This document shows, piece by piece, positions 1 to 64,000 of a DNA stretch of 64,000 bases (within the stretch, counting starts at the first letter, position 1; every line of letters begins with the position of its first letter). The position numbers and the translations under genes are program-made. Below the pieces are notes generated by a model. The model saw only the letters and a list, made by a program, of their open reading frames with translations. It was not told the origin of the DNA and did not search any database. Source of the stretch: Rhodomicrobium sp. R_RK_3 (lineage in GTDB: Bacteria > Pseudomonadota > Alphaproteobacteria > Rhizobiales > Rhodomicrobiaceae); NCBI RefSeq assembly GCF_002198715.1, contig NZ_MWLK01000036.1, forward strand, positions 218,402 through 282,401, in the 5' to 3' direction.

Positions 1-440
1 GCGGGCGGCGTTGCGGCGGCGGCCTGAGCGGCGGGCGCGGCAGGACCGACCGGAGCGCGCACGGCCCGCATCGGTACAGGCGGTACCTTGTCCTTCTCCG
101 GCTCGTCGCGGGACGCATTGCGCTTATCGTCACGACGCGACCGGCTCGAATCGTCCTGACCGGCGGCCTGGCGCTGGCCGGAGCCGGTGGCGCCGGTCGT
201 CTGTGGACTCTGTGACGAGTTGGAGGATTGGGCCGCCGATGTCGACGCCGACGGCTCGCGCCGGGGGCGCGCCGTGGCATTGCCCTGCGGCTGGGCGGGC
301 TCCTCGATGGCATGCACCTCAGGCCATTTCAGATCGCCGCCGATATTGGTGTATTCCGATGACGCGGACTGCGCGGATGCCCCCGAGGCCCCGAACGCGA
401 CGCTTACAACGAGCGTGACGGCATAGAGTGTCGATCTCAA
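1..440 (-). CDS. Secreted low-complexity protein, C-terminus cut by the window edge
   Basis: I do not recognise this protein. Read on the minus strand from a TTG at 440, the frame is open to the window edge (146 codons visible). The first ~22 residues form a signal peptide ending in ASA, followed by SEYTNIGGDLKWPEVHAIEE and then a long Ser/Gln/Thr/Pro/Arg-rich stretch that looks disordered. The TTG start is supported by a GGAGG Shine-Dalgarno 9 nt upstream and by the signal sequence beginning directly after it; no ATG lies in frame nearby. It is divergent from the TPR gene at 733. Function unknown; a periplasmic or envelope protein is inferred from the export signal. Confidence 0.6.
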   Translation of the reverse strand, partial: MRSTLYAVTLVVSVAFGASGASAQSASSEYTNIGGDLKWPEVHAIEEPAQPQGNATARPRREPSASTSAAQSSNSSQSPQTTGATGSGQRQAAGQDDSSRSRRDDKRNASRDEPEKDKVPPVPMRAVRAPVGPAAPAAQAAAATPP

Positions 441-732
441 AACGTCCGCCCTCCAACCTGGCCTGGCAGCCAAAATGCCCCCCACCTGTCTCGCCCCCGC
501 GCCCAAGGCCATTTGACTATGACCTATTCTTAGCGCACGCTCCGTTATCGGCCGTGATTTTTTTGCCGCAAACATTCACCGCCGGGCATCATTGGTTCTG
601 CCCGCTTTTTTTCCGGAAGCTGTGTCTTTTCCCATCGTGCCGAAAATGTGCGCGGCGGATTGTGTATTTTGGCCACGGAATTTTAGCACTATAGACGATA
701 GCCTCGCACAGCGCATGTAGGGAAATATATCG

Positions 733-2394
733 ATGCATCCCCGTATTCTCTTGGCCGGCCTCATCGTTGCAATGGTGCAACCCTCGCTCGCCGCGACGGA
801 TACCGCTCTGCTGCGGCTGCAAGAAGGCGCGGCGGCCCTGATGCGGGGCAATTTCGACCAGGCCATCACCTCCTACGACCAGGCGCTGAAGGAACCGGAC
901 CTGCCGAGCGCCCGCCTCGCCGGCATTTATAATGACCGCGGCGTCGCCAATTGGCGGCTGGGGCGCCACGAGCCGGCGCTGGCGGATTTCAACAAATCGA
1001 TCGAGCTCTATAACGGCTCGGCGGCGACCTACAACAACCGCGCCAACGTCTATAACGACATGGCCCGCTATTCCGAAGCCATCGCCGATCTCGACCGGGC
1101 GATCGCGCTGGCCCCGGCCTATGGCGCCGCCTACAACAATCGCGGCAATGCCCGTTTCCAGCTCGGCCGCCATGAAGAGGCGCTGGCCGATTACCGCCGC
1201 GCCATCGAGCTGATGCCGACCAATGCCGTGCCTTATAATGGCCGCGCCCAGGCGCAGGAAATGCTCGGCCAGCCCTATGCGGGCCTGCGCTTCATCACCC
1301 GCGCCATTTCGCTGAACGGCAAATATACCGCCGCCTATCGCAACCGCGCGCTGATCCTGCAGCATTTGCAGCGCGACGAGGATGCGCTCGCCGATTATGA
1401 GCGGCTGATCACGCTCGCCCCGGAAGACCCCGAGCTTTATGTCGGGCGCGGCCAAGTGCATCTGCAGCAGAAGAAGATCCAACCGGCGATCAAGGATTTC
1501 TCCAAGGCCATCGAACTCGATCCGCAGAACGCGCAGGCCTTCGCTGGGCGGGGCGCGGCGCATGCCGAGCTGAAGCGGCCGGACCTCGCCATCGCCGATT
1601 TCGACCAGGCCATCAATCTCGACCCGAAACTGGCCGAAGCCTATTACCGCCGCGCCGACGCGCTGTTCCGCTCCGGCAATGCCGACCGCGCCGAGGCCGA
1701 TCTGGTCACCGCCTTGGGGCTGAAGCCGAATTACGCCGAGGTCTACAAGCTGCGCGGCGAGATGGCCGAGGCCAAGGCCGACCCGCAAGGCGCCATAGCC
1801 GCCTATAAGCAGGCCGCCGAATTCGATCCCTTCCTCGAAGGCGTCGCCGAGCCGCTGAAGAAGCTGACCGGGAGCGATGAGAAAACCGCCAAGCCGCTCG
1901 GCGACATCGTCAAGGGCTGGGAGATCGTCAGCCCATCCAAGGGCCGCTTTGTGGCTTTGAACCCGGCCTATCCGCAGCTCAAGGTGCTGCTCGAAATGCA
2001 CGGCCCCGGCCAGCCCGAGATCCTCGACTGGACCGCACTCTCCGAGGGCTTGCGCGGCTTCGGCCTGCTCCGTTACGCGGGCGGGTCGCTGCCGGCCTCG
2101 TCCTCGGATGCGGGACGGCACGAACTTGTGGCCATCGTCGATCTGCGCAAGAATATGGTCGTCTCGATCGAGCCGCATATCGCGGGCGAGGCCAAGGCGA
2201 AATGGGACTGGTCGCCGACCGGTGTCGTCGTCACCGATGCCGAAGGCGTCATCAGCGCGCATGAGCTGCGCCCGGCCCCGAAGCCGAAACCTGTACCCGT
2301 TGCCCAGGACCGCCCCTGGTATGAGGACAGCCGGGGGGGCGGCGGAGGCGGCGGACATCGGTCGCGTGGTCTGTTCGACTGGCTGTTCAGATAG
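733..2394 (+). CDS. Secreted tetratricopeptide-repeat protein
   Basis: 553-residue exported TPR protein. Residues 1-20 are a signal peptide (hydrophobic stretch, cleavage after SLA). Residues ~25-370 contain about ten consecutive TPR units of 34 residues with the usual G-Y-A-F-A-P spacing (for example YNNRGNARFQLGRHEEALAD). A globular region (~395-505) follows, then a Pro/Lys segment, a run of eight glycines and a short basic-aromatic end (RGLFDWLFR). TPR arrays are protein-interaction scaffolds; no catalytic motif is visible. It lies 12 bp before the depolymerase-like gene in the same direction, so the two are probably cotranscribed. The partner and pathway are not evident. Confidence 0.85.
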   Translation: MHPRILLAGLIVAMVQPSLAATDTALLRLQEGAAALMRGNFDQAITSYDQALKEPDLPSARLAGIYNDRGVANWRLGRHEPALADFNKSIELYNGSAATYNNRANVYNDMARYSEAIADLDRAIALAPAYGAAYNNRGNARFQLGRHEEALADYRRAIELMPTNAVPYNGRAQAQEMLGQPYAGLRFITRAISLNGKYTAAYRNRALILQHLQRDEDALADYERLITLAPEDPELYVGRGQVHLQQKKIQPAIKDFSKAIELDPQNAQAFAGRGAAHAELKRPDLAIADFDQAINLDPKLAEAYYRRADALFRSGNADRAEADLVTALGLKPNYAEVYKLRGEMAEAKADPQGAIAAYKQAAEFDPFLEGVAEPLKKLTGSDEKTAKPLGDIVKGWEIVSPSKGRFVALNPAYPQLKVLLEMHGPGQPEILDWTALSEGLRGFGLLRYAGGSLPASSSDAGRHELVAIVDLRKNMVVSIEPHIAGEAKAKWDWSPTGVVVTDAEGVISAHELRPAPKPKPVPVAQDRPWYEDSRGGGGGGGHRSRGLFDWLFR

Positions 2395-2406
2395 CAAGAG
2401 GCTGCC

Positions 2407-3483
2407 ATGGCTGCGCCTGCCCGTCGCGGCACCTTCCGGGCCGCGGCCCTTTTCGTTTTCTCGCTCCTATCTCTGAGGCCGTCCCTGGCCGAGCCCTTGC
2501 CGGGCGTCAGCGCCGACCTGATGCGCACTTCGGTGTCGGGATTGTCGTCCGGCGCCTATATGGCCGGGCAGTTCCAGGTCGCCTATTCGCAAATCGTCAT
2601 CGGCGCCGGGCTGGTGGCGGGCGGTCCCTATGGCTGCGCCGACACGCCGGGCACGGAACTCAACCCGTTCTGGTTGGTGGTGCTGAGCTGGAACCTCGCC
2701 CGCGCCGAAAATAAATGCATGGAGGACGGCTGGTTCTTCTCCACCGTGCCGGACCCGAAGGACCTGCTCGCCCGCGCCAAGCGCCTGGAGGAGGAAGGCC
2801 GTATCGATCCCCTCAAGAGCCTTGCGCAGGACAAGCTCTATCTGTTTTCCAGCCGCAAGGACGACACCATCGAATCCGGCGTCGTCGAGGCGGCAGCCGA
2901 GTTTTACCGCCGCGCCGGCATCCAGGCGGCCAACACCGATTTCGTCATCCATGACAAGGCTGCGCACGCGTTTCTGACCGAGTCGCAAGGGCTTGCCTGC
3001 GGCACGACGGGCACGCCCTTCATCAATGATTGCGACTACGATCAGGCCGGCGCCATCCTCGAGCGGCTGATGGGGCCGCTCAAGCCGGCGGGCGAGGCCG
3101 TCGAGGCCCATTTCCAGCGCTTCGAGCAGCGCCCCTTCCTCGACCGGCTGCCAGATGCCGATTTCGACGATGAGGGCCTCGTCTACATCCCCGCCGAATG
3201 CCGAACGCAGGGCGGCTGCGCGGTGCATATCGTCTTCCACGGCTGCAAGCAGGGCCTCGCCGCCATCGGCGAGCAGTTCGTCAAGGGTTCCGGCTATGCG
3301 CGTTGGGCGGAGACCAACCGCATCATTCTGCTGTTCCCCCAGGTGAAGCCCGGCCCTCTCAATCCCAATGGCTGCTGGGATTGGTGGGGCTTTACCGGCC
3401 GCGAATTCCTGGAACGTCAGGCACCGCAAATGCGCGGCGTCCGCCGAATGCTGGAGCGCCTGACCGAGGCGCCTTCGCCGTAA
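2407..3483 (+). CDS. Secreted PHB-depolymerase-like serine hydrolase
   Basis: 358-residue alpha/beta-hydrolase of the extracellular short-chain-length polyhydroxyalkanoate depolymerase type (type 2 catalytic domain). The signal peptide is residues ~1-28. The lipase box G-L-S-S-G at residues 45-49 gives Ser47 as probable nucleophile, set unusually close to the mature N-terminus as is typical of type 2 domains. The segment VHIVFHGCKQGL and the C-terminal NPNGCWDWWGFTG are family signatures. No substrate-binding or linker domain follows the catalytic domain, so binding to native polymer granules is doubtful and short esters are also possible substrates. It follows the TPR gene by 12 bp. The family assignment is secure; the substrate is inferred. 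Confidence 0.8.
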   Translation: MAAPARRGTFRAAALFVFSLLSLRPSLAEPLPGVSADLMRTSVSGLSSGAYMAGQFQVAYSQIVIGAGLVAGGPYGCADTPGTELNPFWLVVLSWNLARAENKCMEDGWFFSTVPDPKDLLARAKRLEEEGRIDPLKSLAQDKLYLFSSRKDDTIESGVVEAAAEFYRRAGIQAANTDFVIHDKAAHAFLTESQGLACGTTGTPFINDCDYDQAGAILERLMGPLKPAGEAVEAHFQRFEQRPFLDRLPDADFDDEGLVYIPAECRTQGGCAVHIVFHGCKQGLAAIGEQFVKGSGYARWAETNRIILLFPQVKPGPLNPNGCWDWWGFTGREFLERQAPQMRGVRRMLERLTEAPSP

Positions 3484-3592
3484 GCGCCCGGCCGACCGCG
3501 GCGTTTTGACCAGCCATCGCGGCAATGAGACTTGCGCGCCCGCCCGGTGATCCGTTACAAGGGATTAACTTATCTCGGCGACACTTCAGTCG

Positions 3593-3724
3593 ATGGCGGC
3601 AGTGACCAACGATCGCAACAGGCATGACGAGACCGGAACGGGCGCTTTCGCTGCCCGCGCCATTCGCTTGCCCGCGTCCGCCGCCCGCAATTCGCTTGCG
3701 CTCCTGCTCCTTATTCGCCCCTGA
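3593..3724 (+). CDS. Leucine-rich leader peptide upstream of leuA
   Basis: Small ORF of 43 codons, ATG 3593 to TGA 3722-3724 (a GTG at 3602 is an alternative start). Its end reads NSLALLLLIRP: five Leu and one Ile in nine codons, directly before the stop. That is the signature of an amino-acid-sensing leader peptide, and it sits about 100 nt before leuA. The Leu/Ile codons overlap a segment (3708-3718) that can pair perfectly with the leuA ribosome-binding region (3811-3821). The stop codon lies inside the left arm of a 12-bp stem (3718-3756). The peptide itself probably has no function beyond ribosome positioning. The start codon is uncertain because no strong Shine-Dalgarno is seen. Confidence 0.7.
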   Translation: MAAVTNDRNRHDETGTGAFAARAIRLPASAARNSLALLLLIRP

Positions 3725-3821
3725 GCGCCGTCTGGCTGCGGCTGGGCGCTTAGGGGTTCGAGCTTGCTGACGATGCGCAACAGTCCCGGCCCACAACCGA
3801 CCCGCCGGACGCGAATAAGGA
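3708..3821 (+). promoter_or_regulatory. leuA translational attenuator (leader codon : RBS pairing plus central stem)
   Basis: Two features are visible. First, 3708-3718 (end of the leader ORF, Leu-Leu-Ile codons) is perfectly complementary over 11 nt to 3811-3821, which contains the AAGG Shine-Dalgarno 8 nt before the leuA ATG. Second, a 12-bp stem pairs 3718-3729 with 3745-3756 (one G-U) and overlaps the leader stop codon; it lacks a proper T tract, so it is a poor intrinsic terminator. Inference: a ribosome stalled at the Leu codons under leucine shortage would block the long-range pairing and free the leuA start; efficient leader translation would allow sequestration. The pairing is seen; the mechanism is inferred. 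Confidence 0.6.
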
Positions 3822-3828
3822 TTTTGCC

Positions 3829-5418
3829 ATGACCACCGAAGCGAATGAGCCCGAAGCCGCGCGCGTAAACCGCGACGCCGATAACCGCGTCTTCATCTTC
3901 GACACCACCTTGCGCGACGGCGAGCAATCGCCCGGCGCCTCGATGACGCTGGAAGAGAAGATCCAGGTCGCCGAACTTTTGGACGAAATGGGCGTCGACA
4001 TTATCGAGGCAGGCTTCCCGATCGCCTCGAACGGCGATTTCCAGGCGGTGTCCGAGATCAGCAAGACGGTGCAGAAGGCCGTCGTCTGCGGCTTGGCCCG
4101 CGCCGGGCTGAAGGACATCGACCGGGCCGGCGAAGCGTTGAAGGATGCAAAGCGCCCGCGCATCCATACGTTCATCGGCACCTCGCCCTTGCACCGGCAA
4201 TATCAGCTCAACATGGACCAGGAGCAGGTCTATGAGGCCGTCGTCGCCTCGGTGACGCGGGCCCGCTCGTATACGGATGACGTCGAATGGTCGGCGATGG
4301 ATGCGACCCGCACCGAGCCCGAATATTTGCGCCGCGTCGTCGAGGCCGCGATCAAGGCAGGCGCGACCACCATCAACATCCCCGATACGGTCGGCTATAC
4401 GACGCCGGAAGAATTTTATACCCTCATCAAGATGCTGCGCGAAGAGGTGCCGGGCGGCGATGGCGTGATCTTCTCGACCCATTGCCACAATGATCTCGGC
4501 TTGGCGGTCGCCAATTCGCTGGCGGGCCTGCGCGCCGGCGCCCGGCAGATCGAATGCACCATCAACGGCCTCGGCGAGCGGGCCGGCAACGCCGCGCTGG
4601 AAGAAGTCGTGATGGCTATCAACACCCGCAACGACGTGCTGCCCTATTGGACCGGCGTCGATTCCCGTTATATCGCCCGCGCCTCGAAGCTGGTCTCTGC
4701 CGTCTCGGCGTTTCCGGTGCAGTACAACAAGGCCATCGTCGGCAAGAATGCCTTCGCGCATGAAAGCGGCATCCACCAGGACGGCGTACTGAAGAACGCC
4801 CAGACCTACGAAATCATGACGCCGGAAAGCGTCGGCCTGAAAGAATCGTCGCTGGTGATGGGCAAGCATTCCGGCCGCCACGCCTTGCGCGAAAAGCTGC
4901 GCGAGATGGGCTATGAGCTGGGCGACAACGCCTTCGAGGCCGCCTTCCAGAGCATGAAAGACCTCGCCGACAAGAAGAAGCATGTGTTCGACGAGGACCT
5001 GGAAGCCATCGTCGACCAGAACGTCGCCACAGCGCATGACCGCATCAAGGTCTTGTCGCTGACCGTCATCGCCGGCACCGGCGGCCCGCAGCGCGCCACG
5101 ATCACGCTCGACATCGACGGCCAGCACCACACCGCCGAGCGCACCGGCGACGGCCCGGTCGATGCCACCTTCAAGGCCATCCAGTCGCTGTTCCCGCACG
5201 AGGCGCGGCTCCAGCTCTATCAGGTGCACGCCGTCACCGAGGGCACCGATGCGCAGGCGGAGGTCAGCGTCCGGCTCGAAGAGGCGGGCAAGACGGTGAC
5301 CGGGCGCGGTTCCGACACCGACACGATGGTCGCCTCGGCGCGTGCCTATATCAGCGCGCTCAACAAACTGATGACCCGCCGCGAAAAGAATGCTCCCGGC
5401 GCGATGATGGCGATTTAA
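3829..5418 (+). CDS. leuA: 2-isopropylmalate synthase
   Basis: 529 residues. Condenses acetyl-CoA with 2-oxoisovalerate, the committed step of leucine synthesis. The DRE-TIM barrel starts with DTTLRDGEQSPGASM (residues ~25-39, Arg/Asp of the active site). The metal-binding HCHNDLGLA is at ~218-226, followed by the GLGERAGNA loop. The C-terminal ~130 residues form the LeuA dimer/leucine-binding regulatory domain (LSLTVIAGTGGPQRATITL onward), so feedback inhibition by leucine is expected. The length is normal for the long bacterial type. It is preceded by a Leu-rich leader peptide and followed by a hairpin shared with the convergent downstream gene. Confidence 0.97.
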   Translation: MTTEANEPEAARVNRDADNRVFIFDTTLRDGEQSPGASMTLEEKIQVAELLDEMGVDIIEAGFPIASNGDFQAVSEISKTVQKAVVCGLARAGLKDIDRAGEALKDAKRPRIHTFIGTSPLHRQYQLNMDQEQVYEAVVASVTRARSYTDDVEWSAMDATRTEPEYLRRVVEAAIKAGATTINIPDTVGYTTPEEFYTLIKMLREEVPGGDGVIFSTHCHNDLGLAVANSLAGLRAGARQIECTINGLGERAGNAALEEVVMAINTRNDVLPYWTGVDSRYIARASKLVSAVSAFPVQYNKAIVGKNAFAHESGIHQDGVLKNAQTYEIMTPESVGLKESSLVMGKHSGRHALREKLREMGYELGDNAFEAAFQSMKDLADKKKHVFDEDLEAIVDQNVATAHDRIKVLSLTVIAGTGGPQRATITLDIDGQHHTAERTGDGPVDATFKAIQSLFPHEARLQLYQVHAVTEGTDAQAEVSVRLEEAGKTVTGRGSDTDTMVASARAYISALNKLMTRREKNAPGAMMAI

Positions 5419-5434
5419 GGCGGATAGCAGACTG

Positions 5435-5466
5435 CGGATCGGGCGGCGTCTACCGCCCCCGATCCG
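5435..5466. terminator. Hairpin between convergent genes
   Basis: A strong GC-rich inverted repeat with one bulge (arms 5435-5446 and 5453-5466, loop around GTCTA) lies between the stop codons of leuA and the convergent enoyl-CoA isomerase gene. There is no clear T tract on either strand, so it is a possible bidirectional or Rho-assisted end signal rather than a classical terminator. Confidence 0.4.
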
Positions 5467-5475
5467 AGATCATCA

Positions 5476-6213
5476 TCACCGCTTGAAAAACGCCTCGAAG
5501 GCCGCGCGGGCTTCCGGCGAGCGCAGCCGGTCGTTGAAATGCGCGCCCTCCACCTGCATCCGCGCGCCGATCGCCTCGACATCGCGCAGCAGCTTCTTCG
5601 TAATCCGCATCGCCTCGGCCGGGCGCAGGCACACCTCGCGCGCCAGCTTGCGCGCCCGCGCCTCAACCTCTTCGCGCGGGGCGGCTTCCGTCGCGAGGCC
5701 GGCTTGCGCCGCTTCCGTACCGCTCATCGGCTGGCCGAGCGCCAGCATCATGAAGGCCCGCGCATGGCCGATCCGCGCCGGCAGCAGCAGCGAGGATGCC
5801 GCCTCCGGCGTCAGCCCGAGGGCGGTGAACGGCGTGCTCAGCCGCGCCTCCTCCGCCATGATGACGATGTCGCAATGCAAGAGCATGGTCGCGCCGACGC
5901 CGACGCCATTGCCGGTGACGGCCGCAATCAGCGGCTTCTCCGCCGTGGCGATGGCGCGCAGGAACCGCTCGACGTGGCGCGGCTCGCCGCCCGTGGCGAT
6001 GGCCGCGAAATCGGACAGGTCGTTGCCGGCGGTGAACATGTCGCCCTCGGCGGTGAAGAGTATCGCCTTGGTCTCGGCGTCCTTCTGGGCGGCCTCCAGC
6101 GCGTCGGCAGCGATGCCGTACATGGCGTTGGTCAGCGCGTTCTTCTTCGCCGGACGGTTGAAGCGGATCTCGACGACGCCGTCTTCACGCTTCACCAGAA
6201 TGTCTTCGCTCAT
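5476..6213 (-). CDS. Enoyl-CoA hydratase/isomerase family protein, PECI-like
   Basis: 245-residue crotonase-fold protein. The oxyanion-hole region reads AEGDMFTAGNDLSDF. The two glutamates of classical enoyl-CoA hydratase are absent at their usual places (PFTALGL instead of PEVxLG; FMMLALG instead of MEMVLTG). Instead the motif TPEAASS resembles the SPEGCSS active-site segment of delta3,delta2-enoyl-CoA isomerases of the PECI type. I therefore favour an isomerase acting on unsaturated acyl-CoAs. It overlaps the upstream MarR gene by 4 bp (ATGA), so the two form an operon and the regulator probably responds to an acyl-CoA or aromatic compound. Substrate unknown. Confidence 0.8.
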   Translation of the reverse strand: MSEDILVKREDGVVEIRFNRPAKKNALTNAMYGIAADALEAAQKDAETKAILFTAEGDMFTAGNDLSDFAAIATGGEPRHVERFLRAIATAEKPLIAAVTGNGVGVGATMLLHCDIVIMAEEARLSTPFTALGLTPEAASSLLLPARIGHARAFMMLALGQPMSGTEAAQAGLATEAAPREEVEARARKLAREVCLRPAEAMRITKKLLRDVEAIGARMQVEGAHFNDRLRSPEARAAFEAFFKR

Positions 6214-6641
6214 CGGGTTTCCTCCATCTCGATCAATCGTTGCAGCCAGCCCGTCACCACGGCGAATTGCTCATCGCTCAGCCCCGCCGCCATCCGCGCA
6301 TTGAACGCCTGCGCCCGCGCCGCCGCCTCGCGCCGCACCTTCCGGCCGCGCTCCGACAGCGCCAGCATGGCATAGCGGGAATCATTTGGCGTCGTTTGCC
6401 GGACAATCAAACCGGCCTTCTCCAACCGCTGCGCGAAGGCCGAAGCCGCCGACTGGGCGATCCGCAGGCGCGTCGCCATGTCATTGACGCTGATCGCGCC
6501 CTCGGCCGGAATGGCGAACAGTGCGCCGGTCTGCGCACCGGTAATGTCGAGATCGCGCAAACCCGCATCCGCCGCCGCTGTCGCCCGCCGGTAGGCGAGA
6601 GAGAGGAGCCAGAACAGCCGTTTGTCGGGGGGCGTGACCAT
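6210..6641 (-). CDS. MarR-family transcriptional regulator
   Basis: 143-residue winged-helix regulator from the ATG at 6641; an in-frame TTG at 6659 would add six residues. The recognition region is NDMATRLRIAQSAASAFAQRLEKAGLIVRQ and the wing is TPNDSRYAMLALSERGRKV, the typical MarR order, with flanking dimerisation helices. Its stop overlaps the start of the PECI-like gene, so it most likely regulates that operon and perhaps the divergent 5-oxoprolinase gene across the 206-bp spacer. The effector is unknown. Confidence 0.85.
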   Translation of the reverse strand: MVTPPDKRLFWLLSLAYRRATAAADAGLRDLDITGAQTGALFAIPAEGAISVNDMATRLRIAQSAASAFAQRLEKAGLIVRQTTPNDSRYAMLALSERGRKVRREAAARAQAFNARMAAGLSDEQFAVVTGWLQRLIEMEETR

Positions 6642-6847
6642 GGCGCCAGCATAACGCAATTCGATCGCAAGTGATACATCGCTACAGATGGAACGCAGGC
6701 CCGCGACAACACACCCCGCGTTTATGCCTCATCAAGGGCGGCGAACAGTGGCATTATCCGGCGCAACTCCAGGCCGCAGCACTATAATCGCCGGTCAGGG
6801 GCCGCCCCCGGGAGGCAAGCCCGAGCGCCATTGAGACGGATGAGCAG

Positions 6848-9800
6848 ATGACAGAGCGCCTTTGGAATTTCTGGGTCGATCGCGGCGGCACCTTTACCGA
6901 CGTGATCGGATCGGCGCCCGACGGCTCGCTGCACTCCGCCAAGCTGCTCTCCGAAAACCCCGGTGCCTATCGCGACGCCGCCGTGCAGGGCATCCGGCAA
7001 TTGCTCGGCCTCGCGCCCGGCGAGCGCATCGCCAAGGGCAGCATCGGCGAAGTCCGCATGGGCACGACCGTCGCCACAAACGCGCTGCTCGAGCGGCGCG
7101 GCGAGCCGACCGCCCTCATCATCACCAAGGGCTTTCGCGACGCGCTGCGCATTGGCTATCAGGCGCGGGCGGATATTTTCGCCAAGATGATCGTCAAGCC
7201 GGACCAGCTTTACGACCGCGTCGTCGAAATCGGCGAGCGCATCCTGGCCGACGGCACCGTGGAGCAGGCGCTCGACCCGGAAGAGGCGCGGCAGGCGCTC
7301 GCCGCCATCGAGGCGGAAGGCTTCAAGTCGGTCGCCATCGTCTTCATGCACGCATATCGCTATCCGCAGCACGAGGAGGCGGTGGCGCAGATCGCGCGCG
7401 GCATGGCCTTCCCGCAAGTCTCCGTCAGCCATGAGACCAGCCCGCTGGTCAAGCTGGTCGGGCGCGGCGACACCACCGTGGTCGATGCCTATCTCTCGCC
7501 GATCCTGCGCCGCTACGTCGCCCAGGTCGAGGAGGAGCTGGAGGCCGAGCGCACGGGGGCGCGGGTGAAATTCATGATGTCGTCGGGCGGGCTGACGGCG
7601 GCAAAACTGTTCCAGGGCAAGGACGCGATCCTGTCGGGTCCGGCGGGCGGCGTGGTGGCGATGGCGCGGACCGGCGCCGCCGCCGGCTTCGACAAGGTGA
7701 TCGGCTTCGACATGGGCGGCACCTCGACGGACGTCGCCCATTTTGACGGCGTCTATGAGCGGACGCTGGAAACAGAGGTCGCCGGCGTCAGGATGCGCTC
7801 GCCGATGATGCTGATCCACACCGTGGCGGCGGGCGGCGGCTCGATCCTGCATTATGACGGCGCGCGCTTCCGCGTCGGCCCGGATTCGGCGGGCGCCAAT
7901 CCGGGACCGGCCTGCTACCGCCAGGGCGGCCCGCTCGCCGTCACCGACGCCAATGCCATGGTCGGCAAGCTGATCCCCGATTTCTTCCCGCCGATCTTCG
8001 GTCCCGGCCAGGATCAGCCGCTCGACACCGAAATCGTGCGCGAAAAATTCAAGCAACTGGCCGAGGATATCGGCGACGGGCGCTCGGCCGAAGAGGTCGC
8101 CGACGGCTTCCTCAAGATCGCCGTCGCCAACATGGCCGAGGCGATCAAGAAAATCTCGGTGCAGCGCGGTTATGACGTGACGCGCTATGTGCTCAACGCC
8201 TTCGGCGGCGCGAGCGGCCAGCATGCCTGCCAGGTGGCGGACGCGCTCTCCATCAAGAAAGTGCTGATCCATCCGTTTTCCGGCCTGCTCTCCGCCTATG
8301 GCATGGGGCTCGCCGACGTCCGCGCCGTGCGGCAAAAGGCGCTCGAGGTTCCGCTTGATGACGCGGCGCTGGCCGATATCGGCGCAATCGCTGCAGAGCT
8401 CGGCCACGATACCCGCAAGGAAATCCGCAACCAGTACATTGCCGACGCCCATGTGACCGCGCATGTCACCGCCCATATCCGCTATGCCGGCACCGACACG
8501 ACGCTCGACGTGCCCGCTTTCTCGGCGGATGGCGGCGAGGATTTCGCCAAGGCCGCGATGGCAATGAGCGTCGCGGCGATGAAAAGCGCCTTCGAGGTCG
8601 CGCACAAGGCCCGCTTCGGCTTCATCGACGAGAGCAAAAGCCTGATCGTCGAGGCGATTTCGGTCGAAGCCGTCGGCGGCGGCTCCACCATCGCGGAGAC
8701 CGAGCTGGCGCCGGACGATGCGCCCTTGCCGGAGCCAGCCCGCGCGACCCGTTTCTTCTCCGATGGCGCATGGCGCGACGCCGTCGTCTACACCCGCGCC
8801 CAGCTCAAGCCCGGTCACATCGTCAACGGCCCCGCCTTGCTGATCGAGGACCACCAGACCGTCGTCATCGAGCATGGCTGGCGCGCCGAGCTCACCGCGC
8901 TCGACCATCTCGTGCTCGACCGCGCCGTGCCGCTCCCGGCCCGCACGGCCATCGGCACCCATGCCGACCCGGTGATGCTGGAGATCTTCAACAATCTCTT
9001 CATGTCGATCGCCGAGCAGATGGGCGTGACGCTGCAGAACACCGCCTATTCCGTGAACATCAAGGAGCGGCTCGACTTCTCCTGCGCCGTGTTCGACCAG
9101 AATGCCGCGCTCGTCGCCAATGCGCCGCACATGCCGGTGCATCTGGGCTCGATGGACCGCTCGGTCGAAAGCGTGATCCGCAACAACGCCGTCATCCGCC
9201 CCGGCGACGTCTTCGCCATCAACGCTCCTTATAATGGCGGCACCCATCTGCCCGACATCACGGTCTGCTCGCCGGTCTTCGACGATGCCGGCGAGACGCT
9301 GCTGTTCTGGGTCGCCTCGCGCGGCCACCATGCCGATGTCGGCGGCATCGCGCCGGGCTCGATGTCGCCGCTCGCCACCACCATCGAGGAGGAAGGCGTC
9401 TATATCGACAATTTCAAGCTGGTCGATCAGGGCCATTTCCGCGAGGCGGAGCTGATCGCGCTGCTGACCGGCGCCAAATATCCCGTCCGCAACGTCGTGC
9501 AGAACGTCAACGACCTGAAGGCGCAGATCGCCGCCAATGCCAAGGGCGTCGCCGAACTGCGGCGGATGGTTGCGCATTTCGGGCTCGGCGTGGTCGAGGC
9601 TTATATGGGCCACGTGCAGGACAACGCGGCCGAAAGCGTGCGCAAGGTCTTGGAGCGCCTTCCGGCGGAAGCCGCCTTCGCCTATGAGATGGACCAGGGC
9701 TGCGTCATCAATCTGCGCATCACGGTCGACCGCGAGGCGCGCGAGGCGACCGTCGATTTCACTGGCACCTCGCCCCAGCGCGACGACAATTTCAACGCGC

Positions 9801-10501
9801 CCGAGCCGGTCGCCCGCGCGGCGGTGCTCTATGTCTTCCGCGTCATGGTCGAGGACAAGATCCCGATGAATGCCGGCTGTCTGCGCCCGATCCGCATCGT
9901 CATTCCCGACGGCACCATGCTGACGCCGCAATGGCCTGCTGCAGTCGTCGCCGGCAATGTCGAGGTCTCGCAGGCGGTGACCAACTGCCTGTTCGGCGCG
10001 CTGGGCGCGCTCGCTGCCGCGCAGGGCACCATGAACAATCTCAATTTCGGCAATGACCGCTACCAATATTACGAGACCATCTGCTCCGGCGCGCCGGCAG
10101 GCGACGGTTTCTCCGGCGCCGACGCCATCCACACCCACATGACCAACTCCCGGCTGACCGACCCGGAAATCCTTGAATGGCGCTTTCCGGTCGTGCTGGA
10201 GGATTTTCATATCCGGGCGGACTCCGGCGGCGAAGGCCGCTGGCACGCCGGCAACGGCACCAGCCGCACCATCCGCTTCCGCGAGCGGATGGAATGCGCG
10301 CTGCTCTCCGGCCACCGCCGCGTGCGGCCCTTCGGCCTCGCCGGCGGCGAACCGGGCCAGCTCGGGCGCAACATCGTCCGGCGTCTCGATGGCCGCATGG
10401 AGGAGCTTAAAGGCGCCGACCAGACCGTACTGGAAGCTGGCGAGGCCATCACTGTCATCACGCCGACGGGCGGCGGCTTCGGGCCGAAATCCGGCGGGTG
10501 A
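6848..10501 (+). CDS. Fused 5-oxoprolinase / hydantoinase A-B protein
   Basis: 1217 residues, the usual length of ATP-dependent 5-oxoprolinase, with the HyuA-type subunit (residues ~5-690; N-terminal [19 protein letters not shown], ATPase-like [12 protein letters not shown] near 290) fused to the HyuB-type subunit (~700-1215; starts at [20 protein letters not shown]). The family hydrolyses 5-oxo-L-proline to glutamate with ATP, or opens hydantoin-like rings. The single-chain form favours 5-oxoprolinase. It is monocistronic in this window, divergent from the MarR gene, and not next to transport or hydantoin genes that would narrow the substrate. Confidence 0.9.
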
Positions 10502-10821
10502 AAGCGCCGGAAGGGCCGGTGGCTGACACCGGCCCGTCGGCGTATCACAATCTAACAATATTATGGCAAACAACGCCGCTGACTCAAATCGCCTTATGCA
10601 ATCTAAAGTTGCCAACATCGCGCGTTTCTTGTAGCGACCTTTTCCATCTTGACAAATTCATCGATCCAACGTCTCTAGCACTTCTCATCAATGCAGAAGC
10701 GGAAGTAACATGTTGGTTCGCCAAGAGTTTTTTCTGTGCAGCACCTCGCAACGACTTGACGCCTCTGCAGAAAAATCTTCATTTACTGGCGGCGCAGATC
10801 GCTAAAATGGAGAGTCTCCCG
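10502..10821. other. AT-richer spacer before the glycosyltransferase genes
   Basis: About 320 bp with visibly lower GC than the flanks. One frame happens to be open through it into the glycosyltransferase, but its translation shows no family similarity and the glycosyltransferase has a good start at its downstream end. It holds a candidate promoter (listed separately). I see no other gene. Confidence 0.5.
10649..10677 (+). promoter_or_regulatory. Candidate sigma-70 promoter for the glycosyltransferase cluster
   Basis: A perfect TTGACA (10649-10654) is followed after 17 bp by TCTCTA (10672-10677), a weak -10. It lies ~145 bp before the first glycosyltransferase start, in AT-richer DNA. This is only a sequence match. 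Confidence 0.3.
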
Positions 10822-11922
10822 ATGTTCCAAGTCATGCCGAGGCGGATGTATTTTGGCCCGAGCCGGGCGACATCCATCGATCTGTGCGTCCGCGATCTCG
10901 TCCGTGCAAGCCGCTTTGCGCCCTCAACGCGCATCTTCGCCGAGCGGATCGAAGAACCGTTCGAGGGATTCGACCTCAGCTATTTTCCTACCAGCGTGCG
11001 CTCGCGGACCTATAGCCGCGCCAATTACATCGCCAAGGTGGCGAGGGAACAGCGGCCCGATGTGATCGTGGTGCAGGCGCACCTGCCGACAGCGGCCGCC
11101 ATCGCCTGGCGCTGTCCCGATGTCAATGTCGTGCTGCACACGCATAATTTTCAGAAATCCAATTACAATCGGCGATCGATCCCGGGCAAGATCCACCGCG
11201 CGCTGAAGCTCGGGCGCTACCGGCGGCTGGCCGGCCTGATCCATGTCAGCGAAGCCTGCGCGCGCGATTTCGCCGCCGCCTGGCCCGACATCACCATCCC
11301 GCAGGCGGTCATCTATAACGGTTTTGACTTCTCCGAATGGCGCCCGGCCGAGATCCGTGAGCCGGAAATCCTCTGCGTCGGCCGCGCCATTGCCACCAAG
11401 GGCATCATCGACGCCGCCCAGGCCGTCGCCCAGGCATTGCCGAGCCATCCCGGCTGGCGCGCACGCTTCATCCTCTCCACCGTCAAGGTCGAGCCGGAAT
11501 ATTTCGAAGCCGTCCGCAGCGCGCTTGCCCCGCTCGGCGAGCGGGCGCAAATCGAGATCCAGCAGCCATTTTCCGTGGTCAAGGAAGCTTATGAACGCGC
11601 CGCGATCGCGCTAGTGCCTTCGAAATGGGTCGAACCCTTCGGCCGCACCGCACTGGAGGCGCATGCCGGCGGCGCCGCGCTGATCAGCTCCGGGACCGGG
11701 GGCCTTAGGGAGGCGAGCCAGGAGCACGCTCATTATCTTCACGATGTCAGCCCCGGCGCCATCGCCGAGGCGATCGACACTCTGATTGCCTCGCCCGAGC
11801 TACGCGAAAAACTGGGCCGCGACGGCGCCGCCTGGTCGCGGACCAGGTTTTCGACCGGGCAGCAGGCGGCGCGGCTGGACGAATTTCTCGGCAGTCTGCC
11901 CAGGGCGGCACGGAGAAATTGA
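10822..11922 (+). CDS. Glycosyltransferase, GT4 type
   Basis: About 366 residues from the ATG at 10822, chosen because GGAG lies 9 nt before it and because the protein then begins with the first strand and glycine-containing loop of the GT-B fold (MFQVMPRRMYFGPSRATSID). An ATG at 10807 is the alternative. The C-terminal nucleotide-sugar half carries WVEPFGRTALEAHAGGAALIS, the E-x7-E motif of retaining GT4 enzymes. The HTHNFQKSNYN segment lies in the N-terminal acceptor half. It is the first of three glycosyltransferase genes in one direction, almost abutting the next, which points to a surface polysaccharide or glycolipid. Donor and acceptor unknown. Confidence 0.8.
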   Translation: MFQVMPRRMYFGPSRATSIDLCVRDLVRASRFAPSTRIFAERIEEPFEGFDLSYFPTSVRSRTYSRANYIAKVAREQRPDVIVVQAHLPTAAAIAWRCPDVNVVLHTHNFQKSNYNRRSIPGKIHRALKLGRYRRLAGLIHVSEACARDFAAAWPDITIPQAVIYNGFDFSEWRPAEIREPEILCVGRAIATKGIIDAAQAVAQALPSHPGWRARFILSTVKVEPEYFEAVRSALAPLGERAQIEIQQPFSVVKEAYERAAIALVPSKWVEPFGRTALEAHAGGAALISSGTGGLREASQEHAHYLHDVSPGAIAEAIDTLIASPELREKLGRDGAAWSRTRFSTGQQAARLDEFLGSLPRAARRN

Positions 11923-11957
11923 CGGATTTTTGGAGCGACGGACATGAGAGACCGGGC

Positions 11958-13016
11958 ATGATCGAATCTGGCGTTGCCAAGGAGGTCGTGAGCCCGTTTC
12001 CATTGGAAGATAGCCTTGACGCGGATTTCTACCCGATCGATGACACCGATGGCGTCCTATCCCATGCAGATCGCCTCAATGCCTATCTGACAAGGTTCCT
12101 TGATACGCTCCCTAACATTCGGGGCGAAGACGGACGTCGGAGAGCTTTCGTCACGCTTTGCACGCCGGACTATTTTTTTGGGATCGTCGGCCTCGCCCGT
12201 TCGCTCAACAACAATTCTGCAATCCCGCTCATTTGTCTGACCGACTCCGAGTTCAATTTCTCCGAGACCGTGGATTTACCGAATGTTTATTTCGTCCGCA
12301 TCCCCCGACTGATCAACAAAGCCTACAAGCCGGGCCGCAAGGAATTTAGTAACGTGCTTTCGAAGCTTTGGGTTTTCGGACTCCATGCGTTCGACAAGCT
12401 GGTCTTCCTCGACAGTGATGTTTGCGTGGTCTCTTCCATCGACGCACTTTTCGAGCACCCCTCGCCCGCCTTCGCGGCCGATTATGCGGATCACACCGGC
12501 ACGCAGCGCTTCAACAGCGGCGTTTTCGTCATCGAGCCCGACCGCGAGAGTTTTCAGAAGCTGATGCGATTTGCGCGCGAGGGCTATTCCTATGACGGCG
12601 CCGATCAGGGATTATTGAACAGCTATTTCGAAGCGAAGCATCGCTGGCTACCCCGAAAATACAATGTACTGCGCCACCATGCATACTACAGTGCAGATAT
12701 AAACATGAATATGGATGAAATCGCTATCATCCACTATGTCGTAAAGAAGCCATGGGAAATGAAATATCGCGAAGCGTGCGACGCGTTTCTTGCTGAGTTT
12801 GATGATATTTGGACGCAGCAACTCACCAAAGACGATTTGCTGAAGCTCATACGGTACTGGCGGAAAGACATTTTTGCGTCGCACGAAGGGGACATGGCCT
12901 CGTTGCGAAAAATCAAGAAATATGCGCGTTCGATGCGGCTGACATTGTTTGCGGTAATCGCATGCTCCATCGCGACGATTGCCATGATTGGGATCGTATT
13001 GAGCGCCGCCCATTGA
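11958..13016 (+). CDS. Family 8-like glycosyltransferase with C-terminal membrane anchor
   Basis: About 352 residues from the ATG at 11958 (GAGAG 7 nt upstream). A TTG at 11919 that overlaps the previous stop is a weaker alternative because its GGAG is only 3 nt away. The GT-A fold is evident: AFVTLCTPDYFFGIVGLARSL at the start, LVFLDSDVCVV with the D-x-D metal motif, RFNSGVFVIEPD, DGADQGLLNSYF and HYVVKKPW, the order seen in glycogenin/GT8 proteins. The last ~25 residues (LTLFAVIACSIATIAMIGIVLSAA) are one transmembrane helix, so the enzyme is probably tail-anchored to the inner membrane. Sugar unknown. GC is lower than in neighbouring core genes, suggesting acquisition. Confidence 0.8.
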   Translation: MIESGVAKEVVSPFPLEDSLDADFYPIDDTDGVLSHADRLNAYLTRFLDTLPNIRGEDGRRRAFVTLCTPDYFFGIVGLARSLNNNSAIPLICLTDSEFNFSETVDLPNVYFVRIPRLINKAYKPGRKEFSNVLSKLWVFGLHAFDKLVFLDSDVCVVSSIDALFEHPSPAFAADYADHTGTQRFNSGVFVIEPDRESFQKLMRFAREGYSYDGADQGLLNSYFEAKHRWLPRKYNVLRHHAYYSADINMNMDEIAIIHYVVKKPWEMKYREACDAFLAEFDDIWTQQLTKDDLLKLIRYWRKDIFASHEGDMASLRKIKKYARSMRLTLFAVIACSIATIAMIGIVLSAAH

Positions 13017-13028
13017 AGTTGTTACGCC

Positions 13029-14432
13029 ATGTCATTTCGAATATTTGTTGAATGCACCGCCATTTCAAAGAAGACGAAGATCACCGGAATTCCACGTGTG
13101 ACCCTCGAATATTTGCGGGCCGGATACAGGTTCGGGCACTCGGAGAAGCTTTCCGTGGTGCCGGTAACCGTCACGGAGCGCGGAATTTTTGATGCCCGCC
13201 ACAAACTGCCCGCCTGGTTCCGCCAATGCCCGGATTTTGACGCATCGCTGCGGATCAAGGACCGGATCACCGACTACCGCAATGCCCGGCTGAAACGGAT
13301 ATTCGGCTCGATCGGCGCTGCCCTCAGCCTTGTGGCGGCGGACATTCTCCCGTTGGCGTGGGGCAAGACGAAGCCGCGCCGTCTGGCCGAAAAACTGCGG
13401 GCTCGTTCCAAGGCGCGTCGCGAGGCCTCTCAGCTCGCATTGAAAATCGATCCGAAGCCGGGTGATGTCCTGTTCATGCCGGCCTGGTGGCATGACAATC
13501 CCCCGTCCGCGTACGCCTCGCTTCTAGCCGCTCGGATGATCGTCGTTCCGCTGGTGCATGACGCGCTCCCGCTGACCATGCCGCACCACTACCAATTGCC
13601 GGTGTGGTTCAGGGCGCATTTTCTGACGACGCTTTCGATGGCCTCTCATGTCATGCATGTATCGAGGCAAACGCGGGAGGACGTCGAAGCCATCATGATG
13701 GCCGAGAATCTGAAGATCCCAGAGGGAAGTATTGCATATAATGGCTACAATTTCTCACCGAGCAGCAACCGACGCGCAATTCGCGATGGGCTCAGCGCGC
13801 GGTTTGGCGGTGGCCGTATCAACATCATCATGGTCGGCAGCTTGGAGCCTAAGAAGAATTACCAATTCGTTCTGGATAGTTGCGAACGGCTGTGGCGCGC
13901 GGGCGCAACCTTCAACCTTCTGATTTTCGGGCGTAAAGCGTGGATGTACCAAGATCTGGTGAAAACCCTGAACACCCATCCCCGGCGGAATGGTCAGCTA
14001 TTCTGGTTCTCCGATGCCTCGGACGTAGAACTCCAATTCGCCTATGAGAACGCCGATCTCTGCCTGTCGGCGTCCCTCGCCGAAGGGTTCGGGCTTCCCG
14101 TCGTCGAGGCCTTGGCGCACAAGCTCCCGGTCGTCATCAGCGACATTCCGGTCTACAGGGAAATCGCCGCCGCCTCCGCTTGCTATTTTGATCCGACTTC
14201 CGAGGCATCTTTTACGTCCGCGTTGACGAAGGCGATGAACGAGCCGGAGTTTTTGGCCGAACTCAGAGCGAAGGCCGAAAATTTCAGGTGGAAGAGTTGG
14301 GAGGAGTGCGGCGATGAGGTTTTCCGCAAGCTGAAAAGCCTGCATGACGGTCAGAATCTCGCCGGCTCGGGCCGCGACATCGCTTCCGGCCCCGAGATCG
14401 GGCCCGTGCCCGCTATTTCGGCGCCCGCTTAG
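13029..14432 (+). CDS. Glycosyltransferase, GT4 type
   Basis: 467 residues. The N-terminal half starts FVECTAISKKTKITGIPRVT, as in mannosyl/rhamnosyltransferase-like GT4 proteins, and contains VLFMPAWWHDNPP. The C-terminal half has INIIMVGSLEPKKNYQFVLD and SLAEGFGLPVVEALAHKLPVVISD, the donor-binding E-x7-E motif. A Ser/Pro/Ala tail follows. It starts 12 bp after the GT8-like gene, so the three glycosyltransferases form a probable operon. Its 3' end overlaps the convergent response-regulator gene by 20 bp. The product is inferred to be an extracellular polysaccharide or lipid-linked glycan; no flippase, polymerase or sugar-nucleotide gene is in the window. Confidence 0.85.
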   Translation: MSFRIFVECTAISKKTKITGIPRVTLEYLRAGYRFGHSEKLSVVPVTVTERGIFDARHKLPAWFRQCPDFDASLRIKDRITDYRNARLKRIFGSIGAALSLVAADILPLAWGKTKPRRLAEKLRARSKARREASQLALKIDPKPGDVLFMPAWWHDNPPSAYASLLAARMIVVPLVHDALPLTMPHHYQLPVWFRAHFLTTLSMASHVMHVSRQTREDVEAIMMAENLKIPEGSIAYNGYNFSPSSNRRAIRDGLSARFGGGRINIIMVGSLEPKKNYQFVLDSCERLWRAGATFNLLIFGRKAWMYQDLVKTLNTHPRRNGQLFWFSDASDVELQFAYENADLCLSASLAEGFGLPVVEALAHKLPVVISDIPVYREIAAASACYFDPTSEASFTSALTKAMNEPEFLAELRAKAENFRWKSWEECGDEVFRKLKSLHDGQNLAGSGRDIASGPEIGPVPAISAPA

Positions 14433-14973
14433 CCAAGATCCTCTGCAGCGTGCGCCGGTGCATGTTGAGCCGTCTTGCGGTCTCCGACACGTTCCTGTCG
14501 CAGAGCTCGTACACGCGCTGAATATGCTCCCAGCGCACCCGGTCGGCGGACATCGGGTTCTCCGGCGGCAGTGCCTTCTGGTTCGGCGAAGCCAGCAGGG
14601 CGGCGCAGATGTCGTCGGCGTCGGCGGGCTTGGCGAGGTAGTCCACCGCGCCCAGCTTCACCGCCGTCACGGCGGTGGCGATATTGCCGTAGCCGGTCAG
14701 CACGATGGCGCGGGCCTCCGGCTTCAGCGATTTCAGCAGCGCGATCACGTCGAGGCCGTTGCCGTCCTCGAGGCGCATGTCGACCACCGCATAGGACGGC
14801 GGCGCGCTGCGGATCATCGACAAGCCGTCCTGCACGGTCTCGGCGACCCGCACTTCGAAGCCACGCAGTTCCATGGCCCGGCTCAATCGCGACGAAAACG
14901 ACTTGTCGTCATCGACGATCAGCAGCGTCTTTTCCTGCTGCGGCGAAACCCCCCCGCTCACCTGGCTAACCAC
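14413..14973 (-). CDS. regA: RegA/ActR/PrrA-type response regulator
   Basis: 186 residues. The receiver domain (residues ~14-130) has the acidic pair IVDDDKS, phospho-acceptor Asp in YAVVDMRLEDG, Thr in IVLTGYG and Lys in YLAKPAD. The C-terminal Fis-type helix-turn-helix (NVSETARRLNMHRRTLQRILAK) is the form nearly invariant among alphaproteobacterial RegA/ActR/PrrA proteins. The start is the GTG at 14973, with GGAG 6 nt before it. The cognate kinase lies 64 bp upstream on the same strand. The family controls respiration, carbon and nitrogen genes in response to redox state. The symbol is used in the family sense; actR, regR or prrA are equivalent names. Confidence 0.93.
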   Translation of the reverse strand: MVSQVSGGVSPQQEKTLLIVDDDKSFSSRLSRAMELRGFEVRVAETVQDGLSMIRSAPPSYAVVDMRLEDGNGLDVIALLKSLKPEARAIVLTGYGNIATAVTAVKLGAVDYLAKPADADDICAALLASPNQKALPPENPMSADRVRWEHIQRVYELCDRNVSETARRLNMHRRTLQRILAKRAPK

Positions 14974-15037
14974 GGTCTTCTCCCTGCGAATGCGGCCGAT
15001 AGTGCCATCGGCATGTCTGTATCATTCCATAACGGCT

Positions 15038-16378
15038 TTAATTTCTGCCTACCGCCCAAGCGGAATTCCAACCCGCCCGCTTTAAGGTCACCTCAACGGT
15101 GGCCCCGGTCGCGGGGGCGGGCCGATTATCCAGCTTCAGCGTCGCGTTATAGCGCTCGAGCAAGGTCTTCGCGATGAAGAATCCGAGACCCATCCCTTCG
15201 CTGCCCGCGTCCTGTTCGGCATTTTGCTGGCGCGCCCGCGTCGTCACATAGGGCTCGCCCAAACGCCCCAATATATGGGGTGCAAAGCCGGGTCCGTCAT
15301 CCATGATTGCCAAATGAATGTCGTCTTTGTTCCAATCCGCGATGATTTTCACCTTGGAGGAGGCATAGTCGACGGCATTTTCCACCAGATTGGTGAGCGC
15401 GTAGAGCACGCCGGCATTGCGGGCGATGACCGGCTCCGGCTCGGCGGCCTGGCCGTTGCGGGCCGGCGGCGGGCGCAGCATCACCTCGATCTCGATATCG
15501 AAGATGCGATAGGGCTCGACGACTTCCTCGATCAGATGGCCGAGCGACATCTGCGAATACATGGCGTCGGTCTCGCCGGTATTCTCCGACAGCGCGCCGA
15601 GGATGTCGCGGCAGCGGGCCGCCTGGGTGCGCAGCAGCAGGATGTCGTCGCGCAAGGGGCTGTCGGCGGGGACTTCGCGCTCCAGCTCCTTCGCGACGAG
15701 GGCGATAGTGGAGAGCGGCGTGCCCAATTCATGGGCAGCGGCGGCGGCGAGGCCGTCCAGCGCGGAAAGCTGCTGCTCGCGGGCCAGCAAAAGCTCTGTC
15801 GCGGCGAGGGCGTCGGACATTTGCCGCGTCTCCTGGGCCGTGCGCCAGGCATAGGTGGCCATGAAGGCGATGCAGGAAACGAGCGCGGTCCAGATACCGA
15901 TCAGATAGACCAGCGGCATCGGCTCGCGCCCGACCGCGTGCCAGGGCAGGGGCTGATGCTTCAGCACCAGCAGCGTGGCGCAGGCGACGGCGAGCGTGCC
16001 GAGCGCCACGGTGATGCGCAAGGGCTGCGTCGAGGCCGACACCGAAACCGGCACAACCATCAGCAGCGCAAAGGGATTTTCGAGGCCGCCGGTCAGGTAG
16101 AGCAGGGCGGAAAGCTGCAGCACGTCATAGCCGAGCATCAGCATGGCGTGGGTGCTTTGCAGGCGGTGGCTGGGCGGAAAAGCGCGCTGCAGGGCGATGT
16201 TGGAGAGGGCGGAGAGGCTGATGACAGCGAGGCAGGCGGCAAGCGGAAGCGCGAATCCAAGGCCGAAATAGACGCCAAGCACGGTCAGCGTCTGACCGAG
16301 CACGGCAACCCATCGGAGCCGGATCAGCGTTTGCAGCCGCAAGCGACTTTCGCCGAAATCTAAGCGTTCACGCGCCAT
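15038..16378 (-). CDS. regB: RegB/ActS/PrrB-type redox sensor histidine kinase
   Basis: 446 residues with about six N-terminal transmembrane helices (residues ~25-190). The periplasmic GGLENPF matches the quinone-binding motif of RegB. The H-box is HELGTPLSTIALVAKEL. The redox-active cysteine region QAARCRDILGAL is conserved, as are the N, G1 (MDDGPGFA) and G2 (GMGLGFFIAKTLLERY) boxes. It phosphorylates the RegA-like regulator encoded just downstream. In many relatives senC lies next to regB, but here an ABC exporter pair sits between regB and the SCO1/SenC gene. Confidence 0.93.
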   Translation of the reverse strand: MARERLDFGESRLRLQTLIRLRWVAVLGQTLTVLGVYFGLGFALPLAACLAVISLSALSNIALQRAFPPSHRLQSTHAMLMLGYDVLQLSALLYLTGGLENPFALLMVVPVSVSASTQPLRITVALGTLAVACATLLVLKHQPLPWHAVGREPMPLVYLIGIWTALVSCIAFMATYAWRTAQETRQMSDALAATELLLAREQQLSALDGLAAAAAHELGTPLSTIALVAKELEREVPADSPLRDDILLLRTQAARCRDILGALSENTGETDAMYSQMSLGHLIEEVVEPYRIFDIEIEVMLRPPPARNGQAAEPEPVIARNAGVLYALTNLVENAVDYASSKVKIIADWNKDDIHLAIMDDGPGFAPHILGRLGEPYVTTRARQQNAEQDAGSEGMGLGFFIAKTLLERYNATLKLDNRPAPATGATVEVTLKRAGWNSAWAVGRN

Positions 16379-16548
16379 GGTTTTGTGGATCTTCGCAGCG
16401 AATTTGCGCTAAGCAGCGGTACAAGCCGCGCTTCACAGTGCCTATCTTACGGGCTGCACTATAAATATCTCATCCAACGAATGCCAGCCGCTTTGATAGG
16501 CAGGGCTTATTCCCAGATCGCATAGCGGTCCCCGAAAGAGTGACGTTC

Positions 16549-17349
16549 ATGAACGAGATGGCGCCGATACACGTCCGCAATCTGGTGAAGCGCTATGGCG
16601 ACATCACAGCGGTCGACGGCATCAGCTTCTCCGTCGAGGCCGGGTCGGTGACGGCGCTGCTGGGCGGCAATGGCGCCGGCAAGACCACGACGATCTCGAT
16701 GCTGCTCGGCCTGGTGCTGCCGACCAGCGGCGAGGTGCGCGTCTTCGGCACCGACATGACCCGCGACCGCTACCGCGTGCTGCACCGGATGAATTTCCAG
16801 AGCCCATACGTCAACATCCCGATGCGGCTGACGGTTCGGCAGAACCTGCGCACCTTCGCCGACCTCTACGGCGTGCGCGATCCCGCTACACGAATCACGG
16901 CGCTGGCGGAGGAATTGCGGCTGCATGAGTTTCTGGAGCGCCCGGCCGGCGATCTGTCGGCGGGACAAAAGACACGCGCCGCGCTCGCCAAGGCGCTGAT
17001 CAACGCGCCCGACCTTCTGCTGCTCGACGAGCCGACTGCCTCGCTCGATCCGGACACCGCCGACTGGGTGCGCGGGGCGCTGCTCGATTACCGCACCGGG
17101 CGCGGCGCCACCATTCTGCTCGCCTCGCATAATATGCTCGAAGTCGAGCGCATGGCCGACCGGGTGTTGATGCTGGACAAGGGCCGAGTCGTCGAGGACG
17201 CGAGTCCCGCCGAGCTGCTGCGCCGCTATGGCCGCGCCAATCTGGAGGACGTCTTCCTCGACATCACCAGGGGGCGCGGGCGCGGGGGGCTGCCGCGGCC
17301 TGAGCCGGCCGAAGAGGCGGAGCTGAAGGAGACCGGCGATGCACTATGA
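16549..17349 (+). CDS. ABC transporter ATP-binding protein
   Basis: About 266 residues from the ATG at 16549 (GAAAGAG 8 nt upstream; a GTG at 16540 is possible). Walker A GGNGAGKTTT (residues ~42-51), signature LSAGQKTRAALAKAL, Walker B LLLLDEPTASLD and the switch His (LASHN) are all present. This is the ABCA/NodI-like class that pairs with ABC-2 permeases. It overlaps the permease gene by 11 bp. Substrate unknown. Because it lies between regB and senC, a role in copper or haem delivery to oxidases is conceivable, but nothing in the protein shows this. Confidence 0.88.
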   Translation: MNEMAPIHVRNLVKRYGDITAVDGISFSVEAGSVTALLGGNGAGKTTTISMLLGLVLPTSGEVRVFGTDMTRDRYRVLHRMNFQSPYVNIPMRLTVRQNLRTFADLYGVRDPATRITALAEELRLHEFLERPAGDLSAGQKTRAALAKALINAPDLLLLDEPTASLDPDTADWVRGALLDYRTGRGATILLASHNMLEVERMADRVLMLDKGRVVEDASPAELLRRYGRANLEDVFLDITRGRGRGGLPRPEPAEEAELKETGDAL

Positions 17350-18169
17350 CACCGCGCTCGACGTCGACGGCCCAGCCGCCTCGCTGCGCCGGATCGCGGC
17401 CATGGTGCGCCGCTACGCCTTCCTGATCCTCGGCTCGGTGCCGCGCATGGTCGAGCTGATGTATTGGCCGCTGGTGCAGATGCTGGTTTGGGGCTTCCTG
17501 CAAATGCATCTGGCCGCGACGACCTCGCTGTTCGCCAATGCCGCCGGCCTGCTGATCGGCTCGGTGCTCTTATGGGATATCCTGCTGCGCGGCCAATTCG
17601 GCTTCTCGCTGTCCTTCCTGGAGGAGATGTGGTCGCGCAACCTCGTCAACATCCTGATGAGCCCGTTGCGGCCGAATGAATATATCGCCGCGCTGATGGT
17701 GATCAGCCTGATCCGGCTCGCCATTTCCATGGTGCCGGTGGTGCTGCTGGCCTATCTGTTCTTCGACTTCAACCTGCTCGGGCTCGGCCTGCCGCTGGCG
17801 GGCTTCTTCGCCAATCTCGTCATCTGCGGCTGGACAATCGGTCTCGTCGCCAATGGAGTCATCATCCGCTATGGCATGGGCGCGGAGTCCTTCACCTGGG
17901 TGGCGGTGTTCTTTCTTTTGCCGCTGTGCTGCGTCTATTATCCGCTATCGACGCTGCCGCCCTGGCTGCAGCCGCTCGCCGCAGCGCTGCCGCCGACCCA
18001 TGTCTTCGAGGGTCTGCGCGCGCTGGTGATGCATGGGGAGTTTCATCCCGAGCAGATGATTCGGGCCTTTGCCTTGAATGTCGTGTATTTCAGCGGGGCC
18101 TATATTTTGTTTCACTACTGCCTGCGCCTGGCGCGCATCAAAGGCACGCTGATGCAGATCGGCGAATAG
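17339..18169 (+). CDS. ABC-2 type transporter permease
   Basis: 276 residues with about six transmembrane helices (starting ~55 and ending near 265) and the ABC-2 pattern of a cytoplasmic amphipathic N-terminus (RRIAAMVRRYAFLILGSVPR). The segment PLSTLPPWLQPLAAALPPTHVFEGLRAL corresponds to the ABC-2 signature loop. Translation is coupled to the ATPase by overlap. The gene ends 33 bp before the SCO1/SenC gene, so the three may be one operon. Confidence 0.85.
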   Translation: MHYDTALDVDGPAASLRRIAAMVRRYAFLILGSVPRMVELMYWPLVQMLVWGFLQMHLAATTSLFANAAGLLIGSVLLWDILLRGQFGFSLSFLEEMWSRNLVNILMSPLRPNEYIAALMVISLIRLAISMVPVVLLAYLFFDFNLLGLGLPLAGFFANLVICGWTIGLVANGVIIRYGMGAESFTWVAVFFLLPLCCVYYPLSTLPPWLQPLAAALPPTHVFEGLRALVMHGEFHPEQMIRAFALNVVYFSGAYILFHYCLRLARIKGTLMQIGE

Positions 18170-18202
18170 CCCGGCCGCCATCCTCGACCGCCAAGGAGTA
18201 CC

Positions 18203-18796
18203 ATGTCGCCCCGTTTGCTGATTCTGATCCTGGTCGCCTTCGCCATCGGCGCGGTGGTCGCGGTGAGCGTACAGCCGCCGATGCAATCCGGCGTGGTCAG
18301 GACCGGCAAGGCGCTGATCGGCGGGCCGTTCACGCTGACCAATCAGAAGGGCGAGCGCGTCTCCGACACAGATTTTCGTGGCAAGTATATGCTGGTGGTG
18401 TTCGGCTACACCTATTGCCCGGACATCTGCCCGGCCGAATTGCAGCTCATCTCCAGCGCCCTGGACAAGCTCGGCACCTCCGCCGACAAGGTCGCGCCGA
18501 TCTTCATCACCATCGATCCCCAGCGCGACACCGTCGAGCAGATCCGCCAATATATCGCCAATTTCTCGCCCCGAATCGTCGGCCTGACCGGCACGGAGGA
18601 AGAGATCCGCGCGGCAGCCAGCGCCTACCGCGTCTATTACACCAAGGCGGACGGCCCAGCCTCCGCCGACAGCTATCTGATGGATCACTCGACCTTCATC
18701 TATCTGATGAACGAGCAGGGTGAGTACGTCACCCACTTTCCCTATGGGGTGACGCCGGAGAAGCTGGCCGAGGGCATCGCCAAAGCCGCCGGCTAA
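18203..18796 (+). CDS. SCO1/SenC/PrrC-family copper chaperone
   Basis: 197 residues. The N-terminal transmembrane anchor (LLILILVAFAIGAVVAVSV, residues ~3-22) is followed by a thioredoxin fold with the copper-binding FGYTYCPDICPAEL (C-x3-C) and, near the C-terminus, the conserved His in MDHSTFIYLM. The family delivers copper to the CuA site of cytochrome c oxidases and can have redox-signalling roles; in photosynthetic relatives it is encoded with regB. It lies 33 bp after the permease gene. Confidence 0.93.
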   Translation: MSPRLLILILVAFAIGAVVAVSVQPPMQSGVVRTGKALIGGPFTLTNQKGERVSDTDFRGKYMLVVFGYTYCPDICPAELQLISSALDKLGTSADKVAPIFITIDPQRDTVEQIRQYIANFSPRIVGLTGTEEEIRAAASAYRVYYTKADGPASADSYLMDHSTFIYLMNEQGEYVTHFPYGVTPEKLAEGIAKAAG

Positions 18797-19031
18797 CCGG
18801 CCCGCATGGCCGAATCACCCTTCCGTCAACGGCGCTGCCATAGTGGAACTAAAGCGTCGGCCCCCGCTTTATCCACCTGAGAATGTTGCTTGACTGCGCT
18901 TTCCAGTTGAAAGCTGGTCATTATTGCACGCCGAATGATGATTTCCGTTGCTGTGCAACATATCCGCCGCCATTTCAGTTTGGGGGCGTGTTAGTTACGA
19001 TTCGCGTGATGTTGCAATCGGGACGGATGCC

Positions 19032-20489
19032 GTGCTCTATCAGCTCTACGAACTCGCCCAGACCGCCATGAAACCCACGCGCTTCGCCGCGGGGTCGGCC
19101 AAATACTTCTTTCGCAATCCGTTCAACCCGATGGCGCACACGGCGCTCGGACGCAGCACGGCGGCCGCCGCCGAGCTGATCGAGCGCACCACCCGCCGCT
19201 ATCAGAAGCCCGTCTTCGGCATCAACCGCACGAAAGCGGGCGGCCGCATCGTCGGCGTGCGCGAACTGGTGGTGCTGGAAAAGCCGTTCTGCCGCCTCAT
19301 CCATTTCAGCCGCGCTCTGCCCGACAAGGAGGTCGCCAATACGCCGCGCGTCCTCATCGTCGCGCCGCTCTCGGGCCATCACGCGACGCTGCTGCGCGGC
19401 ACCGTCGAGGGGCTGCTGCCCAATCATGAGGTCTATATCACCGACTGGACCGATGCGCGCATGGTGCCGGCCAAGCATGGCAGCTTCGGCCTCGACGACT
19501 ATGTCGACTACCTCATCGAGATGATCCGGCTGTTCAAGGGCGATGTCCACGTTATGGGCGTCTGCCAGCCCTCCGTGCCGGTGCTGATGGCGGTCGCCCA
19601 TATGGAAGCCTTGGGCGATCCGGAAGTGCCGCGCAGCATGATCCTGCTCGGCGGCCCGATCGACACGCGCATAAGCCCGACGGCCGTCAACAAGCTCGCC
19701 GTGGAAAAGGGCATCGACTGGTTCCGCAAACACGTCATCACCACAGTGCCATGGCGCTATCCGGGGCGCGGGCGCCGCGTCTATCCCGGCTTCCTGCAAT
19801 TATCCGGCTTCATCGCCATGAACCCGGACAAGCATATGAGCGCGCATCAGCAGCTCTTCTTCAACCTGGTTAAGGGCGACGGCGAGTCGGCGGAGAAGAC
19901 GCGCGAGTTCTACGACGAATATCTCGCCGTGATGGACATGGCGGCGGAATATTATCTCGAGACTGTCGATCAGATTTTCATCCAGCACGCCCTGGCGCGC
20001 GGACAAATGCGCTATCGCGGCGCGCTGATCGACCCTAGCGCCATCCGCAATGTCGCGCTGATGACCGTCGAAGGTGAGAAGGACGATATTACTGGTCTCG
20101 GCCAGTGCCGGGCCGCGCATGGACTTTGCGCGAACCTTGCGGGCGGAATGCGAAAGCACCATCTCCAAAGCAAGGTCGGGCATTACGGCATCTTTAACGG
20201 TTCGCGCTTCCGTGCGGACATCGTGCCGGCGATCTCCGCCTTCACCCGCCGCCATGATCCGCGCGGCGGTTTGCTGAAGCGAGTCTTCATGCAGATCCAG
20301 GACGCCCGCAAGATCGAAGTGGCGCCGCTGCCCCTCGCCGCCGGCAATGGCGGAACGGGCCTACCGATTGCCGGCCTCGATCGCAAGATTGATTCGGATT
20401 TGCCATTGGCGAGACGCAATGTCGCATTAACTGTGATCTCAGCGCCACAGGATGCGGGTCTGGCCAAGCGTTTCGACGCACCGCGCTGA
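19032..20489 (+). CDS. phaZ: Intracellular polyhydroxybutyrate depolymerase
   Basis: 485 residues from the GTG at 19032, chosen because the protein then starts with MLYQLYELAQTAMKPTRFAAG, the conserved N-terminus of the family; the frame is open further upstream but without similarity. It mobilises stored PHB granules. The nucleophile elbow HVMGVCQPSVPVLMA has a cysteine where most hydrolases have serine, as known for this family. The GHHATLLRGTV and KVGHYGIFNGSRF (probable catalytic His) segments are present. PHB breakdown gives 3-hydroxybutyrate and then acetyl-CoA, which connects with the ethylmalonyl-CoA mutase 2 kb downstream. Confidence 0.92.
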   Translation: MLYQLYELAQTAMKPTRFAAGSAKYFFRNPFNPMAHTALGRSTAAAAELIERTTRRYQKPVFGINRTKAGGRIVGVRELVVLEKPFCRLIHFSRALPDKEVANTPRVLIVAPLSGHHATLLRGTVEGLLPNHEVYITDWTDARMVPAKHGSFGLDDYVDYLIEMIRLFKGDVHVMGVCQPSVPVLMAVAHMEALGDPEVPRSMILLGGPIDTRISPTAVNKLAVEKGIDWFRKHVITTVPWRYPGRGRRVYPGFLQLSGFIAMNPDKHMSAHQQLFFNLVKGDGESAEKTREFYDEYLAVMDMAAEYYLETVDQIFIQHALARGQMRYRGALIDPSAIRNVALMTVEGEKDDITGLGQCRAAHGLCANLAGGMRKHHLQSKVGHYGIFNGSRFRADIVPAISAFTRRHDPRGGLLKRVFMQIQDARKIEVAPLPLAAGNGGTGLPIAGLDRKIDSDLPLARRNVALTVISAPQDAGLAKRFDAPR

Positions 20490-20773
20490 CCCTTGGATAA
20501 ACTGTGAATTGTTGTCGGCAGCCATTTTCGTATCGCTTTGTTTACCCTGCGACAATCACACTGTGGTGATGGAACTTTGGTTATGATTTCCTACGCACTG
20601 TTCCAGGGTAAGACAGAAGGCGTATGGCGTCGGTGGGGATTTGTGGTACCATCGAGGTTTATTTCTCATACTGTCGTGCATCTGCAACAGCGTTTCGTTT
20701 GTATACATGATAGGCTTTCTCCTTTCTGGGGATCGGTTCTAACCCGTTATGGGTATTGGGGAATTAGGGGCCC

Positions 20774-21610
20774 ATGCTTTTAACGCAGCTACATACACCG
20801 GAAGCGCCGCTCAAGTTGAAGCTTGTTGGGGTCGACTGTCCGCTTGAGTTGCGACGCTCGCGCAGGGCCCGGCGCTTCTCGCTCAAGGTGAGCCACACCG
20901 AGCGCGCGGCCATATTGACCCTCCCCCAGGAAGTGAAGATCGAAGAGGCCGGCGACTTTCTCGCGCGCCATATGGACTGGCTCAAGCGCCAGATTGACCG
21001 GCTGCCGGAGCCCGTTCCCTTCGACAATGGCGCCGTCCTGCCCTTGCGCGGCGTCTCGCATAAGGTTTCCTATGTTGGGGCCGTCCGCTATCAAGGCGTG
21101 GTATGGGTCGAGGAGGCCGACGCGCTGATGCCGGCCGAAGGCTGGAACGCCGCCGCCGCCCCGTGCAAAATTCAACAAAATCCGAGCAATTGGATCATGA
21201 GCGATACGCGGGCCGTCCCGCGTATTTGTGTTTCTGGCGGCGATACGCACGGCCCCCGACGACTTGCGGACTGGCTCCGCGCCGAGGCCAAGGCGGACCT
21301 CACCCGCCGCACCTACCATCACGCCGCCAATCTCGGCGTCCGTCCCAAGCGCATCAGCGTCCGCGACCAGAGCACCCGATGGGGCTCCTGTTCCTCCACC
21401 GGCACCATCTGCTATTCCTGGCGCCTGATCTTCGCTCCCGAATTCGTCCTCGACTATGTCGCTGCCCATGAAGTCGCCCATCTGCGCGAGATGAACCATG
21501 GGCCTCGCTTCTGGCGCCTCGTGCGCGAGACCATGCCGGAGATGCAGAAAGCCCGCGCCTGGCTGAAGCAGAACGGCGCCGAACTGCATCGCTTCGGCGC
21601 TTCCTCGTAA
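20774..21610 (+). CDS. YgjP-like M48-type metallopeptidase family protein (DUF45)
   Basis: 278 residues. The N-terminal part (LRRSRRARRFSLKVSHTERAAILTLP) is the usual beta-rich region of the family, and the C-terminal part carries the zinc motif HEVAHLREMNHGPRFW (HExxH plus a downstream His). The preceding SVRDQSTRWGSCSSTGTICYSWRLI is strongly conserved. Around residues ~118-158 there is an extra segment, unlike close relatives I can recall, where only a short linker joins the two halves. The 284-bp spacer upstream is AT-rich with no convincing gene. The cellular substrate of these proteins is not well established. Confidence 0.85.
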   Translation: MLLTQLHTPEAPLKLKLVGVDCPLELRRSRRARRFSLKVSHTERAAILTLPQEVKIEEAGDFLARHMDWLKRQIDRLPEPVPFDNGAVLPLRGVSHKVSYVGAVRYQGVVWVEEADALMPAEGWNAAAAPCKIQQNPSNWIMSDTRAVPRICVSGGDTHGPRRLADWLRAEAKADLTRRTYHHAANLGVRPKRISVRDQSTRWGSCSSTGTICYSWRLIFAPEFVLDYVAAHEVAHLREMNHGPRFWRLVRETMPEMQKARAWLKQNGAELHRFGASS

Positions 21611-21673
21611 ACCTCCGCCGCTCACCGGCGCTTCATCACCCTAACCGAGCCACCCGCGCGCCACAGCGCCCCG

Positions 21674-22000
21674 CTACCCCCAGCGATGGAAAGCGGAATC
21701 GCTCTTCTGATCCCCCGACAGACCGAATAGCGGCCCGAACACGATGCCGATCAGCGCGAATATAAACCGCGTCGCCAGCACGAATCCGAGCATCACCAGC
21801 TTGTCGCCGCTGAGCAGGATATCGGTCCAGACCAGATAGCGGTCGGACAGTCCCAATTGCGCCAGATAGGGCGGGAGATGCTGCGCGAGGTCGATGAGCT
21901 GGCGCATGATGGTGGGAAATTCGATGGCGGTCGCGGCAAAGGCGAGGGCACCGATGACGAGCGTCGCGAGGAAAGTGAAGGAGGAAAAAAGGATCCGCAT
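21674..22000 (-). CDS. Small integral membrane protein, unknown
   Basis: 108 residues, not recognised. Two or three hydrophobic segments: residues ~5-25 (FTFLATLVIGALAFAATAI) and ~65-95 (LVMLGFVLATRFIFALIGIVFGPLFGL), with an amphipathic stretch between. Codon use matches the neighbours and no longer overlapping frame is convincing. It is convergent with the YgjP-like gene. An inner-membrane location is inferred. Confidence 0.5.
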   Translation of the reverse strand: MRILFSSFTFLATLVIGALAFAATAIEFPTIMRQLIDLAQHLPPYLAQLGLSDRYLVWTDILLSGDKLVMLGFVLATRFIFALIGIVFGPLFGLSGDQKSDSAFHRWG

Positions 22001-22206
22001 GGCCTGGCTCTCTTCGATGCTTAGCGTCCGCAGCGGGGACGGGGTGGGACAGGAGGTGCCTGCAATCTGAAAAAAGAGACAATTTTATATGTTTTGCCGC
22101 TTTGGCATCATTATGGCTCGGGGCTTCGCCAGCGGAGTGGATACGAAGCCTTTCGAAAATGCGCCGGCGCAACTATAGCAGAAATCAAGGCGGCGGAAGA
22201 GGGGGG

Positions 22207-22470
22207 ATGCGGATGCGCGATATGGGCGGGGTGGCCCTGGCGATCATCATGGCGGGCGTATTTGTGGGCTGGCTCGGCGGGCTGGTGACGGGGGGCAGCG
22301 GTTTCGGCTCCAGCGGCAATATCATCGCCGGCACCGCCGGGTCGATTGCCGGCTTTTACCTGCTGGATGCTGTGGGGGTCGGCTTCGGCGGCGGCCCGGC
22401 GGCGGCGGGACTGATGGGCGCGATCGGCGCGCTGTCGGTGCTGTTCATCGCCGGACGTCTGCGGCGGTGA
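22207..22470 (+). CDS. Small glycine-rich membrane protein, YeaQ/GlsB-like
   Basis: 87 residues from the ATG at 22207 (GGAAGAGG just upstream; ATG 22213 also possible). Three hydrophobic segments rich in Gly and Ala, including GVALAIIMAGVFVGWLGGLV and AGTAGSIAGFYLLDAVGVGF. The pattern and length resemble the transglycosylase-associated (GlsB/YeaQ/YmgE) small membrane proteins, but the match is by composition and topology only. It is divergent from the 21674-22000 gene and 110 bp before the ethylmalonyl-CoA mutase gene. Confidence 0.6.
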   Translation: MRMRDMGGVALAIIMAGVFVGWLGGLVTGGSGFGSSGNIIAGTAGSIAGFYLLDAVGVGFGGGPAAAGLMGAIGALSVLFIAGRLRR

Positions 22471-22530
22471 GGCCCCGCGCATTCCGTATTCATTTTTGCA
22501 ACTGCGAAATGCTACGCTATGATTGCTGCG

Positions 22531-22551
22531 CTGCCCCAAGCATTGGGGCAG
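22531..22551. promoter_or_regulatory. Perfect inverted repeat before ecm
   Basis: Arms CTGCCCCAA (22531-22539) and TTGGGGCAG (22543-22551) are perfect reverse complements around a 3-nt centre, 29 bp before the ecm start. There is no T tract after it, so it is not a normal terminator; an operator or a 5'-UTR hairpin is more likely. Confidence 0.45.
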
Positions 22552-22580
22552 GCTGATCGCAATCGAGGCGAGGATCATTC

Positions 22581-24566
22581 ATGAGTGCCGAGCGTCCCAC
22601 GCGCGACAAACCTTGGCTGATCCGCACCTATGCCGGTCATTCCACCGCCAAGGCGTCAAACACGCTCTACCGCAACAATCTCGCGAAGGGCCAGACCGGC
22701 CTGTCGGTCGCCTTCGACCTGCCCACACAGACCGGCTACGATCCCGACCACCCACTGGCGCGCGGCGAGGTCGGCAAGGTCGGCGTGCCGGTCTCGCATC
22801 TGGGCGACATGCGGGCGCTGTTCGACAGCATCCCGCTCGCCGAGATGAACACTTCGATGACCATCAATGCGACGGCGGCCTGGCTGCTGGCGCTCTACAT
22901 CGCCGTCGCCGACGAGCAGGGCGCCCCGCGTGGCGCGCTGACCGGCACCGTGCAGAACGACATCATCAAGGAATATCTCTCGCGCGGCACCTATGTCTTC
23001 CCGCCCGAGCCGTCGATGCGGCTGATCAAGGACGTCATCGTCTATACGTGGCGCGAAGTGCCGAAATGGAATCCGACCAATGTCTGCTCCTACCATCTGC
23101 AGGAAGCCGGCGCGACGCCTGTGCAGGAACTCGCCTATGCGCTCGCCATCGCCGAGGCGGTGCTTGACACAGTGAAAGCTTCCGGCGAAGTCGATGCGAA
23201 GGATTTCCCGGAGGTCGTCGGCCGCATCTCGTTCTTCGTCAATGCGGGCGTGCGCTTCGTCACGGAGGTCTGCAAGATGCGCGCCTTCGTCGACCTGTGG
23301 GACGAGATTTGCCTGAAGCGCTACGGAGTCACCGACGAGAAGCTGCGCCGCTTCCGCTACGGCGTGCAGGTCAACAGCCTCGGCCTCACCGAGCAGCAGC
23401 CGGAAAACAACGTCTACCGCATCCTCCTGGAAATGCTGGCCGTGGTGCTGTCGAAGAAAGCGCGCGCCCGCGCCGTCCAGCTCCCGGCCTGGAACGAGGC
23501 GCTCGGCCTGCCGCGCCCCTGGGACCAGCAATGGTCGCTGCGCGTGCAGCAGATCGTCGCCTATGAGACGGACCTGCTCGAATTCGACGACATCTTCGAC
23601 GGCTCGACCGCTATCGCCGCCAAGGTCGACCAGCTCAAGCGCGAGGCGCGGGAGGAGCTGGACCGCATCGAGGCGATGGGCGGCGCGGTGGCGGCCGTGG
23701 AGTCCAGCTATATGAAGCAGCGGCTGGTGGAGTCGAACTCGGCCCGGCTGCGCGCCATCGAGACCGGCGAGCAGGTCGTCGTCGGCGTCAACAGGTGGAC
23801 CGAAACCGAGCCGTCGCCGCTCTCGGCCGCCGGCGATAGCGGCATTCTCACCGTGCCCGAAGGCGTCGAAGAGGAGCAGGTCGCCCAGCTACAGGCCTGG
23901 CGGGCGGCGCGCGATTCGGATGCAGTCGCCCGGACGCTGGCGGATCTGCGCGCGGCGGCGCAGGACGGTCGCAACATCATGGAGCCCTCGATCGCCTGCG
24001 CCAAAGCGGGCGTCACTACAGGCGAATGGGGCGAAACGCTGCGCTCGGTGTTCGGCGAATACCGCGCGCCGACCGGCGTCGGCAAGGTGCGCATCGGAAC
24101 CAGCGAGGGCATCGCGCAGGTGCGGATCGAGGTCGAGCGCGTCTCGGCCAAGCTCGGCCGGCGGATCAAGTTCCTGGTCGGCAAGCCCGGCCTCGACGGC
24201 CATTCCAACGGCGCCGAGCAGATCGCCGTGCGCGCCCGCGATTGCGGAATGGAAGTCGTCTATGAAGGCATCCGCCTGACGCCGGCGGAAATCGTCAACG
24301 CCGCGCTCGAAGAGGGCGTGCATGTCGTCGGCCTGTCGATCCTGTCGGGCAGCCACGTGCCGCTGGTGCGCGACGTCATGGAGCGGATGCGCGCGGTCGG
24401 CCTCGTGGGCATCCCGGTCGTCGTCGGCGGCATCATCCCGCTCGAGGACGAGAAGGCGCTGAAGGCCGCCGGCGTCGCCGCCGTCTACACGCCGAAGGAT
24501 TTCCAGCTCAACGACATCATGGCCGGCATCGTCCGGCTTGTTGATCCGGAAGTCCGCGCGGCCTAG
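22581..24566 (+). CDS. ecm: Ethylmalonyl-CoA mutase (B12-dependent)
   Basis: 661 residues. Converts (2R)-ethylmalonyl-CoA to (2S)-methylsuccinyl-CoA in the ethylmalonyl-CoA pathway of acetyl-CoA assimilation. The substrate barrel (residues ~1-500) begins PWLIRTYAGHSTAKASNTLYR and contains FDLPTQTGYDPDHPLARGEVGKVGV, typical of the MeaA/Ecm branch rather than methylmalonyl-CoA mutase. The C-terminal cobalamin domain (~530-655) has GLDGHSNG (D-x-H-x-x-G, lower axial His ligand), LSILSGSH and VGGIIP. It needs adenosylcobalamin, whose synthesis genes are at 52.8-63.9 kb. A perfect hairpin precedes it. Confidence 0.93.
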   Translation: MSAERPTRDKPWLIRTYAGHSTAKASNTLYRNNLAKGQTGLSVAFDLPTQTGYDPDHPLARGEVGKVGVPVSHLGDMRALFDSIPLAEMNTSMTINATAAWLLALYIAVADEQGAPRGALTGTVQNDIIKEYLSRGTYVFPPEPSMRLIKDVIVYTWREVPKWNPTNVCSYHLQEAGATPVQELAYALAIAEAVLDTVKASGEVDAKDFPEVVGRISFFVNAGVRFVTEVCKMRAFVDLWDEICLKRYGVTDEKLRRFRYGVQVNSLGLTEQQPENNVYRILLEMLAVVLSKKARARAVQLPAWNEALGLPRPWDQQWSLRVQQIVAYETDLLEFDDIFDGSTAIAAKVDQLKREAREELDRIEAMGGAVAAVESSYMKQRLVESNSARLRAIETGEQVVVGVNRWTETEPSPLSAAGDSGILTVPEGVEEEQVAQLQAWRAARDSDAVARTLADLRAAAQDGRNIMEPSIACAKAGVTTGEWGETLRSVFGEYRAPTGVGKVRIGTSEGIAQVRIEVERVSAKLGRRIKFLVGKPGLDGHSNGAEQIAVRARDCGMEVVYEGIRLTPAEIVNAALEEGVHVVGLSILSGSHVPLVRDVMERMRAVGLVGIPVVVGGIIPLEDEKALKAAGVAAVYTPKDFQLNDIMAGIVRLVDPEVRAA

Positions 24567-24667
24567 GCACCCGATTTCTCCGGCGTCACATCGATAGGCC
24601 TTGCGGGGGCTGGTGCCGCTGGTTAAAGCTTTTTCCAGCTCTCTGTATTCTGAATTTGTTTGTGATC

Positions 24668-25624
24668 ATGCGAGTTGCCGCCGAAAAGCTGCGCCAGTTG
24701 AGCGCCCGCCTCAAATCGGCTGGTAACGCACTGGGCCGGACGGCCCGCTCCAATCTCCAGGACGCAAAGACCGGCCTGCAACGCGCCAAGTCCTGGCCGG
24801 GCGAGCGCTGGGCGGCGCGTAAAGGCGGAATGCCTGCCGGCGAAAGCCTCTGGGGCGACAGCCCCCCGCTCGCCGTACCGGCTTCCGCCGAAACGGCCAT
24901 GCCCGCGTCTTCCCCCGTCACCGGCTGGCGCGCGCGCTATCCCGGGCTGGCCAAGGGACTGCGCTGGGCGCTGATCGCCATCGCCGTCTATCTCGCCGCG
25001 CCCTATCCGCTGATCCTGATCTACCGCTTCGTCGACCCGCCGATCTCGGCCCTGATGCTGCGCAACGCGCTGCTCGGGCGCGGCGTCGATCAGCAATGGG
25101 TCGATTTCGCCGACATCTCGCCGAACCTGCCCACCGCCGCCATCATCGCCGAGGATGCCGCCTTCTGCCGCCATTGGGGCGTCGACTGGACCGCCGTCAG
25201 CGAAGCGCTCGAGGATCTGGTCGAGGACGGCGACACGCCGCGCGGCGCCAGCACCATTCCGATGCAGACCGCGAAAAACCTGTTCCTGTGGCCGGGGCAG
25301 GATTATTTCCGCAAGGCGCTCGAAGTGCCGCTGGCCTATTTTATGTCGCTGGTCTGGCCCAAGCAGCGGCTGATCGAGATCTATCTCAACATCGCCGAAT
25401 GGGGGCCGGGCATCTATGGCGCCGAGGCCGCCGCCCGCTACCATTTCGGCAAGCCAGCCTCGGCCCTGACCGCCAGCGAATCCGCGTTGCTGGTCTCGGC
25501 CCTGCCAAGTCCGCTGAAGCGCAATGCCGGCCGCCCCAGCGCGCGCATGCAGCGGCTCGCCTCCCGCATCCAGGGCCGCGTCAGCCGCGAAGCGCCGGAC
25601 GCCGCCTGCGTTTTCGACCGCTAG
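24668..25624 (+). CDS. mtgA: Monofunctional biosynthetic peptidoglycan transglycosylase
   Basis: About 318 residues from the ATG at 24668 (GTG 24662 and TTG 24656 are in frame; no clear Shine-Dalgarno). It polymerises lipid II into glycan strands. A GT51 domain follows one transmembrane helix (LRWALIAIAVYLAAPYPLILIY, residues ~98-120): AIIAEDAAFCRHWGVDW with the catalytic Glu, GASTIPMQTAKNLFLWP, and KQRLIEIYLNIAEWGPGIYG. There is no transpeptidase domain. The ~95-residue cytoplasmic basic/coiled N-terminal extension is longer than in enterobacterial MtgA. The ribosomal protein L32 gene follows, an arrangement also known in other alphaproteobacteria. Confidence 0.92.
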   Translation: MRVAAEKLRQLSARLKSAGNALGRTARSNLQDAKTGLQRAKSWPGERWAARKGGMPAGESLWGDSPPLAVPASAETAMPASSPVTGWRARYPGLAKGLRWALIAIAVYLAAPYPLILIYRFVDPPISALMLRNALLGRGVDQQWVDFADISPNLPTAAIIAEDAAFCRHWGVDWTAVSEALEDLVEDGDTPRGASTIPMQTAKNLFLWPGQDYFRKALEVPLAYFMSLVWPKQRLIEIYLNIAEWGPGIYGAEAAARYHFGKPASALTASESALLVSALPSPLKRNAGRPSARMQRLASRIQGRVSREAPDAACVFDR

Positions 25625-25808
25625 GGCAAATCCCGGCCAATTCGGCACGGAAAAGGCTCGGGGCAACGTTTCTGCACTGGCAAAAGCGGCTTGACACCAT
25701 TATAAGACGGCTGATCGACGTCCACTGACGGCGTCCACAGGATTCCAACGATCGGCTCGCCGGAGTTTTGGCTCCTGGCAGGCTTGGGTATTTTGAAGGT
25801 GTAAGACA

Positions 25809-25994
25809 ATGGCCGTTCCGAAACGAAAAACCTCCCGGATGAAGCGCGGCACCCGCCGCTCCGCCGACGGACTGACCGCGCCGACCTATGTCGAGGACAA
25901 GGAATCGGGCGAGTTGCGCCGTCCGCATCATATCGACCTGAAGTCCGGCAAATATCGCGGCAAGCAGATCCTGGAAGCCAAGGGCGATCTCTAG
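25809..25994 (+). CDS. rpmF: 50S ribosomal protein L32
   Basis: 61 residues, full length, beginning [20 protein letters not shown] and ending in the alphaproteobacterial form ([19 protein letters not shown]). There are no Cys ligands, so it is a zinc-free type. GAAGG lies before the ATG. It is preceded by mtgA with a 184-bp spacer that contains a TTGACA but no convincing -10 at the right distance. Confidence 0.97.
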
Positions 25995-26195
25995 GGCTTG
26001 GCGGTCAGGCGCGGGTGCTGTTCGGCTTGCCGCGCCTGTTGCATTTTAAGGGCTGTTTCGCGCCGCCGGACCGGAAGGGAAGCCCCGGCGTTCATGTTGA
26101 ACAGATGATGATCTCGCCTGTTATGATTTAGCGCGATTTTTGGGGGTTTATCGGCATCTGTATCCCGGTCGCGCCCTTGAGATGGAGATTGAGCA

Positions 26196-26621
26196 ATGAT
26201 CCTGAGCATCCCGTGGCTTATCGTCGCGATTATCCTTTACAATGTAATCGCCTTTTCGGCGTCCTGGCCCCCCGCCGGCGGGCAGACGGTGTTCGATGAC
26301 CGGCTGTTCTCGCTCGACATGATCTCCGGCGCGACCTGGACCCTCACCGTTGGCGATCTCGTCACCATCATCACGCTGGTGCTGCTCTTCGTCGAGATCA
26401 TCAAGGCGACCCGCACCGGCGGTTCCTCGATCGTCGACCATGGCCTGTCGACCGTGCTGTTCATGTTCTGCTTGGTGGAATTCCTCGTCGTGCGCCAGGC
26501 TGCCACGTCGGTGTTCTTCTTCATCCTGACCGTTGCGCTGATCGACGTGATCGCCGGCTTCTCGATTACCATTCGCGGCGCCCGGCGTGACTTCGGCTTC
26601 GGCGGCGCCCAAGGGGAATAA
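26196..26621 (+). CDS. Four-helix integral membrane protein, unknown
   Basis: 141 residues. About four transmembrane helices: ~3-22 (IPWLIVAIILYNVIAFSASW), ~50-68 (LTVGDLVTIITLVLLFVEII), ~85-105 and ~108-125. A cytoplasmic Arg-rich end (RGARRDFGFGG) follows. I do not recognise the family by motif. It is probably monocistronic, because a clear intrinsic terminator (26664-26692) follows. Upstream, a 200-bp AT-richer spacer separates it from rpmF. Confidence 0.65.
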   Translation: MILSIPWLIVAIILYNVIAFSASWPPAGGQTVFDDRLFSLDMISGATWTLTVGDLVTIITLVLLFVEIIKATRTGGSSIVDHGLSTVLFMFCLVEFLVVRQAATSVFFFILTVALIDVIAGFSITIRGARRDFGFGGAQGE

Positions 26622-26663
26622 CGGGGATTTGCCCGCCCTGCGCGTAAATTTGCGATTGCGAGA

Positions 26664-26692
26664 GGGCGCTTTTTAGCGCCCTTTATTTTTTT
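26664..26692 (+). terminator. Intrinsic terminator after the membrane protein
   Basis: Stem GGGCGCT (26664-26670) / AGCGCCC (26675-26681), TTTT loop, followed by TTTATTTTTTT. This is a textbook Rho-independent terminator for the gene ending at 26621. Confidence 0.85.
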
Positions 26693-26705
26693 GAGAGCAT
26701 GCCCA

Positions 26706-27728
26706 TTGCCAGCCCCATCGATCATAGAACCGAGCGCGCTGCCCATCCCCTTGAACGGTGAAGTCGCCGTCGAGATCGGCTTGACGGCGGCCATCGTCTC
26801 GGTGGATGGCGACAATCCGCGCATCCTGGTGATGCGGTCCGGCGATCCCGGCCAGGAGCGCCGCGCCGCGCTGCCCTTTGGCCTGTTCGCCCCGCTCGAC
26901 CACCGCACGCTGGAGATCGGCCTGCGCGCCTGGGTGAAGGACCAGACCGGCCTCGAACTGGGCTATGTCGAGCAGCTCTACACCTTCGCCGATCGCGGCC
27001 GGCACGCGCGGGCAGGCGATGTCGGCATGCAGGTGGTCTCCATCGGCTATCTGGCACTGACCGGCTCGGGTGCCATCCGCGGCCTCAAGCATGGCGACTG
27101 GCAGAGCTGGTATCACTATTTCCCCTGGGAGGACTGGCGCGCCGAAAAGCCGGCCATCCTCACCGACGAGATGCTGCCGCGCCTTGGCGCCTGGGCGGAG
27201 AGCCCCGAGCCGGACGATGCGCCCTTGCGGCCCCTGACGCGCGGCGAGCGGCTCGGCATCTGCTTTGGCGGCGAGCTCGGCTGGGACGAGGAGAAGGTGC
27301 TCGACCGTTACGAGCTGCTCTACGAAGCGGGCCTCGCGCAGGAATCGCTGACGGATGGCCGCGAGGCGGCGCGGCAATGGCAGAACCTGCCGCCCTTCGG
27401 CCTGCCGATGCAGTTCGACCACCGCCGCATCCTGGCGACCGCCATGAGCCGGCTGCGCGGCAAGATCAAATACCGCCCCGTCATTTTCGAGCTGATGCCG
27501 GAAAGTTTCACCCTGTTCGAGCTGCAACGGACGGTCGAGGCCATTTTGGGCACCCATCTGCATAAGCAGAACTTCCGGCGTCTGATTGCCGCATCCGGGC
27601 TGGTCGAGGCGACCGGAGACGTGCGCACCGCGACCGGCGGCCGTCCCGCCAAGGCCTACCGCTTCCGGCGCGACGTGGTGCTGGAGCGTCCCTCAGCGGG
27701 GGTTCGGGTCAGGGGCGGGCGCGGCTGA
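26706..27728 (+). CDS. nadQ: Nudix-fold/winged-helix regulator, NadQ-like (NAD metabolism)
   Basis: About 340 residues from a TTG at 26706 (GAGAG 8 nt upstream; the TTG at 26691 lies in the terminator T tract and is unlikely). The N-terminal half (~15-160) has the Nudix fold, but the Nudix box is degenerate: PFGLFAPLDHRTLEIGLRAWVKDQTGLEL keeps the spacing and the TGL end but lacks the REUxEE glutamates, so hydrolysis is unlikely. The C-terminal half (~230-335) is a winged helix (FTLFELQRTVEAILGTHLHKQNFRR, then GRPAKAYRFRRDVV). This layout fits the alphaproteobacterial NadQ/NrtR-like NAD regulators. The targets are not in this window. Confidence 0.65.
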   Translation: MPAPSIIEPSALPIPLNGEVAVEIGLTAAIVSVDGDNPRILVMRSGDPGQERRAALPFGLFAPLDHRTLEIGLRAWVKDQTGLELGYVEQLYTFADRGRHARAGDVGMQVVSIGYLALTGSGAIRGLKHGDWQSWYHYFPWEDWRAEKPAILTDEMLPRLGAWAESPEPDDAPLRPLTRGERLGICFGGELGWDEEKVLDRYELLYEAGLAQESLTDGREAARQWQNLPPFGLPMQFDHRRILATAMSRLRGKIKYRPVIFELMPESFTLFELQRTVEAILGTHLHKQNFRRLIAASGLVEATGDVRTATGGRPAKAYRFRRDVVLERPSAGVRVRGGRG

Positions 27729-28188
27729 TCCAATTCGCGGCGTAAATGCGTCAAATTGCAAGATATCTGTGGAGTTTGTTGTTTTTTTGCGGTCGTGGCC
27801 CTTTCACCACGGCAATCCCAAGCCTATATTACAAGCCTTATGTTTGGAGGCGACGAGACGACGGCTGATTTTTAGGGCTGCGGAAATGCCTCTGGCTGAT
27901 CGCCATTGTTAACAATGTTGCGCAAATGCCTAGCCTATCCCGCTTTTTACCCCGGCCGGTTAAGAGCGTGGCTTCCAAAAAAATATGAATGTGGTATTAT
28001 CGGCGCCACAAAAGCACACGGTTGGTGACAAAGCGCGAAACTTCCCGCTGCGCGGGCAAGTGTCTTTCTGATTTTTGCGTCTGTGACGAGCGATCTCGTG
28101 ACTGAGTCGCTGTTGATGCCATCTATGCATCCACTGAAGCCATCTGTGAGCTTTTCGGCGTAACGCGGCCATAGCCGGACGGGGGCAG
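27729..28188. other. Long AT-richer intergenic region upstream of carD
   Basis: No convincing gene in 460 bp. Visible elements: a 14-bp perfect palindrome at 27904-27917 (CATTGTTAACAATG), which looks like an operator; and a bulged GC-rich hairpin (28041-28060) followed ~12 nt later by ATTTTT, which may be a weak terminator or part of a small RNA. I looked for the ferredoxin gene that often neighbours carD in alphaproteobacteria and for 6S RNA, and found neither. Confidence 0.45.
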
Positions 28189-28308
28189 ATGGCTGGTCGC
28201 GAAACAGCGCGTGCGGGATCACGGGCTGTTCCCACTCATTTCGTCGGCGATGGCGGAGACGACGTAGTCAAAGAAGCTTTCGGCATCCGCGCCGGGAAAG
28301 AAACGTGA
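28189..28308 (+). CDS. Possible 39-residue ORF overlapping the carD start
   Basis: ATG 28189 to TGA 28306-28308, preceded by GGGGGCAG; the stop overlaps the GTG start codon of carD, the usual arrangement for translational coupling. The peptide is MAGRETARAG... ending IRAGKET and matches nothing I know. Third-codon positions are less GC-rich than in the neighbours, so it could be an upstream ORF with a regulatory role or chance. Confidence 0.25.
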   Translation: MAGRETARAGSRAVPTHFVGDGGDDVVKEAFGIRAGKET

Positions 28309-28895
28309 GAATGAGTATGGCTGCGAAGAAAAAATCGACACATCGGAACGGCTTCCGGAAGGACGAGTACATCGTCTACCCGACCCATGGGGTTGGCCGC
28401 ATTGTCGGCATCGAAGAGCAGGAAATCGCCGGGTACAAGCTTGAACTTTTCATCATCAATTTTGAAAAGGACAAGATGACCCTCCGCGTGCCGACTTCGA
28501 AATGCGAGAGTGCCGGAATGCGCAAGCTTTCGGACGATTCCATCGTCACCCGCGCGCTCGACACGCTGCGCGGCCGTGCGCGCGTCAAACGAACGATGTG
28601 GAGCCGCCGTGCTCAGGAATATGAAACCAAGATCAATTCCGGCAATCTGATCTCGATCGCCGAAGTGGTCCGCGATCTGTACCGGTCCGACAGCCAGCCG
28701 GAACAGTCCTATTCCGAACGCCAGCTCTATGAAGCCGCGCTCGACCGCATGGCCCGCGAAATCGCCGCCGTGCAGGATGTCGACGAGGTCATGGCGCTGC
28801 AGGCCATCAACGAGTCGCTCAACAAGAGCACCCGTCTGGTCCGCAAGGAAGTGATCGAGGAAGAGGAAGAGCAGGCCCAGGACGAAGCGGCCTGA
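28305..28895 (+). CDS. carD: CarD-family RNA polymerase-binding regulator
   Basis: 196 residues from the GTG at 28305 (GGAAAG 5 nt before; ATGs at 28311 and 28317 are in-frame alternatives). The N-terminal Tudor-like RNA-polymerase interaction domain is at ~17-75 (EYIVYPTHGVGRIVGIEEQEI) and the C-terminal helical DNA-contact domain at ~85-175 (VKRTMWSRRAQEYETKINSG). The tail is acidic (EEEEEQAQDE). CarD binds the polymerase beta subunit and stabilises open complexes, notably at rRNA promoters. It has a long AT-rich leader region and no cotranscribed neighbour. Confidence 0.95.
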   Translation: MRMSMAAKKKSTHRNGFRKDEYIVYPTHGVGRIVGIEEQEIAGYKLELFIINFEKDKMTLRVPTSKCESAGMRKLSDDSIVTRALDTLRGRARVKRTMWSRRAQEYETKINSGNLISIAEVVRDLYRSDSQPEQSYSERQLYEAALDRMAREIAAVQDVDEVMALQAINESLNKSTRLVRKEVIEEEEEQAQDEAA

Positions 28896-28967
28896 GCGAA
28901 CCCGGGCCTCTGGTTTGGATGAAATGGCGGCGGATGCCTCTGGGCGTTCGCCGCTTTTATTTTGCTG

Positions 28968-30035
28968 TCAAACGCCCGGCAGGCGCGAGGTGAAGGTCGC
29001 CCGCGTCACCGAGACCTTGGTGCCGAGGTCGCTGCTCGCCACCGCCACCTGGGCGTCGAGCTGCTGGGCAAGCGCGTTGACGATGCTTGTGCCGAGGCCG
29101 CGCACGGCGCCGCCGCTGCTCTCGAGCGGCTTGCCGACGCCGTTATCGGCGACGATCAGCATCCAGTCGGCGCCATTGACCTCGTAGCGGACAGTGATCG
29201 TACCGCCTGCATTCGCCGGAAAGGCATGCTTCAGCGCGTTGATGACCAGTTCGGTGACGATCAGCCCGAGGCTGACGGCCTTGGCCGAGAGCGCCGCGCC
29301 CTCGTCGCAGGCGACGCTCAGCGTGATCGGCCGCGTGTCGCCGATCATGGAGGCGGTAAGGCTGCGGCAAAGTTTTGACAGATACGGCCCGATCTCGATC
29401 AGGTCGCCCCGCCCGGCGACCCGCAGATGCTGCTGCACCGCCGCCACCGACATCACCCGCTGATGCGCGTCCTGCAGATGCTGGCGCGTCTCCTCGGAGG
29501 TGACGCTGCGCGACTTCAGCAGCAGGATGCTGGCGATCAGTTGCAGGCTGTTGGCGATGCGGTGCTGCATCTCCTGGATCAGCACCTCCTTCTGCCGCAG
29601 CAGCTCTTCGGTATGGCGCAGGAAGCTCGCCTTCTGGCGCTCGGCCGTCCGCCGCGCCGTGACGTCCTCCAGAGACAGCAGCAGGGATTTGTACGAGCCA
29701 TGCGCGTAAAACACCTCACGGGCATTGAGCAGCATGATGCGGTGGCCGATGGCGGGGAATTCGTGCTCGATCTCGAAGCCGTCGATGGCGGTCTGATCGG
29801 GAATGATCTTCTCCAGCAGAAGCTGAAGCACCGGAATGTCCCAGGCCGCGCCGAGCGCCTCGAGCCGTTTGCCCTCGACGCTGTCGGGCGTCAGTTGAAA
29901 AGTCCGATAGAAGGACCGGCTGGCGACGACGACCCGCAGCCCCTCGTCAAGCACGAGCAGCGGCTCGCGCACCGTATCGACGATCGCACGCGCCAGGGTC
30001 CGGGAATCATCGATGTCACTGAACGCGAGAGCCAA
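28968..30035 (-). CDS. PAS-domain sensor histidine kinase, HisKA_2 type
   Basis: 355 residues, no transmembrane segments, so cytoplasmic. The PAS domain is at residues ~15-125 (DTVREPLLVLDEGLRVVVASRSFYRTF), a coiled linker at ~125-150, and a HisKA_2 phospho-acceptor in LIQEMQHRIANSLQLIASIL. The HATPase domain (~240-345) has ELVINALKHAF and VADNGVG. This class typically signals through response regulators of the general stress or light pathways in alphaproteobacteria. No regulator is encoded beside it, so it is an orphan kinase. It faces carD convergently and is divergent from aroC. Confidence 0.88.
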   Translation of the reverse strand: MALAFSDIDDSRTLARAIVDTVREPLLVLDEGLRVVVASRSFYRTFQLTPDSVEGKRLEALGAAWDIPVLQLLLEKIIPDQTAIDGFEIEHEFPAIGHRIMLLNAREVFYAHGSYKSLLLSLEDVTARRTAERQKASFLRHTEELLRQKEVLIQEMQHRIANSLQLIASILLLKSRSVTSEETRQHLQDAHQRVMSVAAVQQHLRVAGRGDLIEIGPYLSKLCRSLTASMIGDTRPITLSVACDEGAALSAKAVSLGLIVTELVINALKHAFPANAGGTITVRYEVNGADWMLIVADNGVGKPLESSGGAVRGLGTSIVNALAQQLDAQVAVASSDLGTKVSVTRATFTSRLPGV

Positions 30036-30219
30036 GGGGGAAAGCCTTTCTAGGCAATACTCAACCTAGGCGTTACCTATGACAACGGCAAGACAATCCG
30101 TTCATCATTCGTGTCTGAACCGGGTGTTTCGCTCAGATCGCGGTAATCGCGGACAATTTCGCGGCTTTTGACGCGGGAACCCGCCTCGTCTAAACAGGAC
30201 GGCAAAGGAAACGCCCTCC

Positions 30220-31311
30220 ATGTCCCATAATAGTTTCGGCCATCTCTTCCGTGTCACCACCTGGGGCGAAAGCCACGGCCCCTCGATCGGCTGCGTCGTC
30301 GACGGCTGCCCGCCCGGCATCCCGCTGAACGAAGCCGACATCCAGCCCTATCTCGACAAACGCCGCCCCGGCCAGTCGCGCTTCACCACCCAGCGCCAGG
30401 AAGCGGACGCGGTGAAGATCCTCTCCGGAATCTTCGAGAATGCCGAAGGCGTGCAAGTGACGACGGGCACGCCGATCTCGCTGCTGATCGAGAACACCGA
30501 TCAGCGCTCCAAGGATTACGGCGAGATCAAAGATAAATACCGGCCCGGCCACGCCGACTACACCTATATCGCCAAATACGGCATTCGCGACTATCGCGGC
30601 GGCGGCCGATCCTCGGCGCGTGAGACGGCGATGCGGGTGGCGGCGGGAGCGATCGCACGCAAGGTCGTGCCTGGCCTCAGCGTGCGCGGCGCGCTGGTGC
30701 AGCTCGGCACGCAGCATATCGACCGGGCGAACTGGAATTGGGACGAGGTCGAGCGCAACCCGTTCTTCTCGCCGGATCATGCCAGCGTGCAGGGCTGGGC
30801 GGCCTATCTGGACGGCGTGCGCAAGAGCGGGTCGTCCTGCGGCGCGGTGGTCGAGATCGTCGCCGAGGGCGTGCCGGCCGGGCTCGGCGCCCCGATCTAC
30901 GCCAAGCTCGACCAGGATATCGCCAGCGCCTTGATGAGCATCAACGCAGTCAAGGGCGTCGAAATCGGCGCGGGGTTCGAAGCCGCCAGCTTGTCCGGCG
31001 AAGACAATGCCGACGAAATGCGCATTGGCCCCGACGGAAAACCTGCCTTCCTTTCGAACAATGCCGGCGGAATTTTGGGCGGCATCGCCACCGGGCAGCC
31101 GGTTATTGCGCGTTTTGCGGTAAAGCCCACATCATCGATCTTGACGCCGCGCCGGACAATCGACAGCCTTGGGGCTGAGACCGACATCGCCACCAAAGGG
31201 CGGCACGATCCTTGCGTCGGGATCAGGGCGGTGCCGGTCGGCGAGGCGATGGTGGCGATCGTTCTGGCCGATCATTACCTGCGCCATCGGGGGCAATGCG
31301 GATCGGTTTAG
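30220..31311 (+). CDS. aroC: Chorismate synthase
   Basis: 363 residues. Last step of the shikimate pathway, converting EPSP to chorismate with reduced FMN. All signatures are present: N-terminal [16 protein letters not shown], the [17 protein letters not shown] motif, and C-terminal [18 protein letters not shown]. It is full length for the family. It has its own 184-bp upstream region, divergent from the sensor kinase gene, and a downstream membrane protein gene 43 bp away that may be cotranscribed. Confidence 0.97.
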
Positions 31312-31354
31312 CGCGTGCGCTGGCGGATCGCTTGGGGGAGCGGGAGATCAGCCG

Positions 31355-31885
31355 ATGCAGACCGATGCGCAAGTGCCCGAGTTCGTCGAACGGGGCTACC
31401 ACCTTGCCTACGGCAAGGATGCCGGCGATTTCCGCTTCAACGTCATGGCGATCATCGCCATCCTGTCTTTCGGCATGTTCGCCGCCACCGGCTATGACGC
31501 GCTGGCGGCGGTCGGTGCGGCGACCGGGTGCGTCGCCTATTATTTCTATCCGCTGAAGGAGCGCAAGCCGCGCATCGGCGCCGGGCAGTACGGCATCTTC
31601 ATCGATGGCTTCGGCCTGATCGCCTGGCGCGCCATCGGCGACATCCAGCTCGTCACCCACGCCTCCCGCTTCTCCGAAACCGATGAATTGCAGATCCGCC
31701 TGAAGACGCCGCTCGACAACGCGCTGCTGGTCGACTGGCGCCGCCTGCCGATCTGGCGCCTCTTGATGAAGCTGCCCTGGATGATGACCTACGACAATGT
31801 CGTCCGCATCCCGCTTCCGCCCTTCGCCTCCGCTCCGCAGGACATCCACTGGCAGTTCCAGCGGCTGTGGAAGTATTACCGCTGA
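31355..31885 (+). CDS. Membrane protein of unknown function
   Basis: 176 residues from the ATG at 31355 (GGAG 8 nt upstream); a longer open frame would run into aroC and is unlikely. Two transmembrane helices lie close together (~28-45 and ~48-65: FNVMAIIAILSFGMFAATGYDALAAVGAATGCVAYYFYPL in two halves). A soluble domain with strand-rich character follows (GQYGIFIDGFGLIAWRAIGDIQLV), resembling membrane-bound PH-like proteins in topology. The match is by pattern only. It is probably cotranscribed with aroC. Confidence 0.6.
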   Translation: MQTDAQVPEFVERGYHLAYGKDAGDFRFNVMAIIAILSFGMFAATGYDALAAVGAATGCVAYYFYPLKERKPRIGAGQYGIFIDGFGLIAWRAIGDIQLVTHASRFSETDELQIRLKTPLDNALLVDWRRLPIWRLLMKLPWMMTYDNVVRIPLPPFASAPQDIHWQFQRLWKYYR

Positions 31886-32138
31886 CGCCGGCGGCGGATT
31901 CCGCTCCCTCGCGGTCGCCCCGGATCGGGACTGTTCTCCTCCCCCACCCGTCACTATGGCCAAAATAGCGCAGACCGATAGGCAACAGGGGCGTTGCCGA
32001 AGTGTCACCCACTCGTGACTGGCATTTGTACAGGCGGCGCATGATACTCTCGTCAAGTGAGTTTATGGGTGGGATGAGGTCCCGAGATTGCATAAGTGGT
32101 TCGTTTCCAGTGAGGCGCCCGCAGGCGGCTCGACTGCC

Positions 32139-32891
32139 ATGACAGCGCCATCCCGGTTTTGGACGGTCCTGATGCTCGGAGCCGCGCTGATCTGGCCGCA
32201 GGCCGATCCCGCCGCAGCCAGCGAGCAGAAGCGCATGGATGTGCTCGAACTTTTCACCAGCCAGGGCTGCTCCTCCTGTCCGCCCGCCGACCTCCTGCTC
32301 GGCAGCTACGCCAAGCGGCCCGATGTGCTGGCCCTCAGCTTCCCGGTCAGCTATTGGGACCATCTCGGCTGGAAGGACACGCTCGCCAAGGACAGCTACA
32401 ACGACCGCCAGCGCTCCTATGCCGAGGCGCGCGGCGACCGCGAAATCTACACGCCGCAGCTCGTCGTCAACGGCATGGTGCACGCGGTCGGCAGCCAGCG
32501 CGGCGCGGTGGAGGCGGCGCTGAAGAAGAGCAGTCACGCGCTCGCCGAAAGCTGGGTCCCGGTGTCGATGAGCTATGCCGGCGGCTCGGTGCAGCTCGAC
32601 GCCGGTGCGGCCCCCGCCGGCAGCCCCTATCGCTCCGGTACGCTGTGGCTCGCCTTCTACAGCGACAGCGTCACGGTGCCGATCGTCCGTGGCGAGAACA
32701 ATGGCCGCGAGATCACCTACACCAATGTCGTGCGCCAGCTTTTGCCAGCCGGTCCCTGGAACGGACAGGCCGCGCGATACGACGTGAAGATCCCCCGCGC
32801 CCTGCCCTATGACGGCTGCGCGGCCCTGCTGCAATCCGACAAGACGCAGATGGTGATCGGAGCGGCCAAGATCACCTCGCCCGAGAAATGA
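32139..32891 (+). CDS. Secreted DUF1223 thioredoxin-like protein
   Basis: 250 residues from the ATG at 32139, chosen because a signal peptide (FWTVLMLGAALIWPQADPAAA) then starts at once; a TTG at 32088 is in frame. The mature part begins with DVLELFTSQGCSSCPPADLLL, a C-x-x-C site on a thioredoxin-like strand-helix, then FPVSYWDHLGWKDTLA and YTPQLVVNGMVHAVGS (cis-Pro region). DUF1223 proteins are periplasmic and of undefined function; a thiol-redox role is inferred from the CSSC site. It stands alone after a 253-bp spacer. Confidence 0.85.
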   Translation: MTAPSRFWTVLMLGAALIWPQADPAAASEQKRMDVLELFTSQGCSSCPPADLLLGSYAKRPDVLALSFPVSYWDHLGWKDTLAKDSYNDRQRSYAEARGDREIYTPQLVVNGMVHAVGSQRGAVEAALKKSSHALAESWVPVSMSYAGGSVQLDAGAAPAGSPYRSGTLWLAFYSDSVTVPIVRGENNGREITYTNVVRQLLPAGPWNGQAARYDVKIPRALPYDGCAALLQSDKTQMVIGAAKITSPEK

Positions 32892-33034
32892 CGCACACGG
32901 ACGATCTATACTGCGCCGATTCATTCGCGCTTCCTGCGTCAATATAAATCTGTATAAACTTGACAGTCCTGCGTGCCGCGAGCGCGTGACTCACGTAGTC
33001 TCGCGCCGGTGGACATTCGCGAGCGCTGAGGGTA

Positions 33035-33718
33035 ATGGCTTATTGGCTTTTCAAAACCGAACCAGGCACTTGGTCCTGGGCCGATCAAGTAGGAAGAGGC
33101 GAAACGGGCGAGGAATGGAACGGGGTGCGCAATCACACCGCCAAGCTCAACATGCTGGCCATGACGATCGGCGAGCTGGGTTTCTTCTACCATTCGGTCG
33201 ACGAGAAGAGCATTGTAGGCATTATCAAGATTATTTCTAAAGCGCATCCGGACTCTAAGGATGAGACGGGTACTTGGTTCTGCGTGGATGTCGCCGCGGT
33301 GATGGCATTGCCTGAGCCGGTGACGCTCGGTGAAATCAAGGCCGACCCTCGCCTCGGCGACATGGCCTTGGTGAAACAGTCGCGTCTGTCCGTACAGCCT
33401 GTAACTGAAGATGAATGGGAGATTATTTGCGAAATGGCTGGATTGAAAAAAGCGCCTAAGAGCGCCCCGACGAAGGCGGCTTCCGCCGCTAAGCCGGCTG
33501 CGAAAGCGGCTCCGAAGGCCGCCGCCAAAGAGGCGCCGAAACCTGCTGCGAAGACGGCCGCGAAGCCGGCGGCTAAGCCTGCCGCGAAGGCGCCCGCGAA
33601 AGCTGCGGCGGCTCCGAAGGCTGCTGCCAAGGCTGCGCCCAAGCCGGCGGCAAAGACGGCAGCAAAGACGGCAGCAAAGCCTGCGGCGAAGCCCGCTGCA
33701 AAGGCTGGCAAGAAGTAG
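33035..33718 (+). CDS. EVE-domain protein with histone H1-like Ala/Lys/Pro tail
   Basis: 227 residues. Residues 1-138 are a complete EVE domain (AYWLFKTEPGTWSWADQV, EWNGVRNHTAKLNMLAM, FFYHSVDEKSIVGI, PRLGDMALVKQSRLSVQPV), a YTH/PUA-related fold that binds modified bases in DNA or RNA. Residues ~139-227 consist almost only of Ala, Lys and Pro (repeats of AKPAAK and AKAAPK type), like the C-terminal tails of histone H1 and bacterial H1-like proteins. Common bacterial EVE proteins end near residue 140, so the tail is an addition. Inference: the tail gives non-specific nucleic-acid binding. The EVE half has somewhat lower GC than its neighbours. Confidence 0.88.
   Translation: MAYWLFKTEPGTWSWADQVGRGETGEEWNGVRNHTAKLNMLAMTIGELGFFYHSVDEKSIVGIIKIISKAHPDSKDETGTWFCVDVAAVMALPEPVTLGEIKADPRLGDMALVKQSRLSVQPVTEDEWEIICEMAGLKKAPKSAPTKAASAAKPAAKAAPKAAAKEAPKPAAKTAAKPAAKPAAKAPAKAAAAPKAAAKAAPKPAAKTAAKTAAKPAAKPAAKAGKK
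33450..33716 (+). repeat. Degenerate GC-rich codon repeat encoding the H1-like tail
   Basis: The tail-coding DNA is an irregular tandem of GCN/AAG/CCN codons in 9-24 nt units (alternating GCGAAG, GCCAAG, CCTGCG and similar), so it is prone to length variation by slippage or recombination. The frame is intact here. Confidence 0.6.
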
Positions 33719-33810
33719 GCTGCGTAGTTTCACGGACCAGCGTTTTAAGCTCTCCTTTACTCCGTGCGCATCCTATTGATCGCGCGAGGATCGCTTTAGT
33801 GCCGCAGGTC

Positions 33811-33930
33811 ACCTCTCCCAAAAGGAGAAGCCGGAATGCGCCAGTATTCCGGGTGAGGGGCTTATTCTTCCGCGTAGGTGTTCTCCCCTCACGCCCACTT
33901 TCTCGGTGAGAAAGGGCGTGGTGAAGTCGG
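33811..33930. repeat. Mosaic of intergenic palindromes (CTCTCCC/GTGAGGGG family)
   Basis: Successive hairpins: CTCTCC/GGAGA, a 7-bp perfect stem CCGGAAT/ATTCCGG (33831-33852), GTGAGGGG paired with CCCCTCAC, and CTTTCTC/GAGAAAG. The same words occur in the element at 57583-57690, so this is a diverged copy of that family. The surrounding spacer (33719-34107) shows no gene. Confidence 0.5.
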
Positions 33931-34107
33931 CTTGTGTCGAGCGGTTCCGCTCTGGCGTGTTTACGGGAAAGTCATGTCCTCGCTAAGGCGGGGATGGTCG
34001 GTGTTTTCCGTCCGCGAACGCGGCCAGAACCATGAGCGAGCGAAGTCCCTGCTGCATTGATCGGCATGGAACGCTTGAGGCTACGCTGTGGTGCGAGAGG
34101 CTGGGCC

Positions 34108-34575
34108 ATGGTCCGCTTGGGCAGAATTTTTGCCGTCCTGCTGATGCTCTCGGCGGGCGAGTCTTTGTCGTCGCTTGCGGCCGAGATGGCGGCTCTCGAC
34201 GTCAGCATCGATGAAGCGCGGCTGATCCGACTCGAAGCGGATGCGGCGCAGATCATCGTCGGCAATCCTGCCATCGCCGATGTGGCGGTGCAGAATCCGC
34301 GCCTGCTGGTCGTAACCGGCAAATCCTATGGCGCGACCAATTTGATCGCTCTCGACGGCGCGGGACAAGAGATCCTCGCCGCGCGTTTTGGCGTGCGCGA
34401 AGGCGATGCCCGGCAGGTCACCGTCTACAAGGGCACCGTCCGCCAATCCCTGCATTGCGCGCCGGACTGCCAGCGCGTGCTCTCGCTCGGCGACGACAAA
34501 GCCCAGTTCGACGCTCCCGCCGAAACGGTGGCAAAAAAATTCGGCGTGGTGAATTCGGCGATCGGAGGGAATTGA
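34108..34575 (+). CDS. Secreted pilus-assembly N-domain protein (CpaC/secretin N-terminal-like)
   Basis: 155 residues from the ATG at 34108 (AGAGG 7 nt upstream). The signal peptide is residues ~5-28 (IFAVLLMLSAGESLSSLAAE). The mature part VSIDEARLIRLEADAAQIIVGNPAIADVAVQNPRLLVVTGKSYGATNLIALD is the domain found at the N-terminus of CpaC/RcpA-type secretins of Flp/Tad pili, but no secretin channel domain follows. It is therefore a stand-alone periplasmic domain. No tad/cpa gene is in the window. It may be an accessory of a pilus encoded elsewhere or an independently used domain. Confidence 0.8.
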   Translation: MVRLGRIFAVLLMLSAGESLSSLAAEMAALDVSIDEARLIRLEADAAQIIVGNPAIADVAVQNPRLLVVTGKSYGATNLIALDGAGQEILAARFGVREGDARQVTVYKGTVRQSLHCAPDCQRVLSLGDDKAQFDAPAETVAKKFGVVNSAIGGN

Positions 34576-34608
34576 GCGCGGTTAGTTGGAATGACGTCTC
34601 CTCCTCAT

Positions 34609-34722
34609 CGTCCCGGACGGCCGTCAGGCCGAGCCGGGACCCAATCATCTATCCGCGAGCGCTGCAGCAAGTGGAGAGGCGAGGGAGTCTCGGCTCTGAC
34701 GGCCGTCCGGGGCGACGAATGG
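34609..34722 (+). repeat. Interspersed ~110-bp palindromic repeat, copy A
   Basis: Starts CGTCCCGGACGGCCGTCAGG, then GCCGGGACCCAATCATC, TATCCGC, GCTGCAGCAAGTGGAGAGGC, and ends with CGGCTCTGACGGCCGTCCGG and GGCGACGAATGGG. The outer parts can fold back on each other. It fills the spacer between the pilus-domain gene and the convergent sirtuin gene. Copies B (37067-37175) and C (62211-62322, inverted) share the same order of blocks. Confidence 0.8.
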
Positions 34723-34738
34723 GGAGCACGCGGATCAA

Positions 34739-35449
34739 TCACTTCGCTGACAGCAACCGCTCCACATAGGCCGGCACCACTTCGGTCGCCCGGCCGTGGA
34801 TCGTTTCGTGGAAATAAGAGACGCCTTCGGACGGCTCCAGATTGAGTTCGACCGTATGCGCGCCCGCCGCCCGCGCCTCGGCGACGAAGCCGGCCGCCGG
34901 ATAGACCGTCCCGCTCGTCCCCACCGAGACGAACAGATCGGCATCGCCCAGCGCCTGGTAGATCCGGTCCATGTGATAGGGCATCTCGCCGAACCAAACG
35001 ACGTCCGGTCGCAGCGCGCCGACGGCAGCGCAAGCCTCGCAGCGGCTGCCGACCGTGAGCTCCGCTTCGCCCCAATCCGCGCGCTGACCGCAGGCATTGC
35101 ACAGCATGCGCCCCAATTCGCCGTGCATGTGGATCAGCTTCCGGCTCCCCGCCGCCTCATGCAGCCGGTCGACATTCTGCGTGACCACCACCACCTCGCC
35201 GCCATGTTCCGCTTCGAGACGGGCGAGGGCCCGATGCGCGGCATTCGGCTGCACGCCGCGGTTCTGGGCCCGGCGCATATTGTAGAATTCGAGTACCAGC
35301 GCAGGGTTGCGGGCGAAGCCCTCTGGTGTGGCGACTTCGCGATAATCATATCTGGCCCAGACACCATCCTTGTCGCGGAAGGTGGAAATGCCGGATTCGG
35401 CGGACAATCCCGCTCCGGTCAGCACGACGATGTTACGAAATGCGGGCAT
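34739..35449 (-). CDS. cobB: Sir2-family NAD-dependent protein deacylase
   Basis: 236 residues, class III sirtuin. It shows the NAD-binding GAGLSAESGISTFRD, the catalytic His region QNVDRLHEAAGSRKLIHMHGE, four zinc-binding cysteines (CNAC and CEAC), and the FYNMRR segment, which gives the Y-x-x-R pair used by Sirt5/CobB enzymes to bind succinyl or malonyl lysines. So deacetylase and desuccinylase activity are both possible. The symbol cobB here means the sirtuin, not the cobalamin enzyme of that name. It is convergent with the pilus-domain gene across repeat copy A. Confidence 0.93.
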   Translation of the reverse strand: MPAFRNIVVLTGAGLSAESGISTFRDKDGVWARYDYREVATPEGFARNPALVLEFYNMRRAQNRGVQPNAAHRALARLEAEHGGEVVVVTQNVDRLHEAAGSRKLIHMHGELGRMLCNACGQRADWGEAELTVGSRCEACAAVGALRPDVVWFGEMPYHMDRIYQALGDADLFVSVGTSGTVYPAAGFVAEARAAGAHTVELNLEPSEGVSYFHETIHGRATEVVPAYVERLLSAK

Positions 35450-35502
35450 GGTCGCTCGGCAATAGCTCAGCTCGACGAGTTCCAGATTAGCGGAGATTGG
35501 TG

Positions 35503-36555
35503 ATGCCGAACAGTTTCGAAGCCTATGCCCATCTGGCGAGCAAGACCGCGCGCACCGGCTGGTACGCCGCCGTCGCGCGCATCATGGGGCGGCGCGTGGC
35601 CGAGCTGAGCTCCGGCGCGCCGCGCTTCCAGCCGACCCGGCCGACGCCCGGCGAAGGGGCGCTGTTCCGCGCGGCGCTCGCCCTGCAGCGGCGCGATGCG
35701 GAGAATGTCCGGCGCGGCCTCTACCCGGCCATGGAGGACGAGGAGTCGCTCTCCGGCCATATCGAAGCGCTGCGCCGCATGTTCGCCGACCTGCCCGCCT
35801 CCAACGAGCGCCGCCTTGCCGGCCGCGCCGAGGAAGCCGCCGCCCTGCCCGAAGCCGAGGGGCTGCCGGACTATTATGCCCGCAATTTCCACTACCAGAC
35901 CGACGGCTATCTCAGCGAGGAATCGGCACGCATCTACGACATCCAGGTCGACACGCTGTTCATCGGCACGTCGGGCACGATGCGCCGCCAGGCCCTGCCG
36001 CCGATCGCCGCCTATGTGCACGGCAAGGACCAGCGCAATCTCGCCATGCTCGACGTCGCCTGCGGCACGGGCCGCTTCCTCGGTCAGGCCGCGCAGGCGT
36101 TCCCCGCCATGCCGATGACCGGCATCGATCTTTCCGCCGCCTATATCGACGCCGCCCGCGAACACCTCGCCGACCGCCGCACCATCACCTTGCAGCAAGG
36201 CAACGGCGAGGCGCTGCCGCTGCCCGACGCCAGCCAGGACATCGTAACCTCGATCTATCTCTATCACGAGCTGCCGGGCGAGGTCCGCCGCAAGGTCACG
36301 ACGGAAATCCTGCGCGTGCTCAAGCCCGGCGGCATCTATGTGCTGGTCGATTCGTTGCAATGGGGCGACGAGCCGCGCTATGACGGGCTGCTGGAAGCCT
36401 TCCCCGAGCGCTTCCACGAGCCCTATTACGAACATTTCCTTGGCGACGATCTGGCCGCCTTGTTCGAGGCTTGCGGCTTCGAGCGCGTTGAAACGTCGCT
36501 GGCTTTTCTCTCCAAGGTCGTAGTAGGACGAAAGCCGATTTCGCCCACCGCCTGA
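35503..36555 (+). CDS. SAM-dependent class I methyltransferase
   Basis: 350 residues from the ATG at 35503 (GGAG 7 nt upstream). The N-terminal ~170 residues form a helical domain of unknown role (MPNSFEAYAHLASKTARTGWYAAVARIMGRR in two parts). The Rossmann methyltransferase domain follows: LDVACGTGRFLGQ (motif I, ~183), GIDLSAAYIDAARE, DIVTSIYLYHEL and VLKPGGIYVLVDSLQWGD, of the Methyltransf_11/UbiE-like type. Substrate unknown. It is divergent from the sirtuin gene (53 bp apart) and 12 bp before a DMT-type transporter gene, with which it is probably cotranscribed. Confidence 0.85.
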   Translation: MPNSFEAYAHLASKTARTGWYAAVARIMGRRVAELSSGAPRFQPTRPTPGEGALFRAALALQRRDAENVRRGLYPAMEDEESLSGHIEALRRMFADLPASNERRLAGRAEEAAALPEAEGLPDYYARNFHYQTDGYLSEESARIYDIQVDTLFIGTSGTMRRQALPPIAAYVHGKDQRNLAMLDVACGTGRFLGQAAQAFPAMPMTGIDLSAAYIDAAREHLADRRTITLQQGNGEALPLPDASQDIVTSIYLYHELPGEVRRKVTTEILRVLKPGGIYVLVDSLQWGDEPRYDGLLEAFPERFHEPYYEHFLGDDLAALFEACGFERVETSLAFLSKVVVGRKPISPTA

Positions 36556-36567
36556 TCCGGAGAGACA

Positions 36568-37011
36568 ATGCTACAATATGTTGCGCTGGCGGCGATCGCC
36601 GGCTTCTTCCTGCCGCTGCAGGGGCTGCTGAACGCGCGCGCCAGCGTCGTGCTCGGCGGTCCGCTGATCGGCACGCTGATCAATTTCGTCGGCGGCACGA
36701 TCATGCTGGTGGTGCTGCTGCTGTTCACCCGCACGCCATGGCCGACCTCGGCGCAATTCGGCCAGATGCCGACGCTCGCCTGGTTCATGGGCCTCGCCGG
36801 CGTCTTCTTCGTCGGACAGGCGGCGGTGACGATGCCCAAGCTCGGCGCGGCGGCGATGATCGCCGTGGTGGTCGCCTCGCAGATGTTCGCCTCGATCCTC
36901 TTCGACCATTTCGGCATCCTGCAGCCGCCCCACCCAGTGACGCTGCAGAAGATCGCAGGCGCGATCCTGCTGCTGGCCGGCGTGTGGCTGATCCTGCGGC
37001 CGGGGCAGTGA
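36568..37011 (+). CDS. DMT-superfamily small transporter (YdcZ/DUF606 type)
   Basis: 147 residues with five transmembrane helices and the family sequence PLQGLLNARASVVLGGPLIGTLINFVGGT. This half-size DMT protein (a single five-helix unit) normally acts as a homodimer or with a paired partner; the partner is not seen here. GGAGAG precedes the start. It follows the methyltransferase gene by 12 bp. Substrate unknown. Confidence 0.85.
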   Translation: MLQYVALAAIAGFFLPLQGLLNARASVVLGGPLIGTLINFVGGTIMLVVLLLFTRTPWPTSAQFGQMPTLAWFMGLAGVFFVGQAAVTMPKLGAAAMIAVVVASQMFASILFDHFGILQPPHPVTLQKIAGAILLLAGVWLILRPGQ

Positions 37012-37066
37012 GGCGCGGCGGGTAGAGGCGGTGCGGATGTGACTGGCCTCGGCTTGCATCCCTCCC

Positions 37067-37175
37067 GTCGTCCCGGGCGGCCGTCAGGCCGGACCGGGAC
37101 CCAATCATATTTCCGCTATTGCTGCGGCAAGTGGCGAGGCGAGTAGGCCCCGGCTCTGGCGGCGGGGGCGACGGA
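37067..37175 (+). repeat. Interspersed ~110-bp palindromic repeat, copy B
   Basis: Same blocks as copy A in the same orientation: CGTCGTCCCGGGCGGCCGTC, AGGCCGGACCGGGACCCAAT, TTCCGC, GCTGCGGCAAGTGGCGAGGC, CCCGGCTCTGGCGGC and GGGGCGACGGAAT. It is followed (~37225-37315) by a CTCTCCC/GGGAGGG-rich palindromic stretch related to the second repeat family. Together they fill the 309-bp spacer between the transporter gene and convergent acnA. Confidence 0.8.
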
Positions 37176-37320
37176 ATTAGAGTCGCGACGTTTGCAGAGG
37201 GTCTCTAAGGGAAGAAAGCTAAGGGGAGGGTTCGTGCCTCTCTGATAGGCAACACCCCCTCTCCCGAATTCTGACGCGCGCCGCCCTCCCACCACGGAAG
37301 AGGGGCGGAGCGCGTAGTCC

Positions 37321-40077
<2,757 letters not shown>

Positions 40078-40194
40078 GGAAGCGCCTCCAGGTCAGTGCG
40101 CGGACAACCGGGGAGCGCCCCGCTGGTCTCCAAGGTCTCAGTGTCATATAGAGTTGGCAGCGCGATTCAGCTATATACATGAACGTTTTCTCAC

Positions 40195-40839
40195 ATGATA
40201 ACGCATCCCGCCATACGACTCATCGTCAATGATCTTTCGGCGGCACGCGGGGCTCGGCGGATTTTCCGTGGCCTCAGCCTGGACGTCGGCGCCGGCGAAG
40301 CGCTGACGCTTACCGGGCCGAACGGCGTCGGCAAGACCACGCTCTTACGGACGCTGGCCGGGTTCATCCCGGCGGCGGAGGGAAGCGTGGCGCTGTCCGG
40401 CGGCGACGCGGAGAAAAGCGTTGGCGAACAGGCCCATTATATCGGCCACCTGAACGGCATCAAGCCGTCGCTCAGCGTATTGGAGAACCTGGAGTTCTTT
40501 GCCGAATTCTTGGGCGGCGCGCCGGATGCCGCTTTGGCGGTCGCGGATCGCCTGGGGCTTGGCGCGCTGGAGGATGTGCCCGCCGCCTATCTCTCGGCGG
40601 GGCAGAAGCGGCGGCTTGGGCTGGCGCGGCTGATCTGCGCGGCGCGGCCGCTCTGGCTGCTCGACGAGCCCGCCGTCTCGCTGGACGCCGCATCGCAGGC
40701 ATTGCTCGGCGGCATGGTGGCGGAGCATCTGGCGGGCGGCGGCATCGTCATCGCCGCGACGCACACGCCGCTCGGCTGGGTGGAGAGCCGCAGCCTCGAT
40801 CTTGGCCAGATGGCCGATGCCGCTCCGGCGGCCGCATGA
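40195..40839 (+). CDS. ccmA: Cytochrome c maturation ATP-binding protein CcmA
   Basis: 214 residues. ATPase of the CcmABCD complex that releases haem-loaded CcmE. Walker A TGPNGVGKTTLLRTLAG (residues ~41-57), signature YLSAGQKRRLGLARL, Walker B LWLLDEPAVSLD, switch His in AATHTPL. It overlaps ccmB by 4 bp (ATGA). Start at ATG 40195, divergent from acnA across 117 bp. Confidence 0.95.
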   Translation: MITHPAIRLIVNDLSAARGARRIFRGLSLDVGAGEALTLTGPNGVGKTTLLRTLAGFIPAAEGSVALSGGDAEKSVGEQAHYIGHLNGIKPSLSVLENLEFFAEFLGGAPDAALAVADRLGLGALEDVPAAYLSAGQKRRLGLARLICAARPLWLLDEPAVSLDAASQALLGGMVAEHLAGGGIVIAATHTPLGWVESRSLDLGQMADAAPAAA

Positions 40840-41507
40840 TGGGGCCGTTCCTCGCGCTCATCCGCCGCGACCTGCGCATCGCCCATCGCCAAGGCGGCGC
40901 GCTGGCGACCGCGCTCGGCTTCTATCTGGTCATCGTCGCGACCTTGCCGCTGGGCCTCGGGCCGGACCTCAATCTGCTGAGCCGCATCGCGCCGGGCGTG
41001 TTGTGGGTCGCGTTGCTGCTGTCATCGCTGCTCGCCGCCGACCGCATGTTCAACGACGATTACGAGGACGGCTCGCTCGAGGTGATCGCGCTCGGGCCGC
41101 TGCCGCTGGAACTGGTCGCCTTCGGCAAGGCCATCGCGCATTGGCTGAGCGTCGGCCTGCCGCTGGTGCTGCTCGCGCCGCTGCTGGCGCTATTGCTAAA
41201 TATGGACGGCCGCGCCTATGTCCCGCTGATGCTGACGCTGCTCGCTGGCACGCCCGCCGTCAGCTTCCTAGCGGGCATCGGCGCCGCGCTGACGCTTGGG
41301 ATGCGCAAGGGCGGGTTGCTGGTGCCCTTGCTGATCCTGCCGCTCTACGTGCCGATATTGATTTTCGGCGTCTCGGCAATTGACGCTGTCGTGACGGGGC
41401 CGGGCAGCTTCACCGCGCCGTTCTCGATCCTTTGCGCATTGACGCTGGCCTCGGCGGTACTGACCCCGCTCGCGACGGCGGCGGCGTTGCGGCTGAATTT
41501 GTCTTAA
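40836..41507 (+). CDS. ccmB: Cytochrome c maturation permease CcmB
   Basis: 223 residues with six transmembrane helices and the conserved EDGSLEVIALGPLPLELVAFGK cytoplasmic loop (residues ~70-92), characteristic of CcmB. It forms the channel-like partner of CcmA. Translationally coupled to ccmA. The next gene on the same strand that belongs to the pathway (ccmC) begins 557 bp later, after an inserted reverse-strand VOC gene. Confidence 0.95.
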   Translation: MMGPFLALIRRDLRIAHRQGGALATALGFYLVIVATLPLGLGPDLNLLSRIAPGVLWVALLLSSLLAADRMFNDDYEDGSLEVIALGPLPLELVAFGKAIAHWLSVGLPLVLLAPLLALLLNMDGRAYVPLMLTLLAGTPAVSFLAGIGAALTLGMRKGGLLVPLLILPLYVPILIFGVSAIDAVVTGPGSFTAPFSILCALTLASAVLTPLATAAALRLNLS

Positions 41508-41519
41508 GATCGCGGCGCT

Positions 41520-41909
41520 TTATTCCCGCAGCCCGGCCTCGACATTATTTCCGTCCGGATCGATCACATAGGCGGCGTAATATCCCGCCTCGCCGCGCGG
41601 TCCGGGGGCGCCATTGTCCTTGCCGCCGGCGTCGAGTGCCGCCGCATGGAAGGCATTGACCGCCTCCCGGCTGTCGGCCTGAAAGCATAGATGCATCGGG
41701 CTCGCCGAAACCTGATGCGAGGCCGCCCAGAAATTGGGCCTCGCCGTCCCGATCCAGATGAATGGCATTGGCGTCCGGGCATCGCGCGCGACTAGAAATG
41801 ATTGCTCGCCATTCCCGATCACCGCCAGCCTCAGCGCTCCGGCGCATGCCGTGTAAAAGCGCCGCGCCTTTGCCAGATCCTTCACCGCAAAGCCGATATG
41901 ATCGAACAT
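41520..41909 (-). CDS. VOC/glyoxalase-family protein
   Basis: 129 residues, one vicinal-oxygen-chelate module: MFDHIGFAVKDLAKARRFYTACAGAL, then SASPMHLCFQADSREAVNAFHAAALDAGGKDNG and YYAAYVIDPDGNNVEAG with the C-terminal metal-ligand Glu. The metal ligands H4 and E124 (approximate) are present, so it may be an active lyase or dioxygenase, or a resistance-type protein; substrate unknown. It sits on the opposite strand inside the ccm region, separating ccmAB from ccmCDG. Confidence 0.85.
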   Translation of the reverse strand: MFDHIGFAVKDLAKARRFYTACAGALRLAVIGNGEQSFLVARDARTPMPFIWIGTARPNFWAASHQVSASPMHLCFQADSREAVNAFHAAALDAGGKDNGAPGPRGEAGYYAAYVIDPDGNNVEAGLRE

Positions 41910-42064
41910 GTCTGTCTCCTCGCGTTTTCCGATCAGGGTTAACGCTGTTTAGCGAAAAAATGCTCCGCGCCACTCGCGAGTCGTCAGTCATCATGGAAAT
42001 GCCATGCGGCCTGGGGGCCGTCCGGCTTGCAAACTCTCGCCGTATTGCGCAAATATGTTTGGCC

Positions 42065-42817
42065 ATGCTCAGTTTCGCGACGCTCGCCAATCCCAGCTTT
42101 TTCATGCGGCTCACCGACCGCGTCCTGCCATGGCTCGCAGGCGTCTGGATCTTGCTGCTCGCGGCCGGACTCTACATGTCCTTCTTCGTCGCCCCAGCGG
42201 ACTACCAGCAGGGCGAGACCGTGCGCATCATGTTCATCCATGTGCCCTTCGCCTGGCTGGCGATGTTCTGCTACATGATCATCGCCGTCTCGTCGATCGG
42301 CTCGCTGATCTGGCGCCACCCGCTCGCCGATGTCTCCGCCAAGGCCGCCGCCCCGATCGGCGCCGCCTTCACTCTGCTCGCGCTCGTCACCGGCAGCTTG
42401 TGGGGGAAGCCGATGTGGGGCGCCTATTGGGTCTGGGACGCGCGGCTGACTTCGGTACTGGTGCTCTTCTTCCTCTATCTCGGCCTGATCGCGCTGTGGG
42501 AGTCCATCGAGGACCCGTCCAGGGCCGGGCGCGCCGCCGCCATCCTCGCCATTGTCGGCGTCGTCAATATTCCGATCATCAAATTCTCGGTCGATTGGTG
42601 GAACACGCTGCACCAGCCCGCGAGCGTCATGCGCGCCGGAGGCCCGACCATTCATCCGACCATTCTCTGGCCGCTGCTGGTTATGGCGGTTGCCTTCAGC
42701 CTGATGTTTCTCTGGCTGCATTTGAAGGCGATGCGCGCAGAAATTCTGCGGCGGCGCGTCGAGACGATGATGATGACCCGCGTCAGCAGCGCGGTGGCAC
42801 TCAAAGCCGCCGAATAG
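42065..42817 (+). CDS. ccmC: Haem-handling protein CcmC
   Basis: 250 residues from the ATG at 42065, chosen because the protein then has the usual CcmC start (MLSFATLANPSFF); the open frame extends further upstream without similarity. Six transmembrane helices. The tryptophan-rich WGKPMWGAYWVWDARLTS periplasmic motif and the flanking His residues (HVPFAW and the later WWNTLHQPAS) bind haem and transfer it to CcmE. Followed by ccmD after 8 bp. Confidence 0.95.
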   Translation: MLSFATLANPSFFMRLTDRVLPWLAGVWILLLAAGLYMSFFVAPADYQQGETVRIMFIHVPFAWLAMFCYMIIAVSSIGSLIWRHPLADVSAKAAAPIGAAFTLLALVTGSLWGKPMWGAYWVWDARLTSVLVLFFLYLGLIALWESIEDPSRAGRAAAILAIVGVVNIPIIKFSVDWWNTLHQPASVMRAGGPTIHPTILWPLLVMAVAFSLMFLWLHLKAMRAEILRRRVETMMMTRVSSAVALKAAE

Positions 42818-42825
42818 GAGGTTTT

Positions 42826-43005
42826 ATGGATATGGGACCGCACGCGACTTTCATCTGGACCGCCTATGGCCTCAGCGCCACCGTGGTCAGCGCGCTGATC
42901 TTGCGGGCGATGCTCGACGAGCGGCGCCAGCGGCGGGCGTTGGCCCGGCTTGAAGCGCAGGGCATCCGGCGGCGCTCGGACGTCGCCCAAGAGCGGCGCG
43001 GATGA
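42826..43005 (+). CDS. ccmD: Cytochrome c maturation small membrane protein CcmD
   Basis: 59 residues: an N-terminal transmembrane helix (ATFIWTAYGLSATVVSALIL) with the Gly/Pro-His-rich start, then a basic cytoplasmic tail (DERRQRRALARLEAQG), exactly the CcmD pattern. A strong AGGAGG lies 4 nt before the ATG. It overlaps ccmG by 4 bp. CcmD is needed to release holo-CcmE from CcmABC. Confidence 0.9.
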   Translation: MDMGPHATFIWTAYGLSATVVSALILRAMLDERRQRRALARLEAQGIRRRSDVAQERRG

Positions 43006-43592
43006 GCATCGAGCTTCCCGCGCAGCGCAGGTTCAGAGGCGGCTATCTGCTGCCTCTCGCCATTTTCGCGATCATGGCAGTGCTGTTCTACGCCGCCTTG
43101 CATTCGGGCGATCCGTCGCGCCTTCCCTCGGCCCTGATCGGCAAGCCGGTGCCGCAATTCTCCCTGCCGCCGATCGAGAATGTCGCCGATACCGGCAAAG
43201 CCACCCCCGGCTTCGCCACCGCCGACCTGGCCAATGGCGAGGTCAGCGTGGTGACGGTCTGGGCTTCCTGGTGCGCCCCTTGCGTCGAGGAAAATCCGAA
43301 CCTGATCGCGCTGAAAGCGCAAGGGATGCGGCTGATCGGCATCAACTATAAGGACGACCCGGCGGCGGCGCGGCGCTTCCTGACGCGCTACGGCAACCCG
43401 TTCGACGCCATCGGGGCCGACACGACCGGCCGCGTCGCCATCGACTGGGGCGTCTACGGCGTCCCCGAGACTTATGTCGTCGACGGTCGTGGCCAGATCG
43501 TCCACAAGGTGGTCGGCCCGCTCGGCGCGGAGGTCATCAAATCCCAATTGCTCCCCGCCGTCGCCAAGGCGAAGGCGGACGCAAAGGGATGA
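43002..43592 (+). CDS. ccmG: Cytochrome c maturation thiol-disulfide protein CcmG/DsbE
   Basis: 196 residues. One N-terminal transmembrane anchor (LLPLAIFAIMAVLFYAAL, ~15-33) and a periplasmic thioredoxin fold with VTVWASWCAPCVEENP (reducing C-x-x-C) and the GVYGVPETYVVDG cis-Pro loop. It keeps apocytochrome haem-binding cysteines reduced. Last gene of the ccmCDG group; ccmE, ccmF and ccmH are not in this window. Confidence 0.95.
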   Translation: MSIELPAQRRFRGGYLLPLAIFAIMAVLFYAALHSGDPSRLPSALIGKPVPQFSLPPIENVADTGKATPGFATADLANGEVSVVTVWASWCAPCVEENPNLIALKAQGMRLIGINYKDDPAAARRFLTRYGNPFDAIGADTTGRVAIDWGVYGVPETYVVDGRGQIVHKVVGPLGAEVIKSQLLPAVAKAKADAKG

Positions 43593-43620
43593 AGACCGAG
43601 TGAGGCTCTGCCGAGATCGC

Positions 43621-43785
43621 TCAGCCGAGTTCTTGCGCGAGTCCGATGAAAAGCCTTTCAGGCCCTTCGATATCGCAGAGCCGGTAGGCATCCTTGTATT
43701 GTACGGCCTCGCCGAAGAGCTGCGCGCACTTTCCTTGCGGAACCGTTCGAGCGTCGCCGTGCCGTTCGGAGCTCCCGCGAAGCCA
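43621..43785 (-). pseudogene. Possible gene remnant between ccmG and glnA
   Basis: On the minus strand one frame reads CAQLFGEAVQYKDAYRLCDI and continues to FIGLAQELG before a stop, with normal coding-type codon use, but there is no start codon in frame before the glnA terminator. Just upstream, another frame (ATLERFRKE) looks like its continuation, suggesting a frameshifted fragment. I do not recognise the parent protein. Confidence 0.2.
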
Positions 43786-43789
43786 GCGA

Positions 43790-43817
43790 AAATAAAAGGG
43801 CGGCCCGAAGGCCGCCC
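43790..43817 (-). terminator. Intrinsic terminator of glnA
   Basis: Read on the minus strand: GGGCGGCC, TTCG loop, GGCCGCCC, followed by TTTTATTTT. A classical Rho-independent terminator 23 bp after the glnA stop. Confidence 0.88.
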
Positions 43818-43839
43818 AGTCTGTCTGCGTTAAGGAAAA

Positions 43840-45249
43840 CTACGCGCTGTAATACATGTCGAATTCGATCGGGTGCGGCATCATCCGGTAGCGATCGGCC
43901 TCTTCCTTCTTCAGGTCGATATAGGCGCCGATCTGGTCGTTGGTGAACACGCCGCCCTTGGTCAGATATTCGTGGTCGGCCTCAAGGCTCTCCAGCGCCT
44001 CGGTCAGCGAACCGCAAACGGTCGGGATGTTCTTCAGCTCTTCCGGCGGCAGATCGTACAGGTTCTTGTCGATCGCCTCGCCCGGATGGATGCGGCTGGT
44101 GATGCCGTCGAGGCCGGCCATCAGCATCGCGGCGAAAGCCAGATAGGGATTGGCGGTCGGATCGGGGAAGCGGACTTCCACGCGCTTGGCCTTCGGGCTC
44201 GACACGACCGGGATGCGGCAGGACGCCGAACGGTTGCGCGAGGAATAGGCGCGCAGCACCGGCGCCTCATAGCCCGGCACCAGACGCTTGTAAGAGTTGG
44301 TGGTCGGGTTGGTGAAGGCGTTGATCGACTTGGCATGCTTCAGGATGCCGCCGATATAGAACAGGCAGGTCTCGGACAGGTCGGCATAGAGATTGCCGGC
44401 GAAAACCGGGCTGTCGCCCTTCCAGATCGACTGATGGCAATGCATGCCCGAGCCGTTGTCGCCGAACACCGGCTTCGGCATGAAGGTGGCCGTCTTGCCG
44501 TAGTTCTGCGCGACCATATGCACGACGTACTTATAGATCTGCATATTGTCGGCCATGCGGGTCATCGGGCCGAACTTGACGCCGAGTTCGTGCTGGGCCG
44601 AGGCCACTTCATGGTGATGCTTCTCGGTGTGCACGCCCATCTCGGACATGACGGAGAGCATCTCGGAGCGGATGTCCTGGGCGCTGTCGATCGGCGGGAC
44701 GGGGAAGTAGCCGCCCTTGGTGCGCGGGCGGTGGCCCAGGTTGCCCATCTCATATTCGGTGCCGGTATTGGTCGGCAGTTCCGAAGAATCGAGGCGGAAG
44801 CCGCAATTATACGGATCGGACGAGAAGCGCACGTCGTCGAAGATGAAGAATTCGGCTTCCGGGCCGAAGAAGATCTTGTCGCCGATGCCGGTCTCTTTCA
44901 GATAGGCTTCGGCCTTGCGGGCGATGCCGCGCGGATCGCGCTCATAGCGCTCGCCGGTCAGGGGCTCGAGAATATCGCAGAAGATCGCCATGGTGGACTG
45001 GGCGAAGAAAGGGTCCATATGGGCGGTTTCGGTGTCGGGCATCAAGGTCATGTCGGACTCGTTGATGGCCTTCCAGCCGGCGATCGAGGAGCCGTCGAAC
45101 ATGATGCCTTCGGCGAAGGCGCCTTCGTCCATCTCGGCGGCTTCCATCGTCACGTGCTGCATCTTGCCGCGCGGATCGGTGAAGCGCAGATCGACGAATT
45201 TGACGTCCTGATCCTTAATCTTCTGAATGATTTCTGTAGCGCTAGTCAT
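43840..45249 (-). CDS. glnA: Glutamine synthetase, type I
   Basis: 469 residues, GSI-beta type. The ATP-grasp and ammonium sites are seen in [24 protein letters not shown], and [17 protein letters not shown]. The adenylylation site is Tyr in [10 protein letters not shown], so GlnE control is expected. GAGGGA lies 5 nt before the ATG. It lies 149 bp downstream of glnB on the same strand; the spacer contains a small hairpin and a repeated TAGCTGAAG word, and may hold an additional promoter. Confidence 0.98.
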
Positions 45250-45398
45250 TATCGTCCCTCGTACACAGTTTTCTTGTCAGTTTAGCTCAAAACTTCAGCT
45301 AGATGTCCCAATCCGCCAAATGCGGATGACACGAAAACCTCGTCCGTTTAACGTGCTCTCGCGATGGTCTCTTGAGCTTCAGCTAGGACTTAGGTTGA

Positions 45399-45809
<411 letters not shown>

Positions 45810-45939
45810 TCAGCAATGGGGCCGAATGCCGGATTCTCCAGCGCGGCACGCGGGCGGCCAAGCCACAATGTGTGAGCAAGAGGCAAAAAGATGCTTAATT
45901 GTTGGGCGAAAACCTAAAAAATAGGCAATCGCGGGGTTG

Positions 45940-45956
45940 TGCGCTAAATCACCGCA
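45940..45956. promoter_or_regulatory. Candidate NtrC-binding site upstream of glnB
   Basis: TGCGCTAAATCACCGCA keeps the TGC-N11-GCA symmetry of NtrC sites and the A/T-rich centre, and lies ~140 bp upstream of the sigma-54 promoter, a normal enhancer distance. It is imperfect at several inner positions. Confidence 0.45.
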
Positions 45957-46096
45957 CACGCCATTGTCGCCACAAACCAACACGGAATCGGAAACGAACT
46001 TCGTCCAAGCATTTTCTACACCTCGCCGTAAATTTCAGCTAAATTGCCCCCCGATACCTCTCCTGACGGCGCGCATTAGCAATCGGTAGGCACTCC

Positions 46097-47590
46097 TTGC
46101 TCGAACTTCTTACTGCGGACGAGATGAGCCGCGCTGAACAGATTACGATGGCCAGCGGCACGCCGAGCCTGACCTTGATGGAAGCTGCGGGCCGGGGCGT
46201 CACCGAGGAGGTCGTCCGGCGTTTTCCCAGAGGCAGCAAGGTGATCGTGCTGTGCGGGCCGGGCAAGAATGGCGGCGACGGTTTCGTGTGCGCGCGCAAC
46301 CTGCGCGAGCGGGGCTATCAGGTCCGGGTGGCGCTGTTCTGCAAGCTCGACGAGCTGGGGCCGGACGCCAAGGAGATGGCGCGGCGGTGGGACGAGACCA
46401 TCGAGCCGATGACCGCGCGCTCCCTCGAAGGCTCCGAAGTCATTGTCGACGCCGTCTGGGGCTCCGGTCTGAAAGGGCCGGTAAACGGCATCGTCGGCCA
46501 GTTGATCGAGCAGGCGACCGAGCGCGAAATGCCTGTCGTCGCCGTCGATGTACCGACCGGCATCGATCTCACCTACGGCAATGTGCATGGGGTCGCGTTC
46601 AAGGCGGTCTCCACCGTCACGTTCTTCCGCCGCAAGACCGGCCATGTGCTGCTACCGGGCAAGCGCTATTGCGGCGATGTGCGGGCCATCGACATTGGCA
46701 TCCCGAATGCGGTTCTCGCCGAAATCGTGCCGCAAACCTTTCTCAATGAGCCCGATTTTTGGCTGCGCTACTTCCCGCGCCTGAAGAGCGACGGGCATAA
46801 ATATGATCGCGGCCACGCCGTGGTGGTCTCCGGTCCGATGGAGAGCACGGGCGCGGCGCGGCTGGCGGCGCGGGCCTCGCTCCGGGTGGGTGCCGGGCTG
46901 GTATCGGTCGCGACCTCGAAGGCGGCTTTCTACATCAACGCGGCGCAACTCACCTCGATCATGGTCTCGGCCTTCGAGGGCGCCGGCGGGCTGGCGGAAA
47001 TCCTGCATAGCGATCCGCGCCGCAACGCCGTGCTGATCGGCCCCGGCGCCGGGGCGACGCCCGAGACGCGCGAGAATGTGGCCGCCGTGCTGTCCAGCGA
47101 CGCGACCACGGTGATCGACGCGGAGGGCCTGACAGCGTTCAGCGACAATCCGCAAGAGCTGTTCGGCCTGATCCAGCAGCGCACCGCCCCGACCATCCTG
47201 ACGCCTCACAAGGGCGAGTTCGACCGGATCTTCCCCGAGCTCGGCAATGCGGAGTCGAAACTGGAGCAGGCCAAGCGCGCCGCCGAGATTTCCGGCGCCG
47301 TGGTGGTGTTCAAGGGCCCGGACACGGTGGTTTCCGCCCCGGATGGGCTTTCCGCCATCTCCGAGAATTCGCCGCCCTGGCTCGCGACCGCCGGCACCGG
47401 CGACGTGCTGGCCGGGCTGATTGTCGGCCTGTGCGCACAGGGCATGTCGCCGCTGGATGCGGCGGTGGCGGGGGTGTGGATCCACTCCGATCTGGCGCGG
47501 ACTTACGGTCCCGGCCTGATCGCCGAAGACATGGCGGAAATGCTGCCCGCCCTGCTCCAGCGCATGAACAAGATGGCCAAACTGTTCTAG
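46097..47590 (+). CDS. nnr: Bifunctional NAD(P)H-hydrate epimerase / ADP-dependent dehydratase
   Basis: 497 residues. Repairs hydrated NAD(P)HX. The N-terminal YjeF epimerase domain is residues ~1-215 (LLTADEMSRAEQITMASG; CGPGKNGGDGFVCARNL; DVPTGID), and the C-terminal ribokinase-like dehydratase is ~225-495 (HKYDRGHAVVVSGP; IGPGAGATPETRE; GTGDVLAGLIVGLC). The start is a TTG at 46097; it gives the conserved N-terminus and lies 6 nt after GGTAGG, while the first in-frame ATG would remove conserved residues. Divergent from glnB. Confidence 0.93.
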   Translation: MLELLTADEMSRAEQITMASGTPSLTLMEAAGRGVTEEVVRRFPRGSKVIVLCGPGKNGGDGFVCARNLRERGYQVRVALFCKLDELGPDAKEMARRWDETIEPMTARSLEGSEVIVDAVWGSGLKGPVNGIVGQLIEQATEREMPVVAVDVPTGIDLTYGNVHGVAFKAVSTVTFFRRKTGHVLLPGKRYCGDVRAIDIGIPNAVLAEIVPQTFLNEPDFWLRYFPRLKSDGHKYDRGHAVVVSGPMESTGAARLAARASLRVGAGLVSVATSKAAFYINAAQLTSIMVSAFEGAGGLAEILHSDPRRNAVLIGPGAGATPETRENVAAVLSSDATTVIDAEGLTAFSDNPQELFGLIQQRTAPTILTPHKGEFDRIFPELGNAESKLEQAKRAAEISGAVVVFKGPDTVVSAPDGLSAISENSPPWLATAGTGDVLAGLIVGLCAQGMSPLDAAVAGVWIHSDLARTYGPGLIAEDMAEMLPALLQRMNKMAKLF

Positions 47591-47685
47591 CCTGCGGACT
47601 ACGTGAAAAGCGGCGGCCTCATCCGCCACGCGCGCCCGGTCTTCTCTGACGCGAGCTGCGATCTTCCGCTCCTGCCAGCCCAAGC

Positions 47686-47712
47686 AAAAGGCTGGCGCGG
47701 GGCCAGCCTTTT
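47686..47712. terminator. Bidirectional intrinsic terminator
   Basis: AAAAGGCTGGC (47686-47696) and GCCAGCCTTTT (47702-47712) are perfect reverse complements around GCGGG, giving A/T tails on both sides. It serves the convergent nnr gene and the minus-strand membrane protein gene. Confidence 0.8.
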
Positions 47713-47738
47713 CATCATCTCCGAAGGTTGCGGGCAAG

Positions 47739-48893
47739 CTAGCCAATGGCGGCCACCTCGCTGCCCTCCTCCTCATCGCCCGATCCGGTCATCCGAATGC
47801 CGATATACCGGATCTTGCCCGCGATCTTGGCCTTCTGCACGCCGAGATCGGTGAGCTGGCGGCTGAAGATCGGCAGGCCGACGGGCTGGCGGCCGCTCTG
47901 CTCGCACCATTCGCAATAATTGTCGTAGAGCGCGAGGGCGGTGACGCTCGCTCCGTCATCCTGGCGGATGCGGTCGCCGAAATAGGCCTCGATGTCGCTC
48001 TTGGGCGCGCCGAGCTGAGCCGGCTGCTGCTGCGGCTGGTGCTGCTGCGGCAACTGATAGGCCGGCGGGATGATCTCCACCACCTTGACCGGCTCGGGCA
48101 GCGGACGGCGGGGGCCTTCATTGATGCGCCAGGTGCTGGTCGAGACATAGAGGCCGAGGCTGGAGCCGAGTTCCACCAGCAGGGTGACGAGGATGGTCAG
48201 CGCCACTTCGACATGGGCGATGTCGAGGCCCGACAGCGTCGAGATGATCGCGGCCTGCGGATCGGCGACCTTCACCGCCGCGCGCCCGTCCATGGTGCCG
48301 AGCTTGCCGCGGATCTCCTCGGCCTGCTTCTGCAGCACGTCATCCTTCTTGGCGGCGGCGAGTTCGGCCTGCAGCTTGTGATAGGACTCGCAGAACTCGC
48401 GGCTCTCTTTCACCGTAGCGTTGACGCAGGCTTCCGATGTCGTCCAGCGCACATTCTGCTTGGCCGCATCGATCTCGGCTTCGACCATGCCGACCGAGCG
48501 GTGCTTGTCCAGCCAGGCCTGCTGCTGGGTAATCTGGTGCAATTGCCCCCGCAGATCTTCGTATTTCTCCGCCTGGATGGTGCGGCCGCCCGTGGTGTCG
48601 GACCGGTTCAGCGCGGCAAAGCCGAGCGCCGAGGTCAGCGCATAGAGAATGCACACGGCCCACAGCGCCGCGCCGCCGAGAGCCTGCGACCAGTTGCGGT
48701 TGCGCCAGGCGGCGAAGATAAAGAACGGCAGCAGCGCCTTGAGCCCGTCGGCCGCAATGCTGGCCGCGCCGAACACATGCGAGTCGAACTGCGTCTTGCC
48801 GAGGCTATAGCCGAATTGCCAATTCATAGCGGCGGAAACGGCCAGCAGCATCAGAGCCGCCGCACATCCGAATGCGCCAAATACATGCCTCAT
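47739..48893 (-). CDS. Polytopic membrane protein with coiled coil and cytoplasmic winged-helix-like end
   Basis: 384 residues, family not named. There are three or four transmembrane helices in residues ~5-105, a long charged coiled coil with Cys residues at ~110-205, another membrane helix at ~228-250 (VEVALTILVTLLVELGSSLGLYV), a Pro/Gln-rich linker (~270-300), and a C-terminal ~70 residues (VTALALYDNYCEWCEQSGRQPVGLPIFSRQLTDLGVQKAKIAGKIRYIGI split across strands) that resembles the small winged helix at the end of D5-type phage/plasmid primase-helicases. AAGGGGG precedes the ATG. It stands alone; no phage genes are nearby. A membrane sensor or scaffold that contacts nucleic acid is only a hypothesis. 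Confidence 0.7.
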   Translation of the reverse strand: MRHVFGAFGCAAALMLLAVSAAMNWQFGYSLGKTQFDSHVFGAASIAADGLKALLPFFIFAAWRNRNWSQALGGAALWAVCILYALTSALGFAALNRSDTTGGRTIQAEKYEDLRGQLHQITQQQAWLDKHRSVGMVEAEIDAAKQNVRWTTSEACVNATVKESREFCESYHKLQAELAAAKKDDVLQKQAEEIRGKLGTMDGRAAVKVADPQAAIISTLSGLDIAHVEVALTILVTLLVELGSSLGLYVSTSTWRINEGPRRPLPEPVKVVEIIPPAYQLPQQHQPQQQPAQLGAPKSDIEAYFGDRIRQDDGASVTALALYDNYCEWCEQSGRQPVGLPIFSRQLTDLGVQKAKIAGKIRYIGIRMTGSGDEEEGSEVAAIG

Positions 48894-49443
48894 AACTGCC
48901 CCCTTAAATCTGTCCTGGCCGCTTCCCCGCGGCTGTCGGCAATCTCAAGGGGCCTCCGGCATGACTCCCCGGCGGCGCGCGCGGGCGGCGCAGCCAGGCG
49001 ACTCGCAAAGAGCCGTCCCATCCAGACAGGCCGGACAGGCTGTACAATCACAAAAATGGCCGTAATCCGCGACCCGATCAGCTCGAAAGCTGTGCGATCC
49101 GTCCCCACGGACCGGACCGGTTCCCGCCGCCACTCCACCGCAAGGAGCGACCGGGCACCAATCCCCGCATCGGGAAGCGAAATTCTGGCCCCCTCAGCGA
49201 TAGATCTACCTGATTCGAAAGCCTAAACGAAAACTTAACGTGCAGCCACCAGGGGTGGTAGCGCCGGTGGAGAAAGTGACTCCATCTTGTGCATTTTTTG
49301 GGGCTAAACTGTTAATAACGATCAACGAAACGCCCCAGGATCTGGTAAGATTAGTCATTCCGGCACATCAGAATGTGGGAGGATGCTCTTGCGTCCTCCG
49401 GAGGATGGACCACCTTTCCAACGGCCATGGAAAAGGAGCCCGT
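48894..49443. other. 550-bp divergent spacer, no convincing gene
   Basis: No frame here looks coding; a 56-codon ORF (49056-49226) lacks similarity and has atypical codons. Around 49378-49405 there are two GGAGGA copies flanking one TCCTCC, so two alternative 6-bp hairpins are possible just before the peptidoglycan-binding-like gene. Confidence 0.4.
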
Positions 49444-50304
49444 ATGCGTCGCTTCATTTTAGCCGCCTTGATCCTGGCGGCTGTCATCGTCTTCCTCTCG
49501 CCTAAACCCCGCCCGGCATTGTCACCCGCCGACCGCATCGCGGTTTCGATCCGCGAGGCCAAGCAAAGCCTGCCCTATTCCATACCGCCCCGCAGCACGC
49601 CGCCGCAGCCCGTCCAGGCCGCGGTGGTGACGGTCGAGCCCGTCGCGGCGCCGGAGAGCGCCCCCGCCGCCCCGGCTCCGGCAGCGGAACCGGCCGGGCA
49701 GCAAGCGGCCGAGACGCCCGCCGCGACCGAAGTGGAAGCGCCGGCGCATGCGCTCTCCTCCGCTAAGGTGGCCGCGCTCGACGCCGCCCGCGCCGACCCG
49801 CCGGTCGCGACAGGCGATCTGGCGTCGGCCGCGCAGCGCGAGTTGACCCGGCTCGGCTGCTACCGGGCAGGCGTCGACGGCGTCTGGGGTCCGCGCAGCC
49901 GCGCGGCGGCGAAGGTGTTCAGCGACCGCGCCAATGGCGACTGGGACGCGACGCCCAGCCGCGAATTGATCTCCGCCCTGCGCGCCGCTCCTGACGGGTT
50001 CTGCAAGGGCGCCGTGGCAGCCGCAAGGAAAGACGCCAAGCCCGCCAAGGCTCCGGAGCCGGGCGGCGATAGCGAGGCCTCCTATCTGCCGCCTTGGATG
50101 CGCGGCGGAAAGGTCGCCAGCAACGAGGCGGGCACGACCGACTCCGACGGCCGGCCGGTAATTTCCGACGCCGTCCGGACCGAGCGCCGCCCCCGCGCCC
50201 GCGCCGAACGCCGCCGCTCCGGCGAGCGCCGCGCCGCCGCCCAGCGTCCGCAGCGAGCGAGGTCAAACAATTGGTGGCAAGGCCCCGAAGGCTGGCGGTG
50301 GTGA
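49444..50304 (+). CDS. Secreted/anchored protein with peptidoglycan-binding-like domain
   Basis: 286 residues from the ATG at 49444 (AAGGAG 5 nt upstream). N-terminal membrane helix or uncleaved signal (RFILAALILAAVIVFLS, residues 3-19), a Pro/Ala/Glu-rich linker (~45-115), then LASAAQRELTRLGCYRAGVDGVWGPRSRAAAKVFSDRAN (in segments ~120-160), the helical repeat of PG-binding-1 proteins with its G-x-D-G-x-x-G core, then a strongly basic Arg-rich end (RPRARAERRRSGERRAAAQR) closing with WWQGPEGWRW. It probably lies at the cell wall. The basic tail is unusual. Confidence 0.7.
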   Translation: MRRFILAALILAAVIVFLSPKPRPALSPADRIAVSIREAKQSLPYSIPPRSTPPQPVQAAVVTVEPVAAPESAPAAPAPAAEPAGQQAAETPAATEVEAPAHALSSAKVAALDAARADPPVATGDLASAAQRELTRLGCYRAGVDGVWGPRSRAAAKVFSDRANGDWDATPSRELISALRAAPDGFCKGAVAAARKDAKPAKAPEPGGDSEASYLPPWMRGGKVASNEAGTTDSDGRPVISDAVRTERRPRARAERRRSGERRAAAQRPQRARSNNWWQGPEGWRW

Positions 50305-50447
50305 CGTCGGGCCGTTGAGGCGAGACGCCGCAGCCGCGGGCAACAGCCGCCTGGCCCCGGCGAAGCCTCCGTTCTTGATGAAAAAACCGTGAGCTTTAGC
50401 GCTGCCCGTACGGTCCGCCTTAGCCCCTGAAGCGGCAATCTAAACCT

Positions 50448-51584
<1,137 letters not shown>

Positions 51585-51618
51585 GGCGTTCGGCCCGGAC
51601 TCTTCCGACTTACAAAAA

Positions 51619-51648
51619 CGTCGCCCCGGCCGTAGAGCCGGGGCGACG
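51619..51648. terminator. Perfect 12-bp hairpin after ilvC (partial interspersed repeat)
   Basis: Arms CGTCGCCCCGGC (51619-51630) and GCCGGGGCGACG (51637-51648) with a 6-nt loop. There is no T tract. The arm sequence equals the terminal block of interspersed repeat copy C, so it is both a likely 3'-end stabiliser or terminator and a fragment (copy D) of that repeat family. Confidence 0.6.
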
Positions 51649-51739
51649 GAGGGATATGGCCCTGCGGCGGGTTCGCTCACAGCCGGGGATAGTCGGCGCG
51701 GTGTCTGGCATTGCGCCTCGCATGTGATATAAGCCGCTG

Positions 51740-52348
51740 ATGGCCATTACACTTCACAGGGGCGATCTTCCCGACGGGCTGAGCTTCGGCGACATCGTTG
51801 CCGTGGACAGCGAGACCATGGGCCTCGACCCGCATCGCGACCGGCTCTGCCTGGTGCAGCTCTCCAGCGGCGACGGCGATGCGCATCTGGTCCAGTTCGG
51901 TCACACCTTCGACGCGCCGAACCTGGTCAAGCTGCTCGCCGATCCGGCCGTGACGAAGCTGTTCCACTATGGCCGCTTCGACATCGCCATGTTCTACCAG
52001 CATCTCGGCGTGCTGACCGAGCCGGTCTATTGCACCAAGATCGCCTCGAAGCTAACCCGCACCTATACCGACCGCCACGGCCTGCGCGATCTCTGCCGCG
52101 AACTGCTCGGCGTCGAGATCTCCAAGCAGCAGCAGACTTCGGATTGGGGCGCGCCCCTGCTCACCGACGAGCAATTGGCCTATGCCGCCTCGGACGTGCT
52201 GCATCTGCACCGGCTGAAGACCATTTTCGACGGCCTGATCGACCGCGAAGGCCGCCGCGACATCGCCGACGCCGCCTTCCGCTTCCTGCCGACCCGCGCC
52301 AAGCTCGATCTGCTCGGCTGGGACACGGAAGAGATTTACGCGCATTAG
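51740..52348 (+). CDS. RNase D-like 3'-5' exonuclease
   Basis: 202 residues: only the DEDDy exonuclease domain, without the HRDC domains of full-length RNase D. Catalytic residues are in VAVDSETMGLD (D, E), LFHYGRFDIAMF (D) and QLAYAASDVLHLHRL (Y-x3-D). This short form is common in alphaproteobacteria and is annotated as ribonuclease D. It trims 3' ends of structured RNAs such as tRNA, which fits the tRNA gene ~200 bp away only by coincidence. Monocistronic. Confidence 0.9.
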   Translation: MAITLHRGDLPDGLSFGDIVAVDSETMGLDPHRDRLCLVQLSSGDGDAHLVQFGHTFDAPNLVKLLADPAVTKLFHYGRFDIAMFYQHLGVLTEPVYCTKIASKLTRTYTDRHGLRDLCRELLGVEISKQQQTSDWGAPLLTDEQLAYAASDVLHLHRLKTIFDGLIDREGRRDIADAAFRFLPTRAKLDLLGWDTEEIYAH

Positions 52349-52547
52349 CGCGGGGCCAAACGGGCCGCGTTGCGGTAGCTGCGGCGCGGACGGAATTCCG
52401 TGCAGCGATTTCCACCTGACATTCTTATGCGACGGGGACGGAGTTTCCGGCCAGGAAGACGCGCGGACGCCCTAGAACTGCCGCGACGCGCGGCGTAGAC
52501 CGCACGAGGCTCGCCAGCCAGAGCGTCGACCTGAATGTCGGATGGAA

Positions 52548-52623
<76 letters not shown>

Positions 52624-52794
52624 TGAGATGGGCTCGGTGGGCGAGCCATCACAGTCCGCGCCGCATGGGCAGCGGAATTGGGCTAAGGGGTAACATGCTT
52701 CTTCGGGAAAATCCAACTCCCTTTTCGGCGGAGGGAGGCGGTCAGCGATATTTCTTTCGGATCCCTCCGATCCGCCACAGCTGCCGTCAGAACC

Positions 52795-53307
52795 TTAAGA
52801 TTTGATCCGCAGCACTTGGCCCGCCACCACCAGTTCGACGCTGTCCACCGCCTCGGCCACCGCCTGATTCAAGCGCCCCTGCTCGTCGCGGAAAGCGCGG
52901 CCGAGCGGGGTTTCCGGCACAAGACCAAGGCCGATTTCGTTCGACACCAGTACCAGTGCCGGCCGCGACGCCGTAACCGCGCGGCAGAGTTCCGCCGTCG
53001 CCTCGCGGACGTCCCGGCCTGCGCCGAACAGGTTCGACAGCCACAAGGTCAGGCAATCGACGACGCAGACGGCCTCGCGCGAGGCAACCGAGCGGATCGC
53101 GCCGGCAAGATCCAGCGGCGCCTCGATGGTCGTCCAGGCGCCGCCGCGCTCGTCCTTGTGCCGGGCGATGCGGTCGGCCATCTCGACGTCCAGCGCCTCG
53201 GCGGTCGCGATGTAATAGCGCTCGGCAAAGCCCTCGCCGATCGCCAGCGCACGGCGGGTCTTGCCCGAACGCGCGCCGCCGAGGACCAGGGTCGACCGCA
53301 CTGTCAC
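52795..53307 (-). CDS. cobU: Adenosylcobinamide kinase / guanylyltransferase
   Basis: 170 residues, also called CobP. Phosphorylates adenosylcobinamide and attaches GMP in cobalamin nucleotide-loop assembly. P-loop LVLGGARSGKTRRA at residues ~7-20; VVDCLTLWLSNL; LVLVSNEIGLGLVPETPLGRAFRD, the family signature. Its start overlaps the cobS stop by 4 bp. Last gene of the minus-strand cobT-cobS-cobU operon. Confidence 0.95.
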   Translation of the reverse strand: MTVRSTLVLGGARSGKTRRALAIGEGFAERYYIATAEALDVEMADRIARHKDERGGAWTTIEAPLDLAGAIRSVASREAVCVVDCLTLWLSNLFGAGRDVREATAELCRAVTASRPALVLVSNEIGLGLVPETPLGRAFRDEQGRLNQAVAEAVDSVELVVAGQVLRIKS

Positions 53308-54092
53308 GGCGTCATCGCGAGCGTCAGGGCGGCGAGCGCGGCAAGCCGGGCGGTCACGGCGGAAGCGCCGAGCACATCGCCGGTGAAGCCGCCGAGGAAA
53401 TACCAGGCCAGCAGCACGACCGACCCGGCGCCCAGCAGGGCTCCCACGATCAGCGCCACCGCCAGCGTGCCGAGCAGCAGCACTGGGATGACGATGGCGA
53501 GCGCGATGCCGCCGAGCAGCGCGCCCTGCCGCAGTGTCCCCATCGACGCGCCGAGTCCGTCGGACCGGGCTGGATCGAGATAGGCGACCGGCAGCGCGAT
53601 GGCGCCGCGCGCCACGGTTTCGGCCGCGATCATCGCGGCCATGACGGCGGCGAGGCCGGCATAATGCTGCAGGCTGACCAGGAACGACGCTTGCAGGCCG
53701 AGCGCCAGCATCAGCGCCAGGGCGCCGAACGTGCCGATGCGGCTGTCGCGCATGATCTCGAGCTTCTCCTCGCGCTCATAGCCGCCGCCGAGGCCATCCC
53801 AGAAATCGCTGAGGCCGTCCTCGTGAAAGCCGCCGCCGGCAATCAGCGCGGCGGTCATGGCCAGGAGGGCGGCGGCTGTTGCGGAGAAGCCCGCCGAGAC
53901 GCTGAGCCAGAGCACGATGGCCGCAGGAATCCCGATCAGCGCGCCGGCGAGCGGATAGGCCCAGAAGGCGGAGCCGATGGTCGCCGCCGAACGGGTCGGG
54001 AAACGGGGCAGCGGATATCTTGTGAGAAGGCCGATGGCGAGGCCGAGTTCCTCGGCGCGGCGGCGGGCAGGTCCAGCAAGAGGGCCGCTCAT
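53304..54092 (-). CDS. cobS: Adenosylcobinamide-GDP ribazoletransferase
   Basis: 262 residues, also called CobV; an integral membrane enzyme that joins alpha-ribazole and AdoCbi-GDP. About six transmembrane helices. The conserved acidic motif GGFHEDGLSDFWDGLGGG (residues ~88-105, D-x-x-D metal site) followed by REEKLEIMRDSRIGTFG is diagnostic. It overlaps cobT and cobU by 4 bp each. Confidence 0.95.
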   Translation of the reverse strand: MSGPLAGPARRRAEELGLAIGLLTRYPLPRFPTRSAATIGSAFWAYPLAGALIGIPAAIVLWLSVSAGFSATAAALLAMTAALIAGGGFHEDGLSDFWDGLGGGYEREEKLEIMRDSRIGTFGALALMLALGLQASFLVSLQHYAGLAAVMAAMIAAETVARGAIALPVAYLDPARSDGLGASMGTLRQGALLGGIALAIVIPVLLLGTLAVALIVGALLGAGSVVLLAWYFLGGFTGDVLGASAVTARLAALAALTLAMTP

Positions 54093-55111
54093 GACGCGAC
54101 ATGATCCCGATTGGCGACGCGCGCTTCGGCGAAGGTCGCCATCTCATTATGGGCGGCGGCGGCGGCGCGGATCAGCGCGATGGCGAGCGTCGCGCCGGTG
54201 CCTTCGCCGAGCCGCATGCCGAGATCGATGAGCGGCGGCAGTCCGAGGGCTTGCAGCAGCCGGATATGGGCGGGCTCGGCGGAGCGGTGGCCGGCGAGGC
54301 AATGGGCAAGGATGGCCGGATTCTGCCGGAACAGCGGAGCGAGGCTTGCGGTCATTACGTAGCCGTCGAGCACCACCGGAATGAGCGCATGGCGGGCCGC
54401 GACCACCGCCCCGGCGATGGCCGCGGTTTCGCGTCCGCCGAAATGGCGCATGATTTCAAGCGCGTCCAGGCCGGTCGCGGCGTGCAGAGCCAGCGCCTCG
54501 TCGATCACCGCCGCCTTATGCAAAACACCTTCGCTCGAAAGCCCAGTGCCCGGTCCCGCCCAGTCGGCGCCGGTGCCGCCCAGCGAGCGGGCGGCCAGCG
54601 CAGCGGCAATGGTCGTATTGCCGATGCCCATTTCGCCGAAGGCCAGGATGTCGGCACGCCCGCGCACGGCGTCCGCCCCCGCATTCAACGCCTCCAGCAG
54701 CTCGGCCTCACTCATCGCGGGGCCACGCGAAATATCCCCGGTCGGCCGTTCAAGTGCCAGCGGTACAACGGAAAATTCGACCGCGCAGGCTTTGGCGATG
54801 GCGTTGATCGCCGCCCCGCCACGCGCGAAATTGGCAATCATCTGCTCCGTCACATCGGCCGGATAGGGGCTGACGCCGCGCTCCGTCACGCCGTGATTTC
54901 CCGCGAACACGATCACCCTGGCCGATGCCGCGCGCGGCTCGGGCGCCTCTCCCCAGCCGGCGAGAAAGACGGCGATCTCCTCCAGGCGGCCGAGCGATCC
55001 GGCCGGTTTCGTCAGCTCGGTCTGCCGGCGGCGGGCGGTCTCGCGCCAGGCTTCGTTGGCGGGTGGAAGGTCGTGCAACGCATCGGAAAAAGCGGCCAAG
55101 CTTGGGTACAT
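54089..55111 (-). CDS. cobT: Nicotinate-nucleotide-dimethylbenzimidazole phosphoribosyltransferase
   Basis: 340 residues. Makes alpha-ribazole phosphate, the lower-ligand nucleotide of B12. The conserved segments FAGNHGVTERGVSPYPADVT, ARGGAAINAIAK, FGEMGIGNTTIAAAL, and GHRSAEPAHIRLLQALGLPPLIDLGMRLGEG (in parts), with the catalytic Glu near the end, are all present. First gene of the minus-strand operon, divergent from the riboswitch-cobW unit; no riboswitch is seen on its own strand. Confidence 0.96.
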   Translation of the reverse strand: MYPSLAAFSDALHDLPPANEAWRETARRRQTELTKPAGSLGRLEEIAVFLAGWGEAPEPRAASARVIVFAGNHGVTERGVSPYPADVTEQMIANFARGGAAINAIAKACAVEFSVVPLALERPTGDISRGPAMSEAELLEALNAGADAVRGRADILAFGEMGIGNTTIAAALAARSLGGTGADWAGPGTGLSSEGVLHKAAVIDEALALHAATGLDALEIMRHFGGRETAAIAGAVVAARHALIPVVLDGYVMTASLAPLFRQNPAILAHCLAGHRSAEPAHIRLLQALGLPPLIDLGMRLGEGTGATLAIALIRAAAAAHNEMATFAEARVANRDHVAS

Positions 55112-55205
55112 CGATGATCACCGCATCAAGGTTAGTCGAACGGGCGAGAGCATAGCGTGTCGCTGCGCGATTGACAGATCAAAACGTCACTCCTACAAAC
55201 GCCAA

Positions 55206-55410
55206 ACCGGTTGCCCATCAAGCGCAAAGCGCTGGGCATGAAAAGGGAACGCGGATCAGGATCACCCCATCCGGGGGTCCAAAACCGCGGCCGCCCCCGC
55301 GACTGTGTGCAGCGAGCGTTTTTTCCGGAATGCCACTGGTTTGAGGCCGAAAGGCTAAGGCTGGGAAGGCGGATGAACGCTGTGACCTGCGAGCCAGGAG
55401 ACCTGCCGGT
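55206..55410 (+). promoter_or_regulatory. Cobalamin riboswitch (B12 element) upstream of cobW
   Basis: The aptamer blocks occur in the right order: P1 strand ACCGG (55206-55210), TGCCC/GGGCA, AAAAGGGAAC, CGCGGCCGCCCCCGCGACTG, GCCACTG, GGGAAGGCG, and the B12 box AGCCAGGAGACCTGCC (55392-55407), closing with CCGGT (55406-55410) that pairs with the first strand. It binds adenosylcobalamin in known members. Orientation is towards cobW, 165 nt downstream. The linker holds an anti-Shine-Dalgarno (listed separately), so control is probably at translation. Confidence 0.93.
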
Positions 55411-55487
55411 CTGTGAGAGAACGTGTTCGGACGGGGTGTTCCGCAGCGCGCTTTCGCGGCCCGGTTTGGCTGCGGTCGTCGCCGATG

Positions 55488-55568
55488 GGCGCCTCCTTTT
55501 GGGAGCTCCGCAATCATGCCTATGTTGCATTGCCGCCACGGCGGGACAGCCATCCGGGCGGAGGCGCC
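55488..55568 (+). promoter_or_regulatory. Putative riboswitch expression platform: cobW SD sequestration
   Basis: GGCGCCTCC (55488-55496) is perfectly complementary to GGAGGCGCC (55560-55568), which contains the GGAGG ribosome-binding site 10 nt before the cobW ATG. The CTCC part of the first segment can alternatively pair with GGAG at 55502-55505 just downstream, which would free the start site. The complementarity is seen; the switching is inferred. Confidence 0.6.
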
Positions 55569-55574
55569 GCGCTC

Positions 55575-56618
55575 ATGACCGGCCGTATCCCCACCACCAT
55601 CATCACCGGCTTTCTCGGCGCCGGGAAGACCACCCTCATCCGCCATCTGCTCGGCAATACCAACGGGCGGCGCATCGCGCTGATCGTCAATGAGTTCGGC
55701 GATGTCGGCGTCGACCGCGATCTGCTGACCGATTGCGGCGAGGAGGCCTGTCGCCCGGAGGACGTGGTCGAGCTGGCGAATGGCTGCATCTGCTGCACCG
55801 TCGCCGATGATTTCATTCCGACCATGACCATGCTGCTCGCCCGCAATCCCGCGCCGGACCATATCGTCATCGAAACCTCGGGGCTCGCACTGCCGCAGCC
55901 GCTGGTGCGGGCGTTCAACTGGCCGGAAGTGCGCGCGAAAGTGACCGTGGACGGCGTCGTCACGGTGATCGATGCGCGCGCCGTCGCCGACGGGCGCTTT
56001 GCCGAGGACGAAGCCGCCATCGCCACGCTGCGCGAGATCGACCCCAATCTGGATCACGACAGCCCGCTGCACGAGCTGTTCGAGGATCAGCTTTCCTGCG
56101 CGGACCTCATCATTCTCAACAAGACCGACCTCGTGGACGCCGACGAACTCGCGCGCGTGACGCAGATCGTCAGCGAGGAAAAGCGCCCCGCCGCGCAGAT
56201 CGTGCGCTCGGTGCGCGGTCGGCTGTCGTCCGACGTGCTGATCGGGCTCGGCATCGGGGCCGAGGACGATGCGGCGAACCGGCTGTCGCATCATGAGCAG
56301 GAAGGCGAGGCGGAGCACGATCACGACGATTTCGAGAGTTTCGTCGTGGCGATGCCGCCGATCGCCGATCCGCGTGGGCTATCGGACAAGCTGATCGAGG
56401 CGGCGGGCGAATTGGCCATTCTGCGCGCGAAAGGCTTCATATCCGTCGAGAACAAGCCGATGCGGCTGGCGGTGCAGAGCGTCGGCTCACGCGTCGACAG
56501 CTATTTCGACCGGCCGCTGCGCGAAGGCGAGCGCGGCAAGGGCCATCTGGTCATCATCGGGCTGAAGGGGCTCGATCGGCAGGCCATCGCGGACAAGCTC
56601 GGAGGCGTCGTTCATTGA
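55575..56618 (+). CDS. cobW: CobW-family metal-chaperone GTPase
   Basis: 347 residues from the ATG at 55575 (GGAGG upstream). G3E P-loop GTPase: TIITGFLGAGKTTLIRHLL (residues ~7-25), the CxCC metal site in ELANGCICCTV, LNKTDL, and a His/Asp-rich loop (HHEQEGEAEHDHDD, ~237-250). C-terminal CobW domain from ~255. It supplies cobalt to the CobNST chelatase in aerobic B12 synthesis. Controlled by the B12 riboswitch. The next gene overlaps its stop by 4 bp. Confidence 0.95.
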   Translation: MTGRIPTTIITGFLGAGKTTLIRHLLGNTNGRRIALIVNEFGDVGVDRDLLTDCGEEACRPEDVVELANGCICCTVADDFIPTMTMLLARNPAPDHIVIETSGLALPQPLVRAFNWPEVRAKVTVDGVVTVIDARAVADGRFAEDEAAIATLREIDPNLDHDSPLHELFEDQLSCADLIILNKTDLVDADELARVTQIVSEEKRPAAQIVRSVRGRLSSDVLIGLGIGAEDDAANRLSHHEQEGEAEHDHDDFESFVVAMPPIADPRGLSDKLIEAAGELAILRAKGFISVENKPMRLAVQSVGSRVDSYFDRPLREGERGKGHLVIIGLKGLDRQAIADKLGGVVH

Positions 56619-57532
56619 GCCTCGCCCCTCCGGCGGACGCGCCTGTCAGCTCAGTGCCGACACCGTGCATCAACGTCTGCAAGATCGACGAGCCGTCCGG
56701 CTTTTGCCTCGGCTGCGCCCGCAGCAAGGACGAGATCGGCGCGTGGCAAAATGCCGGCGCGGATTATAAGCGCGCGGTCTGGGCGATGTTGCCGCCGCGC
56801 CGGGCGGGCCTGCGGCTGACGGCGTACCGGCTGCCATGGTCGCCAGACGAGATCGCCGGGATGATCGAGCGGACGCTGCGGCGGCGCTGGGGGCGATGGA
56901 CGCTCGGCATCGAGGGCGCGTCGGCGAGTTTCGAGATCGGGCCGCAGGAGGATGCGGACATCGTGAGCGGCGCCGGCGCGGTGACCGCGATCACGGCGCG
57001 CGGCGCGCTGCGGCTGGTCCGGCATGAGAAGGTGATCGCCCTCGCGTATGGCAACGCCGCCGATGCCTGCGGGCCGGAGGCGATCGCGCTGGTGATGCCG
57101 CGCGGACGGCTGGATTTACGACGCGGGGACGTGGTGCAGAGCGTCGGGCCGGACACGGCGTCGGTCTGCGAGTCGCATCGGCGGGCTGGGCTGTATGATC
57201 TGGGCGTGGCGGGGAACAGCGCGGCAAGGCTTTGTCTGCGCAGCGCGGATGCGGGCTTTGTCGAGGCGATGAATGCCGGGCTGGGAATGCCCTGGCGGCA
57301 GGCGCTCGACGGCGCGGCGGAGGCACTGACGAACGCCGCAACGCATGTCGTTGTGGAGACCGGGCTCGGCCGCGTCGAGGCTTTTACGTCCGCGATGCCG
57401 GATGCCGCCCGCCTTGCTACCCGCCGCGAAATGCCCGATGGCAGGGCGCTCGACGCAATCTTCGCGCCTTGCGCCATCTTCTACCCGGCCTCGCGCAAAC
57501 CCGCCGCCGCGCTGCTCGACGGGCATTTCTAG
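56615..57532 (+). CDS. DUF1289 protein fused to an unknown C-terminal domain
   Basis: 305 residues from a TTG at 56615 that overlaps the cobW stop, so it is translationally coupled. Residues ~16-60 are a DUF1289 module (PCINVCKIDEPSGFCLGCAR; C-x3-C and C-x2-C, a probable metal or Fe-S site). The remaining ~240 residues (from about AYRLPWSPDEIAGM to the end) form a domain I do not recognise, with Gly/Ala-rich strands and a GLYDLGVAGNSAARLCLRSAD segment. Stand-alone DUF1289 proteins are ~60-80 residues, so this is an unusual long form. Its position between cobW and cobN suggests a role in cobalt or corrin handling. Confidence 0.75.
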   Translation: MSLAPPADAPVSSVPTPCINVCKIDEPSGFCLGCARSKDEIGAWQNAGADYKRAVWAMLPPRRAGLRLTAYRLPWSPDEIAGMIERTLRRRWGRWTLGIEGASASFEIGPQEDADIVSGAGAVTAITARGALRLVRHEKVIALAYGNAADACGPEAIALVMPRGRLDLRRGDVVQSVGPDTASVCESHRRAGLYDLGVAGNSAARLCLRSADAGFVEAMNAGLGMPWRQALDGAAEALTNAATHVVVETGLGRVEAFTSAMPDAARLATRREMPDGRALDAIFAPCAIFYPASRKPAAALLDGHF

Positions 57533-57582
57533 AACAGGATCAGTTGAGATGGACCCAGCCTATCTTGATCCGCTGCCAGACT

Positions 57583-57690
57583 CCCTCTCCCTTGGGGAGA
57601 GGGTTGGGGTGAGGGGTTCGTGCCTCACCGACAGTCCGCAACCCCTCACCCGGCACGCTTCGCGCGCCGACCTCTCCCCTGGGAGAGGTT
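57583..57690. repeat. Intergenic palindromic repeat (CTCTCCC/GGGGTGAGGGG family)
   Basis: Left part CCTCTCCCTTGGGGAGAGGG + TTGGGGTGAGGGGTT (57585-57618) and right part AACCCCTCACC ... CCTCTCCCCTGGGAGAGG (57640-57688) are near-complementary, so the whole element can fold into one long structure or several hairpins. It lies directly upstream of cobN in the 210-bp spacer after the DUF1289 gene. Related stretches are at 33811-33930 and ~37225-37315. Confidence 0.75.
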
Positions 57691-57742
57691 GCGCTGCGGC
57701 AAGCGGGGGGGTCTTGCACCCTCCTCAGCCGATCGTGCTCTA

Positions 57743-60700
57743 GTGCATCTGCTCGTCACAGAATCCGGCGCGATCGACGACGGCGCCGAGCCGCGCGATT
57801 TGCGCCAGACGCCCGGCGCCATCGTCGTGCTCTCCTCCGCCGACACCGAATTGGCGCTGCTGGCCGGTGCCCATGGCGCGCTCGCGGCGGTCTCCCCCCA
57901 GCCCACGATGCGGCTGGTCAACCTGATGCAGCTCAAGCACAATTTCTCCGTCGATCTCTATGCCGAGAAGACGCTGACCGGCGCGCGTATTGTCGTGCTT
58001 CGCCTGCTTGGGGGGCGCAGCTATTGGCCCTACGGCCTGGAGCGCCTGACCGAGATGGCGCGTGACGGCGCCTTCCAACTGGTCGTGCTACCCGGCGACG
58101 ACAAGCCGGATTTGCTGCTCGAAGGGCTGTCCACGGTCGACGACACCCAGCGCGAGGCTTTGTGGGCCTATCTGCGCGAGGGCGGTACGGAGAATGCCTC
58201 CGGCTTCCTGCTCAGCCTCGCCGCGATGCTGAATGGCAGCGCCGAGCCGCCGCCTGCGCGACCGCTGATGAAAGCCGGCCTCTATTGGCCCGGCGCGGTA
58301 ACTGCGCGGCTTGAAACCATCCGCCAGCACTGGCGTCCCGGCTGGCCGGCCGCCGCGATCATCTTCTACCGCGCCCTGATGCAATCCGGCGATCTGGCCG
58401 CCGTCGATGCCCTCATCGCCGGCCTCGCCGCGCGCGGCCTGAACCCGCTCCCCGTCTTCGTCACCAGCCTGCGCGAGGAGATCTGCATCCAGACTCTGCG
58501 CGCGCTGTTTCGCCAAGCGCCGCCAGACATCATCCTCAACAGCACGGCCTTTGCCGCCAATATCGGCGCGGGTGCCGAAGCTTCGCCCTTCGCCGGACTC
58601 GACGCGATGGTGCTGCAAATCGTCTGCTCTGGCGAGACCGAGGAAGCCTGGGCGAGCCGCACACGCGGGCTGTCGCCGCATTACATCGCCATGCATGTTG
58701 CCCTGCCCGAGATCGACGGCCGCGTGCTGACGCGTGCCATCTCGTTCAAATCCGACAGCGGCTTCGATGCTGCGACCCAGCATTACCTCACGCGCGCCGT
58801 GCCAAAACCCGACCGCGTTGATTTCGTCGCCGACCTCACCGCCGCCTGGGTGCGCCTGCGCCGGACGCCACCACCCGGGCGCAAGTGGGGGCTGATCCTC
58901 GCCAATTATCCGAACCGCGACGCGCGCCTCGCCAACGGCGTCGGCCTCGACACGCCGCAAAGCGCGATCGAAATTCTGACGGCGCTGGAAGGCGCTGGCT
59001 ATGCGGTCGGAGACATCCCGGCGGACGGCAATGCGCTGATCGCCGCCCTGCGCGAAGGGCCGACCAACGCCGGGCTCGAAGGCCGCGCCATCACCGAGCG
59101 CCTGCCGCTCGCCGACTACCTCGCCGGTTTCGCCGCCCTCCCCGAGCGCATCCGCGCCGAAATCACCGCCCGCTGGGGACCGCCCGACGCCGACCCGCAT
59201 TTCACACACGGCGCCTTCGCCATCCCCGCCCTGCGCCTCGGGAATGTCGCCATCGGCGTCCAGCCCGCGCGCGGCTACAACCTCGACCCCAAGGGCAGCT
59301 ACCACGACCCGGCCCTCGTCCCGCCGCACAGCTATTTTGCCTTTTACATCTGGCTGCGCGCCGCGCTCGGCGCTCATGCCGTCATTCATCTCGGCAAGCA
59401 CGGCAATCTCGAATGGCTGCCCGGCAAGGCGCTGGCGCTTTCGGCCGAGTGCTACCCGGAAGCCGCGCTCGGCCCGCTGCCGAACATCTACCCCTTCATC
59501 GTCAACGACCCCGGCGAAGGCAGCCAGGCCAAGCGCCGAACCTCCGCCGTCATCATTGACCATCTCACGCCCCCTCTCACCCGCGCCGAGACCTACGGCC
59601 CGCTGAAGGAGTTGGAGGCGCTGGTCGATGAATATTTCGAGGCAGCGAATGTCGACGAGCCGCGCCGCGTGCATCTGGCCGGCGAAATCCTGGCGACCAG
59701 CGCCCGCCTCGGCCTCGACCGCGATTGCGGCATAGACCCGACCGCGCCGCAGGAGACGGCGCTGGCCGCGCTCGACAACCACCTCTGCGAGCTGAAGGAA
59801 ATGCAGATCCGCGACGGGCTGCATATTTTCGGCCGTTCTCCGGAGGGTGGGATGCGGACGGATTTGCTTGTCGCGCTGGCGAGGGTGCCGCGCGGCGATG
59901 GGGCAGGGGGCAATGCCTCGCTAATCGGCGCGCTGGCGGCGGATTTGGGGCTGGACGGTTTCGATCCGTTGGCCTGTACGCTAGGCGGGGCGTGGTCCGG
60001 CGCGAGACCGGACACGCTCGCCGCTCTCAGCAACGAGCCTTGGCGCACAGCAGGCGATACCGTTGAACGGCTCGAAATCCTGGCCCAGCGCCTTGTCTCC
60101 GGCGAAGCCCCTGCCGCTCCCGGCACACGTAGCCAAGTAGTGCTCGACGAAATCCGTGCGACTCTTGCGCCGAGCGTCGAAGCCTGCGGCACCGCCGAAA
60201 TCGCCGGCATCCTTACCGCCCTCAACGGCCGCTTCGTTCCACCCGGCCCCTCCGGCGCGCCGACGCGCGGCCGCCCCGACGTCCTCCCCACCGGGCGCAA
60301 TTTCTACTCGCTCGACGGCCGCACCGTCCCGACGCCGGCCGCCTGGGAGCTCGGCCGCAAATCCGCCGACCTCGTCATCGCCCGCTACCTGCAGGACCAC
60401 GGCGACTGGCCGCGCGCTCTCGCTATCAGCGCCTGGGGCACGGCTAACATGCGCACCGGCGGCGATGATGTCGCCCAGGCCCTCGCGCTGATGGGCGTGC
60501 GTCCGCGCTGGGAACCGGCCTCGCGCCGCGTCACCGGCTTCGAGATCATCCCGCTCGTAAAACTCGAGCGCCCGCGCGTCGACGTCACCTTCCGCGTCTC
60601 AGGCTTTTTCCGCGACGCCTTCCCCGCGCAGATGGACCTGCTCGACAGCGCCGTCCGCGCCGTCGCCGCGCTGGACGAGGCGGCGGACGAAAACCCGATC

Positions 60701-61495
60701 GCCGCCCATGTCGCCGTTGAAGCCGCCAAACTCATCGCGATCGGCGCCGCGCCCGATGCCGCGCGCCGCCTCGCCAGCGCTCGCATCTTCGGCTCCAAAC
60801 CCGGCGCTTACGGAGCGGGCCTGCAAACGCTGATCGACGAAAGCCTCTGGCGGACGGAGGCCGATTTCGCCGAGAGCTACATCCAATGGGGCCAATATGC
60901 CTATGGCGCGGGCCTCGAAGGCCGGCCCGAGCGCGGCGCTCTGGAACGCCGCCTCGCCGGGCTAGACGCGATTGTCCACAATCAGGACAACCACGAACAT
61001 GACATCCTCGACAGCGACGATTACTACCAGTTCGAAGGCGGTCTGGCGGCGTCAGTGAAAGCCCTGAAGGGCGCGGCGGTGCGCGTCTATCACGGCGACC
61101 ATTCGCGTCCCGAGCGGCCCGTCATCCGCTCGCTGGAGGAGGAGATCGGCCGCATCGTGCGCGGGCGCGCGGCGAATCCGAAATGGATCGCCGGCGTGAT
61201 GCGGCACGGCTATAAGGGCGCCTTCGAGATCGCCGCGACTGTGGATTACCTCTTCGCCTTCGCCGCGACCACCGACGCTGTGGGCGACCATCATTTCGAG
61301 GCGCTTTACGACGCCTATATCGGCGATGATAGAGTGCGGTCGTTCCTCGCCGAAAATAATGACGCGGCCTTGACCGACATCGCCGCCCGCTTCAGCGAGG
61401 CCATCGAGCGCGGCCTGTGGTCGCCGCGCAGCAACAGCGCCGGAGCGCTGCTCGGCCAGTTGGCCAAGGCGCGGCAAAGGGAGGTTTCCACATGA
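57743..61495 (+). CDS. cobN: Cobaltochelatase large subunit CobN
   Basis: 1250 residues from the GTG at 57743, chosen because the protein then begins VHLLVTESGAIDDGAEPRDL, the conserved CobN start; the frame is open 41 codons further upstream, but that part is translated palindromic repeat. CobN binds hydrogenobyrinic acid a,c-diamide and, with CobS/CobT-type AAA subunits (not in this window), inserts cobalt. Visible family blocks: HLGKHGNLEWLPGKAL, YPFIVNDPGEGSQAKRR, GRNFYSLDGRTVPTPAAWELG, and NQDNHEHDILDSDDYYQFEGG near the end. No strong Shine-Dalgarno. It overlaps cobO by 4 bp. Confidence 0.96.
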   Translation: MHLLVTESGAIDDGAEPRDLRQTPGAIVVLSSADTELALLAGAHGALAAVSPQPTMRLVNLMQLKHNFSVDLYAEKTLTGARIVVLRLLGGRSYWPYGLERLTEMARDGAFQLVVLPGDDKPDLLLEGLSTVDDTQREALWAYLREGGTENASGFLLSLAAMLNGSAEPPPARPLMKAGLYWPGAVTARLETIRQHWRPGWPAAAIIFYRALMQSGDLAAVDALIAGLAARGLNPLPVFVTSLREEICIQTLRALFRQAPPDIILNSTAFAANIGAGAEASPFAGLDAMVLQIVCSGETEEAWASRTRGLSPHYIAMHVALPEIDGRVLTRAISFKSDSGFDAATQHYLTRAVPKPDRVDFVADLTAAWVRLRRTPPPGRKWGLILANYPNRDARLANGVGLDTPQSAIEILTALEGAGYAVGDIPADGNALIAALREGPTNAGLEGRAITERLPLADYLAGFAALPERIRAEITARWGPPDADPHFTHGAFAIPALRLGNVAIGVQPARGYNLDPKGSYHDPALVPPHSYFAFYIWLRAALGAHAVIHLGKHGNLEWLPGKALALSAECYPEAALGPLPNIYPFIVNDPGEGSQAKRRTSAVIIDHLTPPLTRAETYGPLKELEALVDEYFEAANVDEPRRVHLAGEILATSARLGLDRDCGIDPTAPQETALAALDNHLCELKEMQIRDGLHIFGRSPEGGMRTDLLVALARVPRGDGAGGNASLIGALAADLGLDGFDPLACTLGGAWSGARPDTLAALSNEPWRTAGDTVERLEILAQRLVSGEAPAAPGTRSQVVLDEIRATLAPSVEACGTAEIAGILTALNGRFVPPGPSGAPTRGRPDVLPTGRNFYSLDGRTVPTPAAWELGRKSADLVIARYLQDHGDWPRALAISAWGTANMRTGGDDVAQALALMGVRPRWEPASRRVTGFEIIPLVKLERPRVDVTFRVSGFFRDAFPAQMDLLDSAVRAVAALDEAADENPIAAHVAVEAAKLIAIGAAPDAARRLASARIFGSKPGAYGAGLQTLIDESLWRTEADFAESYIQWGQYAYGAGLEGRPERGALERRLAGLDAIVHNQDNHEHDILDSDDYYQFEGGLAASVKALKGAAVRVYHGDHSRPERPVIRSLEEEIGRIVRGRAANPKWIAGVMRHGYKGAFEIAATVDYLFAFAATTDAVGDHHFEALYDAYIGDDRVRSFLAENNDAALTDIAARFSEAIERGLWSPRSNSAGALLGQLAKARQREVST

Positions 61496-62127
61496 GCGAT
61501 GATAGTATCTCGCCCGGCGCGGAGGACGGCAATGCCCGCCACGCCGAAAAAATGGCGAAGAAGAAGGCCTCGCGCGACAAGATCATGGCCGCCAAGACCG
61601 AGGAGCGCGGCCTGCTGATCGTGCATACCGGCAAGGGCAAGGGCAAATCGACGGCGGCTTTCGGCATGGTATTCCGCGCCATCGCACACAAAATGCCCTG
61701 CGCCGTGGTGCAGTTCATCAAGGGGGGCTGGGAGACCGGCGAGCGCGCCCTGATCGCCGAGCATTTTGCCGGCATCTGCCAGTTCCACACGATGGGCGAG
61801 GGCTTTACCTGGGAAACGCAGGACCGCGAACGCGACATCGCCCACGCCCGCGCCGCCTGGGAGAAGGCCAAAGAGCTGATCCGCGAGCCGGCCATCAAGC
61901 TGGTGCTGCTCGACGAACTGAACATCGCGTTGCGCTATGATTATGTGCCTATGGATGAAGTGCTTGCCTTCATGGCGGAAGAGAAGCCTACGGACACGCA
62001 TGTCATCATCACGGGCCGGAACGCCCCGGATGCACTGGTCGAGGCGGCCGATCTCGCGACGGAAATGACGCTGCTGAAGCACCCCTTCCGCTCCGGCGTG
62101 AAGGCCCAAGCCGGGATCGAGTTTTAA
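61492..62127 (+). CDS. cobO: Cob(I)yrinic acid a,c-diamide adenosyltransferase
   Basis: 211 residues from the ATG at 61492 (GGAGG 7 nt upstream; ATGA overlap with cobN). CobA/CobO type with P-loop HTGKGKGKSTAAFG (residues ~45-58), the FIKGGWETGER segment, and LVLLDELNIALRYDYV. It attaches the adenosyl group to cobalt. A charged N-terminal stretch (RHAEKMAKKKASRDKIMAAK) precedes the core, as in other alphaproteobacteria. Confidence 0.96.
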   Translation: MSDDSISPGAEDGNARHAEKMAKKKASRDKIMAAKTEERGLLIVHTGKGKGKSTAAFGMVFRAIAHKMPCAVVQFIKGGWETGERALIAEHFAGICQFHTMGEGFTWETQDRERDIAHARAAWEKAKELIREPAIKLVLLDELNIALRYDYVPMDEVLAFMAEEKPTDTHVIITGRNAPDALVEAADLATEMTLLKHPFRSGVKAQAGIEF

Positions 62128-62210
62128 AGTGCAACCCATCCGCAAGGCGCCGCCTGGCGCCCGGCCTTCCTTCCGCACCCCGAGCCGCCCGCCACATAGC
62201 AAGCCCTCTC

Positions 62211-62322
62211 ATTCCGTCGCCCCGGCCGTTAGGGCCGGGGCCTACTCGCCTATCCACTCGCCGCAGTGCTTGCAGATGCGGGATTGGGTCCCGGCTCGGC
62301 CTGAGGGCCGTCCCGGACGACG
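62211..62322 (-). repeat. Interspersed ~110-bp palindromic repeat, copy C (inverted)
   Basis: Read on the minus strand it gives the same order as copies A and B: CGTCGTCCGGGACGGCC, CTCAGGCCGAGCCGGGACCC, AATCCCGCATCTGCAAGCAC, TGCGGCGAGTGGATAGGCGA, GTAGGCCCCGGC and CCGGGGCGACGGAATGAG. It lies in the 237-bp spacer between cobO and cobQ. Confidence 0.8.
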
Positions 62323-62364
62323 CGAATCACGGAGGCCGCTGCCAGCCGATCGGTCGCGCCGCCA

Positions 62365-63843
62365 ATGACCGCCTCCCGCATCCCCGCGATCATGATCCAG
62401 GGCACCGGCTCCAACGTCGGCAAATCCCTTATCGTCGCCGGGCTTTGCCGCGCCTTCATGCTGCGCGGCCTCGCCGTCCGCCCCTTCAAACCGCAGAACA
62501 TGTCCAACAACGCCGCCGCGACCCCGGACGGCGGCGAAATCGGACGCGCTCAAGCGCTGCAAGCGCTCGCCGCCCGGGTCCCGCTCAGCGTCCACATGAA
62601 CCCCGTGCTGCTCAAGCCCGAAGCGGATTCCACCAGCCAGATCATCGTGCAAGGCCACCGCTTCGGACGCATGCGCGCCCGCGAATTCGGCCAGCGCAAA
62701 TCCGAACTGCTGCCGCGCGTGCTCGAAAGCTTTGCAATCCTCTCCCGCGAGGCCGAGCTCATCGTCGTCGAAGGCGCGGGCAGCCCGGCCGAGGTCAATC
62801 TGCGCGCCGGCGACATCGCCAATATGGGTTTTGCCGAAGCCGCCGACCTGCCCGTCATCCTCGCAGGCGACATCGACCGCGGCGGTGTCATCGCCAGCCT
62901 CGTCGGCACGCACGCCCTGCTGAGCGAGGCCGAACGCCGCCGCATCCAGGGCTTCCTCATCAACAAATTCCGCGGCGACGCCGCGCTTTTCGCCGAGGGC
63001 GCGCGCATCATCGCCGAGCGCACCGGCTGGACCGACCTCGGCATCATCCCCCATTTCGCCGCCGCCGCGCGCCTCCCTGCCGAAGACTCCGTCGGCATCC
63101 TCTCGGCCGGATCACGCGATGCCGAAGGCCGCCTCAAGATCGTCGTCCCCGTCATCTCCCGCATTGCCAATTTCGACGACCTCGACCCGCTTAAGCTCGA
63201 GCCCGGCGTCGCCATTCACTTCGCAACGCCCGGAGCGCCGCTGCCGCGCGACGCCGGCCTGATCTTCCTGCCCGGCTCGAAATCCACTATTGACGACCTC
63301 GCGGGCCTGCGCCGCGAGGGCTGGGACATCGACATTGCCGCGCATGTCCGCCAGCGCGGCGCGGTGATCGGCATTTGCGGCGGCTATCAGATGCTCGGCC
63401 GCACCATCGCCGACCCGGACGGCATCGAAGGCGCCCCCGGCACCCATCCCGGCCTCGGCCTGCTCGACGCCGAAACCGTGCTGACGCCGGACAAGCGCGT
63501 GCGGCCCGTCCTGGGCGGCGAAATTGGCAGCGGCCTGCCCGTCACCGGCTATGAAATTCACCTCGGCCGCACCACCGGCCCAGCGACCGGCCGCCCCTGG
63601 CTCCGCATCGAGGGCGAACCGGACGGCGCGATCAGCCCCGATGGCCGCGTCTTCGGCAGCTATGTCCACGGCCTGTTCCAGAGCGACGAGTTCCGCCGTG
63701 CCTTCCTCGCCCGTCTCGGCGCGGCGGCCGATGGTGACATCCATTACGGTGCGTTGCTCGATGCCACGCTGGACAGCCTCGCCGCGCATCTGGAGGCGCA
63801 TCTGGACCTCGACCGCCTCCTCGCCATAGCCCGCGCGCGATAG
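62365..63843 (+). CDS. cobQ: Cobyric acid synthase
   Basis: 492 residues. Amidates adenosylcobyrinic acid a,c-diamide at four positions with glutamine and ATP. N-terminal dethiobiotin-synthetase-like ATPase domain ([40 protein letters not shown]) and C-terminal class I-type glutamine amidotransferase domain with catalytic Cys in [15 protein letters not shown] and His in GSYVHGLF. Separated from cobO by repeat copy C, so it may be transcribed with the operon or from its own promoter. Confidence 0.96.
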
Positions 63844-63844
63844 C

Positions 63845-63967
63845 TTAGGTCACCATCAGCGCGATGGCCAAAACGACCACCAGCAGCACCCCGCAAGCGA
63901 CCACAAACACCCTGAGCGCCCGAGCGATATCCTCCGGCCGCGCCTCAACCCGCCCGCCCTCATTCAT
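63845..63967 (-). CDS. Small single-helix membrane protein
   Basis: 40 residues from an ATG at 63967 (GAGG 8 nt upstream): a polar N-terminus (MNEGGRVEARPEDIARAL) and one transmembrane helix (RVFVVACGVLLVVVLAIALMV). Convergent with cobQ; its stop is 2 bp from the cobQ stop. The frame remains open to the window edge, so a longer protein starting outside is possible. Not recognised. Confidence 0.45.
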   Translation of the reverse strand: MNEGGRVEARPEDIARALRVFVVACGVLLVVVLAIALMVT

Positions 63968-64000
63968 CCACGCATCCTCTATACGCCCGCTCGCGTAAAC

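Follow-up and report, generated by a model that had tools for sequence, protein, structure and literature searches.

The gene overlapping cobW in a vitamin B12 cluster of Rhodomicrobium sp. R_RK_3 encodes a fusion of DUF1289 and DUF6925, and a corrinoid- or cobalt-related role, which a first-pass annotation had suggested for this gene, is well supported for DUF6925 by gene context across the Alphaproteobacteria. The preferred reading, held tentatively and at a little under an even chance, is that DUF6925 is a cytosolic corrinoid-handling (hand-over) protein, the B12 counterpart of HemS by gene content. The gene was analysed within a stretch of 64,000 nucleotides (the window), and the features of the cluster are listed in Table 1.

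Table 1. Features of the B12 cluster, numbered from the first letter of the window.
Feature	Position	Strand	Basis
Cobalamin riboswitch RF00174	55191..55424	+	Rfam, 112 bits (gathering score 31.5), full model 1-189
cobW	55575..56618	+	TIGR02475, E 2.7e-151, 503 bits (cut-off 332)
Shine-Dalgarno GGAGG	56601..56605	+	Read from sequence, 9 nt before TTG start
Fused DUF1289-DUF6925 gene	56615..57532	+	Open frame, 305 codons/aa, TTG start
DUF1289 module, residues 16-63	56660..56803	+	PF06945, E 1.4e-16, 60.5 bits
DUF6925 module, residues 81-264	56855..57406	+	PF21973, E 1.3e-31, profile 3-186 of 300
Foldable repeat	57560-57740		RNA z-score -4.7
cobN	57743..61495	+	TIGR02257, 1606 bits (cut-off 822), scanned from 57740
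cobO open frame	61417..62127	+	PF02572, E 2.5e-64, residues 63-236
cobQ, cobyric acid synthase	62365..63843	+	NF001989, E 2.7e-184

After the riboswitch the cluster reads cobW, the fused gene, cobN, cobO and cobQ. The overlap between the first two genes is the 4 bp TTGA, since the cobW stop codon TGA occupies 56616-56618; this overlap and the position before cobN (from the stop coordinates, TIGR02475 and TIGR02257) are as the first-pass annotation had given them. The GTG start of cobN was the analyst's choice, and the true start of cobO probably lies further inside its open frame because the frame overlaps the end of cobN. The riboswitch is located ∼1.2 kb before the TTG codon on the same strand with cobW as the gene recognised between them; with this element upstream and co-directed genes between, the fused gene is a predicted member of a cobalamin-riboswitch regulon. 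A first contig search with the window's protein as the sole query found no relative. The nearest relative subsequently found (L002/L074) is from the same family and shares 49% identity over query residues 11-305. The fused gene is genuine and no chance frame, because the L074 locus keeps the order cobW, fused gene, cobN, cobQ of the window. A strongly foldable repeat lies between the fused gene and cobN; its core pattern occurs in 30 exact copies genome-wide versus none for the reversed control, and it is a dispersed REP-like element within the B12 operon.

The N-terminal four-cysteine DUF1289 module recognised at first pass was confirmed by a match that spans the full profile (1-47), scores above the Pfam gathering cut-off of 27 and contains the cysteines as C18-X3-C22-X8-C31-X2-C34, the spacing being read from the translation. 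The module may be of the iron-sulfur cluster or metal-binding kind, in line with the annotation of DUF1289. The cysteine cluster is kept in 14 of the 15 other fused-clade proteins and is lost in L065 (9311-10303, genome G142), a member of the clade whose N-terminal part lacks it; G142 also carries an intact fused copy (L066). The C-terminal part, which had been described as unrecognised, is in fact a catalogued Pfam family without known function: residues 81-264 match DUF6925 at 110.6 bits, four times the gathering cut-off of 27. The window's protein gave no NCBIfam match up to E 1. All 48 members of one alignment (A7), the window's protein included, match DUF6925 at E ≤ 1, and DUF1289 is matched in 16 of the 48, which is the number of fused rows there. 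The window's copy retains the glycines, arginines and acidic residues that are invariant in the family (G97, G100, G177, D194, G196, R208, R252 and E254, numbered without the start residue) and lacks the SPxGPHTH segment (GPHTH motif). Its clade mates likewise lack this segment, which is therefore not required in that clade. Among 16 fused proteins (the window's and 15 others, 14 of them from whole genomes and one from a plasmid) HTH is kept in ten and missing in six, of which the five that were in the tree form one clade. A GPHTH count of 76 in the best 80 loci is biased, because the motif itself was a search pattern for loci, and was set aside.

DUF6925 was found in 45 of 297 sampled genomes of the order and in 10 of 398 genomes of a phylum sample. 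Tracking with CobN was rejected as not telling, CobN being hardly more frequent in genomes with DUF6925 (42/45) than in those without (28/35, an arbitrary pick and no random draw). Two architectures occur, measuring 286-360 aa (stand-alone) and 292-314 aa (fused DUF1289-DUF6925) in one compared set. The full Pfam profile fits the stand-alone proteins, whereas the window's protein carries DUF1289 and is without GPHTH; the DUF6925 match of fused members mostly ends at profile position ∼230-250 of 300, and that of the window's protein at 186. On a 73-row tree the two forms split with support 100/99, and therefore a single fusion event would suffice. The window's protein pairs with L074 on a long branch of 1.23 changes per column, and this pair is joined with L065, L066 and L072 (support 99/87); the window's copy is evidently fast-evolving. 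The label of having cob neighbours, assigned by the analyst, needs four changes on the tree, at least three of them by well-supported branches. Neighbours were tallied in the best 80 of 415 matched loci (47 fused and 33 stand-alone, a split made by the cysteine pattern itself), with short contigs counting as misses. The loci are not all independent, as some share an assembly (L104 and L117), a genome (L065 and L066) or a genus (L066, L070 and L072).

Stand-alone DUF6925 genes lie beside genes for B12 uptake. Among 24 stand-alone loci from genomes and plasmids (L078-L097, L099-L102), 19 have a co-directed set of TonB receptor, btuF, btuC and btuD before the DUF6925 gene, and the 33 stand-alone loci of the best-80 set divide into 16 with strict btu neighbours, 11 with a TonB receptor only, one with a weak ABC match and five with nothing. 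On annotated plasmids the four genes before DUF6925 are labelled as a TonB receptor, a substrate-binding protein, an 'iron' permease and an ATPase. For pCMU01 of Methylorubrum extorquens CM4 the operon is named btuB-btuF-btuC-btuD, with a cobalamin riboswitch, by its authors (PMC3621897); the DUF6925 gene that follows is annotated there only as a 'hypothetical protein' in the sequence record. A close BtuC was found in 53 of the 297 genomes of the order, and in 28 of the 30 genomes that also hold DUF6925 the two genes are within 4 kb of each other (lists compared by hand); DUF6925 is missing from the other 23 of the 53, and B12 import as such can therefore do without it. On a Phaeobacter plasmid a short CbiZ gene lies between the ATPase and DUF6925 genes, directly before the latter, and a CbiZ match is also present in L104. 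The DUF6925 gene is not always the last of its operon, as ExbB/ExbD or a small kinase-like gene can come after it. The latter is a P-loop kinase-like gene that follows DUF6925 in the btu operon of Methylobacteriaceae and relatives (L099 8888-9418; also in L081, L159, L161, L172 and L183); the L099 protein matches AAA_33, Zeta_toxin and CPT, and a corrinoid kinase is perhaps encoded here.

The settings of the fused form are more varied. Where cob genes are neighbours the fused gene mostly sits between cobO and cobQ, as in Xanthobacter, Mameliella, Methylobacterium and others, and this holds for 11/11 rows of one tree clade. It adjoins cobT in Methyloligella, is near cobB and cobQ on a Cereibacter plasmid, and comes after btu genes in L063, L066, L068, L070 and L072. 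The 47 fused loci of the best-80 set comprise 18 with cob neighbours, two with strict btu neighbours, 14 with only a weak ABC match and 13 with nothing; cob and strict btu neighbours are both absent from 27 (several of these contigs are short), and of the 17 among them covered by the Rfam scan 13 hold a riboswitch. The fused gene also comes behind riboswitch-led transporters, in further Rhodobacteraceae and Stappiaceae. A survey had been proposed of whether the long form tracks with cobW-cobN: the arrangement is kept in L074, and the link proved wider than these two genes, with cob neighbours in 18/47 and btu genes or riboswitch-led transporters in others. In L111 (Rhodobacteraceae; 3855-6832) the cobalamin riboswitch fronts a metal importer of the ABC-3 and ZnuA families, a candidate cobalt importer, and in L106 a riboswitch-led DUF1636 gene with a family-5 binding-protein system neighbours the fused gene. 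L107 (5823-9613) is a tetrapyrrole setting outside B12, with the fused gene among porphobilinogen deaminase, ALA dehydratase and a SOUL haem-binding protein and no cobalamin riboswitch found by the Rfam scan. A protein of ∼98 aa without a Pfam match is encoded upstream of the fused gene in L098 (14651-14947) and has matches in L108-L111, L114, L116, L118, L119 and L128; a cobalamin riboswitch stands directly before its gene in L098, L114, L119 and L128.

Cobalamin riboswitches were detected with Rfam anywhere in 57 of 68 scanned loci (31/36 fused and 26/32 stand-alone); in 51 of the 68 (26 fused and 25 stand-alone) one lies at most 7 kb upstream in the orientation of the gene. The loci taken for the last scans were mainly ones that lack cob and btu neighbours. 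No riboswitch was found in the remaining 11 of the 68 (L062, L092, L095, L096, L107, L110, L129, L146, L153, L167 and L177). The Rfam scan covered loci only; the comparison with 20 control windows (arbitrary stretches, hand-picked from 13 genomes holding the DUF6925 family) rests on the riboswitch core box. With at most one mismatch the box was present in 67 of 80 loci (40/47 fused and 27/33 stand-alone) versus 0/20 controls, and without mismatches in 31/47 fused loci, 25/33 stand-alone loci and 0/20 controls; at two mismatches all 44 of 44 known riboswitches were found, but five of the 20 control windows also matched. The gene neighbours in the control windows were one cob, no btu and one weak ABC, with nothing in 18. 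A lack of conserved association with cob genes had been named at first pass as the outcome that would count against a B12-related role; a conserved association with B12 genes was found.

DUF1289 also occurs near B12 genes on its own. Its DUF1289-only relatives are short separate genes, whereas the window's DUF1289 is fused to DUF6925; of the 23 loci counted, 12 (L006, L010-L012, L016, L017, L019 and L023-L027) have such a gene immediately behind a co-directed cobS, with cobT divergent. The count covers the DUF1289-only matches with a locus in the search for relatives of the window's protein, further matches lying outside it. That DUF1289 and DUF6925 are each tied to B12 genes separately is a hint that the two halves of the fusion may work together. 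The window's module shares CX3CX8CX2C and the whole-profile match with Pfam DUF1289 (PF06945; YdhL of E. coli), and YdhL is listed simply as a DUF1289 protein, among genes picked up by oxidant-resistance screens (PMC8228696).

The structure of the window's protein was predicted with AlphaFold2 (mean pLDDT 91.1) and a model of a stand-alone relative was also used (pLDDT 93.9). For neither model did Foldseek against the PDB return a match at E ≤ 0.001, and its top rows (among them nitrophorin, beta-galactosidase and sliding clamps) had TM-scores near 0.1 and were discarded; with both alignments as queries, no chain of a solved structure was hit by sequence up to E 10. A match of the C-terminal domain to a known enzyme unrelated to B12, which would also have spoken against the first-pass proposal, was seen neither with profiles nor with Foldseek at this threshold. 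VIA-align placed 3na2 first for the window's model (Z 7.6, 2.8 Å over 105 residues) and for the stand-alone model (Z 7.0, 3.6 Å over 131 of 138 residues). This protein from Leptospirillum rubarum shows 14% identity at a Z within the range of chance likeness; its function is unknown, so it tells nothing about the role of DUF6925, and the literature search found no paper identifying it. The next rows were 2ph0 (4.9) and HemS/ChuS/PhuS (Z 3.8-4.9; other rows ≤3.4) for the window's model and ChuS, HemS and PhuS (Z 4.3-4.7; other rows ≤3.8) for the stand-alone model. Values of 3.8-4.9 and 7.6, all below 8, are in the range that the notes of the tool call common without a clear match.

HemS, ChuS and PhuS are haem chaperones or haem-degrading enzymes, the cytosolic partners of a TonB receptor and an ABC tetrapyrrole importer. 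Membership of DUF6925 in the HemS/ChuX families was rejected on sequence: neither the window's protein nor the A7 members matched HemS (PF05171) or ChuX_HutX (PF06228) up to E 1, and hhalign gave DUF6925 a probability of 0.1-0.9 against HemS/ChuX versus 96.9 for HemS against ChuX (profiles of nine and eight sequences). HemS serves here as an analogy of place and, on the structural side, as a weak lead; no family assignment is meant, because the profile comparison finds no kinship and the Z values are weak. Haem operons with such a make-up (TonB receptor, ABC importer, cytosolic protein) are reported in the literature and resemble the DUF6925 setting, with B12 genes as the neighbours here. CobW shares the operon and the pathway stage of the window's protein; it is a GTPase with a family model of its own and no profile relation to DUF6925.

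The preferred reading, that of a corrinoid hand-over protein, starts from the observed domains, the gene order, the riboswitch ahead of the cluster, a linkage to B12 genes seen again and again and a tree that requires a single fusion origin. We infer corrinoid binding, hand-over, the pathway step, what DUF1289 does and the location in the cytosol; no signal peptide was seen by eye in the sequence. DUF6925 would act at two points at which cobalt corrinoids enter, after import and after cobalt insertion. The stand-alone form would take the corrinoid released by BtuCD and pass it to the next step. The fused form would bind the cobalt corrinoid newly made by cobalt insertion (CobW/CobNST), ahead of adenosylation and amidation by CobO and CobQ, with DUF1289 as a possible docking or metal-binding module. 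A fuller version, in which DUF6925 proteins are cytosolic corrinoid chaperones, perhaps ligand-removing, that complete btuB-btuF-btuC-btuD and were recruited, once fused to DUF1289, to carry the corrinoid from CobNST to CobO/CobQ, is possible and as a whole rather doubtful.

Imported cobalamin must be stripped and adenosylated, and DUF6925 might instead be a corrinoid-activation enzyme that works with a redox partner to take off the upper ligand, or to reduce Co(II) to Co(I) for use by the adenosyltransferase CobO. The place of the fused genes between cobO and cobQ in the clade described above, that of the stand-alone genes after an importer and the four cysteines supplied by DUF1289 would all suit such an enzyme, but the profile scans matched no flavin, NAD or known redox family and the histidine motif, a potential catalytic element, is absent from the window's clade; we regard this as unlikely. 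Handling of cobalt rather than corrinoid, by a Co(II) carrier or buffer working with CobW and riboswitch-led metal importers, seems less probable still. CobW is a cobalt chaperone (PMC7689651), the window's copy overlaps cobW, and metal-type transporters lie behind the riboswitch in some fused loci (L111 and L106); against this, the commonest partners of the stand-alone form are btuFCD and a TonB receptor, movers of whole corrinoids, and this form lacks DUF1289. A corrinoid-remodelling hydrolase working like CbiZ, to which the CbiZ gene of the Phaeobacter plasmid and the match in L104 might point, was rejected as very improbable: neither the window's protein nor the A7 members match CbiZ (PF01955) up to E 1, and in both loci CbiZ stands beside DUF6925, so that the two are no obvious substitutes for each other. 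That DUF6925 is without a role in B12 and a mere passenger of B12 operons would fit the 11 scanned loci without a riboswitch, and also L177, L167 and L129 among them, the identified neighbours of which are foreign to B12, but the linkage appears repeatedly, in separate tree branches and with differing sets of B12 genes, and is nearly absent from the control windows, and this last reading was rejected on context as the least credible of all.

In the searched literature, from which subscription journals were mostly absent, no paper names DUF6925, none on DUF1289 is evidently about B12 and none on a B12-linked protein of such a kind was recognised. To our knowledge, little is known of how bacteria move a corrinoid through the cytosol to the adenosyltransferase, whether it comes from the importer or from the cobaltochelatase. 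Tied to both corrinoid entry points by gene order and riboswitches, the DUF6925 family is a concrete candidate here and, if this is true, two domains of unknown function, DUF6925 and DUF1289, would join one pathway.
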